Below are positions 1-49,877 of a stretch of 49,877 bases of DNA, one piece after another. The first letter of the stretch is position 1, and the number at the start of each line of letters is the position of its first letter. Below the pieces are notes generated by a model that worked only from the letters and a program-made list of their open reading frames with translations, was not told where the DNA came from and did no database searches. Position numbers and translations under genes: made by a program. Source of the stretch: Pseudobdellovibrionaceae bacterium (GTDB taxonomy: Bacteria; Bdellovibrionota; Bdellovibrionia; Bdellovibrionales; Bdellovibrionaceae); contig JAEUWH010000041.1 of NCBI GenBank assembly GCA_016785955.1, positions 1 to 49,877 of the forward strand, given 5' to 3'.

Positions 1-842
1 GTGGCTAGATTCGATTTTAGGGTAATATGATGAGCATGTTTAATACTCAAAGGTCGATAGGATCGACGTTTGTTCAGGGCTAAGGAGCCCCCGTGTTCTT
101 TGCTGGGTTTGGGGAGATTAAAAGAGAGTTGTTTCATAGAACAGAGCCATAGAGCAAGACCGGGGCTTAAGCGCGGGGCGGTGCCTTGAGCGGGACACAT
201 CCGGGTGTTGGGCTTAGGGGCGTTTGGGATCCGGGAAGAGTTCTTGGGGGATAGGGAGGGCTAGATCACAGGAGCAAGGCTGTGCCCGGAGTGTAGAAGG
301 ACTGGGGGCGCGAGGGGGAGATGTGAAGGAGATGGAGGGATGATGGGTGAAGGAGATGGATGAGGGGCGGTGCCTTGAGCGGAGATAGTAGGTGGGGCAC
401 TGACACTATGAAGCTGTGATATTGTTCCATGGGTTTCAGCTAAAGCCTTAAGTTAAGTCTGAGTTCAGCTTGATAGCTGAACTATTTCGCAAGCACTTTG
501 CTCTGCTTGATAGATTACAATGTATGCTTTGAATGGTCGTTATATCTGGTGGCTCTTGGATGGCTATTTTTTTTACGTATCTATTTCCTTAAAGTGACGT
601 CAACAACAGTAGGTAATGTTTGAATGTTTTGAGATGTATGAATGAGGGTTGAGTTTTTTTGTCCCGTTTTTTCGTTAGCCTGGCGGGCGGTGCCAGCTTT
701 GTGGTGTTTTTGGGAAACCTAAAACAAAACAAAAATCGCCGCAAATATTTAAATCAGAGAAAGAGAGTCATACAGTGAGTGAGTGGGAGAGAGGGGTTTG
801 GGCTCGATCCTCTGGCATCGAGCTTGGGGTGTGGGTGGATGG
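1..842. other. Gene-poor G-rich stretch downstream of oppC
   Basis: I find no convincing coding frame in this stretch of more than 800 bases. Several blocks between about 170 and 390 are strongly purine- and G-rich on the plus strand. Short direct repeats lie within it (listed separately). The part from about 400 to 780 is more AT-rich. It could hold an untranslated RNA, the decayed end of a gene to the left of the window, or only spacer. No T-tailed hairpin that would end the oppC transcript is obvious. Confidence 0.5.
175..382. repeat. Pair of 19-bp direct repeats and a 14-bp tandem repeat
   Basis: The 19-base word GGGGCGGTGCCTTGAGCGG occurs exactly at 175-193 and 364-382. Between them GTGAAGGAGATGGA occurs at 323-336 and 347-360, a period of 24 bases. 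A shortened form, GGGCGGTGCC, recurs near 685. All are on the plus strand in non-coding sequence. Function is unknown. Confidence 0.7.
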
Positions 843-2105
843 TTATCGTTTGATTGATTTGGGGTCGACGGCGTCTTGGAGGCCGTCGCCGATGAAGTTG
901 AAGCTGACGACGGTGATGAAAATCATGAGGCCTGGCAGAATGGTGAGCCATATGTTTTTATAGATCACCTCTTGAGCGTTGTTCAGCATGTTGCCCCAGC
1001 TGGGTGTGGGAGGCATGATTCCTAGACCTAAGAAGCTCAGTGCAGATTCATAGATAATAGAGGTGCCTATGCCTAAAGTGATGGCCACTAGCATAGGAGC
1101 AATCACGTTCGGGAACATATGACGTACAATAATGGTGCTATCTTTTGCTCCCAGGGTCCGAGCGGCCAGAACAAATTCACGTTCGCGTAGGCTCAAGATG
1201 CTGCCGCGAACCAGACGCGCGACCGTCATCCACGAAAATAAACACATGATCACGAACATCTTGATGATGCTCTCGTAACTGGGATTTAGAAGTTCTTTGA
1301 TCATCGGCAGTTTACTTAAATCAACGGCCGAAAAAACAATAAGTATGGGAATCGTGGGCAACGACAATAAGGCATCCGTGATGCGCATAAGTACCATGTC
1401 GATTTTGCCACCGTAAAATCCCGCAATACCACCGATTAGCAATCCAATCAATGCGCTCGAGATGGCCACCATGATTCCGACACCAATCGAAACGCGCGCC
1501 CCATAGATCAAACGAATAAACACGTCTCGACCGACCTCATCCGTTCCGAACAAGTGAAAGGTGTCGAAAGTTTTTAGTAGCGCCCTGTACTGAGAATACT
1601 CGACACCTTTTAGTTGAGACAACGTGCTTTTGATTTCATCCTGCGGTTTAACCACAAGCTCAAAAAGAGCCTCGTGGTTGTTGTCGCCCGCATCCCCTGG
1701 CGTGTTCGCGGTAAGCACATTTTGAGTTTTAAGCGCCGTCGCCAGTTGGTTGGCTTCGTCCGGAAATTGATTGATGTACACTTCAACGGACGTCTCTTTG
1801 ATGTCGTTGGTTGCCTGCGCGCGTGTTAAGGGCGCCATATAGCGAGCAGCTACGTTCTGCCGATTAGGATCCAAACCGGTCAATTTAGTAATTAAATTCG
1901 CTGACAACGCCGTCACCAGAAAAATCAGAATCACGAACATCGAAAAGAACGCCATTCTATGTTCTTTAAATTGGTAGAACACAATCTTCCACATAGGCAA
2001 CGCTGACTCGAGTGCTTTTCGTTGGGCCTCGCTTAGCGATGAGTGATGCATGGACGATGATGGCGACGGAGATGGTTCAAGCGATGATTGGTTCGGAGTG
2101 GTCAT
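843..2105 (-). CDS. oppC: Oligopeptide ABC transporter permease OppC
   Basis: This is the second inner-membrane permease of a peptide importer, last gene of the oppDFABC operon. One membrane helix lies near residues 48-70, and a binding-protein-dependent permease domain with about five helices fills the C-terminal half, including the ABC-coupling loop around ARTLGAKDSTIIVRHMFPN. I start it at 2105, where a GAGG ribosome site precedes MTTPNQSS; an upstream in-frame ATG at 2153 would overlap oppB. At 420 residues it is clearly longer than typical OppC (about 300), because of a hydrophilic N-terminus and an extra periplasmic stretch of about 90 residues after the first helix. Family assignment is secure; the substrate is inferred. 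Confidence 0.9.
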   Translation of the reverse strand: MTTPNQSSLEPSPSPSSSMHHSSLSEAQRKALESALPMWKIVFYQFKEHRMAFFSMFVILIFLVTALSANLITKLTGLDPNRQNVAARYMAPLTRAQATNDIKETSVEVYINQFPDEANQLATALKTQNVLTANTPGDAGDNNHEALFELVVKPQDEIKSTLSQLKGVEYSQYRALLKTFDTFHLFGTDEVGRDVFIRLIYGARVSIGVGIMVAISSALIGLLIGGIAGFYGGKIDMVLMRITDALLSLPTIPILIVFSAVDLSKLPMIKELLNPSYESIIKMFVIMCLFSWMTVARLVRGSILSLREREFVLAARTLGAKDSTIIVRHMFPNVIAPMLVAITLGIGTSIIYESALSFLGLGIMPPTPSWGNMLNNAQEVIYKNIWLTILPGLMIFITVVSFNFIGDGLQDAVDPKSIKR

Positions 2106-2118
2106 GAGTTCCTCTTGT

Positions 2119-3090
2119 CTAGGTGTAGGAGATTCTGGGATCGGCAAATCCATAAAGTATATCGGCCACGAGGTTCATCATTAAGACCATGCTCACAGAA
2201 ATAATAAACGAGATCATGGCCACGTTATAATCATTCTGCATTATTGAATCGTAAACCAGTTTGCCCACGCCCTGATATGAAAATACGGTTTCGGTCAAAA
2301 TGGCGCCCGAAAACAGTCCCGAAAAGCTTAACGCAAAAATGGTGATCAAGGGAATCAAAGCATTTCGAAAACCATGTTTCCAGATCACCACCGAGCGCGC
2401 TAGGCCCTTGGCCTTGGCGGTGCGAATAAAATCATTTCTCATCGCTTCCATCATGGACGAACGAATATACCGCACGAAAACACCAATTTGTTGAATGCTT
2501 AGAGAGACAATGGGCAAGATTAAATACAAGGCGCGATCTTTCAAAAACGCCCAGGTCGAAACATGATCAACACCAATAGTTTCGGTGCCTCCCGCCGGCA
2601 AAATGGGGAACTGAACCGCGAAAATAATAATCAGCATCAGTCCTAACCAAAACGAGGGAATGGAAATGCCGCCAAACGAAAAAAAATTCACGAAATAATC
2701 AACCCGGCTTCCTGGTTTTAATCCTGAATAAATACCCAGAGGCAAGGCTACAGAAATTGAAAACAACAACGCCAGAAATGATAAAGCGAACGTGTTTTTC
2801 AAACGCGGTCCCATCAGTTCTTCGACCGGGACGCGGTACGTGCGGCTATAGCCTAAGTCTCCGGTCGCGATGGACTTCACCCAATTGAAATAGCGTTGGT
2901 AGGCGGGTTGATCCAATCCGTAAAGTTCACGTAAACGCGTGATGTCCTCCGAGGTGATGCGCGGATTTGATTGAATCATCAGTTCTACAGGATCTCCCGG
3001 CATTAAGGTCATCAAGTAATAACAAACATACGAGACAATCGTGATCACCAAAATGGTTTGGATAAGGCGACGAAGAATGTAGGTCCCCAT
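2119..3090 (-). CDS. oppB: Oligopeptide ABC transporter permease OppB
   Basis: This is the first inner-membrane permease of the peptide importer. It begins MGTYILRRLIQTI, a classic OppB/DppB start, then shows one helix, a periplasmic segment and a permease domain with the coupling motif around RTAKAKGLARSVVIWKHGFRNAL. Length (323 residues) fits the family. I prefer the ATG at 3090, which has a GGAG site and lies 2 bases after the oppA stop, over the in-frame codon at 3108 inside oppA. The oppC start follows 13 bases after its stop, so the two permeases are likely co-translated. Confidence 0.92.
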   Translation of the reverse strand: MGTYILRRLIQTILVITIVSYVCYYLMTLMPGDPVELMIQSNPRITSEDITRLRELYGLDQPAYQRYFNWVKSIATGDLGYSRTYRVPVEELMGPRLKNTFALSFLALLFSISVALPLGIYSGLKPGSRVDYFVNFFSFGGISIPSFWLGLMLIIIFAVQFPILPAGGTETIGVDHVSTWAFLKDRALYLILPIVSLSIQQIGVFVRYIRSSMMEAMRNDFIRTAKAKGLARSVVIWKHGFRNALIPLITIFALSFSGLFSGAILTETVFSYQGVGKLVYDSIMQNDYNVAMISFIISVSMVLMMNLVADILYGFADPRISYT

Positions 3091-3092
3091 TG

Positions 3093-4784
3093 TTACTCCA
3101 GTGTCCAATACTCAACGGCATTTGTTTCGCTGAATTGATGACCTGGAATTTTGAAATTTTTCAAATTATTGGGGATCACAGCGTTGTCGGTGCGATAATA
3201 CAATGGCAACACGGGAAGGTCGGCCGTGTACAATTTCAGCATCTCAGCCGCCAGTTCGCCGCGTTTTTTACTGTTGAATTCCAGATCCATATCTTCGATC
3301 AATTTATCCATGCGAGCGTTGCGCCAGCCGGGCTGATTTTGGCCCGACCAACCGTTCTTTTCGGTCGGAATCATTTCGCTGTGCTGAGTGGATCGAGGAT
3401 TTTTCTCGGTCGTAGATACCCAAGCGTACATCGCCATATCAAATTTACGTTTTTTCGCAGTCTCGCCAAAAAAAATACGACCCGGTTCGTTTTTAATCAC
3501 GACCTCTACGCCCACTTGTTTCCACTGATTTTGTAAATACACTTGGACCGCTTCACGTATTTTATTCCCCGCCGTCGTCATAAAAGTCAGGCTTAATTTC
3601 TTGCCATCTTTCACGCGGTAACCATCCGGTCCGGCTTTCCAGCCGGCCTCTTCTAACATTTTAATGGCCTGGCGTTTAGAATAACGGTAGGTCGTTATGG
3701 ATTTAGGATCATCCGTATACCAAGGATCATTTTTAGTCATAAAGTGAATCGCCGACGGTTGTTTTCCTTCGAACAAAGATTTTACTAATTGATCTTTGTC
3801 AATAGCCGTTGCCAAGGCTTTGCGGACAGCAATGTCTTTTAAAATAGGATTGTCCAAGTTCAAATCAATATGTTCGTAAACCGCGCTGGGTTCGAACTCG
3901 ACTTTGAAATCTGCTTTTTCTGTTTTTAGTTTTTTCTCTAAGGCAATGGCTTGATCAAAGGTCAAACCCAAAACCGAAATTTTATCGACCGTACCCGACC
4001 GCAGATTGGCTTCCAATGTTCCCGTGTTCGCAATTAACTTGACGATAATTTTTTGGATTTTGGGAGCGTCTCCATAAAAATGCTTATTAGGCACCATGGT
4101 GATGTGATCGCCTAATTTCAATTCCGAGACCACATAAGGACCGTTGTATAAACCCGGCATGGTGGGCTTTTTGCTGTAGTTCGAGTTTTTCTCGTAACCT
4201 TCTTTTTGGTCTTTATATTTTTCAAAAACGGCTTCTTCGATGTGCTTAGGCAGTATGTAAAAGGTGCCTAACTGGTGCGCGTAATTCCAAATGGCTTTAT
4301 TGTATGTCAGCGTGCATCTTTTAGGATTTTTTGGGTCCACATCGATTTTTTCTATTTGTTCATAGGTTTCTCGTTCTCCCACGCTGGTGTTGTTGGACAT
4401 GGCGACCTTGCGCGTGAAAATGATGTCGGCGCAGGTGACCGGCGTGCCGTCGCCCCACTTTACATTTTCGCGAATTTCCCAATTCGTCACGATTTTCTTT
4501 TTGCCATTTTCGGTCATAATTTTCGCTTGGCCGTTTTCGAGAGTGGGAATTTCTTTGGCAATTTGAGCCACCCATTGATTCTTATCATTAAGATTCGTTA
4601 AACGGCGATTCACCATATAGCGCAGATATGTGGACGCCACCATGGTTGAAATCAGCGGATTCATCGTCTCGAATTCTTGAGAAATCCCGATTTTTAATTC
4701 CGCATTGGTCACTTTCGCTTGGGCCGGCGCCATTAACATCAGGGAAATGGAAACAGGCAAAAGAGTTTTTAAAGCGATCGACAT
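3093..4784 (-). CDS. oppA: Periplasmic peptide-binding protein OppA-like
   Basis: This is a family 5 extracellular solute-binding protein (563 residues) that would capture peptides in the periplasm and deliver them to OppBC. The N-terminal signal peptide ends in APAQA near residue 23; there is no lipobox cysteine, so it should be soluble rather than a lipoprotein. The SBP_bac_5 core is visible from KIGISQEFETMNPL onward, with the ..WGDGTPVTCADI.. region typical of the family. An AGGAG site lies just before ATG 4784. It sits inside the operon between oppF and oppB, unlike the common oppA-first order. Peptide length preference cannot be read from sequence. Confidence 0.9.
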   Translation of the reverse strand: MSIALKTLLPVSISLMLMAPAQAKVTNAELKIGISQEFETMNPLISTMVASTYLRYMVNRRLTNLNDKNQWVAQIAKEIPTLENGQAKIMTENGKKKIVTNWEIRENVKWGDGTPVTCADIIFTRKVAMSNNTSVGERETYEQIEKIDVDPKNPKRCTLTYNKAIWNYAHQLGTFYILPKHIEEAVFEKYKDQKEGYEKNSNYSKKPTMPGLYNGPYVVSELKLGDHITMVPNKHFYGDAPKIQKIIVKLIANTGTLEANLRSGTVDKISVLGLTFDQAIALEKKLKTEKADFKVEFEPSAVYEHIDLNLDNPILKDIAVRKALATAIDKDQLVKSLFEGKQPSAIHFMTKNDPWYTDDPKSITTYRYSKRQAIKMLEEAGWKAGPDGYRVKDGKKLSLTFMTTAGNKIREAVQVYLQNQWKQVGVEVVIKNEPGRIFFGETAKKRKFDMAMYAWVSTTEKNPRSTQHSEMIPTEKNGWSGQNQPGWRNARMDKLIEDMDLEFNSKKRGELAAEMLKLYTADLPVLPLYYRTDNAVIPNNLKNFKIPGHQFSETNAVEYWTLE

Positions 4785-4794
4785 TATAGGCTCC

Positions 4795-5796
4795 TTATTT
4801 CTTGATTAACTTCAGATTAGAATCGTAAAGAAAGCACGCCACCTGCTGACTGCCGGCGCCCTGTAAAGCCGGCAAAGTTTGCGAGCAAACATCCATAGCG
4901 TGAGGGCAGCGAGGGTGAAATGAACAACCCGAGGGTGGGTTAATAGGACTCGGAACCTCCCCAGAAAGGGATTTTTTCATCTCTTTTTTGCCTTCGCCAA
5001 CTCGTGGAATAGCCGACAGCAAAGCTTGCGTGTAGGGATGTTTAGGCTGGTTAAACATTTCATCTCGAGTGCCGATCTCTACGATTTTACCTAGATACAT
5101 CACGGCCACGCGATCACAGAAATATTCAATGACAGATAAATCATGAGAGATGAAAAGGTATGTCAGTCCTAACTTTTCCTGCAAGTCTTTAAGTAGGTTT
5201 AAAATTTGCGCCTGAATCGATACGTCCAAAGCGGATACGGGCTCGTCACAAATAATCAATTTTGGATTCAGTGCGATCGCCCGTGCGATGCAGATCCGCT
5301 GTCGTTGACCACCGCTGAATTCATGCGGGTAACGATTGACATGTGCCGCTTTTAAGCCGACAAGTTCAAGCAATTCTTTAACACGTGTTGTGCGTTCTTG
5401 AGATGTTCCGACGTTATGGATATCAAACGGCTGTCTTAAGATTTGCCCAATGGTCATCCGAGGATCCAGCGAAGCATAGGGATCTTGAAAGATCATCTGA
5501 ATATCTTTACGCAATAAACGCAAACCACGGCCGTCGACATGTAAAAAATCTTGGCCTTCAAATTGGATTTCTCCCGCCGTCGGTTCATAAAGACGAATCA
5601 AGGTGCGACCAAGCGTTGATTTGCCGCAACCACTTTCGCCGACCAGTCCCAGAGTCTCGCCTTTGCGAATTTCCAGCGTTACGTCATCCACCGCTTTCAC
5701 GTGCCCCACCGTTTTCAGCAAAAGACCACGTTTGATGGGAAAGTATTTCTTAATCTGTGTGGCCTTTAGGATGATTTCGTTTGTCACTTCTTTCAC
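4795..5796 (-). CDS. oppF: Oligopeptide ABC transporter ATPase OppF
   Basis: This is one of the two cytoplasmic ATPases that power peptide uptake. It carries Walker [10 protein letters not shown], the ABC signature SGGQRQR, and Walker [13 protein letters not shown], followed by the oligopeptide/dipeptide C-terminal domain with the cysteine-containing [12 protein letters not shown] segment that in relatives is linked to an iron-sulfur site. Length is 333 residues. The start is GTG at 5796, with a GAGGT-like site upstream. It lies 8 bases after oppD and 10 before oppA, so it is clearly co-transcribed. Confidence 0.92.
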
Positions 5797-5804
5797 AGCC
5801 TACC

Positions 5805-6836
5805 TCACAACGGATTGAAACACGCTACGCTGTGGTCTGGTCCCACCACAACGGGCATCGGTTTTTGATGAGCACATTCGGTTTTAACCCGCGAGCAACG
5901 GTTCACAAAAGGGCAGCCCGCCGGCAGTTCATGCGGAGCCGGCACCGAGCCTTCGATGGTTTTTAATCGAGACGCTCGGTGGCCCAGTTTTGGACGGGAC
6001 TCGATCAGGGCCGCTGTGTACGGATGCTTTGGTTGACTAAACAAGATGTGTGTCGGCGCTTTTTCGCACATTTGTCCGCCGTACATCACAAGGACCTTGT
6101 CTGAAACTTCAGAGATCACACCCAAGTCGTGTGTGATAAATTGGACGCTCATGTGGAATTGTGATTGTATTTTTTGAATCAACTCCAAGATCTGCGCCTG
6201 GATAGTAACGTCCAGCGCGGTCGTGGGCTCATCGGCAATCAAAAATGAAGGATCACAGGAAAGAGCCATTGCAATCATGGCTCGCTGGCGCATCCCTCCG
6301 GACAGTTGATGAGGATAGTTTTCATAACGTGATTCAGGCGATGGAATCCCGACCAACTTTAGCATTTCAATGCTGCGTTCGCGCGCTTCTTTCGTCGAGC
6401 ACTTTTTGTGTTTGATAATCTGCTCGTCGATTTGAAAGCCGATCGTGAGTACGGGGTTTAATGCCGTCATGGGCTCTTGAAAAATCATGGCCATGGAAGA
6501 TCCGCGGATTTCTTCCATTTCTTTTTCCGAAACGGCAAAAACATCGGTGCCGGCTAAATTAAATTTTCCGCGCGTGATTTTACCGGGGCGCTCGATGAGT
6601 CTCATGAGTGAAAATGAGGTCACAGATTTTCCGCAACCGCTTTCTCCCACGATGCCCAAGGTTTCGCCTTTGTGAATTTGGTAAGATATATTATTGACCG
6701 CGCGAAACGGACCAGATTTTAAATAAAAAGTGGTTTCTAAATTTTCTACAGAAACAAGCGGGGAGCCAATCGGAGCATCGGTTTTGCCCGATATGGTATT
6801 TTGTTTTGAATTGTGTGGTACATGTGTTGTCGACAA
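5805..6836 (-). CDS. oppD: Oligopeptide ABC transporter ATPase OppD
   Basis: This is the partner ATPase of OppF and the first gene of the importer operon. It has Walker A GESGCGKS, signature LSGGMRQR, Walker [13 protein letters not shown] and the C-terminal oligopeptide-transporter domain with GCPFVNRC. No ATG fits the start. Two TTG codons are in frame at 6842 and 6836; the second is placed 7 bases after a strong GAGGGGG site, so I choose 6836 (about 343 residues). A TTG start may lower expression of the first operon gene. Confidence 0.9.
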
Positions 6837-6884
6837 ATTCAATCCCCCTCAGACAACAAGATCCATCTCGTCGCTATTTTATGA

Positions 6885-6911
6885 AGTATAACAAAGGCCA
6901 AACTCAATCAA
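6885..6911 (-). promoter_or_regulatory. Candidate sigma70-type promoter of the opp operon
   Basis: In the 85-base gap between sohB and oppD, the minus strand reads TATACT (6890-6885) as a possible -10. A TTGATT (6911-6906) lies 15 bases upstream as a possible -35. The spacing is short, and an overlapping TGATTG gives about 18. This would let opp be transcribed separately from sohB. Confidence 0.35.
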
Positions 6912-6921
6912 TCACAAAGTT

Positions 6922-7941
6922 TTATTTAAAGAAAGGAAGTGGTTCCATTTTGGCAATTATTTTTTCAAATGCGACTTCTATCGAACGTCCTAAAACATTC
7001 GAAAGTTTTTCCGAGATGGGTTGTTTTTTTTCAAACTTAACTTTCAGAACCGTGTACGCTTTTGCCGCTTCTAAGATGTAGTCATCGCTTGTTTTTATTT
7101 GATCTATCAGTTTTAGATCTAAGCACTGTTCGCCAAACCAATATTCACCCGTGCCGACCTTCTCCATATCGATTTGGGGGCGATATTTTGTCACGAAAGA
7201 TTTAAACAATTGATGAGTCTGTTCGAGTTGTTGAAGAAATTTTTCTTCGCCTTTAGGTGTAATTTCTCCAAAAAGAGAAACTGTGCGCTTGTAGTCGCCG
7301 GCTGTATATTCTTTGTAATCCACATCATGTTTTTTTAACAAGCGGCTGAAATTAGGGACTTGCGCGACCACGCCAATTGAACCCACGATGCCAAACGGAG
7401 CACATAAAATTTTATGGGCCGTGCAGGCCATCAAATAGCCGCCACTGGCTGCCACTTTGTCGACACAAACAGTGAGTGGAATTTGATGTTCACGCACGCG
7501 GGCCAGTTCGCTGGCGGCTAGGCCATAGTTATTGACCACGCCCCCGGGAGACTCTACGCAGACTAAAACTTCATCTTTGCTTGATGCGGTTGTTAAAATG
7601 GCCGTGATTTCTTCCCGCAAGTTTTCAACTTGAGAAGCCTTGATGTCGCCCTTAAAATCAATAACGAATAAACGGGGTTTGTCCATGGGTGAATCTTTTT
7701 TGTCTTTCTTTGCTTTCTTATCCTTTTTTCGCTCGTCTTTGAGTTGGCTTTTTTCCATCAGGACAGACTTGAAGGAATTTTTATAACTATCCATTTTTTC
7801 ATTTAATTTCTCGATTTCTAATGATGACTTCATTTGCGCCTTCAATGCTAAAACACTGATGATCAAAATAATGCCAGCAAAAAACAAGAATAGGACTATT
7901 GTTTTAATGGTAAAAACGCCAATTTCAGACCAAAATTCCAT
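6922..7941 (-). CDS. sohB: SohB-type inner-membrane signal peptide peptidase (S49)
   Basis: This is a serine-lysine protease of family S49, anchored in the inner membrane and expected to degrade signal peptides or damaged proteins in the periplasm. A membrane helix lies at about residues 10-33, then a highly charged lysine-rich linker (about 65-90), then the protease domain. The likely nucleophile is Ser166 in KVAASGGY and the general base Lys218 in YTAGDYKRT. Length, 339 residues, matches SohB. A GAGG site precedes ATG 7941. It is upstream of and co-oriented with opp, which suggests, but does not prove, a joint role in peptide turnover. Confidence 0.88.
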   Translation of the reverse strand: MEFWSEIGVFTIKTIVLFLFFAGIILIISVLALKAQMKSSLEIEKLNEKMDSYKNSFKSVLMEKSQLKDERKKDKKAKKDKKDSPMDKPRLFVIDFKGDIKASQVENLREEITAILTTASSKDEVLVCVESPGGVVNNYGLAASELARVREHQIPLTVCVDKVAASGGYLMACTAHKILCAPFGIVGSIGVVAQVPNFSRLLKKHDVDYKEYTAGDYKRTVSLFGEITPKGEEKFLQQLEQTHQLFKSFVTKYRPQIDMEKVGTGEYWFGEQCLDLKLIDQIKTSDDYILEAAKAYTVLKVKFEKKQPISEKLSNVLGRSIEVAFEKIIAKMEPLPFFK

Positions 7942-8046
7942 GGGGACCTCATTTCAGATGGATTTCATGATTCCTAAAATCGTTTAAAAAGTCGAGCGGA
8001 AAATAAAATAGATTCGAAAATTTAAAAAGGTGCTATAATAAAGGGT

Positions 8047-8826
8047 GTGTATACCCGTAAAATTTTCGAGTCTGACTCGATCGTTTTTTCAATCGTTTTT
8101 AGCATCCGTTGGGGTGTTGTGGTCTGTTTGTTTTCACAAGTCGTGCAAGCGAAAATTCAAGAGCATGAACTGGAGCAAGAGCGCCTGTCCGGCTATAAGG
8201 ACCATGTCGTGGAAAGTCAAATTTATGATCGCGAACGAATGCGCAGTTACCGTGCTTACCTGGAGAGTGTTGAAAAGGATTTATTCGAAAAAAAGCACGC
8301 ATTGAAAGATTTTAAAAAATCACAGAATAAAGTGCGTGACGATAAAGACGAGCAGGCGGCATTTGCTGAATTCATGAAAGCAAAAAAACAAGGTGAAAAA
8401 GAGATGGATAGGGCTGCGGCGGGGTATCGTAAGAATCAGCAGCGAAGTAAAAACGTTGCTTCTCGGCGTGATTTCACTGAAGAGGAAGAGCTTGATGTTC
8501 TTGTCGAACGTCCTCGATATGACTACCGAAAACGCGCGGCTTATGGTGCGAAACCGAAATACAAAGTTGCGATTAAATCAGGGCCATCGGGAGCCGGTGG
8601 ATCCGGAACGTACACGCCACCACCGCCGCCAGATTTTGGATCTGATTCAGGCTATATTCCACCGCCTCCACCGCCGATGCCAGAAATGCCGGCCGAACCA
8701 TTTTTTGATGAAATTCCACCACCACCGCCACCACCAATGCCTGGCGCCGAGTTTGGCGGAGAAATGGGGGATAATTATATTCCGCCACCACCACCACCGC
8801 CGCCTATGTTTGACGGAGAGTTTTGA
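8047..8826 (+). CDS. Secreted polyproline-rich protein of unknown function
   Basis: I do not recognise the family. The protein (259 residues) starts with GTG, an AAGG lying close upstream. It has a hydrophobic N-terminal export signal (to about residue 36), a long charged, probably helical region (about 37-145), a basic stretch, and a C-terminal tail with four blocks of 5-8 consecutive prolines separated by acidic/glycine spacers such as DFGSDSGYI and MFDGEF. Such runs usually need elongation factor P for translation and can form stiff polyproline II rods. It is divergent from sohB and convergent with the next gene, whose stop is 4 bases away. Confidence 0.7.
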   Translation: MYTRKIFESDSIVFSIVFSIRWGVVVCLFSQVVQAKIQEHELEQERLSGYKDHVVESQIYDRERMRSYRAYLESVEKDLFEKKHALKDFKKSQNKVRDDKDEQAAFAEFMKAKKQGEKEMDRAAAGYRKNQQRSKNVASRRDFTEEEELDVLVERPRYDYRKRAAYGAKPKYKVAIKSGPSGAGGSGTYTPPPPPDFGSDSGYIPPPPPPMPEMPAEPFFDEIPPPPPPPMPGAEFGGEMGDNYIPPPPPPPPMFDGEF

Positions 8827-8830
8827 AAAA

Positions 8831-10234
8831 TTATGCGGCGTCGGATGCGCCGTCTTTATAAAGGTTTGCGAAGGACTCGCACAGTTCTTTGCCTTTGCTT
8901 TCCATTTGTTTGAGCGTGTTCCAGTTATAGGTGTTGGATTCGCCTAGTCCCATCCACATTCCGACAAGTTTGTTGCTTACGATAAGGGGAACCATTGTAA
9001 CGTTGCCGGGTACCTGTCCTTGATTCCAAAATTCAAAAAACTTTTCGTTGCACTCGTTAAGAACGATATAGCCATGGTAACTTTTAAGGGTTGTTGCGAC
9101 GGTCTTAAAAATACTCGGTTGGCTGAGATCCAATTTTTCCAGATCTTTTGAACGTGGAGTGACATTGTCGGACCATGACACGGGAACCGCGTTGAGTTCG
9201 CTTGAGTCCACGGCGATAATAATGAATTTGTCGAACAGATTTGAAGCCTTGCTGAAAAAACTTTGAGTTATGTTTTCAAAATTTGTGGGGTTGTCTTTTT
9301 TAATCGCGATAAAATATGGAAGACCTTGGTTCATTTCTTTCTGGATAGTTGTCGGAAGATTTGAGGCGACCGTGGCCAGTGACGTTAGACCCAGTTTTGT
9401 TGAGGTCATTCCGGTATTTGTAAAACCAGTATTGGTTGTATTGTCGGTCCCTGATTTGCTGAGTGATGCAAATCCAGAAGCATTATTGCCTGTGTTGACC
9501 TCAACATTAGTAAATTTAAGTGAAATTTCTTCTCTTGGCGGTGTAGAGAGAGCATCGAGTGCGTCGAAAGATATTTCATTTTGAAGAGGTGCTGATTTAG
9601 ATGCCAGGGGTGGCTCTGGCTCAAGGCTGAGATTGAGCCCTTCGGGTTGCTCATCGGCAATTTGTAACGATAATAAAGATTCTTCATGATCAGTTTCAGG
9701 CGTCTCTGCCAGTTCTATAACTTCGAGATCATTTTTTTGTGTCGTTTTATGAGCCGAGGCTGTGTTTGTGTAATTGACCATTTGCGGCTGTGAGGCCACC
9801 AGTTCTTTGATTTTCTTTGCCGACTCGGTGCCTTTATCTGAGTTGATGTAAAATTGATAGGTACGTTGAGTGTGCTTGAATTCAGCTAATAAGAATATTG
9901 GGTACATCGATGCCGGGAAGCGTGCCGGAATTTCCAAACAAGCCACCAATAGGTGACCATCCCACAAACCAATGGGTACAATTTCTTCACTCCATGGAAA
10001 CTCTGATTTCCAGGCTTTCCAGTCATCAATCGAGGGGAGATGGGCATTAAAGTACTCGTCTTGGATTACGGGCAAATAATAGGCGGTTTGAGCCCATTTT
10101 AGATACTCATTCATCGGGATGATTTTCTGACTAAGGGCAAAACCGGTCGGGCTTAAATGGGTTTGAGCTGTCTTATATTTGTTCTCAAAGTCAGCGAGAT
10201 AATTTTGAAAGTGTTGTGCCCATTTTAAATTCAT
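8831..10234 (-). CDS. Unknown protein, possible C-terminal GAF-like domain
   Basis: I do not recognise this 467-residue protein. It has no signal peptide or membrane helix and is probably cytoplasmic. An N-terminal globular part (1-140, rich in Trp/Tyr) is followed by a low-complexity Ser/Thr/Asn-rich linker (about 150-300). A C-terminal domain (about 310-460) has an alternating strand/helix pattern, including GNVTMVPLIVSNKLVGMWMG, that resembles GAF-type folds. That fold guess is weak. I start at 10234, which has an AGGG site at good distance, rather than the ATG two codons earlier. Its stop nearly touches that of the convergent polyproline gene. Confidence 0.65.
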   Translation of the reverse strand: MNLKWAQHFQNYLADFENKYKTAQTHLSPTGFALSQKIIPMNEYLKWAQTAYYLPVIQDEYFNAHLPSIDDWKAWKSEFPWSEEIVPIGLWDGHLLVACLEIPARFPASMYPIFLLAEFKHTQRTYQFYINSDKGTESAKKIKELVASQPQMVNYTNTASAHKTTQKNDLEVIELAETPETDHEESLLSLQIADEQPEGLNLSLEPEPPLASKSAPLQNEISFDALDALSTPPREEISLKFTNVEVNTGNNASGFASLSKSGTDNTTNTGFTNTGMTSTKLGLTSLATVASNLPTTIQKEMNQGLPYFIAIKKDNPTNFENITQSFFSKASNLFDKFIIIAVDSSELNAVPVSWSDNVTPRSKDLEKLDLSQPSIFKTVATTLKSYHGYIVLNECNEKFFEFWNQGQVPGNVTMVPLIVSNKLVGMWMGLGESNTYNWNTLKQMESKGKELCESFANLYKDGASDAA

Positions 10235-10342
10235 AGCCATCCCTGATTACATCGGAATGAATTGAAAAATCTTTATAAAATAAGGTCGGCGGGGCTAAAG
10301 ATCTTTCCGCGGTCCTGCCGTCCTGTAAAAAAGTAATACAGA

Positions 10343-11569
10343 ATGATCACTTTTCATTGGGCGCTATCTATGGTATCGAAAACCCCTATGATTACTACCT
10401 TGGACGGGGTTTATTTAGATCACAACGCGACGACCCCGGTCGATACTTCTCTATACGAATTTATACCGAATTGGCTGTCGCAATTTGGTAATCCCAGTTC
10501 TATTCACCAGGCTTCGCGTGGGCCACGAACATTGATTCGCGAAGCCAGACATCATATTGCCGAGACTTTGGGTGTGTCTCCTTTGGAAATTGTGTTTAAC
10601 TCGGGTGCCAGTGAAGGGAACAATTCTATCATAAAATCAGTGTGGGATCGCAAAGGCGTCGAGCGGAATGAGTTTATATGCTCTTCTGTCGAGCATCCGA
10701 GTGTGATGAAGGCGATGCAAGCCATTCAGAAAAAAGGGGCCGTCATTCATTGGATTCCTGTCAATCGTGATGGCGAATTGGATATGGCGTTTGTCCAACG
10801 GGTACTTAGCCACAAGACGGCCTTGATTTCGGTGATGTCCGCCAATAACGAAACGGGGACGTTGTTTCCCGTGGCTCAGCTGGTGCCTTTAGCTCGCGCG
10901 GCCGGGGCGTTGATACACAGTGATTGTGTGCAGGTGTTTGGTAAGCAGGCGCTGAACCTGAAGGAATTAGGGGTCGATTATGCCACATTTTCAGGACACA
11001 AGTTTTATGCGCTCAAAGGTTCTGGGTTTATGTACTTAAAGAAAACGGCTCCGTTTGTATCGTTAATTGACGGCGGTGCTCAAGAGCGTTTTCGTCGCGG
11101 TGGAACCGAGAACACCTTGGGTGTGGCGGCGATGGGCCACATCGTTCAGAAAATGAAATCAATAAATTTGACCGGTGTTTGGGCCGATATTCAATCGCAT
11201 CGAGATTTTTTCGAGACCGAAGTTCGCACGCACATCCCGGGGGTTCACGTGACGGCACAGAAAAGTCCACGGCTGGGAAATACGAGTCATGTGATGATTC
11301 AGGGAATTGATGCGGAAACATTGTTGATTAATTTGGACCTAGACGGTTTTTTTGTATCGACCGGCGCGGCCTGTAGTTCGGGAAATCCCGAGCCCAGTCC
11401 GGTGTTATTAAGCATGGGTTTTTCTCGTCAGGAGGCCCAAACAAGTCTGCGCATTTCGCTGGGGTGGAATTCAAAACGCAGTGATATGGAACGTTTTGTG
11501 GAACGGCTGAAAGATATCGTGGCAAGATTACGTCAAATGAAGAAGGAGTGGGATGATGTCGCTCTCTAG
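10343..11569 (+). CDS. Cysteine desulfurase (IscS/NifS type)
   Basis: This is a PLP enzyme of the class V aminotransferase fold that takes sulfur from cysteine and passes it on as persulfide. Key residues are visible: His118 in the EHPS motif, the PLP lysine Lys220 in FSGHKFYALKG, and the persulfide cysteine Cys344 in TGAACSSG. It overlaps mnmA by 17 bases, so its main job here is probably to feed sulfur to MnmA for tRNA 2-thiolation; a role in Fe-S assembly is also possible, but no iscU is adjacent. The start is uncertain: ATGs at 10343, 10370 and 10388 are in frame and relatives usually begin close to the YLDHNATTP motif. Confidence 0.9.
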   Translation: MITFHWALSMVSKTPMITTLDGVYLDHNATTPVDTSLYEFIPNWLSQFGNPSSIHQASRGPRTLIREARHHIAETLGVSPLEIVFNSGASEGNNSIIKSVWDRKGVERNEFICSSVEHPSVMKAMQAIQKKGAVIHWIPVNRDGELDMAFVQRVLSHKTALISVMSANNETGTLFPVAQLVPLARAAGALIHSDCVQVFGKQALNLKELGVDYATFSGHKFYALKGSGFMYLKKTAPFVSLIDGGAQERFRRGGTENTLGVAAMGHIVQKMKSINLTGVWADIQSHRDFFETEVRTHIPGVHVTAQKSPRLGNTSHVMIQGIDAETLLINLDLDGFFVSTGAACSSGNPEPSPVLLSMGFSRQEAQTSLRISLGWNSKRSDMERFVERLKDIVARLRQMKKEWDDVAL

Positions 11570-12653
11570 TGTGCGGGTTAAAAAAAGAGTGTTGGTTGCT
11601 ATGAGCGGCGGCGTGGACAGCTCGGTGGCGGCGGCGTTGCTGGTGGATCAAGGATACGAAGTGATCGGGGCCACGATGCAGGTATGGGACTACTCTCAGT
11701 GCGATATTGACGAGGGGAATGGGACCTGTTGTTCCAGTTTGGATGTTGATGATGCGCGAGCCGTTGCGGATAAAATCAAAATTCCTTTTTATGTCATCAA
11801 TTGTGAATCTAAATTTAAAGAAAAAGTCATTGATCCCTTTGTGGCGGATTACCTGAAGGGGCAGACTCCGTTGCCGTGTGTGAATTGCAATACTTATTTG
11901 AAGTTTGATCACCTGATTCACAAAATGCGTGAATTGGATTGTGATTATTTGGCTACGGGTCATTACGCCCAAATCGAAACTGAAAATGAAAAAAGTTTTA
12001 TAGCGACCTCTGAAGACGATTGGAAAGATCAAACGTATTTTCTGTTTACCACTCACTCCGAGATTATTCCCAAATTATTATTTCCTATTGGTCATTTGAA
12101 AAAACCGGAGGTACGCCGAATTGCCGAAGAAAAAGGTTTGGTGGTGGCCAAGAAGAAAGACTCGACGGGAATTTGTTTTGTCGGCAATCAGGGCTATGGT
12201 AATTTTATCGAGTCGCATGTTGGTTCTCAGGTCGTAGCCGCCCAGCGTGGTTATTTTCGTCGTTACCCTGGTGGTGAGGTCATGGGTGAGCATAAAGGTA
12301 TCCATCACTATACGTACGGACAAAGCCGCGGGTTTGGTTTAGATCATCATGAAAAAATGTTTGTCGTCAAAGTCGATGCGCAGTCGCGAACAGTTTGGCT
12401 GGGTGACGAGGTACACTTGTTTGGTCATGATTTGCAATTACGTGATATGCGGCTGATGGACCAATTGGATGAAAACCAAGTCTACACGGTGAAGATTCGT
12501 TATCAGCACAAAGGCGCGCCGGCAAAAATTCAAAAACAGGGTGACGGTTTTAAAGTGTCTTTCTTAGAAAAGCAAAGAGCCATCACGCCGGGGCAGGCCG
12601 CCGTGATTTATAAAGATAAAAAATTAGTGGGTGGGGGATGGATAGTCGTTTAA
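11553..12653 (+). CDS. mnmA: tRNA-specific 2-thiouridylase MnmA
   Basis: This enzyme thiolates U34 in the wobble position of Lys, Glu and Gln tRNAs, using ATP to adenylate the base and sulfur relayed from a desulfurase. It has the PP-loop AMSGGVDSS (about 16-24), the first catalytic cysteine Cys112 in PLPCVNCN, and the second, Cys208, in STGICFVGN. Its 366 residues fit the family. An AAGGAG site precedes ATG 11553. The gene overlaps the desulfurase upstream and mtaB downstream (16 bases), so sulfur donor, thiolase and methylthiotransferase appear to be translationally coupled. Confidence 0.96.
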   Translation: MMSLSSVRVKKRVLVAMSGGVDSSVAAALLVDQGYEVIGATMQVWDYSQCDIDEGNGTCCSSLDVDDARAVADKIKIPFYVINCESKFKEKVIDPFVADYLKGQTPLPCVNCNTYLKFDHLIHKMRELDCDYLATGHYAQIETENEKSFIATSEDDWKDQTYFLFTTHSEIIPKLLFPIGHLKKPEVRRIAEEKGLVVAKKKDSTGICFVGNQGYGNFIESHVGSQVVAAQRGYFRRYPGGEVMGEHKGIHHYTYGQSRGFGLDHHEKMFVVKVDAQSRTVWLGDEVHLFGHDLQLRDMRLMDQLDENQVYTVKIRYQHKGAPAKIQKQGDGFKVSFLEKQRAITPGQAAVIYKDKKLVGGGWIVV

Positions 12654-14008
12654 ATCTTCAGTACCACACCTTTGGTTGTAAAGTGAATACGTACGATACG
12701 GGGTTGATTCAAAAAAATTTAAAGAACTACGCAGCTGTTGGCGAGGCGTCGGTTCCGGCCACATTTTCGGCGCCATTTTCGATGTCTAATCTGGTGACTA
12801 AACCGGCGGTTCATATTTTAAACACGTGTGCAGTCACCAAAGAAGCGACTCAACAAGCGGTGCGGTTGATTCGTAAATTAAAGGCCAAGGAGCCATTTTC
12901 AACGATTGTGGTGACGGGCTGTGCGGCGCAGGTGGATACGGAATCGTTTTCGGCATTGCCGTCGGTGGATTTGGTGGTGGCCAATTCTCATAAGCACGAG
13001 TTACCATTTATTTTAGATAATTTTTTCCGTCAGCGAGATGGCAATAGAGTCTTTAAAAGTAATATTTTTAAGAAAGAAGATTTGGGTGTAGGCGGCGGCG
13101 AAGAAGATTCGCACACGCGTTCCTTTTTGAAAATTCAGGATGGCTGTAACAGCTTTTGCACGTTTTGTATTATTCCTTATGCGCGGGGAACCTCGCGGTC
13201 TTTGAAAGTGAATACGCTGATTCAGCGTATTCATGAATTGGAATCGCAAAATGTTCAGGAAGTCGTGTTGGCGGGGGTTCATATTGGCGACTATTATGAT
13301 GGGGACGAACAGCTGGGCTTGGACGGATTGATTGAAACAATCTTAAAGAAAACCAAGATTCAACGTATTCGCCTGGGCAGTTTAGAGCCGATCGAAGTGT
13401 CAGATCGGTTGTTGGAATTATACCAAGATCCGCGTTTGTGTGCCCATTTTCACATGAGTATTCAAAGCTCGCAAACGAATGTGTTAAAAGAGATGAAGCG
13501 TAAATACACGCGACACGATGTGGAGTCCGCGTTGAATCGCATCTCGGGCAAAGTGAAAAACGTTTATATTGGAATGGATGTGATTGTAGGTTTTCCCAGC
13601 GAGACCGAGGTGGATTTTACCGAGACCATGAGTTCGCTAGCCCAGTCGCCCTGGACACGCATTCATGTGTTTCCCTACTCGGAAAGAAAAGGCACGAAAG
13701 CCGCGCACATGGAAACGAGTGTGGAATTTGGCGAGCGAAAGCGCCGAGCCGAGCTGATGCGGGCGCTCAGCAACGAACGTTTGCAAGCTGAAGCCTTGAA
13801 ACAAAAAAATTTAGTGAAAAAAGTTTTGGTTTTGAAAAAAGGTCAGGCGTTAAGCCGTGATTATTGGAATGTAAAGCTGCCCACCGTGGATCCGGTGATG
13901 TTAGCGGGATGGGTTGGGCAGGAGATCGACGTGCGGGTTGTAGGATCCGTCGCGCAACAGATCCAGAATGATTGCCACTTGGTCGGGGAGGTCAGTGATG
14001 GATTCTAG
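12638..14008 (+). CDS. mtaB: tRNA t6A37 methylthiotransferase MtaB
   Basis: This is a radical SAM enzyme adding a methylthio group to N6-threonylcarbamoyl-A37 of tRNA. Two [4Fe-4S] sites are visible: the N-terminal UPF0004 cysteines Cys14 (FGCKVN), Cys64 (NTCAV) and Cys95 (VTGCAAQ), and the radical SAM triad Cys170, Cys174 and Cys177 in DGCNSFCTFCIIPYARG. The FGCKVN start points to MtaB rather than MiaB or RimO. A C-terminal TRAM-like region is present. About 15 residues around 34-52 before the NTCAV motif look like an insertion. It overlaps mnmA and runs 11 bases into rnc. Confidence 0.92.
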   Translation: MDSRLNLQYHTFGCKVNTYDTGLIQKNLKNYAAVGEASVPATFSAPFSMSNLVTKPAVHILNTCAVTKEATQQAVRLIRKLKAKEPFSTIVVTGCAAQVDTESFSALPSVDLVVANSHKHELPFILDNFFRQRDGNRVFKSNIFKKEDLGVGGGEEDSHTRSFLKIQDGCNSFCTFCIIPYARGTSRSLKVNTLIQRIHELESQNVQEVVLAGVHIGDYYDGDEQLGLDGLIETILKKTKIQRIRLGSLEPIEVSDRLLELYQDPRLCAHFHMSIQSSQTNVLKEMKRKYTRHDVESALNRISGKVKNVYIGMDVIVGFPSETEVDFTETMSSLAQSPWTRIHVFPYSERKGTKAAHMETSVEFGERKRRAELMRALSNERLQAEALKQKNLVKKVLVLKKGQALSRDYWNVKLPTVDPVMLAGWVGQEIDVRVVGSVAQQIQNDCHLVGEVSDGF

Positions 14009-14693
14009 TTGGATTCAGTTAGAACAAAATCTGGGCTACCGATTTAAGGAACAAAAAAATTTACAGAAGGCTTTAACGCACAAAAGTTTTTTATCGAGCG
14101 AGAAAAATTTTAACAATGAAAAACTCGAGTTTTTAGGCGATGCGGTTGTGGATCTCATTTTTTCGGAATGGCTGTACGAGTTGTTCCTGGATGAGGATGA
14201 AGGCACTTTGTCTAAAAAGCGGGCGTCTTTGGTCAACGAGACTGTTTTGTCAGATGTGGCGCTTGAACTGAAGCTGGATCAGTCATTGATCATGGGTAAG
14301 GGCGAGATTAAAACCGATGGCGCAAAAAATCCACGGATTCTGGCGTCCGTATTCGAGGCGGTTGTGGGGGCCATGTTTTTAGAATCGGGCTATGAAATCA
14401 CGCGCAGTGTTTGTCGTCGCTTGTTTACGACGCGGGTTCAGTCTTTAAATTCCGAGATTCCTTTCGAGAAAGATTTCAAAACACGCATTCAGGAAATTTA
14501 TCAAAAACAATATAAACGGGTACCGAGGTACCAATTGATCGAAGAAGTGGGACCGCCCCATGACCGCATTTTTATTGTCGAACTGGTGTTTGACGATGTG
14601 GTGATGAGTCGGGCTCAGGGCAGATCAAAAAAAGAAGCGGAACAACGTGCGGCCGAAGAGGCGCTAAGGATGATGAATGAAAAACGGGTATAA
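13998..14693 (+). CDS. rnc: Ribonuclease III
   Basis: This endonuclease cuts double-stranded RNA, mainly in rRNA precursor processing. The RNase III signature is at about 39-53, with the catalytic Glu44 and Asp48 in EKLEFLGDAVVD; a C-terminal double-stranded RNA-binding domain follows (about 155-228). I choose ATG 13998, 7 bases after a GGGAGG site, giving 231 residues; an in-frame ATG at 13968 would add ten residues not expected in the family. It overlaps mtaB by 11 and era by 17 bases. The rnc-era pairing is conserved across many bacteria. Confidence 0.95.
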   Translation: MDSSWIQLEQNLGYRFKEQKNLQKALTHKSFLSSEKNFNNEKLEFLGDAVVDLIFSEWLYELFLDEDEGTLSKKRASLVNETVLSDVALELKLDQSLIMGKGEIKTDGAKNPRILASVFEAVVGAMFLESGYEITRSVCRRLFTTRVQSLNSEIPFEKDFKTRIQEIYQKQYKRVPRYQLIEEVGPPHDRIFIVELVFDDVVMSRAQGRSKKEAEQRAAEEALRMMNEKRV

Positions 14694-15600
14694 AGCAGGA
14701 TTTGTTGGATTAATTGGGGAGCCCAATGCCGGTAAGTCGACATTAATGAATTATTTGATCGATGAAAAGGTCTCGATCGTTTCGCCTAAGCCGCAAACGA
14801 CGCGTCGTCGGGTGCATGGTATTCACAGCCATGAAGAGGGGCAAATCGTGTTCGTGGACTCGCCGGGGTTGGTACATGCTAAAGAGGGGTTGAATGCATT
14901 TCTGGAAAAAGAAGCCGCCGAGGTGGTCAAGGAAAGCGATGCGCTGATTGCGGTTCTCAGTGTGGATTCGGAAAAGAAAGAAAATATCGAAGACGTGATC
15001 GCGTTGGTGGTAAAAAGCGGTAAGCCGTGGATGGCGGTGATTACCAAAACGGATCTGGCGGCGAAAGCTCACCGGGTCGTAACGATCCGCAAGTTGCTTG
15101 AAGGCTATAACGTTCCGATCGTGGCGGTGAGTTTGTGCCAGGACGAGTATGAACAAGAAAAACCCATGTTGCTGGAGCAAATCCGCAGTCTTTTGCCGGT
15201 GTCGGAAAAAGCCATGTACGACGAAGATATTTACACACAGGAAAGCGTCCGTGATTTGGTTTGCGAAATCGTTCGCGAGAAATGTTTCGAGTTTTGTCAC
15301 CAAGAGATTCCTTATAATTTAGCGGTGCGCACGATTAAGTTTGACGAAGAATCGAAAAAAGTTCCGCATTTGTCGCTGGAAATCATCGTGGCGAAAGAGA
15401 ATCACAAAGGTATTGTGATTGGTAAAGCGGCCGAGAATTTAAAAAAAATTGGTTCAGAGGCGCGTAAGGATATTGAAAAATTAATGGGCGAGAAAATATT
15501 TTTAGATTTGAAAGTCTCGTGTCGTGAAGACTGGTTTAAGAATGATCGCATAATGAAAGAATTAGGGTATTTTCATGAGAAAAATCGAACTAAGAACTAA
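14677..15600 (+). CDS. era: GTPase Era
   Basis: Era is an essential GTPase that binds the 3' end of 16S rRNA during 30S subunit maturation. G1 (GEPNAGKST, 14-22), the effector TTRRRVHGI region, G3 (DSPG) and G4 (TKTD) are all visible, followed by a C-terminal KH RNA-binding domain (about 205-285, with GIVIGKAAENLKKIG). Length, 307 residues, is typical. It starts inside rnc and ends inside der (26-base overlap), so the three ribosome-maturation factors are likely made together. Confidence 0.96.
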   Translation: MKNGYKAGFVGLIGEPNAGKSTLMNYLIDEKVSIVSPKPQTTRRRVHGIHSHEEGQIVFVDSPGLVHAKEGLNAFLEKEAAEVVKESDALIAVLSVDSEKKENIEDVIALVVKSGKPWMAVITKTDLAAKAHRVVTIRKLLEGYNVPIVAVSLCQDEYEQEKPMLLEQIRSLLPVSEKAMYDEDIYTQESVRDLVCEIVREKCFEFCHQEIPYNLAVRTIKFDEESKKVPHLSLEIIVAKENHKGIVIGKAAENLKKIGSEARKDIEKLMGEKIFLDLKVSCREDWFKNDRIMKELGYFHEKNRTKN

Positions 15601-16918
15601 TGATGTACCCAAGGTGGCGATCGTTGGCCGTCCGAACGTGGGCAAGTCCACGTTGTTTAACATTTTAACGGGGACTCGTAAATCCGTTGTAAAAGATCAG
15701 CCGGGGGTCACGCGGGATATCATGATCGAACCGGTCGAGATTTGGGGAAAGACATTTGATTTAATCGATACGGGCGGAGTCACCGAAGCGGCCGACTTGT
15801 TTTCAAAAATGATTCGCGAACAAGTGATCGAGTTTCTGGACTCGGTGGATATGGTCATCATTGTGGCTGACGGCCGTGCGGGCTTTATCCCCGAAGACCG
15901 CGATATTGTGACGATTGTGAAAAAAACGGGTAAGCCGTTTTTGCTGTTGGTAAATAAAATCGACAAAATTGCCGATGAAGAGACGGCAAAAGCTGACTTC
16001 TATGAATTCTCTGAAAATCCAATTTCGTGTGCGTTTGAACAGCGCAAGGGGATTGCCGAGACCTTAGAGTGGATCACGAGTTTGATCCCCGAGAAATTGA
16101 TCGAGAAAGATCGCGGGATTACATTTTCGATTGTTGGTAAGCCGAATGTGGGCAAAAGTTCGTTAAGCAATGCGATCTTGGGCATTTCCCGTATGCTAGT
16201 CAGTCCGATCGCGGGTACCACGGTGGATGCGGTTGACTCGGAATTTGAGTATGACGGAAAAATCTTTACGTTGATTGATACGGCGGGACTGCGTCGCTCG
16301 TCTAAACGAGAGGACGATGTCGAGATTATTTCGGCGTTTAAATCTCAGGAAGCGATACGACGATCGCAAATGGTTTTGCTGGTGATCGATGCGGTTCAGG
16401 GGCCCACCGAACAGGACGCGAAAATTTTGGAAATGATTTTAGAAGATCATCGTGGAGTGATCATTGTCGCGAATAAAGCCGATTTGGCAAAGAAAGAAAG
16501 TCCACACTATAAAGATAAGTTTATGGAGCAAATCCAAAGGCATTTTCACTTTTTTACGGATGTTGATGTGGTGTTCACGTCGGCTTCAGAGGGTAAGGGT
16601 TTAGGGGAATTGTTAAATCAAATCCAAGCGACAGTGGAAAAAATGAACTTTCGGGTTTCCACTGCGGATTTAAATGATTTCTTTTTTCAAGCGATTCGTC
16701 GGGCGCCAGCGCCCCGTGCGGGCGTGAACAATGTGAAGTTTTATTATCTGACACAAACGTATCAGAAGCCTCCGGCGTTCATCGCGTTTGCGAATTATCC
16801 TGATGCCGTGACCCCTTCGTATCGTCGTTTCTTGATCAATCAATTGAAAGAGCATTTTAAACTCTACGGCGTGCCTATCCGAATTTTCTGCATGCGTTCC
16901 CGACAAAAAGGCGAATAG
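15575..16918 (+). CDS. der: Double GTPase Der (EngA)
   Basis: Der is a tandem GTPase required for 50S subunit assembly. Two G domains are clear: GRPNVGKST (18-26), DTGG and NKID in the first, and GKPNVGKSS (about 188-196), DTAG and NKAD in the second. A C-terminal KH-like domain (about 355-440) ends with the usual basic tail. Length is 447 residues. It begins within era. The next gene starts 2 bases after its stop, so the unrelated transporter downstream is probably in the same transcript. Confidence 0.96.
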   Translation: MRKIELRTNDVPKVAIVGRPNVGKSTLFNILTGTRKSVVKDQPGVTRDIMIEPVEIWGKTFDLIDTGGVTEAADLFSKMIREQVIEFLDSVDMVIIVADGRAGFIPEDRDIVTIVKKTGKPFLLLVNKIDKIADEETAKADFYEFSENPISCAFEQRKGIAETLEWITSLIPEKLIEKDRGITFSIVGKPNVGKSSLSNAILGISRMLVSPIAGTTVDAVDSEFEYDGKIFTLIDTAGLRRSSKREDDVEIISAFKSQEAIRRSQMVLLVIDAVQGPTEQDAKILEMILEDHRGVIIVANKADLAKKESPHYKDKFMEQIQRHFHFFTDVDVVFTSASEGKGLGELLNQIQATVEKMNFRVSTADLNDFFFQAIRRAPAPRAGVNNVKFYYLTQTYQKPPAFIAFANYPDAVTPSYRRFLINQLKEHFKLYGVPIRIFCMRSRQKGE

Positions 16919-16920
16919 AA

Positions 16921-18204
16921 ATGGCGTCCAGTTCCCGAAGACAATTGTTGTTTTTGATGATTGCTTTGGGGACGTCATTCAGTTTGGGGAACCTGTGGCG
17001 GTTTCCTTTTGTGGTCAGTGAAAATGGCGGCGGATCGTTTGTTTTTCTTTATATTTTTCTGGGCTTTTTGGTGGGATTGCCGGTGCTGATTCTGGAAATG
17101 TTTTTGTCGTCGCAAAAGCCGCAGTCTTACCGGGTGATTCCTGTTGTTTTGAATTTTTTCGTATTGACCTACTACAGTGTCATCAGTGGGTGGGTGTTGT
17201 TTTTTCTGACCGATTTTCTGATGTTGTTCGTTGATCATCAGCGAATGCCTCAGGGGATGTACATTTTATTCCAGTATCCTTGGTTACAGTGGTTGCTAGC
17301 CAGTGTGCATATCATCGCATTTGTGTTTCTGTGGCGCCGGGAAAAAGAATCGCTCTTGTGGCGGTTTCGTCGTGTGATGATGCCCTTGCTGGTGTTGATT
17401 TTGGGATTATTATTGTATCAGTCTTTGCAGCTAACCAGTATTACAGACTCGCTTCGGTATTTATTTTACCCTGATTTTGAAGAGTGGAGTCGGTTCAGTA
17501 TTGGGCATGCGATTGGTCATGTTTTTTTTACGCTGAGTGTGGGTTTTGGGGTGTTTTTAACGATTCGTGATTTTTACGATAAAGATGACTATGCCCCTAT
17601 GATCGGGCTACGAATGACCATCATGGACATGGTGTTTTCGTTGGTGTCCCTGATGGTGGTTTTTCCATTGATTTTTTTACAGAAAGACAAAGTGAGTTCG
17701 AACCCGTTTTTACTTTTTGATTTTCTGCCCCCAGCGTTTTTAAATTTTCGGTATGGTGTGGTGTTCGGTTTTTTGTTTTTCTTGCTACTGTATCTGTCGG
17801 CATTAAACAGTTCGTTGATTCTCTTTCGTGCTTTAATCAGTCTGACTGATCCGGTCATGTCTTCGCGCATTCCAAAAGACAAACGAGGATTTTGCATCGG
17901 GTTGTCATTGTTTGTTTTTTCTTCATTCCCCGCTATGGGCTTGCCGTTTTATTTTTTCTTTCGGGTGAATAATTTTAATTTGATTGAACAGATGGATCAT
18001 GTGCTGATCCATTGGCTACTGCCACTGGGCGTTTTATGTTTGTTGCTGGCAACGCGTGATCGCATTCAATCCGTAGAGTTTCGAAACTTTGTCGTGCGCT
18101 CAAGCTCGGTGACTTCGGCATGGTTTTATGTTCCCTTAAAGTTAATTTTACTTTATTTTATTCCAGGCTTGATTTTATTCGATTTTATCTCGCGTATTTT
18201 TTAG
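16921..18204 (+). CDS. NSS-family sodium-dependent transporter
   Basis: This is a neurotransmitter:sodium symporter family protein (LeuT fold). The N-terminal signature GTSFSLGNLWRFPFVVSENGGGSF, covering TM1 with its unwound Gly-rich part, is clear, and about ten to eleven hydrophobic helices follow. It should import an amino acid or similar compound with sodium across the inner membrane; the substrate cannot be told. At 427 residues it is at the short end of the family. It starts 2 bases after der and is likely expressed with it. Confidence 0.85.
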   Translation: MASSSRRQLLFLMIALGTSFSLGNLWRFPFVVSENGGGSFVFLYIFLGFLVGLPVLILEMFLSSQKPQSYRVIPVVLNFFVLTYYSVISGWVLFFLTDFLMLFVDHQRMPQGMYILFQYPWLQWLLASVHIIAFVFLWRREKESLLWRFRRVMMPLLVLILGLLLYQSLQLTSITDSLRYLFYPDFEEWSRFSIGHAIGHVFFTLSVGFGVFLTIRDFYDKDDYAPMIGLRMTIMDMVFSLVSLMVVFPLIFLQKDKVSSNPFLLFDFLPPAFLNFRYGVVFGFLFFLLLYLSALNSSLILFRALISLTDPVMSSRIPKDKRGFCIGLSLFVFSSFPAMGLPFYFFFRVNNFNLIEQMDHVLIHWLLPLGVLCLLLATRDRIQSVEFRNFVVRSSSVTSAWFYVPLKLILLYFIPGLILFDFISRIF

Positions 18205-18256
18205 TAGCCGTAACAATAAGATTCAAGTTTAAGCTGAGCGTCGACGATAAGAAGTT

Positions 18257-18619
18257 ATGGCTCAATCAGTTCTTATTGTTGATGATGAAGAGGAAATTCG
18301 CGATTTAATTGGTTTGCAATTGGAAGATCCCGATCGGACATTTCATTATGCAGCCAATGGTGTTGAGGCGATTGATGTCATTAGTAGAACGAATATAGAT
18401 CTGGTGATTTCAGATATTGCAATGCCCAAGATGAATGGTTTTGAGTTGCTTAGAAAAATTAAGCTTTTAGGATTAAATATCCCAGTGATTATTTTAACTG
18501 GTCATGCGGACAGCATGGTCGCTAATCAATTACGTACATACAGCGTGAAATCTTTTATTAACAAGCCTTGGCCACGAGCGGAACTTGAAGGTGCGGTGGC
18601 GTCTGTTCTAAAAAAATAG
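18257..18619 (+). CDS. Stand-alone response-regulator receiver protein
   Basis: This 120-residue protein is a single receiver domain with no output domain. The acidic pair Asp9/Asp10, the phosphoacceptor Asp53 (ISDIAMPKMNG), Thr81 (LTGH) and Lys103 (NKPW) are all in place, so it should be phosphorylated by a histidine kinase encoded elsewhere. It may act like CheY by binding a partner, or as a phosphate relay. The INKPW ending resembles receivers in hybrid or c-di-GMP signalling proteins. An AAGAAG site precedes ATG 18257. Confidence 0.9.
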   Translation: MAQSVLIVDDEEEIRDLIGLQLEDPDRTFHYAANGVEAIDVISRTNIDLVISDIAMPKMNGFELLRKIKLLGLNIPVIILTGHADSMVANQLRTYSVKSFINKPWPRAELEGAVASVLKK

Positions 18620-18668
18620 TTGCACTTTTAAATTTTCGATAACACCATCTCGGGCCTGGGGGTGGTTT

Positions 18669-19694
18669 ATGAAATTATTTGTCATTTTACTATTTGTTTC
18701 AAGTTTTGTATTTGCGGGCAGTGTGAATTTTGATTTTCGATTTGATTCTGATTCTTCAAGTTTTAATAATGCGGCAAAAGCATCGGGACGTAAGCCGACG
18801 ACTCGTTATGCGATGACGACCGGGCGTGTGGATTTTAAGGGAAATCTGAATCAAGATGTGAACTATCGATTGCGTTGGCGCTTGGATAGAAGCGATGCAA
18901 CCACGATCAATAAGACTGACGCGTTTACGACGCAAGTAGATCTTGCCTATGTGCAGGATCGTTTAATGGACGGGTTAAATTTGACGATCGGTAAGTTTTC
19001 GTCCGAGATTGGTTCGGTCGAAGGAAATATTCCTGCTCCTGATAATTATATGATGTCGCAAGCATATCGCCAGATTTCATCACAGGGTTTTCTTTATGTT
19101 TCTGGGGCTAAGTTAACCTATCATTTTGATGAACATGAATCGTCCGTCTATGTTGTGAATCAGTCAGATGCGACGGCTACGAGTCAGTCTAAGTCGACGT
19201 ATGGTTTGACCTATCAAGCCCGGTTGATGGAGAAAAAGTTAAAGCCAATTGTAGGTTATCTGTATGATGAAAAACAGAGTTCCACGTCCACGAGTAAAAT
19301 GTCGACAACGATCACGTCGGTCGGAGTGGCTTGGGATCCCAAACCGTATTTTATTAATTTTGATTATTTAATCTATGCGCAAAAAAATATTTCAGCGGGT
19401 GATACGGATGATACGTGGACGACGATGCTTGTCGATGCTGGTTATGATTTTGATGGTATCATTCCCAAATTCAAATATGAAACCACACAGAAAAAAATCA
19501 GTACAGCGGCGGCGTCAGGCGTGGATAAATATGACGGATTTTCATTGGGTGTTGAATATAAACCCTATCCGCAAGATATTTATCGTTATCATTTGATGGT
19601 GACTCAGATGACGTTAGAGCCACAGGTCGGAGAATCAGAGTATGAGCAGCATATAATTGCGGGTGTTCGTATCTATGGGGATTTTTTGAAATAA
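18669..19694 (+). CDS. Porin-like outer-membrane protein
   Basis: This is an exported protein of 341 residues: a signal peptide (MKLFVILLFVSSFVFAG) then many alternating-hydrophobicity segments ending in aromatic residues, typical of a 14-18-strand beta-barrel. The region around DRLMDGLNLTIGKFSSEIGSVEG resembles the early strands of phosphate-selective or DUF-type porins. It probably forms an outer-membrane channel; substrate unknown. A GGGGGTGG site lies directly upstream. It does not overlap its neighbours. Confidence 0.7.
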   Translation: MKLFVILLFVSSFVFAGSVNFDFRFDSDSSSFNNAAKASGRKPTTRYAMTTGRVDFKGNLNQDVNYRLRWRLDRSDATTINKTDAFTTQVDLAYVQDRLMDGLNLTIGKFSSEIGSVEGNIPAPDNYMMSQAYRQISSQGFLYVSGAKLTYHFDEHESSVYVVNQSDATATSQSKSTYGLTYQARLMEKKLKPIVGYLYDEKQSSTSTSKMSTTITSVGVAWDPKPYFINFDYLIYAQKNISAGDTDDTWTTMLVDAGYDFDGIIPKFKYETTQKKISTAAASGVDKYDGFSLGVEYKPYPQDIYRYHLMVTQMTLEPQVGESEYEQHIIAGVRIYGDFLK

Positions 19695-19740
19695 GCGTCA
19701 TTGCGGTGTCGGCTCTTGTAAAAAAACGTCGTTTAATTTT

Positions 19741-19772
19741 TTGACAGCGAGTGCTTGGAAGATCTCTGATAG
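19741..19772 (+). promoter_or_regulatory. Possible promoter of the di-haem lipoprotein gene
   Basis: A perfect TTGACA at 19741-19746 is followed about 20 bases later by a weak TGATAG (19767-19772). The spacing is long, so this is only a candidate. Confidence 0.25.
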
Positions 19773-19799
19773 AGTGAATGGTTTATGACGAGGTCTTTT

Positions 19800-20699
19800 A
19801 TGTTCAACCTGAAAAATCGCAATTTAAGATGTGTTTTGATTGGCTTGGTTTTGTTTTTCTTTGTTGGCTGTAGTCAATACAGTGAACCACAAGGATTAAG
19901 TAACCCAAAAGTATCACCAACTTCTGGAAATGGAAATCAGAAGGCAGAGAGCATTGCTGTTGAACCTAATTTTGATTCGATTAAGACGCAAATTTTAGAA
20001 AAGAAATGTATAGGGTGCCATAGTCCTAACGGCGATAAAAATACAAATAAAGATGCACAAGACATTTTGTTTGATACGGAAGCCGTATTATTACGTGCGA
20101 CATCTACGGCGGGGCCCTTGATTGTTCCTGGCGAGCCTCAAAACAGTGTGTTTTATCAATCATTAGTTTCCTATGAGTCGATCCGTAAGCGGGTCAAGAA
20201 AATGCCGCCAGAAACGTCCCGGCATGCGGCATTGACAGGTGAAGAAGTTTTAGTTGTGGCCGCCTGGATTTCAAGTTTGCCTAAAGAGGTGCCAATCGTG
20301 AACGAAGAGCCGCCTGTGACGGCGCCGGTGGTGACACAACCTGTAGTGACACAACCGGTAGAAACACCGCCAGCCGTTTTAGATTATGCGTATATTAAGT
20401 CAGAGATATTGGAAAAAAAATGTATCTCGTGCCATAAAGCCGAAGGAAAGGCCGAGGATTTGCCGTTTGGCACACGGGATGAGTTGCTGAATTTAACGAA
20501 TGATGTTTCTGAATCTATTTTGGTGGTCGGACGGCCAATGAATAGTTTGTTGTATTTATCATTGCTAAAGGATCAAGACTCGCGCAAAGGCGCGCGGATC
20601 ATGCCGCCCAAAAAAGCGGTCACTGACGGCTTGATTCAAGACATTACTCCGATAGAAACGGAACTCATCAGGAAATGGATCGAGGACGGCGCACGCTAA
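19800..20699 (+). CDS. Lipoprotein with two c-type haem sites
   Basis: This exported lipoprotein (299 residues from ATG 19800) has lipobox FFFVGC with Cys24 as the lipidated residue. Two haem-binding motifs follow in two similar halves: CIGCH (70-74) and CISCH (208-212). Each is followed later by a MPP motif (Met135, Met268) that could supply the second iron ligand, as in planctomycete-type cytochrome c domains. A proline/valine/threonine-rich linker (about 162-192) joins the halves. It may carry electrons in the periplasm; partner unknown. ATG 19800 has a GAGG site; 19785 is an alternative. Its stop overlaps the stop of the opposite-strand gene by 4 bases. Confidence 0.82.
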   Translation: MFNLKNRNLRCVLIGLVLFFFVGCSQYSEPQGLSNPKVSPTSGNGNQKAESIAVEPNFDSIKTQILEKKCIGCHSPNGDKNTNKDAQDILFDTEAVLLRATSTAGPLIVPGEPQNSVFYQSLVSYESIRKRVKKMPPETSRHAALTGEEVLVVAAWISSLPKEVPIVNEEPPVTAPVVTQPVVTQPVETPPAVLDYAYIKSEILEKKCISCHKAEGKAEDLPFGTRDELLNLTNDVSESILVVGRPMNSLLYLSLLKDQDSRKGARIMPPKKAVTDGLIQDITPIETELIRKWIEDGAR

Positions 20700-23653
20700 G
20701 GATTTACGGATGACGAGTCGCCGCCGAACTCAACCGTTCCCCAGGTGACAAAAGTGCCATCGTCTCGCAAGGCGGTGAATGAAAAATCGTTGGAAAATAT
20801 CTGTGTTACTTTCTTTGGCGAGCCAGTCAGTTCGGCGGCTTTTTCGGTGGGGTCGCCGCCGTTTACAGAGTCACCCCATTTAACCACTGAGCCATCTGTG
20901 CGTAGGGCTGCAAACGCCGAGCGATTTGAATAGATCGTAGTCACTTTGATAGTTCCATTGATGTGCGAAGCCACGGCTGTCGAGTTGCCGCCGTAGCCAT
21001 TGTTACCCCATGTTACAACAGAGCCGTTTGATTTAAGTGCGGCAAATGCGTAGTAGGTGCTAAAGATCTGATCGATGGTGTGTCCACCGCTGGCAAGCAG
21101 GCTGGCCGTGGCAGCGGTTATGGCGCCGCCATAGTCCGTGTCGTTCCATGCAATCACGGTATTGTCGGTACGAAGGGCGGCAAATGCCCTTCCCGAAGAG
21201 ACAAGCTGTGAAACATCGACAGCGCCATTTAGGTCTGCGGCGACGGCTGTGGAATTGCCACCATAACCACTTTCTCCCCAGGTGACCACAGAGCCATCGG
21301 CCCGAAGTGCGGCCGTGGCGTTGTTATTGGTGACGACTTTGATGACTTTAATGGTTCCATCCAGCTGATTGGCAACCATCGAGAATCGAAGATTCGAAGT
21401 GGAGTCTCCCCAGCTGATCAGTGATCCATCTGCTCGTTGTGCAATAAATGCCGTGCCAGTAGAGTGAAGTTGATTCACGGGAATAGTTCCATCCAGTGCG
21501 GATAGCAGTGCTGGTGGAATAGTTCCTCCGGTATCGGGATGTCCCCATGCGATGACTGATCCATCGGTGCGACGAGCGGCAAATGCTGTGGATGTGGCTT
21601 TGATTTCAGAGACATCGATGTCTCCGTTGAGAGCGGCGTCGACAGCAGTGGTTCCGCCACCACGATTGCTGTCGCCCCAGGCCGCAACCGAGCCGTCTTG
21701 TAAAATCGCAGCGAAGGCATATTTGTTGGATGCGATATGTGTGACATCAATGGTTCCATTCATCTGGATGGCTTTGTTAGTGGGGACTTCGCCGCCCCGA
21801 CTGCTGTCGCCCCAGGCGACGACCGAGCCATCATCCATGATTGCGGCAAAGGCGCTGTACGTAGTGGCTAATGACGTCGCTGTTCGGGTTCCTGATTTAA
21901 GTGTGGTCGGCATAAGGGTGTAGTTTCCGCCAAAGGAGTCGTCGCCCCAGGTGATAACCTTTCCGGTTTTTAGAATGGCCGCGTAGGCTCCACTATTAGA
22001 CACGACATTGTTTGTAATTAAATTTTTCGCGGTAAATGGCATGGCTCCTGTGATAGCCATGCCATAGTTCCCAGCGTTGTCTTTGGCTTGTAAGGAAACA
22101 AAGTAGGTGCCATTGATGGTAATACCTGAGGCCAAGGTTTTAAATGTTGTGGTCGGGCCGACATCGCTCCATCCAAGAATGTTGGAATTGCCTGGCGAGG
22201 TTCCAATCGAGACTCGATAACTGTGAACTCCGGAACCGATGGCGTTGTCCGTTGCTGTTGGCCATGAAATAAGGGGCGTTTCTCCTACGGAGCTGAGCTT
22301 GTCGTAATTGATTGATGTCAGTGTGGGGCCGGTTATGTCGGGGATCCATCCATCGCCATAGAGTGTGTTTTTGTTTCCGGCGCGATCGTAGGCTTGAACA
22401 ATGGTATAGTATCGTGTGCCTTCGGTGAATTTTGGGTTGGGGTTGATGTATTGATACGAGGGGGTGTAAAGAGGTGATTGGAAGCCTACGGTGTCAGGCG
22501 AGCCTGGCGAGGTGCCAATGCCGATTTTATAAAAATCAACCCCGGATCCTGAGTCGGTGGCGCTGGACCAAGAAATCGTGGGAGAGTCTTTTAGGCTTGA
22601 GTAAAACGTGCCATCGTTGATGGCTGTGTTGGCGAACACGGGCTCGATAGTGTCTTTGTAGATGGTTAGGATCACAGCTTCCGTGGTCGTGCCTGCCGCA
22701 TCTGTTTGAGCCACGATAAACTGAATGTTGCCGTCTGGTAAAGTGGCCAGATTGAATGTTTTGCTGGCCAGGCCCAAGGTGCAAACGATGGTGTTATCAG
22801 AAAGTTCAGCTCCAGAGTTGCGAGCCATAAAATGAATAGGGCGGTCATTTTCGGAGCATGTTGCTTGGACTGTGAATGCCGTATGATTAACGATGTTGGC
22901 ATAGGTTGAATGGGTTGTCGAGTGTAGTCCAAGTGTTGGGCCTTGAACATCGCGGATCCAATTAATCGTAGTGGCGGCAGTATAGGATTGTTCGTTCTCA
23001 AATAAATCTTTTCCGAGCAGGCAGAGGCGCATTTCTTCGCTGCTGTATGTGCTAAGATCGATTGAAATTCCGACCTGGAAGTTCAGGTACGTTGAATAGT
23101 CGGCAGGACTTGAGCAGTTGACCATGTTCGCTATGCCGAATTTGTAACTAAATTGCGAGAGTCCCGAGGTGAGATCAAAAGCAATAGTAAAATCGTCCCA
23201 ATTATTGACGGCGGGGGGCGGGTTCAAGATCATGGCGATGGGCGCGATCGTGTCTTTTTCTAACGTTAGTTTGTGTAGAGACTCATTATTTGAAATATCG
23301 ATGAAATTCAATGTGATGTTGCCTTCGGCGAGACTAGTTAAGTCGAGACGAGTTTGCCACTGCTGATGAGTGCAATCAATTTCTGCCAATGAGACGCTGT
23401 CTATTTTCACTTGAATGCGTTCGACATTTTGGCACGTGCCCTCGAGATCAAATGTGGATCGATTGTTGATATTGATATGGGCCGGAGACTGGGCAATGGA
23501 CATGCTGCCTTGTGGTTTAGGGGGCTGAATTTGGTCGGGAGAGGTCTTGAGAGGGTCAAATGATAAGCCAAACTCGGCGTTCAGTGAAACGCTGGCCGGG
23601 GTACACCCGGTTAAGATTAGAAGTAAAAGAGTATAAAAGTAAAACACGTTCAA
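20696..23653 (-). CDS. Large surface lipoprotein with RCC1-like repeats
   Basis: This 985-residue exported lipoprotein has a short signal and lipobox LILTGC (Cys17). Residues about 45-540 look like a series of Ig/fibronectin-type domains (for example TDSGSGVDFYKIGIGTSPG and its near-repeat later). From about 550 to the end there are ten repeats of about 45 residues built on the pattern A-F-A-A-L-x-x-D-G-S-V-V-x-W-G-D-x-x-x-G-G, resembling RCC1 beta-propeller blades. A surface binding or adhesion role is plausible but unproven. The start is TTG at 23653, 6 bases after GAGGAG; a GTG two codons later is possible. Confidence 0.8.
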   Translation of the reverse strand: MNVFYFYTLLLLILTGCTPASVSLNAEFGLSFDPLKTSPDQIQPPKPQGSMSIAQSPAHININNRSTFDLEGTCQNVERIQVKIDSVSLAEIDCTHQQWQTRLDLTSLAEGNITLNFIDISNNESLHKLTLEKDTIAPIAMILNPPPAVNNWDDFTIAFDLTSGLSQFSYKFGIANMVNCSSPADYSTYLNFQVGISIDLSTYSSEEMRLCLLGKDLFENEQSYTAATTINWIRDVQGPTLGLHSTTHSTYANIVNHTAFTVQATCSENDRPIHFMARNSGAELSDNTIVCTLGLASKTFNLATLPDGNIQFIVAQTDAAGTTTEAVILTIYKDTIEPVFANTAINDGTFYSSLKDSPTISWSSATDSGSGVDFYKIGIGTSPGSPDTVGFQSPLYTPSYQYINPNPKFTEGTRYYTIVQAYDRAGNKNTLYGDGWIPDITGPTLTSINYDKLSSVGETPLISWPTATDNAIGSGVHSYRVSIGTSPGNSNILGWSDVGPTTTFKTLASGITINGTYFVSLQAKDNAGNYGMAITGAMPFTAKNLITNNVVSNSGAYAAILKTGKVITWGDDSFGGNYTLMPTTLKSGTRTATSLATTYSAFAAIMDDGSVVAWGDSSRGGEVPTNKAIQMNGTIDVTHIASNKYAFAAILQDGSVAAWGDSNRGGGTTAVDAALNGDIDVSEIKATSTAFAARRTDGSVIAWGHPDTGGTIPPALLSALDGTIPVNQLHSTGTAFIAQRADGSLISWGDSTSNLRFSMVANQLDGTIKVIKVVTNNNATAALRADGSVVTWGESGYGGNSTAVAADLNGAVDVSQLVSSGRAFAALRTDNTVIAWNDTDYGGAITAATASLLASGGHTIDQIFSTYYAFAALKSNGSVVTWGNNGYGGNSTAVASHINGTIKVTTIYSNRSAFAALRTDGSVVKWGDSVNGGDPTEKAAELTGSPKKVTQIFSNDFSFTALRDDGTFVTWGTVEFGGDSSSVNP

Positions 23654-24138
23654 AATGTACTCCTCGGCTGACCTCTGGACTATCGGCTAGATGTTTAGAT
23701 TTCTTGAGCTTGTTAAGGTGGATTGTTTCAAAATAGCACGCGGTCGCTGGGTGTTGGCTAGGTTGGTTTAAAAAACGGACAGGACTCATTTGAATGGTAA
23801 GGGTAAAAGGTTTGGATCAAAATGACTTGCTACGAGTGGGTTGATAAATGAGGACAGGCTCTGATCATGTTTGGTCAAAACTTTTGCTCACGGTGACAAA
23901 AAAATAAAATAGTTTTGTGAAGATAATGGTCTAGGTCGTGGAACGCTACTGAATCAAGGGTTCTACAAGGAACCGAGACTTAAGGGTGGTGCTGTGTCTC
24001 GGTGGGTGCGCGGGTCTGTAGAAAAATAATTTTAAGTAGCATAAAAAAAGAGTGACTTAGGTCTAGGCGCTGGAGATCATTATTTTGACAAGAACAAGTT
24101 AAGATTTTTTTTAGATTTTCCATTGATGGAGGGAATAT
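23654..24138. other. Divergent intergenic region
   Basis: This 485-base gap separates the RCC1-like lipoprotein gene from the Glt-like operon, so it should carry both promoters. I see no coding frame with a ribosome site and no RNA gene. It is AT-richer near the right end, where a TTGACA is present (separate entry). Confidence 0.5.
24085..24115 (+). promoter_or_regulatory. Candidate promoter of the Glt-like operon
   Basis: A perfect -35 TTGACA lies at 24085-24090. Between 17 and 19 bases further on is a T-rich stretch offering TTTTTA or TTTAGA as a weak -10. The first gene starts at 24139, leaving a leader of about 20 bases with a GGAGGG site. No other good promoter is visible up to 34826, consistent with one long transcript. 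Confidence 0.4.
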
Positions 24139-24849
24139 ATGGAGATGTTTTCTAAAATCGCAATCGCATTTGAAGAAGGTGGATTCTGGATGTGGCCCAT
24201 CTTGGCTACGCAGCTAGTTTCGCTGGCTATCTTGGCTGAGCGTACGTACGCGCTGTATTTTAAAAACAAAATTAATCAGAGTGAGTTTGTGAATGGTTTC
24301 GAAGAGGCTATTCGCCGAGGAGAGTTAGATAATGTTTTAGAGCGCGCAAAGTCTTCAATGGCGGAAATGCCAGTAGCAAAAGCGATTATTGCGGGTGCCA
24401 AAGCAGCTAAAAATTTTGGAGGTAAGGAAGAGATTCAAGGCAAAATGGATGAGGTTCTTCTTTATGAAAACAGTTTGGTTGAGCGTCGTATCGGTTTTTT
24501 GACGATGCTTGGGAACGTAGCTACATTGACGGGTCTTTTGGGAACAATCACGGGTATGATTAAATCGTTTGCGGCGGTGGCAAATGCTGTTCCTGCTGAA
24601 AAAGCAGCGTTGTTGGCGGCGGGTATTGCCGAGGCCATGAATGCGACGGCTTATGGTTTGATCACGGCTATTCCTGCATTGGTGATGTATGCGGTTCTGC
24701 AAAATCGTGCGAATCATTTGGTTGAAGATTTAAATCGTTCGGCGTTGAAGGTGTTTAATTGGTTAAGTTACTCTTATGAGCCGGTTGGATTTAAAAGTTT
24801 TCGCACGGGTCGTGAAGGTAAGGAAACAGTTAAAGAAATCAACGCATAG
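24139..24849 (+). CDS. MotA/TolQ/ExbB proton channel protein (AglR-like)
   Basis: This is the inner-membrane channel subunit of a proton-driven motor. It has three membrane helices at about 16-36, 118-142 and 168-188, with the conserved GLLGTITGMIKSF and ATAYGLITAIPA segments in the last two. Length, 236 residues, fits TolQ/ExbB/AglR. Together with the two TolR-like proteins that follow it should form a stator complex that turns proton flow into motion or force on periplasmic partners. In Myxococcus the equivalent trio AglR-AglQ-AglS drives the Glt gliding machinery. It is the first gene of a ten-gene operon. Confidence 0.88.
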   Translation: MEMFSKIAIAFEEGGFWMWPILATQLVSLAILAERTYALYFKNKINQSEFVNGFEEAIRRGELDNVLERAKSSMAEMPVAKAIIAGAKAAKNFGGKEEIQGKMDEVLLYENSLVERRIGFLTMLGNVATLTGLLGTITGMIKSFAAVANAVPAEKAALLAAGIAEAMNATAYGLITAIPALVMYAVLQNRANHLVEDLNRSALKVFNWLSYSYEPVGFKSFRTGREGKETVKEINA

Positions 24850-24863
24850 TCCGGGGGTAGTTC

Positions 24864-25319
24864 ATGTCCCAAAATAAAAAGCATCTTGATTTTGAATTAA
24901 ACTTGATCCCATTTATTGATTTGTTGTCGACATGTATTTGTTTTCTTTTGTTAACGGCTGTTTGGATCAATGTAGGGTCTATGAACGTGAAGCAAGCGGT
25001 CGGTGGTCAGCCAGCTTCGGAAACTGTAAAAAAGCCAATTTTGTGGGTTTTTTTAGGGGATAAGGGTGAGATGACTCTCGAGACGCGTGATGCGCAGTCG
25101 ATGCCGGCTAATATGAGAAAGCTCAAATTGGCAGGTGCGGATGGGAAGACAAATTGGATTCAGCTGGCGTCTCAGTTGGATTTAATGAAAAAAACGGAAC
25201 CTGAATTGAAAACGGCTTTGATTCAGCCGCGTGCGCAAACGTCGTACGAGGATATAATTGATCTTATGGATCAGTTTAAGAAGTCGGGATTGGGTGATTT
25301 AGGCGTAGTGCCGCTCTAA
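24864..25319 (+). CDS. TolR/ExbD-like protein 1
   Basis: This 151-residue protein has a short cytoplasmic tail, one membrane helix (about 14-33) and a periplasmic domain. The helix carries the proton-binding aspartate Asp19 in LIPFIDLLSTCICFLL, as expected for TolR/ExbD stator subunits. A GGGGGTAG site precedes ATG 24864. It lies 14 bases after the channel gene and 14 before a second TolR-like gene. The two are diverged in sequence, so the stator probably contains a TolR heterodimer, as in the Myxococcus AglQ-AglS pair. Confidence 0.85.
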   Translation: MSQNKKHLDFELNLIPFIDLLSTCICFLLLTAVWINVGSMNVKQAVGGQPASETVKKPILWVFLGDKGEMTLETRDAQSMPANMRKLKLAGADGKTNWIQLASQLDLMKKTEPELKTALIQPRAQTSYEDIIDLMDQFKKSGLGDLGVVPL

Positions 25320-25333
25320 GGAAAGGGAGCAGT

Positions 25334-25834
25334 GTGATTAAACAAAATATTATTGCCAATACGGCGTTAAGTAGTCCGATTGCATCGGCCTCGTTTCTTA
25401 ATCCTCAAGGAAAAAAATGGAGAAAGACATTGGCTGCCGACCTGTTGTTGACGGCGCTGATCGATGCTTTTTCGATTCTTGTAATTTTTCTTTTGATGAA
25501 TTTCTCGAGTAATGGCGAGATTTTATTTATGTCAAAAGATATGGAATTGCCGAAGGCCGCTCAGGGAGAGATTTTAGAACGAAATCCAGTCATTAAGGTT
25601 GAGGAAGGCAAAATCTTTTTAGAAGAAAAAATGTTAACGGCGGAAGGACTTATCGCCGAGTTAATTGAAATGAGAAAGGCGTTTAAATCGACACATCCGG
25701 CCGGCGAGGAAATGCCTGCAACCATTACGGTGCAAGCAGATCGGCGTACTAAATACGAGGCTCTGAATCAAATTGTGTTGGCGTGTGCTCATGCCGGATT
25801 TAGTGATTTGAAGTTTGCGATTCTTATGAAGTAG
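25334..25834 (+). CDS. TolR/ExbD-like protein 2
   Basis: This is the second stator subunit, 166 residues, starting with GTG after an AAGGGAG site. It has a longer cytoplasmic N-terminus (about 30 residues), a helix at about 37-56 with proton-binding Asp44 in LTALIDAFSILVIF, and a periplasmic domain with the ITVQADRRTKYEALNQIV segment typical of ExbD C-terminal domains. It follows the first TolR-like gene directly and precedes the large TPR gene by 16 bases. Confidence 0.85.
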   Translation: MIKQNIIANTALSSPIASASFLNPQGKKWRKTLAADLLLTALIDAFSILVIFLLMNFSSNGEILFMSKDMELPKAAQGEILERNPVIKVEEGKIFLEEKMLTAEGLIAELIEMRKAFKSTHPAGEEMPATITVQADRRTKYEALNQIVLACAHAGFSDLKFAILMK

Positions 25835-25850
25835 AGACCAAGGAGGGGGA

Positions 25851-28799
25851 ATGAAAAAGTTAATCACGTTGGCGTTGGGTGGGACGTTGGGGTTAATGCA
25901 TGTGGCGTTGGCTCAAGCGGACGAGGGAACGCGTGATTTATTGATTCAGAAGCTAAAGGGTGTTCATCTTAATTTGGCATCGGAAGATCTTTCAAAAGTT
26001 TCGGTCGCGTTGCGATTGGCTGATTTGTACTCGGAACGGGCGCGAGTCTTGGCGATGAAAGAGCTAGAGTCGGGTTGTGTGGTTTGTGTTGCGGGTGAGG
26101 ACGATCGGAAAAAGGCACTTTCTTTGTATCTTGAGGTGGTGGATCGTTCTGCAGAAACGAGTCGCAACAAGGTCATGATTCAAATAGGTCATTTGCAAGA
26201 GATGCTGGGGCAAGAGTCCGAAGCAAAAAAAGCATATGAAGCTGTTTCTCAAAAATCAAGGGATGCGCAAACGCAGTCCGAAGCTAATTTGTCGTTAGCT
26301 GAAATGTTGTTTAAGAAAAATCAATTTAAGGACGCGATCGAGTACTATACGAAAGTGATCGATAGTCCAGTTGCGGGGTCTCGAGGTTTGGCCGCTTATC
26401 GCAAATCGTGGTCGCACTTTAATTTGGGACAATTGTCCGAGTGTTTGGTGCAGATAAAACGTATTTTAACGGATAAGTCTTTGCAGACAAAAAGTGGCAT
26501 CTCGGATGGTGTTGCTGATGTTCAATTCATAGAAGAAGTGGCTAAAGACTATGCCACGTTTTTGTCTAAGCAGTCTTATACAGAAACTGATTTGAAAGAG
26601 CTTTATGATTTGGTTCCAGAAAAAAACAAGATAATGGCGCTTACCGTATTGGCATTAGAAACCGAGCGGGTGGGGCGACGAAAAGAAGCGATTATGAGCT
26701 GGGGATTTGTTTTAAATAAACAAAATCAACCCGAAGAACGTTTAGAGATTTTGGCTCACTTGGCTCCGTTGCAATGGGCAGAGGGGCAGGCAGATAAGGC
26801 GCAACACAGTTTCAAAGCCTCTTTAGAAATTTGGAACGATTTAAAAGGTTGTGGAAAAAAAGACTGTGTGGAGTCGCGCACCTTGTTGCGCCAATTTGTT
26901 GTGACGTGGAATCAAGCCGAGAAAACCAAACCGTCAGCGAATTTAATCTCGACTTATAAAGTGTATGTGCAGCATTTTCCTGAGGATGTCGAAGTTGCAA
27001 TTTGGGGTGCGCAGGCGGCTCGGCAAGTGAAAGATTGGTCAACGTCTATGTACATGTACGAAATGGCTATTCGCGCATTGAGTGCGGACGGTCAAGATCC
27101 TTCTAGATTAGAGTCAGCATTATTAAGTCAAGTGGAGGTCGCAGAAGAATCAGGAGATCCTGTAGCGTTGGAAAAAGCGCAGGCGCTGTATCTTGGTCAG
27201 ACAAAGCAAAAGACAAAGGTATACGAAGTGAGTTATCAGAAGGCGCATAAAGCATACGAAGCTGGTCAAACAAAATACGCATCAGAGCAATTGAAAGCTT
27301 TGGCAATGGATGGCCGGGCGCCGGCATCTGTTCGTAAGCAATCGGCAGATTTGGCGTTAGATGCCTTAGTGATACTGAAAGATGAACGCATGCTCGAGGT
27401 ATGGGCGTCCGAGTTCGCTGGTATTTTTAAAGGCCAAGATGCTGACGAGTTTTCTGAAATTCAACAAAAGTCGATTTTAACTCAATCAGCTCATGCTGCG
27501 GAAATAGATCCGCGAGTAGCCTTGGAAACTCTCAGTCGTTTTCAAGGAGCCAAGGCGGCGGAAAAAGATCGTGTGATTTATCTTAAAAACAAAGTCGTTT
27601 TGAATGAAAAGTTGGGGGATATTCAAAAAGCGAACCTGGCGGCTGAAGAAATGTTAAACTTGAAGACTGTTGTTGGGGATGATCGTGAGTTTGCGTTGTC
27701 TCGTAAGGCTTATTATTCTGAATTGTTGCTTGATTTTTCGGTCGCGCTAAAAACGGTCGAAAAAGTACAAAAAGGTATGGCTCCCGAGCAGAAAATGTTA
27801 AAGATGGCCTTGTTTGCCGAGCTATCGGGAGACACCTCGCCGGCGTACTACAATCAGTTTTTAGCGCTCACTAAAAATGCCGAGATGAAAGAATTGATTG
27901 CTTTGGAAATGATTCGTAAAAGCAAGCAGCCTTTAAAAGATATTTTATTTTACCGAAAAAATTTCGAAAAAAAACCAGCGTTGTTGGGGCAAGCCTACAT
28001 GGAGGTTTTTGGTCGAACCAAAGATCCAAAAGTGTTACAGGCGGCTTTAAAAGACGAATGGATTCAAAAAACGCCGCAAGGGGCGATCATTTTTAGATAT
28101 GATTTTTTAGGTCAGTTGATGGAATTGCGCAAAGTTTTATCGGCACATAACATTGACAGTAAAAATCAAAAAACTTTGGCGGCAACAATTAAATTTCGTA
28201 CTAAGGAATTAGAAAAGTCAGAGACGTTAGCGCAGAAAGCTATTGAAAAAGGCGATTGGACGGCGCAGCTGATGGCTTTGCATGTTTACGGAGCGGAAAC
28301 GGGTCGGTTTTATCAAGAGTTGTTAAGTTTGCCGATGCCGGAAGGTTTAAGTGACGAGGAACAAGGTCAGTATATGAATTTATTATCTCAGCAGGCGTCG
28401 CCGTATAAAACGAAATCTGAGCAAGCGCTGATGAAAGTCGATGAATTTTGGGCAACGCCTGGGTGGAAGGAAAACCTGAAAGCATCGCTTCAGTCCAGGA
28501 AAGATTTATTTGTGTATGTCGAGCGTGAAATTCAATCGCTTACGGAAATCGCCAAGGACGCCGATAAGTCCGATTTGAATACTATCCTGAGTCAGCAAGT
28601 GGCGATCGCTGTGCCTAGTCTGAAAGATATTGAAGAGGCGCGAAATGCACTTCGAAAGAAGCCAATGGAAAAGGCATCAGTCGAGAAGTTGTTAGGATTA
28701 GAGCGTACGATTGGGAATTTCGCGATGGTTCAATATTTAGAAGGTCGTTTGGAGAACTTAAACAAATGGGAAAAAGAGAATGAAAAAGCTAAAAATTAG
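25851..28799 (+). CDS. Large periplasmic TPR-like protein (Glt-like)
   Basis: This 982-residue exported protein has a clear signal peptide (to about residue 23) and then almost entirely helical sequence. Helix pairs of the TPR type are best seen at about 90-200, e.g. AEMLFKKNQFKDAIEYYTKVI. Two cysteine pairs (SGCVVC and KGCGKKDC) could form disulfides. It probably is a solenoid scaffold between inner and outer membrane; in Myxococcus the Glt cluster also encodes long periplasmic TPR proteins. Equivalence to a particular Glt protein cannot be decided here. AAGGAGGGGG precedes the ATG. It overlaps the next gene by 20 bases. Confidence 0.75.
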   Translation: MKKLITLALGGTLGLMHVALAQADEGTRDLLIQKLKGVHLNLASEDLSKVSVALRLADLYSERARVLAMKELESGCVVCVAGEDDRKKALSLYLEVVDRSAETSRNKVMIQIGHLQEMLGQESEAKKAYEAVSQKSRDAQTQSEANLSLAEMLFKKNQFKDAIEYYTKVIDSPVAGSRGLAAYRKSWSHFNLGQLSECLVQIKRILTDKSLQTKSGISDGVADVQFIEEVAKDYATFLSKQSYTETDLKELYDLVPEKNKIMALTVLALETERVGRRKEAIMSWGFVLNKQNQPEERLEILAHLAPLQWAEGQADKAQHSFKASLEIWNDLKGCGKKDCVESRTLLRQFVVTWNQAEKTKPSANLISTYKVYVQHFPEDVEVAIWGAQAARQVKDWSTSMYMYEMAIRALSADGQDPSRLESALLSQVEVAEESGDPVALEKAQALYLGQTKQKTKVYEVSYQKAHKAYEAGQTKYASEQLKALAMDGRAPASVRKQSADLALDALVILKDERMLEVWASEFAGIFKGQDADEFSEIQQKSILTQSAHAAEIDPRVALETLSRFQGAKAAEKDRVIYLKNKVVLNEKLGDIQKANLAAEEMLNLKTVVGDDREFALSRKAYYSELLLDFSVALKTVEKVQKGMAPEQKMLKMALFAELSGDTSPAYYNQFLALTKNAEMKELIALEMIRKSKQPLKDILFYRKNFEKKPALLGQAYMEVFGRTKDPKVLQAALKDEWIQKTPQGAIIFRYDFLGQLMELRKVLSAHNIDSKNQKTLAATIKFRTKELEKSETLAQKAIEKGDWTAQLMALHVYGAETGRFYQELLSLPMPEGLSDEEQGQYMNLLSQQASPYKTKSEQALMKVDEFWATPGWKENLKASLQSRKDLFVYVEREIQSLTEIAKDADKSDLNTILSQQVAIAVPSLKDIEEARNALRKKPMEKASVEKLLGLERTIGNFAMVQYLEGRLENLNKWEKENEKAKN

Positions 28800-29118
28800 T
28801 GCCGCGATGGTAGCAGTATTTTTCGGATGGTCTCTGGGGTGGTCTTTTGTTAATGCTGCCGAGAATGTTGTTCCCGAGTCTGTCACGGCAAAAACTCAGG
28901 CGACTGTAAATGAAAAAACGACATCAAAAACAGCTTCACAGTCGTCGACGAAAACAGAGAAAACGGAGCATAGTTTTGAAGATTTGTTGGTGCAAGGTAA
29001 GTATCATTTTTCCGATGAGGCCGTGACGACGGTTGAGGAGGACAAAGTTTTGGACTCGCTTTTAGGAATTCGTACCGATTTTAAGGATAAAATTGAACAG
29101 TCAGCAGGAAGATATTAG
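28780..29118 (+). CDS. Small exported protein of unknown function
   Basis: This 112-residue protein has a hydrophobic export signal (about 6-27, ending VNAA), then a Ser/Thr/Lys-rich low-complexity part (about 40-70) and a short acidic/amphipathic C-terminus. I do not recognise a family. It starts 20 bases inside the TPR gene and ends 6 bases before the TonB/AgmX-like gene, so it is embedded in the operon and probably belongs to the same complex, perhaps as a flexible periplasmic linker. Confidence 0.65.
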   Translation: MKKLKISAAMVAVFFGWSLGWSFVNAAENVVPESVTAKTQATVNEKTTSKTASQSSTKTEKTEHSFEDLLVQGKYHFSDEAVTTVEEDKVLDSLLGIRTDFKDKIEQSAGRY

Positions 29119-29124
29119 GAGACA

Positions 29125-30264
29125 ATGGCCATGGAAACTCAGTTAGTCTTACGAGATAACGAAGGCAATACGGTTCGAACATTTTCTTGGGATAGAAGAC
29201 CGGCGCATGTGATTCGTCGATCAGACACACGGCGCTTAGAGGTTAGAAATGATTTGGACGTGCTTGAACACAAGCGAATCGATTTCGAAGACTTGGGTGA
29301 GATCAGCGCCGAATTATTAAGTAAGGACAACAAATTTCCCCTTGGTTCGTTAGGGCATTTAAAGTTAGTGAGCGACGTGGGGCCAGTGGTTTCCAATGTG
29401 GCGGATTCAAAAGAAAATCGCAGACATTGGTACATAACATTTGGCGGGGTGTTGTTACTTTTTGCTGGGTTTATGATGTTGGTAAGAATGGCTCCGAAAG
29501 AGACTCCTAAATTAGAAGAAGAGCTACAGCAGCATTTAGTGCAAATTGTGAAAAACATTAAGCGTCCAGAGCCGGTCAAGTTGACTCAGCATACGAATAT
29601 TCAGCAGGAGTCTGTCACGAAAACTGTTCAGCAAAAAAGTAACAGTCTAAAACGAATGGGGGCTTTGTCCGTTTTGGGAAGTATGAAGAACAGTCAACAG
29701 CGTGGTGGCTTGGATTTGGGGGCGACGCAAACAACAGCGGGACCAGGCTTAGGTGGAACCGCGGGCAGTGGTGGTGTGCAAACCTCGTTGTACGCCAAGG
29801 GCATGGTCAGTGCGCCGTTGGGTGCTGGTGGGAATGTTCAAGGTGCGGGCGGTTATGGGACCAAAGGCAAAGGTGGCGGTCAGGCAGGATACGGAAAGTT
29901 GACCTTGACGGGATCGTCAGGTGCCATGCCGATTCCGTTGGGGCAAGAAGCCAGTGTTGCGCGTGGTTTGGACAAGGACATGATCGCGGCTGTGATTCAA
30001 AAAAATATCGGACAAGTGCGATTTTGTTATGAGCAGGGTTTACAAAGTGATGCCAAGCTGAGCGGTCGTGTGGCGATTGACTTTACGATCGGGGGCAATG
30101 GCTTGGTGAAGGCGGCTGGGATTGAGAATACGACATTAAATTCTAAAATGGTCGAAGATTGTTTAGTCATGCGTTTAAAAACTTGGAAATTCCCGTTGCC
30201 AGAGGGTGGCGTGGACGTAAAAGTTTCGTATCCATTTAATCTTCGTCGATCAGGACAGGGGTAG
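29125..30264 (+). CDS. TonB/AgmX-like energy-transducing protein (GltG/GltJ type)
   Basis: This 379-residue protein has a cytoplasmic N-terminal domain (1-100), one membrane helix (about 103-120), a periplasmic stretch rich in Lys/Gln, a Gly-rich flexible region (about 195-275) and a C-terminal domain (about 282-375) of the TonB/AgmX type. The two cysteines of that family are visible in RFCYEQGL and VEDCLVMRL. This is the layout of Myxococcus GltG and GltJ, though the cytoplasmic part lacks a visible zinc ribbon. It likely links the proton channel to outer-membrane parts. An AGGAG site fits ATG 29125 or 29131. Confidence 0.82.
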   Translation: MAMETQLVLRDNEGNTVRTFSWDRRPAHVIRRSDTRRLEVRNDLDVLEHKRIDFEDLGEISAELLSKDNKFPLGSLGHLKLVSDVGPVVSNVADSKENRRHWYITFGGVLLLFAGFMMLVRMAPKETPKLEEELQQHLVQIVKNIKRPEPVKLTQHTNIQQESVTKTVQQKSNSLKRMGALSVLGSMKNSQQRGGLDLGATQTTAGPGLGGTAGSGGVQTSLYAKGMVSAPLGAGGNVQGAGGYGTKGKGGGQAGYGKLTLTGSSGAMPIPLGQEASVARGLDKDMIAAVIQKNIGQVRFCYEQGLQSDAKLSGRVAIDFTIGGNGLVKAAGIENTTLNSKMVEDCLVMRLKTWKFPLPEGGVDVKVSYPFNLRRSGQG

Positions 30265-30266
30265 AT

Positions 30267-31496
30267 ATGAAAAAAATCAGTTTGCTTTTAGGGGTCACGC
30301 TTTTTGTTGGTGCTGGTTGTGGGTTTAAGCAAAACCCATTTGATGGGAAACCGGATGCGGTTAAAGATGGGCGTTTACCCGTGCAAAAGGTGCAGTTGCC
30401 GCCACCGGTAAAAAGTGAAGCTGTTCGAATTCGTGCGGCTGACGTAAAGACTTTTAAAGAAGGTGAAGAAGGACGGTTACCTATTGTTGTTACGGTTCTA
30501 GAGAAAGATTATGAAAGTGCGTTTGAAATTTCGAATCTTAACGATTTCCCGGGAGCGGTGATTGATTCAGAAACCAGCGAGTTTGTTTGGACACCGCCGA
30601 AAGGTTTTATTCTTGGTGGCGTCCAAGATGGAGACATTTTAAGGAAAGATATGGTTTTGCGTATCCGAGGCACGGGAAAGCACAGCACTCTGGGGAATGC
30701 TCTGATATACACAAGTGAACAGTCGGTTAAGATTGTTGTTGAGAAAACTCGGGGAGCACCTACTATTACGGTTTCTGGTTTGGCGAGCGCCTCGGGTGGG
30801 GTCAAGGTGGTTCAAGAAAATACGGCGTTGGAGTTTAACGTTGTGGTGTTGGACGAAGATGCTGGTCCCAATATTCAAACTCAGCCACGGCTTGAGTTTT
30901 TAAATCCGAAATCAAAGATGATTTCGCTGGCCCCCTTTATGAAAATCGTCAGTTCGACCGTTGACTACAAAAAACATGAATTTACGTATACGATATCTTT
31001 GGATACGGGTCGTACGAATTTAACTTCTGGTTATTCGTCGGCGGGATTTGGACTTCGTGCGTATTCTCGGTTTAACATTCCCTCTTCAGATTTTTATATT
31101 GATACGGGAGTCGTGGCTAAATTGGGGGATATTTCGACGTCGTGGACGGAGCGTATCGAGATGGTCCGTGGAACAACGGTTCGAGTTCCCGTGTTGATAT
31201 TCGAGGACACGGGACGTGCGGAATTTAAATATTCGACAAATGGTTTACCCGAGGACGCGACGTTTGAGTGTGCGACTTATTCAGTTCGCGGGAGCCTGTT
31301 ATGTCAGTTTGTTTGGAAAATAAACGAAGATGAAACTTTGGCCTATGGGGATTTTGATGTAGAGATCACGGCTCAGGCTGGTTGGTCAGCGGACGCAAAT
31401 ATAAAAACAAAGACTCTGAATTTTCAGTTTGATATCATTAAACCAACGCGGCCACGCCCGCCAGTAACTAATCCACCCGTTGGGGAGGCGCCATGA
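30267..31496 (+). CDS. Lipoprotein in the Glt-like operon
   Basis: This 409-residue exported lipoprotein has lipobox FVGAGC (Cys18). The rest looks like beta-sandwich domains: LPIVVTVLEKDYESAFEIS and a region with VVVLDEDAGPN resemble cadherin/Ig-like modules. It ends in a proline-rich tail. I do not recognise a specific family. It starts 2 bases after the AgmX-like gene, and its stop overlaps the start of the next gene (ATGA), so it is tightly coupled and probably a periplasmic or outer-membrane part of the same complex. Confidence 0.75.
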   Translation: MKKISLLLGVTLFVGAGCGFKQNPFDGKPDAVKDGRLPVQKVQLPPPVKSEAVRIRAADVKTFKEGEEGRLPIVVTVLEKDYESAFEISNLNDFPGAVIDSETSEFVWTPPKGFILGGVQDGDILRKDMVLRIRGTGKHSTLGNALIYTSEQSVKIVVEKTRGAPTITVSGLASASGGVKVVQENTALEFNVVVLDEDAGPNIQTQPRLEFLNPKSKMISLAPFMKIVSSTVDYKKHEFTYTISLDTGRTNLTSGYSSAGFGLRAYSRFNIPSSDFYIDTGVVAKLGDISTSWTERIEMVRGTTVRVPVLIFEDTGRAEFKYSTNGLPEDATFECATYSVRGSLLCQFVWKINEDETLAYGDFDVEITAQAGWSADANIKTKTLNFQFDIIKPTRPRPPVTNPPVGEAP

Positions 31497-32215
31497 GATC
31501 GAAAGTATTAAGCAAGACACTTGTCTGTGTTCTGGTGATTTCGTCCTTTAGTTTTGCCCAGGTCGCTGCCGAGTTTGACGACTTGGGTGGAAACAGAATT
31601 ATCCTGGAAAAAGCGAAGGAGTTGAATCCTGAAACGAATATAGAAATCGTTCAGGATCGTACTGTTTTGCGTAAAATGAGATTCGAAATTTCTCCGGAGT
31701 TTTCGGGTACCATGGGGGGTGACGATACTTATTCACGCACCCAAAGTATTGGTATGAATGTTAATTTTCACATCAATCACCGTTGGTCGGTGGGGGTAAA
31801 GTATAATCATTCGTTCAACAAACTGACGGCTGAAGGAGAGGCTTTGGTGGATGCCGCGTATAACGATTTTTTGCAAAACCCAGAAAATCCGCAAGCTATC
31901 ATTCCACAAATTGATTACCAGAAAAATGAGTCGCTGGTTTTGTTAAATTGGTGCCCTATCTATGGAAAATTAAATCTTTTGGAAAAACGAATCGTTCAGT
32001 TTGATGTCTACGGACTTTTGGGTGCGGGTCAGGTGACTTTAAATTCAGGTGCTAAATCGACGTACACAGCCGGTGGTGGATTTGGTTTTTGGTTGACACC
32101 AAAAATTTCAAGTCGATTGGAGCTGCGTTATCAGCGGTACAGTGTTGAGTACACGACTGGACCTAAAAATTTAGATATGGCGGTGGCGTCCATGCAATTG
32201 GGATGGTTATTGTGA
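31493..32215 (+). CDS. Outer-membrane beta-barrel protein (GltA/GltB/GltH-like)
   Basis: This 240-residue protein has a signal peptide ending at about residue 26 (QVAAE). After a short periplasmic segment come about eight amphipathic strands, e.g. SIGMNVNFHINHRWSVGVKYNHSF, finishing with ASMQLGWLL. Size and pattern fit a small eight-stranded outer-membrane barrel. The Myxococcus Glt system also has small outer-membrane barrels, so it may be the surface-exposed end of the machine; the match is by context, not by a diagnostic motif. ATG overlaps the stop of the lipoprotein gene. Confidence 0.72.
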   Translation: MRSKVLSKTLVCVLVISSFSFAQVAAEFDDLGGNRIILEKAKELNPETNIEIVQDRTVLRKMRFEISPEFSGTMGGDDTYSRTQSIGMNVNFHINHRWSVGVKYNHSFNKLTAEGEALVDAAYNDFLQNPENPQAIIPQIDYQKNESLVLLNWCPIYGKLNLLEKRIVQFDVYGLLGAGQVTLNSGAKSTYTAGGGFGFWLTPKISSRLELRYQRYSVEYTTGPKNLDMAVASMQLGWLL

Positions 32216-33807
32216 AACGTTTAGCTATTTATTGCCTACTTTTAATCGCGCATGTGTCGTTTGCTGACGACATGGAGTCTGTGTTCGAGGGAAAGTCCGA
32301 GTTGCATGTAAAACGAACACAAAGCTTTTTAGCCGAGACGGTCAGAACGCTTTTAGATCGCCCGACTCCAGAACAGAATTTGTTTTTGAAGCATTTAGAA
32401 GACGGCCAATGGGTGGCGGCGTTGATTCAGTATGGTCCAGCGTTCAATAGTACGTCTTTTGAAACAACCGAAAATGGAACGGCATTGAAATCTCTTTTGT
32501 TTTTCAAATCGGGTTTGCCGGTGATGGGGTTGGAAGAATTGTTCGTGGTGACGGATCCTAAGAAAATTCACATGCAATTGATCAAAGAATGGCAAGAGGC
32601 TGCCAAGGAGGACCACAAGGCTTGGTTTGTTGCGCGGTTGAAGTGGTCACAAAACTGGAGCGAAATTTTTGGTCGTGTCATCGAGGTGCGTGTTTTAGCG
32701 GCGGACTTGTCATTGCAACGATCGCCGGAAGATCTAAATGAGTTGGCGAAGAAAGCGCCCGTTGATTCTAAAGAACGTGCGATCATTGATTGGCACTTGG
32801 CTTTGGCTTATGCCATGAAAGATCAAGCGGACAAGTCGGCAAAAATTATGGCCGCCTTGATGAAGGCGCCTAATAATCCGATTCCGGTCGACCTGATGAA
32901 TCTAACGGCTGCACGTTTGTTATATCAAAATGGATATTTAGATGCGGCCGTTAAGTACTTTGATAAAGTTCCTAAAGGTTCGGATTACTACCTTATGGCA
33001 CAAGAGGAAAAATCGTGGGCTTTTGTTCGTCGTGGAGAGCCGCAGAATGCAATTGCGGTCACGCAAACTTTGGTGAATTCTAACTTGACCGGTCAGGTTG
33101 GGCCAGAGAGCTGGTTGGTGCGTGGTCTTTCGCTGCTTAAAGTGTGTGACTATCCAGCGGTTTTAGAGACGTTGCAAAGATTTCCCGGAGAGTTCAAAAG
33201 TAAGGCGATTTATTTAGAAAAAATTTCGACTCAAAGTGAGGACGAGTTTGTGACTAAAGCCTTGGCGGTTATGTTCATGGCCTCGATGACAAACAAAACC
33301 GTGACGGCTAAAGAACTGACGGCTGTTAGTAAAATGTTGCCGCGTAATATGATTCGTGATGAAAAATTGCGTTTTTTACTGGCGGCGGAAGTTTTGTTAA
33401 AAACAGAGGCGGATGCGGCTGAAAAGCTGTATGCGCAGTCTTTACAGCAAACGGGTTTGCAATCGTATTTTGATCGTATAAAAAATCAAACAAGCCAACG
33501 TATGCAAATGGCGGGGTCGTCATCACTTGCGCGAGTGAAAGAATTAGCCCAGTTAGAATTGGTAGAAATTCGTAAAGTTTTAAATAAAATGAAGATTATC
33601 GAAGTGGAAGTGATTCAACAAGTGCAGGTAGCCGAGCGGTTAAAGACAAATTTGAAAACTGAAATTTTGAACGTGAAAGCGGGTACGACGGGATCGAAAG
33701 CAGACGATGCATTGCGGTTCCCGATGAGTAAAGAATTTTGGTTTGATGAGTTAACGAACTATAAAGTGGATATCAAAAAAGGTTGCCAAGCAAGGAAAGC
33801 ACAATGA
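32212..33807 (+). CDS. Periplasmic TPR-like protein
   Basis: This 531-residue protein has a signal peptide (MKRLAIYCLLLIAHVSFADD) and is otherwise helical, with TPR-like pairs at about 190-320 such as YLDAAVKYFDKVPKGSDYYLMAQEEKSWAF. The C-terminal 90 residues look like coiled coil. I choose GTG 32212, which forms a GTGA overlap with the stop of the barrel gene and gives a clean signal peptide; ATG 32203 would add three residues. In the Myxococcus gltABC group a periplasmic TPR protein also follows outer-membrane barrel genes. Family equivalence is inferred. Confidence 0.72.
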   Translation: MKRLAIYCLLLIAHVSFADDMESVFEGKSELHVKRTQSFLAETVRTLLDRPTPEQNLFLKHLEDGQWVAALIQYGPAFNSTSFETTENGTALKSLLFFKSGLPVMGLEELFVVTDPKKIHMQLIKEWQEAAKEDHKAWFVARLKWSQNWSEIFGRVIEVRVLAADLSLQRSPEDLNELAKKAPVDSKERAIIDWHLALAYAMKDQADKSAKIMAALMKAPNNPIPVDLMNLTAARLLYQNGYLDAAVKYFDKVPKGSDYYLMAQEEKSWAFVRRGEPQNAIAVTQTLVNSNLTGQVGPESWLVRGLSLLKVCDYPAVLETLQRFPGEFKSKAIYLEKISTQSEDEFVTKALAVMFMASMTNKTVTAKELTAVSKMLPRNMIRDEKLRFLLAAEVLLKTEADAAEKLYAQSLQQTGLQSYFDRIKNQTSQRMQMAGSSSLARVKELAQLELVEIRKVLNKMKIIEVEVIQQVQVAERLKTNLKTEILNVKAGTTGSKADDALRFPMSKEFWFDELTNYKVDIKKGCQARKAQ

Positions 33808-34826
33808 AGCGTTTAACATGTGTTTTGGTTCTTTCGTTTGTGTTGGGTTCATGTTCTTCACCAGAGAGTCCTAAGCTCATTCCTCGAGCGGTCGTGCAAA
33901 AAGCAGTCGCCGAGGAGGATACCTCGGTCCGGTCTGGCAAGGTAGATATCCTTTTTGTGGTCGATAATTCGGGGAGTATGAGCAGCTATCAAGCCAATTT
34001 GTCTGCGAATATTGGACGATTCATCAATGTTTTTTTTAACGGAGCCAGTGTCGATTATCAAATTGGGGTTGTGTCTACGGATGCGGATAAATGGGCGACA
34101 AAAAACTGTTGTGGCCGGTTATTAGGAACGCCCGCCGTAATTGATACTGTTACGCCAGATGGAAATTTAAATTTGTCAAAGCGTCTAGAGGTTGGCACTG
34201 ATGGTTCGGCGACCGAGAGGGCTTTTGATCCGGTGACTCTGGCGCTGAGTGAGCCGTTGGTGTCGACGGTGAACAGTGGTTTTTTAAGAAAGGATGCTTA
34301 CCTTGCGATTATCTTTATCACGGATGCGGAAGATCAAAGCGATATTTCGCCAGAGGATTTTTATCAGTTTCTTCTGACATTGAAGGGGGTACCAGAGCGT
34401 ATTCTTGCTTATGGGGCGATTATCCCGACGGGTTATGAAGATCCCTCGAATTGTGGGCGTGACAGTGGAGAGCCTTTAAAAATCGAACGTTTTTTGGCGA
34501 TGACGGCAAATACGGGAAAAAATATCTTTAATTTATGTAGTAGCGACTTTGGGGATAGGCTTGCCGGAGTGGCTAAAGATGTTGTCGAGCATGTTGCTGG
34601 GATGGTGTATTTAAAATATCCCCCTATTGTTGAGTCGATTAAAGTTTCATATGGCAGTCAAATTGTTCCTATGGACCATGAGTATGGTTGGTCATTTGAT
34701 GCTGGTTTGAATGCGGTCTATATTGGTAAGAAATTTGTTTTAGATCCTTTGCAGCCCAATGGAACCAAGATAATGGTCGATTACGATCATACGACGTATG
34801 ATGAATCACTGCAGGCGAAGAAATAG
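33804..34826 (+). CDS. Lipoprotein with von Willebrand factor A domain
   Basis: This 340-residue exported lipoprotein has lipobox VLGSC (Cys17) and a vWA domain starting at about residue 46. The metal-ion site motif is DNSGSMS (Asp54, Ser56, Ser58), with a later TDAED segment supplying the distal acidic residue. Two cysteines (NCC) lie in the domain and two more (SNC, NLC) later. Such domains bind other proteins or surfaces in a metal-dependent way. The start at 33804 overlaps the stop of the preceding gene (ATGA). It is the last gene of the operon and could be the adhesive or ligand-binding part of the complex. Confidence 0.82.
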   Translation: MKRLTCVLVLSFVLGSCSSPESPKLIPRAVVQKAVAEEDTSVRSGKVDILFVVDNSGSMSSYQANLSANIGRFINVFFNGASVDYQIGVVSTDADKWATKNCCGRLLGTPAVIDTVTPDGNLNLSKRLEVGTDGSATERAFDPVTLALSEPLVSTVNSGFLRKDAYLAIIFITDAEDQSDISPEDFYQFLLTLKGVPERILAYGAIIPTGYEDPSNCGRDSGEPLKIERFLAMTANTGKNIFNLCSSDFGDRLAGVAKDVVEHVAGMVYLKYPPIVESIKVSYGSQIVPMDHEYGWSFDAGLNAVYIGKKFVLDPLQPNGTKIMVDYDHTTYDESLQAKK

Positions 34827-34860
34827 ACGACGATATCGTGTTAGATTGGCGTTGTTAAAG

Positions 34861-35712
34861 CTAAAGTTGTTCTTTCCAAAATGTGCTGTTCTTTGCCAGT
34901 TCTTGGACGTAGTCTAAAATATGAGATTTTAGTTCCGGCGGAAGTTTTTGAACTTTGACGAAGTGTTCTCGGGGGACATATCTGAATGTTAAGTTGATTC
35001 TTCGTGTTTCAAAATCACCTGTGTTGGCATCTTTAAAAAGAATACCTTTTTCTTCGACTCTTTGAACGCGATGGAAGAGTTTTTTTTTGAACTTTTCACC
35101 ACCGAAAATTTGGATTGAACTGTCTTCAAGCCACTGTTGAAGAATGACGGTGCTTTTGCTACTTTTGCTGGTGCTGTCGACAAATTGGAATAGGGCACGT
35201 TCGCCAAACGACACCGAACCGACGGGGCCTGGCTCGAAATCTTTGTGTTCTCCGACACGGGCAACATCATTTTTTTTTCCATTCGTTACGTTGTTGCCAT
35301 AGAAATTAATCAGGCAGGTGTTTAGTTCCCAGCCGTGTGGAATATCGCGGGGATCGAACTCGCTTCGAACTTTACTTTCAATACGATCGACAACGTTCTG
35401 AATACACAAGGGAAAAGCTTCGGCCTGAATGGCGCGGTTAAAAATACCTTTGGGGGGATGATAGTAGTCAAGGCAGGCGAACTGCCAGTTGCCTAGCCAG
35501 TATACGGGGCGCAGCAGTTGGCGATTATCCGGTGTGTTTTCTGGGTAGCGCATTTCCCAGATTGGGTGAAGAGAATAGATATAGTTTAAAATGTCTCGTT
35601 TTTCAGACGCAGAAACGCCTTGATTTTGATAAAATAAGTTCAGAGGTTTGTTGTGTGAGGCCAGACGTTTTTGCATAGGTGTAACTAAATTAGGTTCATA
35701 ATATATATTCAA
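34861..35712 (-). CDS. AlkB-like 2-oxoglutarate/Fe(II) dioxygenase
   Basis: This is an AlkB-fold protein of up to 283 residues. The iron ligands are visible as His156-x-Asp158 in GEHKDFEPG and His214 in LFHRV, and the 2-oxoglutarate-binding arginine region as RRINLTFR (237-244). The NFYGNN segment is the usual lead-in. It could repair alkylated nucleic acid or act on protein or RNA; AlkB homologues are diverse. The N-terminal 110 residues are not typical of E. coli AlkB. The start is unclear: TTG 35712 or ATG 35676, neither with a good ribosome site. It is convergent with the vWA gene. Confidence 0.78.
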   Translation of the reverse strand: MNIYYEPNLVTPMQKRLASHNKPLNLFYQNQGVSASEKRDILNYIYSLHPIWEMRYPENTPDNRQLLRPVYWLGNWQFACLDYYHPPKGIFNRAIQAEAFPLCIQNVVDRIESKVRSEFDPRDIPHGWELNTCLINFYGNNVTNGKKNDVARVGEHKDFEPGPVGSVSFGERALFQFVDSTSKSSKSTVILQQWLEDSSIQIFGGEKFKKKLFHRVQRVEEKGILFKDANTGDFETRRINLTFRYVPREHFVKVQKLPPELKSHILDYVQELAKNSTFWKEQL

Positions 35713-35751
35713 TAATTATTAAAGAATTATTAATGAATAGCGCAGCTTGAA

Positions 35752-35907
35752 TCAATAGCCGGCTGGAAAATTTTCCAAAAATCGGCGGGTAATATTAATT
35801 TCGGCAAGAAGCTCTTCGTGGCTGGGTTGAGTGTTTATGTGGATCGGGGCGCGAGTTAATTTTTTGCCTTTTTTTTGAGATTTTTTTATAATTTTTTTAA
35901 GTTTCAT
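35752..35907 (-). CDS. Small basic protein upstream of the AlkB-like gene
   Basis: A frame of 51 codons runs from ATG 35907 to TGA 35752 on the minus strand. A GGGAG site sits about 6 bases before the ATG. The product starts very lysine-rich (MKLKKIIKKSQKKGKK) and ends ITRRFLENFPAGY. It lies 39 bases upstream of the AlkB-like gene on the same strand, so both may share a transcript. I do not recognise a family; the ribosome site and position are the main support. Confidence 0.5.
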   Translation of the reverse strand: MKLKKIIKKSQKKGKKLTRAPIHINTQPSHEELLAEINITRRFLENFPAGY

Positions 35908-36074
35908 AAATTACTCCCATAAAAGATATTCATTTTAGAAAGCAATCTGGCCGCCAATATTTTACTGGTATCATTTCGTTTTCATGTCTATTTAGGGGGA
36001 GTCTTGCCCCATTATGCCGGCTGTTCGGGGACACGAGTGGAGAGCGCTACGCAAAACTACTCGGAATAAGCGTT

Positions 36075-36314
36075 TTGAGCATTCACATTGAGTATAAAAT
36101 CGTATGGAAGAAAGATAATATCGACCCACAAGAGCTGGCAAGCAAAAGATGGGTGGATAGATGGACTGTGGACCGAATTGCCTCCCATTTTGGCTGGGGA
36201 CGAACGGCTGTGGTTAAAAAACTGGGGGAGCTTAAATCCAATCCTGAACTTATTGAGGATGGGGTGGCTAGATCTCATGCGAAGTCTCGGAAGTATCGGT
36301 TTATGGGTTCTTAG
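36075..36314 (+). pseudogene. Fragment with helix-turn-helix, probably recombinase remnant
   Basis: The frame encodes a basic segment with a recognisable helix-turn-helix, WTVDRIASHFGWGRTAVVKKL, like those in C-terminal parts of site-specific serine recombinases. The frame stays open for about 90 bases upstream of the TTG at 36075, and there is no ribosome site, so it looks like the broken piece of a longer gene rather than a complete one. A recombinase-like tail also appears fused to the toxin gene downstream, suggesting the AbiE pair was inserted into or beside such a gene. The homology call is by eye and moderate. Confidence 0.45.
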
Positions 36315-36350
36315 TTAGAGCCTAGACCTAAATCGTCCCAAAATGAGATA

Positions 36351-36396
36351 TGATAATATACGCTATACTTATTTGTAAAGTTAGCGTATATTATCA
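36351..36396 (+). promoter_or_regulatory. Perfect 14-bp inverted repeat before abiEi
   Basis: TGATAATATACGCT (36351-36364) is repeated exactly in inverted orientation as AGCGTATATTATCA (36383-36396), with 18 bases between. The right arm ends two bases before the abiEi ATG and contains TATATT, a possible -10 element. AbiEi antitoxins are known to repress their own operon by binding inverted repeats at the promoter, so this is a strong operator candidate. Confidence 0.75.
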
Positions 36397-36398
36397 TT

Positions 36399-37010
36399 AT
36401 GAAAATTGATAAAATGACTGCTGAAACCAAAGCTATTGCCCTCTTCCGCAAGGCTGGGGGGATGATGAGAACTGCTCAGGCGATCAAAGCTGGGGTTCAT
36501 CCTGTTATTCTATACAAGCTTCGTGATCAGGGATTGATTGAATCTCTTGAGCGAGGTTTTTATAAACTAACAGATCAGTCAGCAGGTTCAGATCCGCAGC
36601 TTGCCCAAGTGAGCCTGAAATACAAAAACTCCGTTTTGTGCCTGACATCGGCACTTTTTATTCATGAGCTAACGACTCAAATTCCAAGACAAGTTTGCAT
36701 CGCGCTACCCAAGGGGACTCATAGCCCATCAGAAAGCAGCAGTGTTCATTTTATCTTCCTTGCCGATAAACAGTATAAGAGTGGCATTGAAGAAAAAAAT
36801 ATTGGGGGAATTAAATTTAAAGTCTATGACCCTGAAAAGACAATCGTAGACTGTTTTAAGTTTCGCAATAAAATAGGATCTGATTTGGCTGTGGAAGCTT
36901 TGAAGGAATGGAAAAAGAAAAGACCTAAAAATTTGAAGAAACTTCTAGAATACGCTCGCATCTGCCGAGTAGAAAAAATTATGGCACCTTATATTGAGGC
37001 TCTTTCATGA
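36399..37010 (+). CDS. abiEi: AbiEi-type antitoxin of a type IV toxin-antitoxin pair
   Basis: This 203-residue protein has an N-terminal winged helix (about 9-60, MMRTAQAIKAGVHPVILYKLRDQGLI) followed by the AbiEi C-terminal domain, with the conserved GIKFKVYDPEKTIVDCFKFRNKIGSDLAVEAL segment. In this family the antitoxin does not bind the toxin; it counteracts its effect and represses the operon. There is no Shine-Dalgarno sequence before ATG 36399 or the later ATG 36414, and a TATATT lies just upstream, so the message may be leaderless. Its stop overlaps the toxin start (ATGA). Confidence 0.9.
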   Translation: MKIDKMTAETKAIALFRKAGGMMRTAQAIKAGVHPVILYKLRDQGLIESLERGFYKLTDQSAGSDPQLAQVSLKYKNSVLCLTSALFIHELTTQIPRQVCIALPKGTHSPSESSSVHFIFLADKQYKSGIEEKNIGGIKFKVYDPEKTIVDCFKFRNKIGSDLAVEALKEWKKKRPKNLKKLLEYARICRVEKIMAPYIEALS

Positions 37011-38176
37011 CGACAAAAAATATGGCAGCTTCTATTTCAAATAAGCTTCTAAAAATCAGCAAAACTTCAGGCCGTGGATTTAATGAGATCTTAGTTTATT
37101 ACGGGATGGAAAGATTTTTAGCTCGATTGAGTCAGTCAAAGTTTAAAACTCAGTTTGTTCTGAAGGGAGCTTTAGCTTTGCATGTTCTGAAAAGTGATTT
37201 AGCGAGAGCTACAAGAGATATTGATTTTTTGGCGTTTGAATCGAATGACCCGGAGAAAATGAAAAAAGTGATCCAAAAGATCTGTGAAATTCAAATGGAA
37301 GATGGGGTGACTTTTGATTTGAAATCAATTGAGTCTGAAGTCATTAAAGAAGACGCCGATTATGCCGGAGTTAGAATTTCACTCAATGCAAAACTAGATA
37401 CTGCTAAAATTCCACTTCAGCTTGATATTGCTGTGGGCGATTTGATGACGCCGCAACCGGAAGAGTCAAAATTTCCAGTTCTCATCGAAGGAAATGATTT
37501 CAAACTTAAAACCTATCCAAAAGAAACGGTGGTAGCTGAAAAAGTTCAGGCTATGGTAGCTCTTGATATGAGCAATAGCAGGATGAAGGATTTTTTTGAT
37601 ATCTGGTTTTTAGCAACGCACTTTGAGTTTGAAGGATCTTTACTTCAGGAAGCATTGGAGACGACTTTTAAAAATCGAAAAACTGAACTAGTTGCGACAC
37701 TCTCCGTAAATGAACTATCAAAGGTCAAACCCGAAAAAGACGAGCCTGTTAGTTTTGAAAGTTTAGCGGTTTTCAGGCGGGGGCTTAAAAAATTAATTGA
37801 TAAAGGAGAATTAGATAAAAATGTACAAACAGCGATTATTAAAAAGATCGTTCATAAAATCACAATCAAACCAAATGGCTTTGAAATTCACTTCCATGTA
37901 GGCAAGTCCTACTACTCGCGGGAGCTGGGGAATAACCCCAGCTCCCGCATTTTTTCGTTTGAAAAAGATAAAAAAGGGCCTTCGGATTTTGAAAAATCCG
38001 CCGGAAATGGTCAGAATTTTGATTTTTTAAAAGATCGCAGTTCGAGTTTGTTGACAATTGGAGAGCGCTGTCTGGCTTTTGGCTTTCCACAAAAAAACAC
38101 CCGCGCCGGCGATGGCGATCAGCCCGCTGAATCGAATCGCAGTGCGAACCCCCAGCCAGTGGGCGGCCAGGCCTGA
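37007..38176 (+). CDS. abiEii: AbiEii-type nucleotidyltransferase toxin with recombinase-like tail
   Basis: Residues 1-230 are an AbiEii/MenT-type nucleotidyltransferase, a family known to transfer nucleotides, for some members onto tRNA, and so block growth. Key residues: Gly55 in LKGALALHV, the metal ligands Asp71/Asp73 in TRDID, Asp140 in LQLDIAVGD and Lys179 in AEKVQAMV. From about 245 the sequence changes to a stretch (KNVQTAIIKKIVHKITIKPN...) that looks like a serine recombinase C-terminus. The frame then crosses a strong terminator at codons 304-314 and continues, without a stop, antisense into the MFS gene to 38176. The natural product end is therefore uncertain. Confidence 0.8.
   Translation: MTTKNMAASISNKLLKISKTSGRGFNEILVYYGMERFLARLSQSKFKTQFVLKGALALHVLKSDLARATRDIDFLAFESNDPEKMKKVIQKICEIQMEDGVTFDLKSIESEVIKEDADYAGVRISLNAKLDTAKIPLQLDIAVGDLMTPQPEESKFPVLIEGNDFKLKTYPKETVVAEKVQAMVALDMSNSRMKDFFDIWFLATHFEFEGSLLQEALETTFKNRKTELVATLSVNELSKVKPEKDEPVSFESLAVFRRGLKKLIDKGELDKNVQTAIIKKIVHKITIKPNGFEIHFHVGKSYYSRELGNNPSSRIFSFEKDKKGPSDFEKSAGNGQNFDFLKDRSSSLLTIGERCLAFGFPQKNTRAGDGDQPAESNRSANPQPVGGQA
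37918..37955 (+). terminator. Strong intrinsic terminator inside the toxin frame
   Basis: A perfect 13-bp stem, GCGGGAGCTGGGG (37918-37930) with CCCCAGCTCCCGC (37936-37948), encloses an AATAA loop. A run of six T follows at 37950-37955. It should end plus-strand transcription of abiE, although the reading frame of the toxin has no stop before it. Confidence 0.88.
37970..38004 (-). terminator. Likely terminator of the rib-MFS operon
   Basis: On the minus strand a hairpin forms from arms CGGATTTT and AAAATCCG (37983-38000) with a two-base loop, extended by outer CC/GG pairs after a mismatch. It is followed by GGCCC and a T run (plus-strand A run at 37970-37975). It lies 23-57 bases after the MFS stop, in the right place to end that operon. 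Confidence 0.55.
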
Positions 38177-39241
38177 TTCCCATTCGCTTAACTCATCCGA
38201 GGCGTTAACTAAAAAATTATTTAATGCATATACGCGGCCCTTGAGGATGGCGGGGGTTTCGAGTTGCAGGATACATTCACGCACGGTTAAGCTGATGGCA
38301 TCAAATATGCCGGCTCCAAACAATAGAATGTAACTCAAGTGTAGTGAAGGGGATTCGGCCAGGAAAAGATGGCAGATTCCGTAGCCAAATGTAGCGAGAA
38401 ATAATTTTTCGGCCCATCGGTCTCGTGCATTTTTTTGTAACCGTATCCAGGTGCCAAAAATAATTCCTGCGGGCAGAGCTGATTTTAAGATACCAATGTC
38501 GATCGTCGAGTTTTGTCCATCGTGAAGAAATGGCAATAGGGAGGCGGCCCCGGCAAAAAGTACAATAAAAAAATCCAGCAGTAGTGATGCATGTAATTTA
38601 AAATTGTTTTTTAAAAATGGTAAAAGGGATTGGGGTGAAGAGTGATTTACGGCATGGGAGGTTATGGTGGCTGATGAGGTTTCCAATGTGTGGATGGTTT
38701 TCGTTAAAAATTGAACGATATAAAGTTGGCAAAAAAAGGAAAGACCTATGCACGAGCTTGCGATTATTAACGATACCTGTCCAGACCCCAGGATGCCGGC
38801 GAGTAGAGGGGCTAAAAACGAAGACATTTGCCATGACAATGTAGAGAGGTTGACCCAGCGATCTTTTTGGTTTTTCTCTTTGATGAGATCACCAAAAACC
38901 GTGAACTGAGAAATACTGCGAAAGTTTCGTGCCACAGCCAGGCATGCTGTCGCGGCGATGATAGGCCAGAATGTTTGGGGGTTAACTATGGTCAGCCCCA
39001 GCGTCAGGCCAAGTAAAATCATATGAGACGTCAAAATGGCGTTGCGTTTAGATATACGATCTACGAGGTCACCCAGAGGGAAGGCGAATGCGAGCGAGGC
39101 GATGGTCGCTGCGAGGCCCAGTTGGCTTAACCCAAGGGCATCGATATTGTTTTCTACCAGGCGAAAAATAAATGTGCAGGTTAAAATCTGTAGTCCAAAA
39201 ACGCTGGCTGCTCGTGAGATCAGAAAGGCAATTAAAGGCAT
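38027..39241 (-). CDS. MFS transporter
   Basis: This is a major facilitator superfamily protein of 404 residues with about twelve hydrophobic helices. The loop motif between helices 2 and 3 is present as PLGDLVDRISKRN. The order of helices resembles exporters of the EntS/MFS_3 group. It starts at the last base of the upstream gene's stop (TAATG), so it is translated with the riboflavin genes. Export of a flavin or related compound is a possible but untested role. Its 3' end overlaps the toxin frame on the other strand by 150 bases. Confidence 0.82.
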   Translation of the reverse strand: MPLIAFLISRAASVFGLQILTCTFIFRLVENNIDALGLSQLGLAATIASLAFAFPLGDLVDRISKRNAILTSHMILLGLTLGLTIVNPQTFWPIIAATACLAVARNFRSISQFTVFGDLIKEKNQKDRWVNLSTLSWQMSSFLAPLLAGILGSGQVSLIIASSCIGLSFFCQLYIVQFLTKTIHTLETSSATITSHAVNHSSPQSLLPFLKNNFKLHASLLLDFFIVLFAGAASLLPFLHDGQNSTIDIGILKSALPAGIIFGTWIRLQKNARDRWAEKLFLATFGYGICHLFLAESPSLHLSYILLFGAGIFDAISLTVRECILQLETPAILKGRVYALNNFLVNASDELSEWESGLAAHWLGVRTAIRFSGLIAIAGAGVFLWKAKSQTALSNCQQTRTAIF

Positions 39242-39648
39242 TACTTTTCATCCCTGGCCAGCGCGATGTGACTGGCGATAAATGTAAGTATTGCATAGAA
39301 AAACAAAGTGGCAGCGGCCTCGTATTTATGAGTAAGCCGTTGTCCAAATCCTAGGGCAACAAATGTTATCTGTGCAAGAAGAACCCCGTATTTAAGAAAT
39401 ATTTGTTGGGTTGCCGAGGACTGTAAAAACTCGCGTTTCGCAATGCCAATCAAAAGTAGAGCAGAGGTGGTCAGTTCTAAAAATGTAATTAAACCGAATG
39501 AAACTTCCAGCATGCCGGGAACTATATCCAGCAGAGAGTTGTGAAATTGATCCAGGAACCATGTGGGAACTTGAAAACCAAAGAGTTTTTCTAAGCCAGC
39601 CAGACTAAATGTGATAAGTAGCAAGCTAAAAAAAGGAAGTGTTCTCAT
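39241..39648 (-). CDS. Small DoxX-like membrane protein
   Basis: This 135-residue protein has four predicted membrane helices: about 5-22, 45-66, 85-103 and 108-128. The arrangement and the FGLITFLELTTSALLLIGIA segment resemble the DoxX-type family, whose functions are poorly defined. It begins with an ATGA overlap with the upstream RibD_C gene and ends in a TAATG overlap with the MFS gene. The coupling suggests a shared role, but nothing in the sequence shows what. Confidence 0.68.
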   Translation of the reverse strand: MRTLPFFSLLLITFSLAGLEKLFGFQVPTWFLDQFHNSLLDIVPGMLEVSFGLITFLELTTSALLLIGIAKREFLQSSATQQIFLKYGVLLAQITFVALGFGQRLTHKYEAAATLFFYAILTFIASHIALARDEK

Positions 39649-40385
39649 ATTGTTGCGGCCTGTTTGGTGGGTGTGGCTGGCGGGATACGATAGCGAAGTA
39701 GGATGTCGACGCCGAGTTGTTCTTTAGATTCGATTTCAAAACGATCCACGTTGTGCAGCAAGAAGTCGGTGTACACGCGGTGACGTTGCCCACCCAAAAT
39801 CAATGGCGATATGGCAATTTCTAAACGATGGGCTAAGCCGGCTTTTAGAAATTCTGACAATGTTGCGGGTCCGCCTTCGACCATCAAGTGAAGCAAACGG
39901 CGATGTTCGGTGATTTCAAATGTACGCGAGAGTTGTCTCAAGCTGCCTTTTAGCCATTGGTTGAAATCGTTGAATCGGTAGTTGATGCGAATCAATTTTT
40001 CAGGGTCGAACATGTTTTCGATGTCCTCGGTGTCTTCCAGGATATCCGTCAATAGATACGTACGTCGTGGCCCTGAATGAAGGTCAATAATTAAATGGGG
40101 ATGCTGTCGTAAGGCCTGCGCGATTCGTCCGCGTGGATCGATGATTATGCGTGCAGGTTGGGGACCGTCATAGCCAATATCACGGACGGTCAGTTGACAT
40201 TGATCTTTTAAAAACGTCTGCGCGCCCACCAGAATCGCTTGGTGGTTTGAACGTAATTGATGAGTGTAACGACGTTCTTCGAGACCGCTGATCCATTGTG
40301 ATTGATTGTTGTCGTCGGCCAGTTGTCCATCCAGCGTTTGTGCCCATTTTAAGGTGACTTCGGGAAGTGAGTCGCATCTATACAT
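39645..40385 (-). CDS. RibD C-terminal-type reductase (riboflavin pathway)
   Basis: This is a dihydrofolate-reductase-fold enzyme of the RibD_C family, about 246 residues. Visible features are the start LPEVTLKWAQTLDGQLA, the S-x-W-I segment, ILVGAQTFLKD and the VEGGPATLSEFLKAGLAHRLEI block typical of the NADPH-dependent pyrimidine reductase of riboflavin synthesis. The deaminase domain of full RibD is absent, so deamination must be done by another protein. ATG 40385 overlaps ribA by 8 bases; a TTG at 40397 is an alternative start. It sits between ribA and two membrane protein genes. Confidence 0.83.
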   Translation of the reverse strand: MYRCDSLPEVTLKWAQTLDGQLADDNNQSQWISGLEERRYTHQLRSNHQAILVGAQTFLKDQCQLTVRDIGYDGPQPARIIIDPRGRIAQALRQHPHLIIDLHSGPRRTYLLTDILEDTEDIENMFDPEKLIRINYRFNDFNQWLKGSLRQLSRTFEITEHRRLLHLMVEGGPATLSEFLKAGLAHRLEIAISPLILGGQRHRVYTDFLLHNVDRFEIESKEQLGVDILLRYRIPPATPTKQAATI

Positions 40386-41016
40386 GAGCCAATCCAATCC
40401 TGTGTCGAGTTTTGACGACTTTGGCTTCCAGGTATTTTCGGTTTGAGGGTTTTACGTAAACACCGGTAGAGACTTCTTCAGTGATGTTGATTCCTAACTC
40501 TCGAAGTTGTGACGTCTTGTCGGGGTTGTTCGACAGTAATCGGATACTTGATATATTCAGAGCTTGCAGTATTTGTGCAGCGACGGTGTAGTCGCGAAGG
40601 TCGTCTTTTAGGCCAAGTTTTTGATTGGCTTCGTAGGTGTCCAGGCCTTTGGCTTGTAGGGCGTAGGCATCGAGCTTGTTGTAGAGTCCAATGCCACGGC
40701 CTTCTTGGCGAAGGTATAAAACCAATCCCCCGACGCGATGGATTTCATGGATAGATTCTTTCAGTTGTTCGCCGCAATCGCATTTACCAGAGCCAAAGAC
40801 ATCACCCGTAAGGCATTCCGAATGAATGCGAACAAGGGGATGGGTTGCATTTCTCCAGTCGCCTAATCCCAAAGCGATATGTTCGTTGCCGTCAGCGAGA
40901 TTTCTGAAAGTAATGAAATCAGCTTCCAATTTCTCAATAGGTACGCGGACGATTTGACGTACCGAAGGTTTTATTTTTTTGCTCATCAGGTTTTTTAGTA
41001 GACTTATGATTTTCAT
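40378..41016 (-). CDS. ribA: GTP cyclohydrolase II RibA
   Basis: RibA opens GTP to start riboflavin synthesis. The zinc-binding cysteines (Cys68, Cys79, Cys81 from this start) are in SECLTGDVFGSGKCDCG, and the catalytic RQEGRGIGL motif follows. It is RibA alone (212 residues), without a fused RibB domain. I choose ATG 41016, which has a GAGAGG site about 6 bases upstream; a GTG lies two codons earlier. It is the first gene of a four-gene overlapping operon and is divergent from the LysR gene. Confidence 0.94.
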   Translation of the reverse strand: MKIISLLKNLMSKKIKPSVRQIVRVPIEKLEADFITFRNLADGNEHIALGLGDWRNATHPLVRIHSECLTGDVFGSGKCDCGEQLKESIHEIHRVGGLVLYLRQEGRGIGLYNKLDAYALQAKGLDTYEANQKLGLKDDLRDYTVAAQILQALNISSIRLLSNNPDKTSQLRELGINITEEVSTGVYVKPSNRKYLEAKVVKTRHRIGLAHV

Positions 41017-41126
41017 AATCACCTCTCTTGCTTAAACTTATAGCGCAGCCAGAGACATCATGTAAGACGTTCAAAGCGGCGTTCAGTGTTTCCAAATTGG
41101 AATCATTGATGTTAAAGAGTTTAGTT

Positions 41127-42035
41127 ATGAGTTTGCTTATGCCTAATGTCGGTTTGGCCGACCTGGATTTGTTTTTTCGAGCGGCAAAATTAAAATCCCT
41201 GAGGGAGTGCGCGCGCCAACTGGATATGACTCCCGGATCTGTTTCTAAATCTATAAAAAGATTAGAGAAGAAGATCGGCAAGAGTCTTTTGAGGCGCTCG
41301 GTTTCGGGAATTTTATTAACCTCCGAGGGGCACGAGTTGATGGAAATCGCCGAAAAAATTTTGCGATTGACCTTGCCATTAGATCCCAATGCTAAAAAAA
41401 GTATAACCCAAAAAGTATGGGGAATTGGCTCGTTGAGTTTTATAAGCAGTCGATTGTTGGCACCTAATTTAGAGTCCCTATCCAAGTCGCGGGGGCAAAC
41501 ACGCTTTAGATTAGTGGAGTTTGGAAATAATCAGTTAGTTGCTCATGGTTTGAACGGTGCTTTTGAAATAGCTGTTCATATAGGTCAATTGGAATGGACA
41601 CGGGTTTGGAGTACCTATGAAATTGGCAGCATGCGCTGGGCGTTGTATGGTGGGGCCGAGCATCCGTTGACAAAACTAAAGGTGGTGGGCTCGGCGGATG
41701 TTGCGAAATATCCTTTTGTTATGCCGACGGGTTGGAGTTCTCAAGGTTTTATTCGAGGAGAAGATCACTGTCCATTGTCTTGGGGTTCACGTTATGCGGG
41801 TCATGAGGCGACTACGGCAGAAACGGCGCTAGAAATTGTGACGGCGTCATCGCATTTGGTTTTTGTCCCGGTTTTGTTGGCCCAAAGAAACGTGGATCAT
41901 GGTTTGATTTCTGAAATCAATGTTGCAGATTGGCCGCAGGTAGAGAAAAAAATATTCTTGTCCGTTCGCGATGACTTGGTTTCGTCATCGCTGCTTCAAT
42001 CGGTAACTAGGATGATTAAACAAAATTTATGTTAG
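41127..42035 (+). CDS. LysR-family transcriptional regulator
   Basis: This is a DNA-binding regulator of about 302 residues: winged helix at about 10-70 (LFFRAAKLKSLRECARQLDMTPGSVSKSIKRLEKKIG) and a C-terminal periplasmic-binding-type sensor domain. The frame is open from 41028, but starting there would leave 11 bases to ribA; ATG 41127, with a weak AAGAG site, leaves about 110 bases for a shared promoter. LysR proteins often control the divergent gene, so ribA is a candidate target. Its stop overlaps that of the SDR gene by 4 bases. Confidence 0.82.
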   Translation: MSLLMPNVGLADLDLFFRAAKLKSLRECARQLDMTPGSVSKSIKRLEKKIGKSLLRRSVSGILLTSEGHELMEIAEKILRLTLPLDPNAKKSITQKVWGIGSLSFISSRLLAPNLESLSKSRGQTRFRLVEFGNNQLVAHGLNGAFEIAVHIGQLEWTRVWSTYEIGSMRWALYGGAEHPLTKLKVVGSADVAKYPFVMPTGWSSQGFIRGEDHCPLSWGSRYAGHEATTAETALEIVTASSHLVFVPVLLAQRNVDHGLISEINVADWPQVEKKIFLSVRDDLVSSSLLQSVTRMIKQNLC

Positions 42036-42832
42036 TGGCGATAGGCCGAACCTGGTTTGACTTCTTCTCGTTGCATTTTCGCACCTTGAGTTTGGGGCAT
42101 CAATTTAGCCAGTGTTGATTGAACTTTATTGATGAATGAACCGGCGATCACATGGTCTTTGCCGGCCATTAAGGCGTTGAAGCCTTCTTGTGCTACGAGG
42201 GTAGGGGAGTCTTTTAGGCCGACACCGACTTTGGTGTTCATCATGCCAGCGCGTTTGAAAAAATTTGTATCGGTGGCGCCGGGTTGAAGTGCGGTCACGG
42301 TCACACCACTGTCATTGACTTCTTCTCGTACGGCTTCGGCAAATGACTGCACAAAAGCTTTTGAAGCGGCGTAGACGGCGTAATAAGGCCCTGGCATATC
42401 GGCGGCAACAGAAGACGTAAATAGTATCTTCCCTGATTTACTGCGGACGAAATGAGGAAGGACTAATTTGGTTAAATAGACCAATGAGGTGATGTTAAGG
42501 TTAATAACTTCCAGTTCGCGCTTAAATTCAGTTTGGGTAAAGGCGCCACAAATACCAACGCCTGCGTTGAGGGCAATTGCCGAAAGGGGATTGTCGGCCA
42601 ATTGAATGGTATGGTAAAGTCGCTCGACACCATCGAGAGATGTTAAATCGACTTGGACGGTCTTCACTTGTGTTCCGTATTTGCGCAGCTCATTGCCGGC
42701 ATCCACAATTTCGATATTTTCGGCGGCGACGATCAGATCATATCCATTTTTAGCAAAAATTTTAGCCAGTTCATAACCAATCCCGCTGGAAGCTCCCGTG
42801 ATGACCGCGAGAGGTGAGTGTTGCTTGTCCAT
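42032..42832 (-). CDS. Short-chain dehydrogenase/reductase
   Basis: This is a classical SDR oxidoreductase, 266 residues. It has the nucleotide-binding motif TGASSGIG (12-19), the NAGVG motif and the catalytic Ser...Tyr-x-x-x-Lys (FTSSVAAD and YAASK). The region after residue 190 is the substrate part, so the substrate is not predictable. ATG 42832, 8 bases after AAGGAG, is preferred over the in-frame start at 42850. Confidence 0.9.
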   Translation of the reverse strand: MDKQHSPLAVITGASSGIGYELAKIFAKNGYDLIVAAENIEIVDAGNELRKYGTQVKTVQVDLTSLDGVERLYHTIQLADNPLSAIALNAGVGICGAFTQTEFKRELEVINLNITSLVYLTKLVLPHFVRSKSGKILFTSSVAADMPGPYYAVYAASKAFVQSFAEAVREEVNDSGVTVTALQPGATDTNFFKRAGMMNTKVGVGLKDSPTLVAQEGFNALMAGKDHVIAGSFINKVQSTLAKLMPQTQGAKMQREEVKPGSAYRH

Positions 42833-43196
42833 GCGTCTACTCCTTTTCATCTCTATTATTAAATATGTGTGTATGCACTATTTATACCCAAATTTGATGT
42901 TGGAGTGGGAGTCCTGCAAAGCTGTCTAAATGACAAAAAAATTGCATGGTAGAGGAAAAACGCCCCAAGTGTATCCCTATATTCCAGAGAAGATATCGTG
43001 TTGTATATGTTAGTTATATCGGACGAAGACGTAGGCAAAGTGGTAATGAAGTCGATCTAGAAAGGTTGGTAAGAACACAACCTAGATAGGTTGGTAATGA
43101 CACTAGATGGTTGGTAAAGACAGACAGTTGTTAACGAGACAATGACTGAGCGCAAACAACTTTCAACCCGAAATCTGATAGATTAAGCTGCGTCTT
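42833..43196. other. Intergenic region with dispersed repeats
   Basis: About 360 bases separate the SDR gene from the DUF72 gene, and both may start in it. I see no reading frame with a ribosome site. The right half holds the tandem repeat copies listed separately. No T-tailed hairpin is evident. Confidence 0.5.
43056..43122 (+). repeat. Three tandem copies of the CTAGATAGGTTGGTAATGAC-type repeat
   Basis: Units start at about 43056 (TCTAGAAAGGTTGGTAAGAA...), 43081 (CCTAGATAGGTTGGTAATGA...) and 43103 (CTAGATGGTTGGTAAAGAC...). The middle unit is the full 22-base form also found inverted at 45224-45245 and, but for its first base, at 46774-46795. A partial unit, TGGTAATGAA, precedes at 43041. 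Repetition at three intergenic sites within 4 kb suggests a mobile or protein-binding repeat. Confidence 0.75.
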
Positions 43197-44081
43197 ATGG
43201 AATTTGGTAAAATCGCAAATGTTGATCACGTGAACTGGGAGATTCCTAATGAGGACCCTTTAACTCGGCCATTTCTAAATCAGTTTGCAACTAAAAAAAC
43301 AAAATTTTATATTGGAGCACCGGCGTGGGGACATAAAGAGTGGATCGGGCGTCTTTATCCGCCAAAAACTCCGGCCACAGATTTTTTGTTTCATTATTCT
43401 CGAAACTTTAACACAATCGAACTGAATACAACTCATTATCGGATTCCCACCGCGGATGTAGTTAAAAATTGGGTTAACAAAGTTCCTGGTGATTTTCTTT
43501 TTTGTCCTAAGATTCCACAATTGATTTCGCACGCTGTGAATGGTTTAGTCGATTCCAGCAACGTCAGTGAGTGGATCAAGGCGATTGATAGGTTTGGTTC
43601 GAATTTAGGTCCTTGTTTTTTACAATTGCCGCCGACATTTAGTTATACGTTTAAAGCAGAGCTTTTTCAGTTTCTGAAGTTGTGGCCTGCGGGTTATAAG
43701 CTGGCCATCGAGTTTCGACATCCCAGTTGGTTTGGCGAGGGGCGCGTATTGGCAGCGCTGGTTGAGTATTTGCAAAAACGAGATATCGGTTTAGTGATCA
43801 CTGATGTGGCGGGACGTCGGGATGTTGTGCATACGTCGATTAGTGCATCTTTTTCTTTTTTGCGATTTATAGGTAATGATTTGCATGACAGCGATTTTTC
43901 TCGAGTGCGTCTGTGGGCCCAGCGTTTGGAGGGGTGGCAGCAACAGGGTCTTCAGAATTTATTTTTTATCGTGCATCAGCCAGATGACCTTAAGACGCCG
44001 GAAATGTCTGATTTTGTAATCGATGAGCTGAATGTTATTTGTCGGGCGGGGCTGGCACCTTTGGCAAAGCCATTGTTGTAG
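43197..44081 (+). CDS. DUF72 (YecE-like) protein
   Basis: This 294-residue protein belongs to the DUF72/YecE family, a TIM-barrel-like fold of uncertain function. Typical motifs are FYIGAPAWGHKEWIGRLYPP near the start, FNTIELNTTHYRIP, FCPKIPQLISH, FLQLPPTF and LAIEFRHPSWF. There is no export signal. ATG 43197 has no clear ribosome site, and the first 35 residues are not part of the family core, so a later start cannot be excluded. It is followed after 7 bases by the mug-like gene. Confidence 0.85.
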   Translation: MEFGKIANVDHVNWEIPNEDPLTRPFLNQFATKKTKFYIGAPAWGHKEWIGRLYPPKTPATDFLFHYSRNFNTIELNTTHYRIPTADVVKNWVNKVPGDFLFCPKIPQLISHAVNGLVDSSNVSEWIKAIDRFGSNLGPCFLQLPPTFSYTFKAELFQFLKLWPAGYKLAIEFRHPSWFGEGRVLAALVEYLQKRDIGLVITDVAGRRDVVHTSISASFSFLRFIGNDLHDSDFSRVRLWAQRLEGWQQQGLQNLFFIVHQPDDLKTPEMSDFVIDELNVICRAGLAPLAKPLL

Positions 44082-44088
44082 GGGGTGT

Positions 44089-44586
44089 ATGCCTGATCCT
44101 GTTTTACCTGATTTATTTTGTCACGATCTAAAAGTGATTTTTTGTGGTAGTCGTCCGGGTGATATTTCGGCGAAAAGAAAAGCGTACTATGCTCATCCCG
44201 GAAATAAATTTTGGTCGATCATATATGAAATTGGTTTGCTTCCACGGTTGTATAGGTCCCAAGAGTATGAATTGGTCCGTCAACAGGGAATTGGTTTGAC
44301 GGATCTAGGGAAGGATTCATACGGTCAAGACAAAGGCTGGAAGGCAACCGAGACTGATGTTCTGCGATTGCGAAGCCAAATTTTAAAATGGCAACCGCAG
44401 GTACTGGCGTTTACCAGCAAGACGTCGGCTCAATATTTTTTGGGTCGTAAAGTCCAATATGGTTTGCAGTCGGAAAAAATGGGCAACACGTTCATTTTTG
44501 CATTGCCTTCGACGTCTGGAGCAAACCGCGGGCATTGGGATAAAGTTTTTTGGTTCGAGTTGGCGCAATTTTTAAAAAATAATTGA
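44089..44586 (+). CDS. mug: Mismatch-specific uracil-DNA glycosylase (Mug-like)
   Basis: This 165-residue protein has both signature motifs of the Mug/TDG branch of uracil-DNA glycosylases: VIFCGSRPGD near the N-terminus (usual form GINPG) and LPSTSGANRGHW near the C-terminus (usual form PSxSGxNR). It should remove uracil or thymine from mismatches. The family Asn in the first motif is replaced here by Arg, which may alter activity. ATG 44089 follows AGGGGG at short distance; the open frame begins earlier inside the DUF72 gene. The pair is probably co-transcribed. Confidence 0.82.
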   Translation: MPDPVLPDLFCHDLKVIFCGSRPGDISAKRKAYYAHPGNKFWSIIYEIGLLPRLYRSQEYELVRQQGIGLTDLGKDSYGQDKGWKATETDVLRLRSQILKWQPQVLAFTSKTSAQYFLGRKVQYGLQSEKMGNTFIFALPSTSGANRGHWDKVFWFELAQFLKNN

Positions 44587-44661
44587 ATGGCTATAGGTAT
44601 AGAAACTGTAAGGTATGGAATCTGCATAAAGTCTGTATATGTTGCTTAACAGGAGGCAAAG

Positions 44662-44910
44662 ATGGGTATTATTGGTACAATCATTGTGGGATTTATTGTA
44701 GGGTTAGTGGCTCGTTTTATTAAACCAGGTGATGATCGTATGGGAATTATGTTGACGACGATTGTGGGGATTTTAGGGGCATTCATAGGAACTTATTTGG
44801 GACAGGCGTTGGGAATATATCACGTCGGTGAACCGGCTGGATTTTTGGGAGCGGTATTAGGCTCAATTGTTTTGCTGTCGTTGATTAAAGTCGCGGCCTT
44901 GCGGGCATAA
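44662..44910 (+). CDS. GlsB/YeaQ/YmgE-family small membrane protein
   Basis: This 82-residue inner-membrane protein has three short hydrophobic, glycine-rich helices (about 3-18, 28-48, 58-78), e.g. GTIIVGFIVGLVARFIKPGDD, which is the signature of the transglycosylase-associated/GlsB family. Family members are often stress-induced; the mechanism is unknown. A strong AGGAGG site precedes ATG 44662. It is convergent with the next small gene, 12 bases away. Confidence 0.88.
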   Translation: MGIIGTIIVGFIVGLVARFIKPGDDRMGIMLTTIVGILGAFIGTYLGQALGIYHVGEPAGFLGAVLGSIVLLSLIKVAALRA

Positions 44911-44922
44911 CCGTAAAATAGA

Positions 44923-45201
44923 TTATCTGACGATGTGCCGCTCGCACATCGTGGCTTCAATTTCAATCCAGTGCCGCGGCATTGAACGTCGAATCGACTC
45001 AAATGTATTATGGGTGTGGAATATGTTGTATTCTTCAACGGAACGCAGCTCTTCACAGGACACCCGTTGATGGTTGTCTTGAACATCGAGGGAGTCGACG
45101 TAGATATCCAGGTTTGTGCCGTATTTATTTTTGGGGATAGCGGTTTTCGTGTAACGTTTGTTTTTAAAAAGATCTTTTTTTTGATTTTGAACGTGTGGCA
45201 T
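44923..45201 (-). CDS. Small hypothetical protein
   Basis: This 92-residue frame is preceded by a strong AGGAGG site 5 bases before ATG 45201, which makes it a real gene in my view. The product is basic at the N-terminus (VQNQKKDLFKNKRYTKT) and acidic in the middle, with no signal peptide or membrane helix. I do not recognise it. It lies next to a copy of the dispersed repeat and shares the minus strand with the AbiEi-TetR gene upstream. Confidence 0.6.
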   Translation of the reverse strand: MPHVQNQKKDLFKNKRYTKTAIPKNKYGTNLDIYVDSLDVQDNHQRVSCEELRSVEEYNIFHTHNTFESIRRSMPRHWIEIEATMCERHIVR

Positions 45202-45223
45202 AATGCCTCCTTATCTGTCATTA

Positions 45224-45245
45224 TGTCATTACCAACCTATCTAGG
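45224..45245 (-). repeat. Single inverted copy of the 22-bp dispersed repeat
   Basis: The reverse complement of this stretch reads CCTAGATAGGTTGGTAATGA followed by CA, an exact match to the 43081 unit. It overlaps by one base a hairpin at 45245-45270. Confidence 0.75.
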
Positions 45246-45270
45246 TCTGGCAGATGTTGATCTGCCAGAC
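45245..45270. repeat. 11-bp hairpin abutting the dispersed repeat
   Basis: GTCTGGCAGAT and ATCTGCCAGAC pair perfectly around a GTTG loop. No T run follows on either strand, so it is not a standard intrinsic terminator, though it sits 45-70 bases after the stop of the AbiEi-TetR gene. It could be a transcript-end stabiliser or part of a mobile-element end. Confidence 0.6.
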
Positions 45271-45314
45271 TAATACGAGATGTCCTTGCCAATACGAGCT
45301 GCGAATTCTGTGCC

Positions 45315-46601
45315 TTAAAGTGGAGAGAAGGCAACTTTTATAAGAGTGTCAACTAACGTATTTTTATACTCATCCAGAAAGCTATGTTTGGCCGTTTGTA
45401 ACTTTAGTTTATCGATGTAGTACCAGCGCATGATGGCGTATTGATCCATTGATTGGGCGACCATGGTCGCTCGTGCTTCTGCGATTTGATAACTGATATG
45501 AGGGAGGTCTCGTTGAATTAGGCGGGCGATGAATTCGATCATTTTGCTACAAATGTCTTCAATAAGAACTTTGGAAACATTGCTATTTTCGGCGATCGTC
45601 CACATCTGAATGCGGTAATTAAATTCGTCTTGGTCTGTGGCGTTTAGAATCGATAGCAGCATGTCCTGCAGGAATGCAACAGATTCAGGGGGGAGGTCGA
45701 TAAACATTCCAGGAATGATAGAGTTGCGAACACGACGTTCCAGAGCGGTGTGTACGGTTAAAATGATAGTGCGACGACTAGAAAAATATTGTGCCACCGT
45801 GGACAACGGTACGCCGGCCTCGTCAGCCAATGCTTGTGTTCCTAGGCCTGAAGCACCTTTTTGAGAATAAATTGTTAGGGCGGCATCCAGCAGTCTAATA
45901 CGGATGGCCTCGTGCGGATCGTTAACTTCCAGGCGCCAGGGTGCGGTGTTTGGCCCTTTTGAATCAAGATAGTCTTCGTCGAAACGAATTTTTTTTAAAC
46001 TTTTTTCGATCGATGTTTTAAGAAGTGCATCGTACTCGCGAATGCGGTCAATGTTGACGTTGCCAAGCCGTAGATATTCTTTCAAAACTTGTCGTTTTAA
46101 GTTTTCACTCAGGTCATGTAAAAATAATTCAGCGAGTGAGCGTTCTGTGTCGTAAATAGCGATTGTGCGTTCATATAGTTTGCTTGATGTGATGCCAATC
46201 ATACGTCGAGGGCTGACGCGGTGAAAATGAATTAATTTGTTTTTTTGATTTTTACTGCGGTCGATGTCGACTTCGATGCGTTGGGGATCATGGGGTAAAA
46301 GACCATGAAATCGCAGGGCCGTTTTTCCGGATAAAATAGATTCGGGAAAAAATTCGGCGACAATTAAAATTTCAGCTTGGTGACGAGAAAGTCCATCGGT
46401 GCGATAGTAGCCGCTACCAACGGGAAAAATTTTTTTCAAGCGAACGGCATTTTCGACGATGGATCTTTTGCCATAGGCTTCCATCAGCTGCGCTCGAGTG
46501 TATATCGCCGGCACATCTAGCTTAAGAGATGCTTTTGTCATATCACAAACTAAAGCAAATAAGTTTAGAGGTGGCAAGAGTGCAGGCTTTGATGAATTCA
46601 C
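45315..46601 (-). CDS. AbiEi-like / TetR fusion regulator
   Basis: This 428-residue protein has two parts. Residues about 30-190 look like an AbiEi-type protein: a winged-helix start (YTRAQLMEAYGKRSIVENAVRLKKIFPV) and a C-terminal core with ILSGKTALRFHGLL and YERTIAIYDTERSLAELF. Residues about 230-420 are a TetR regulator with helix-turn-helix LADEAGVPLSTVAQYFSSRRTI. No AbiEii toxin gene is nearby. It probably is a repressor with two DNA-binding modules. The start is GTG 46601 or ATG 46541; neither has a good ribosome site. A palindrome lies 18 bases upstream. Confidence 0.75.
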   Translation of the reverse strand: MNSSKPALLPPLNLFALVCDMTKASLKLDVPAIYTRAQLMEAYGKRSIVENAVRLKKIFPVGSGYYRTDGLSRHQAEILIVAEFFPESILSGKTALRFHGLLPHDPQRIEVDIDRSKNQKNKLIHFHRVSPRRMIGITSSKLYERTIAIYDTERSLAELFLHDLSENLKRQVLKEYLRLGNVNIDRIREYDALLKTSIEKSLKKIRFDEDYLDSKGPNTAPWRLEVNDPHEAIRIRLLDAALTIYSQKGASGLGTQALADEAGVPLSTVAQYFSSRRTIILTVHTALERRVRNSIIPGMFIDLPPESVAFLQDMLLSILNATDQDEFNYRIQMWTIAENSNVSKVLIEDICSKMIEFIARLIQRDLPHISYQIAEARATMVAQSMDQYAIMRWYYIDKLKLQTAKHSFLDEYKNTLVDTLIKVAFSPL

Positions 46602-46618
46602 TATTTTTCAAAACATGT

Positions 46619-46636
46619 CGCAAACTAGAGTTTGCG
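46619..46636. promoter_or_regulatory. Candidate operator palindrome of the AbiEi-TetR gene
   Basis: CGCAAACT and AGTTTGCG form an 8-bp inverted repeat separated by two bases. The spacing and size fit a TetR-type operator, and it lies 18 bases upstream of the GTG start, where binding would block transcription. Autoregulation is inferred. Confidence 0.5.
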
Positions 46637-46737
46637 GCATAAAGGGTAATTCTCTTGTAGAAAAAAACAGAAGGTAAAACGATTTAACTATAACGTTTGT
46701 GTGTCTATATTTGGTTATGTTACGTCGGGACTAATGA

Positions 46738-46795
46738 CCTAGATGGATTTGTGATGACAGTTGGTAATGATGATCTAGATAGGTTGGTAATGACA
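46738..46795 (+). repeat. Two more copies of the dispersed repeat
   Basis: A degenerate unit begins at 46738 (CCTAGATGGATTTGTGATGA...) and a near-perfect one at 46774 (TCTAGATAGGTTGGTAATGA...). A partial GTTGGTAATGA lies between. The orientation is the same as at 43056-43122. Confidence 0.72.
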
Positions 46796-46874
46796 AGAGT
46801 CGAGCTATTTGTGTAAGTGTGCTTTTTATATAACTTATGAGGCAGGCACGGTCTCTCAGCTTAAACTCTTTTCC

Positions 46875-46902
46875 TTTCTTTCTTTCTTTCTTTCTTTCTT
46901 TC
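46875..46902. repeat. Seven-unit TTTC microsatellite
   Basis: Seven uninterrupted TTTC units run from 46875 to 46902. Tetranucleotide tracts change length by replication slippage and drive phase variation in some bacteria. Here no supported gene spans it; it lies about 70 bases beyond the stop of the secreted-protein gene. Confidence 0.9.
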
Positions 46903-46917
46903 TCGTTCGTTAATAAG

Positions 46918-46946
46918 GCTTGTATCATGATGTGTATGATACAAGC
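46918..46946. terminator. 11-bp hairpin, possible terminator
   Basis: GCTTGTATCAT and ATGATACAAGC pair perfectly around a 7-base loop. It lies 27 bases after the stop of the minus-strand secreted-protein gene. The downstream sequence on that strand is CTTATTAAC, only weakly T-rich, so termination is uncertain. Confidence 0.4.
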
Positions 46947-46972
46947 TTATTACTATGCTACGATAAAGTTTT

Positions 46973-47461
46973 TTAGAAAAGTGTGGTTGGGTATTCCCAG
47001 TAGCCTTGGCCACGCTCCGGAAAATCATAGTCTCCGAAAGAGTTTGATTCTCGATAGTATTCTTGCTCATAGGTTTCTAAGAAACCTTGGGTTGCATAAT
47101 CGTTGACATGACGATTGTCACCACCACTGAATCTGCCGCGGCAGGCGGCCTGTTTTCCTTTGGTTACACATGTTTTGTAGAATGAAAGTGAGATCCACTG
47201 ATTATATTTACAATGGTTGTTCGCAAAACAATTGTATTCGGCTAGGCCGACTTCGTATGTTTGCGTGCCCCACATAGCGATCATTTTAATAAATGCTTTG
47301 GTTTGGCCATTTATACGTTTTACTTTGTATTTAGGACTGGCATAGATCACTTTATGTTGTAACGGACCAACTTTGGAAATTCTTTGGAAGGTCAAAGACG
47401 CTGAGAAACCGATGCTGGATGCAAAAACAAAAAATGCGATCCATTTGCTAATTGTATTCAT
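46973..47461 (-). CDS. Secreted protein of unknown function
   Basis: This 162-residue protein has a signal peptide (MNTISKWIAFFVFASSIGFSAS) and a mature part with four cysteines (NCFANNHC and, further on, KTCVTKGKQAACRG) that could form two disulfides. The C-terminal third is rich in Tyr, Glu and Gly. I do not recognise a family. ATG 47461 with a GAGGTG site is preferred; a GTG two codons upstream is in frame. It stands alone between the microsatellite and rmuC. Confidence 0.65.
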   Translation of the reverse strand: MNTISKWIAFFVFASSIGFSASLTFQRISKVGPLQHKVIYASPKYKVKRINGQTKAFIKMIAMWGTQTYEVGLAEYNCFANNHCKYNQWISLSFYKTCVTKGKQAACRGRFSGGDNRHVNDYATQGFLETYEQEYYRESNSFGDYDFPERGQGYWEYPTTLF

Positions 47462-47559
47462 ATTCACCTCGAATGAAATTTTCTAGCGAATGGAATCAAG
47501 GTCGGGTATCAATTTGTTCTGTTTGGGAATTGTTTACAGGCTGTTAACCTGAAAAAAAT

Positions 47560-48999
47560 TTACTCTTTGGGTGGTTCCAGGCTCAGAGTGCGGGTCGTTT
47601 TCTCGATGGGCTCGATGATTTCCATATCGTCGTTGCCATCGATGGACTTTAGTTCTTTAAATCGACGAGCCGAAACGAGTACGCGTGTCTCGTAGCTGGC
47701 CAGTGTTTTGTTATAGCTGTCTACGGATGAACTCAATTGATTTCCTAGTTTTTCAAAGTGCCCGCGCATGTCGATGAGGCGTTTGTAGAGTTCCTTGCCT
47801 AATTGGCTGATGTGGGTGGCATTTTCGGTGAGTGCGGCCTGTTTCCATCCATAGGAAACGGCCTTTAAAAGAGCAATCAGGGTGGTGGGGGTGGCCAGGA
47901 TCACTTTCTCGGACACACCCTCTTCGATCAGCAGGGGCGAGACTTCTAGGGCCGAGCTAAAAAAGCTTTCACCGGGCAGAAAGAGAACGACGAATTCAGG
48001 GGATTCTTCAAACTGTTCCCAGTAGGATTTACGTGACAGCTCGGTGATTCGAGTGCGGATATGTCCGGCGTGTTGTAAAAGAAGTTCTTTCTTAAGGGTT
48101 TCATCTTCGGTTTGTGCGGCCTCTAGATAGGCGTGAAGAACGGCTTTTGAGTCAACAATGATGGATTTTTTTCCGGGAAGACGAACCGTCATATCGGGGC
48201 GAAGTCGACCTTCTTCGGTGTCGATGGATTCTTGTTGAACAAAATCACAATGCTCCAACATGCCGGCGATTTCGACGACGCGTTTAAGTTGAAGTTCACC
48301 CCAGCGGCCCCGAACATGCGGTGTCCGAAGGGCTTTGACCAAATTCGAGGTTTCGCTGCGAAGTTTATCTTGGGATTCTTTCAGAAAATTGAAATGCGAG
48401 AAAAGATTGGTGAACGACTCCACACGATTTTTCTCGAGTTCGTTTAGTTTGTTTTCAAACTTGTTTAAGGTGTCGTAGATGGGGCTGACGGTTTGTTTGA
48501 TTTCGGTGCGACGGTGATCTAATTCCTTCAAGTTGGTTTGATTGAGGGTGTCGAAGCTGGATTTAGCCAGGTTTAAGAAGGAGTGGTTGTTTTGGTTTAG
48601 TGAATCTAAGCTGAGACTTTTAAAGTTCTCGAGCAACTTTTCTTTGGCTGATTCGACAAACGAGAGTTGTTCGCTGAAGTGTTTTTTAGTTTGCTCAATT
48701 TCAGATTCCAGTTTTGAGCGCGACTCAGCGAGAGAGATAATTTTTTGATTGAGCTGAGTAAGTTCAGTTTTAAGTTCGGAGTTATGATGGCGAAGTTCTT
48801 TGTTTTCGTTGTTTGAGACTTTTAGTTGAGATTGAATATCTTGAAGATGGATTTGGTTTTTAAGTTCTGAATCTTTCAAGGCGAGTTCAATATTTCTCAT
48901 ATTATCAGTCAGTGTTTTTCTCCAAAGATAGAAAAAAAACAGTGTTGTACCTGCCAATAATACAAGCAACGCAATCGCGACAGATTCAAATAAGGACAT
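47560..48999 (-). CDS. rmuC: RmuC-family protein
   Basis: RmuC is a membrane-anchored, nuclease-like protein that limits recombination at inverted repeats in E. coli. Here an N-terminal helix (about 6-27), a long coiled coil (about 40-190) and the RmuC domain (about 205-440) are visible, the last with VRGRWGELQLKRVVEIAGM, RPDMTVRLPGKKSIIVDSKA and FVVLFLPGESFF. ATG 48999, 5 bases after GAGGAGGG, gives 479 residues; the frame could begin at 49053 but without a ribosome site. A proline-rich tail ends the protein. Confidence 0.92.
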   Translation of the reverse strand: MSLFESVAIALLVLLAGTTLFFFYLWRKTLTDNMRNIELALKDSELKNQIHLQDIQSQLKVSNNENKELRHHNSELKTELTQLNQKIISLAESRSKLESEIEQTKKHFSEQLSFVESAKEKLLENFKSLSLDSLNQNNHSFLNLAKSSFDTLNQTNLKELDHRRTEIKQTVSPIYDTLNKFENKLNELEKNRVESFTNLFSHFNFLKESQDKLRSETSNLVKALRTPHVRGRWGELQLKRVVEIAGMLEHCDFVQQESIDTEEGRLRPDMTVRLPGKKSIIVDSKAVLHAYLEAAQTEDETLKKELLLQHAGHIRTRITELSRKSYWEQFEESPEFVVLFLPGESFFSSALEVSPLLIEEGVSEKVILATPTTLIALLKAVSYGWKQAALTENATHISQLGKELYKRLIDMRGHFEKLGNQLSSSVDSYNKTLASYETRVLVSARRFKELKSIDGNDDMEIIEPIEKTTRTLSLEPPKE

Positions 49000-49137
49000 T
49001 AGACCCTCCTCAATGCCCATATATTGGCACGCTTCGAGCACTTTTTCGAACATTTAAAGTTTTTTTTAGATATCTACTATGAGGATTATAAAGCTTGACT
49101 TTAAACAATCCCGCGCGCAAGGTAAGACAACATTTAT

Positions 49138-49214
<77 letters not shown>

Positions 49215-49380
49215 AACTTTTCTTTAGTTATCTCAGTTTAAAAGCAAATTACCAGTAGAGTTAAGTACTTATAATCACTAACAAGTCTATTTCGATCTTA
49301 TAGCGAAGACCCCTTAAAGTCCCCCTAAATGACCCATGTTCCCTTCCATTTCCCTGCCAAATAAAAAATCTTTTGTGAAT

Positions 49381-49417
49381 ATTTACAGAATTTCAAATTT
49401 CTTGAACCTCTGTAAAT
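49381..49417. promoter_or_regulatory. Inverted repeat upstream of the XRE gene
   Basis: ATTTACAGA (49381-49389) and TCTGTAAAT (49409-49417) form a perfect 9-bp inverted repeat with 19 bases between. It lies about 55 bases before an XRE-type regulator and could be its operator. It contains a TTGAAC that may serve as -35. Confidence 0.4.
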
Positions 49418-49470
49418 TTTTACACCATTTCAATTTTTAAGGAGCCTCTATATCGCAAAAGGAGGCGAAT

Positions 49471-49770
49471 ATGAAGAACCGAGGAGTTGTCTTAAGAAAA
49501 CTTCGGCAGGTAAACAAGCTCAACCTTAAACAGGCAGCCCGTGCTATTGGCTGTAGTGTTGGTTGGCTGAGTGAGATCGAAAACGAATCAGAAAAATGTC
49601 GCATAGACGATGGTGAGTATCAAAGGATACTTGCCATCTACAAGGGCGACGAACACAAAAAGTTGATTCATGCGTGTTTGTCCCAAACAAAAGCAGCAAA
49701 AATCGAAAAAACGATTTCTTATGATGGCTCAATATTGAACCCAGATTCGCGGATAAAGCGCGTTAATTGA
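49471..49770 (+). CDS. Small XRE-family regulator
   Basis: This 99-residue protein is a helix-turn-helix regulator of the XRE/Cro type: LRKLRQVNKLNLKQAARAIGCSVGWLSEIENESEK (about 9-43) is the DNA-binding unit. The remaining 50 residues are short and basic. AAAGGAGG precedes ATG 49471. Small stand-alone XRE proteins are common in mobile elements, and this one follows a tRNA gene, but no integrase is visible in the window. Confidence 0.85.
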   Translation: MKNRGVVLRKLRQVNKLNLKQAARAIGCSVGWLSEIENESEKCRIDDGEYQRILAIYKGDEHKKLIHACLSQTKAAKIEKTISYDGSILNPDSRIKRVN

Positions 49771-49814
49771 ATAGATTTTCATTTTATAAAATTAAACAAA
49801 GTTTTTCTATCCAA

Positions 49815-49862
49815 GATTTTCGTTTTTGAAAATCAGGAGGCCTCGTCATGCCCAAAATTTAA
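49815..49862 (+). other. Hairpin, ribosome site and very short frame
   Basis: A 7-bp hairpin (GATTTTC/GAAAATC, 49815-49834) is followed at once by a perfect AGGAGG (49835-49840) and, 7 bases later, ATG 49848. The frame stops after four codons (MPKI, stop at 49860-49862). It could be a tiny leader peptide or a gene start broken by a frameshift; the window ends 15 bases later. Confidence 0.35.
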
Positions 49863-49877
49863 CTTATTTACCTCGAA

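Follow-up and report, generated by a model that had tools for sequence, protein, structure and literature searches.

An AbiEi-type antitoxin domain fused to a TetR-type regulator and devoid of an adjacent toxin in a Pseudobdellovibrionaceae bacterium

Results

A single gene of a Pseudobdellovibrionaceae bacterium (45315–46601, minus strand) encodes a complete AbiEi-type antitoxin domain followed by a complete TetR-type regulator. It lies in a stretch of 49,877 nucleotides, hereafter the window, which makes up contig C65 in a genome of 4.34 Mb that is 99.9% complete. The nearest named records come from Bdellovibrio, Bacteriovoracaceae and Oligoflexia, which makes membership of Bdellovibrionota very likely. 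The sequence and the comparison with relatives show that an AbiE antitoxin gene, formerly stand-alone, was parted from its AbiEii toxin and joined in frame with a TetR regulator. Both halves are of known types; it is the AbiEi–TetR architecture and the paired losses described below that are new. Our preferred reading, to which we give about an even chance, is that the fusion is a private, single-gene, probably ligand-responsive autorepressor in which DNA targeting has passed to the TetR head.

The fusion is a single chain made of two complete domains

The frame at 45315–46601(-) is open over 428 codons, the GTG at 46601 being its longest possible start, and its codon-position composition is similar to that of the neighbouring genes. 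In the alignment, M21 (46541) is in register with the starts of 19 of 20 relatives, and the segment surrounding it, TTGTGATATG, is similar to the relatives' TTGTAACATG. Judging from these sequences, translation probably starts at M21, which would yield a 408-aa protein, and the GTG is doubtful. Along the minus strand, the chain begins with an AbiEi winged-helix DNA-binding domain (residues 32–70, 46392–46508) and the AbiEi C-terminal, antitoxin/NTase-like domain (residues 71–205, 45987–46391), both delimited by PADLOC profile, predicted fold and structure match and the latter by the alignment as well. The AbiEi part reaches its natural end, and the relatives end in the alignment where a hydrophilic linker of ~25 residues begins (residues 206–231, 45909–45986). 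Then come the TetR helix-turn-helix (residues 232–280, 45762–45908), which also has phmmer matches to TetR structures, and a helical C-terminal domain of ligand/dimer type (residues 281–428, 45318–45761). No internal start codon was found in residues 190–245, so that the TetR half is not easily made alone and both halves belong to one chain.

The N-terminal half had been read, from the letters only, as an AbiEi winged helix and core. The domain search and structure prediction put forward as a check were run, and this half both scores and folds as AbiEi. Residues 32–196 matched the PADLOC AbiEi model PDLC02225 (E=3.1e-24), and 13 more PADLOC AbiEi models matched at E<3e-5. Pfam and NCBIfam searches returned no AbiEi match for this half, hence the assignment rests on PADLOC, the relatives and the fold. 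An AlphaFold2 model of residues 21–220, built from the relatives, reached a pLDDT of 91.8, and its best structural match was the Streptococcus agalactiae AbiEi, 6y8q (Foldseek 2.5e-10; VIA Z 15.0, 184 residues aligned, rmsd 6.1), the next-best family being that of Rv2827c (Z 8.9). At the sequence level, too, a profile made of the N-terminal half and its relatives picked out PDB entries of AbiEi and AbiGI (E ~3e-14).

As for the second half, residues 237–280 matched Pfam TetR_N (PF00440) with 31 bits against a cutoff of 24. It was modelled separately, as a joint alignment put TetR rows onto AbiEi. The AlphaFold2 model of residues 222–428 shows nine helices (pLDDT 86.3), and Foldseek aligned it with TetR structures, many full-length TetR proteins among them, over nearly the full length (TM 0.5–0.76). 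The claim that a complete TetR regulator sits in the same chain is thus borne out by the profile match, the fold and the lack of an internal start. The TetR half is very divergent, with at most ~26% identity across its length; a sister lineage was sought, and the tree gave no resolved placement.

The fusion has lost a conserved arginine and the ancestral operator

Six alignment columns are identical in all 20 relatives. Five of them, S91, D112, R128, Y150 and R154, are retained in the fusion. The sixth, an Arg of the recognition helix in 20/20 relatives, is Asn51 in the fusion (codon 46449–46451, minus strand), and the aligned position of the S. agalactiae AbiEi is also Arg. The winged helix remains basic, with a recognition-helix charge of +4, so DNA binding by the AbiEi head may be altered rather than lost.

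The relatives carry a candidate operator, an inverted repeat resembling TTACCACA-N11-TGTGGTAA that ends just 5' of the start codon. Nine of the 12 relatives compared (L015–L018, L020, L021, L024, L025 and L034) reach 12–16 of 16, with a spacing of 11–12 and mostly at -36/-37, and the repeat is weak or absent in L019, L022 and L023. The fusion promoter scores 10 of 16, which is the level of shuffled sequence, with a possible relic of the operator's left half at -36; as the relatives themselves served, post hoc, to define the motif, this contrast is descriptive. The AbiEi head, changed at a key residue, may no longer bind the old site.

The sequence-only reading had proposed that an antitoxin was reused as a two-headed repressor. 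The reuse gains support from the two co-occurring losses, that of the recognition-helix Arg and that of the ancestral operator, as judged from the alignments; that the product is a repressor with two heads is, for its part, inferred.

No toxin of the ancestral clade is present in the genome

The N-terminal half has its closest relatives (~30–38% identity) in other families of the phylum, where they are AbiEi proteins that stand alone and comprise ~195 residues. All 16 that were checked (L015–L018, L019–L025, L034 and L112–L115) directly adjoin an AbiEii of one clade. Next to the fusion gene, no NTase or AbiEii was found at either flank, so the earlier remark that no toxin stands beside it holds. 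A probe for the clade scores members at E ~1e-57 to 1e-83; in the window genome it gave only 4e-6 and 0.003, both for other subfamilies, and a same-clade toxin in trans was therefore rejected. These two weak matches are the AbiEii at 37007–38176 and an AbiEii in contig C75, each with its own AbiEi. The former belongs to a complete AbiE pair 8 kb from the fusion gene (36399–38176, plus strand), unrelated to the fusion, in which an AbiEi antitoxin (36399–37010, Pfam AbiEi_4 above cutoff) precedes the nucleotidyltransferase toxin (37007–38176, Pfam AbiEii E=1e-43). A third pair, in contig C32, was judged by eye from two overlapping reading frames. None of these trans-encoded AbiEii toxins is the natural partner of the fusion.

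We consider it very unlikely that the fusion is a partner or cross-regulator of these three AbiE pairs. The proximity of one pair and the weak probe matches of two toxins would fit such a role, but every pair has its own adjacent antitoxin, and the nearby one is 19% identical to the N-terminal half of the fusion (E=0.028) and has a different operator-like repeat.

Separately, the AbiEii at 37007–38176(+) has a C-terminal extension that overlaps an antisense MFS gene (38027–39241). This extension, which we take to resemble a serine recombinase tail, possibly reflects readthrough into inserted DNA.

More distant AbiE pairs, with the toxin gene first, also occur within the organism's own genus and family (L002–L004) and on the Bdellovibrio plasmid pBdHM1 (L012); two of these pairs adjoin genes similar to those for conjugation coupling proteins.

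The strongest rival to our preferred reading, though in our view an unlikely one, is that the fusion acts in trans as an anti-addiction antitoxin, neutralising AbiEii toxins of the ancestral clade when plasmids or conjugative elements bring them in, while its TetR half controls expression. It owes this rank to clade toxins travelling on plasmids in the group and to the intact antitoxin core. Indeed, AbiE pairs of the clade are found on the Bdellovibrio plasmid and, within the genus and family, next to genes of conjugation type (L002, L004), and every residue of the AbiEi C-terminal domain that is invariant in the relatives is kept. This domain is reportedly enough for neutralisation, according to work cited in PMC8436566. 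On the other hand, the genome has no clade toxin, and the fusion is only 20–27% identical to the plasmid-type antitoxins. A further point against this role is that antitoxins, even when related, often neutralise only the toxin with which they are paired.

A palindrome upstream of the fusion gene is a candidate TetR operator

Upstream of the fusion gene lies a near-perfect palindrome, ATGTCGCAAACT-AG-AGTTTGCGGCAT (46615–46640), with TetR-like geometry, that is, 12-nt arms and a 2-bp gap. Its core has a single exact copy in the 4.34-Mb genome. The same segment has a weak score as a terminator-like stem, and it could be a 5' UTR hairpin instead of an operator. Downstream of the gene, a hairpin with an 11-bp stem and a 4-nt loop (45245–45270) marks a possible transcript end. 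No target gene for the fusion was evident other than itself.

In the autorepressor reading, the TetR half would make the fusion dimeric and direct it to the palindrome in front of its own gene, and the AbiEi half would be either a second head that binds DNA with a new specificity or a module for interaction with proteins. AbiEi proteins are known as monomers, and the S. agalactiae AbiEi binds 23-bp inverted repeats co-operatively, proposedly via its C-terminal domain (PMC7319586). A TetR dimer would provide AbiEi with permanent dimerisation and a new address, and for this reason we favour an autorepressor guided by its TetR head. We counted against it that the fusion occurs in one genome only, that it has no second target gene, that the palindrome is maybe a hairpin and that the winged helix is still basic.

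The flanking 22-bp repeats belong to a dispersed family

The 22-bp repeats around the gene had been named for footprinting, as possible operators of the fusion. They turned out to belong to a dispersed family of 21–24-bp repeats, CTAGATAGGTTGGTAATGACA, with 111 copies genome-wide (≤3 mismatches) and none for the reversed control. One copy lies in the downstream flank (45224–45247, minus strand), two 36-nt direct copies lie in the upstream flank (46724–46795, plus strand), and further copies were found at 43030–43125. Nearly all of 20 repeat loci inspected (L067–L086) were intergenic, and many lay between convergent genes. Given this number and these positions, we rejected the repeats as private operators of the fusion. 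Copies often carry partial tandem units, GTTGGTAATGACA, and a search at ≤1 mismatch found the family in none of the phylum's remaining 368 genomes.

Could the fusion instead be the DNA-binding protein of the whole family, its AbiEi head reading TTGGTAAT owing to the Arg51-to-Asn change and its TetR dimer bridging copies? The repeat core TTGGTAAT is similar to the relatives' operator half-site, GTGGTAA, and both fusion and repeat are confined to one genome of 369. The likeness of the core, TGGTAA, to that half-site is at a chance level of ~12% by our own rough estimate, and we regard this idea as extremely improbable. If it were true, a toxin–antitoxin system would have given rise to a regulator or organiser that is species-specific and acts across the chromosome.

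The fusion was found in one genome only

A survey of other genomes, suggested together with the first reading, was run and found no fusion beyond the window genome. The fusion apart, none of the proteins in 369 phylum genomes spans both an AbiEi and a TetR half, and the AbiEi matches in 141 genomes of the order are confined to frames of ≤292 aa. Scans of 84,980 species genomes with short peptide patterns, and of viral contigs and plasmids, started from a single protein or an alignment, gave stand-alone AbiEi only, although such pattern-based scans have limited sensitivity and reach close relatives only. A literature search, conducted mostly outside subscription papers, retrieved no paper on AbiEi–TetR or other AbiEi domain fusions. 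The architecture, which the first reading did not recognise as a described one, is therefore absent from the libraries, genome sets and literature searched. The gene appears as an insertion at a LysR–DUF72–RmuC locus, which three congeners keep without the fusion, and five congeners lack the fusion altogether. A neighbouring open reading frame at 44923–45201(-) encodes a product with 41–43% matches in the same locus of congeners (L095, L096) and no Pfam match.

Such a distribution might reflect a neutral or decaying relic, that is, a chance fusion after toxin loss, expressed or not, that has no selected role. The singleton status among the 369 genomes, its absence from the congeners and the strong divergence of the TetR half would all agree with this. 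Nevertheless, 408–428 codons have stayed open, both folds are confidently predicted, the codon-position composition is that of the neighbours, and the invariant AbiEi core is retained. We thus rate a relic as quite unlikely.

Discussion

The N-terminal half of the fusion resembles the AbiEi antitoxins of type IV AbiE systems (S. agalactiae 6y8q, AbiGI 9hlo and Mycobacterium tuberculosis Rv2827c, 1zel) in combining a winged helix with an NTase-like C-terminal domain, in matching over the full length and in its conserved core residues. It differs from them in having no adjacent AbiEii, no ancestral operator, a replaced recognition-helix Arg and an appended TetR regulator. Likewise, it shares with TetR/AcrR regulators the TetR_N helix-turn-helix, the predicted nine-helix fold and an upstream palindrome, but it bears a ~200-residue antitoxin N-terminal to the helix-turn-helix and has no evident neighbouring target gene.

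Four genomes from this bacterial family (L011, L104, L106 and L108) encode two-domain proteins in which a PDC-M21A-like N-terminal domain precedes a TetR-like half, so TetR joined to other domains is not unique to this case. Unlike in the fusion, however, their N-terminal domain, identified by profile in L011 (964–2067, plus strand) and by visual inspection in the remaining genomes, is unrelated to AbiEi. L011 was on this ground rejected as a second AbiEi–TetR fusion. The tree link of these proteins to the TetR half of the fusion is weak (79/79). Three of the four are syntenic beside lon and have a degenerate helix-turn-helix.

For the stand-alone AbiEi relatives, the inverted repeat TTACCACA-N11-TGTGGTAA is a candidate operator of an entire Bdellovibrionota clade of AbiE systems that are so far uncharacterised. 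As for the fusion, an antitoxin without its toxin, its ancestral operator and a key DNA-contact residue, and equipped with a ligand-type regulator, makes a clear case, and the proposed route from an addiction module to ordinary gene regulation becomes testable in one protein.
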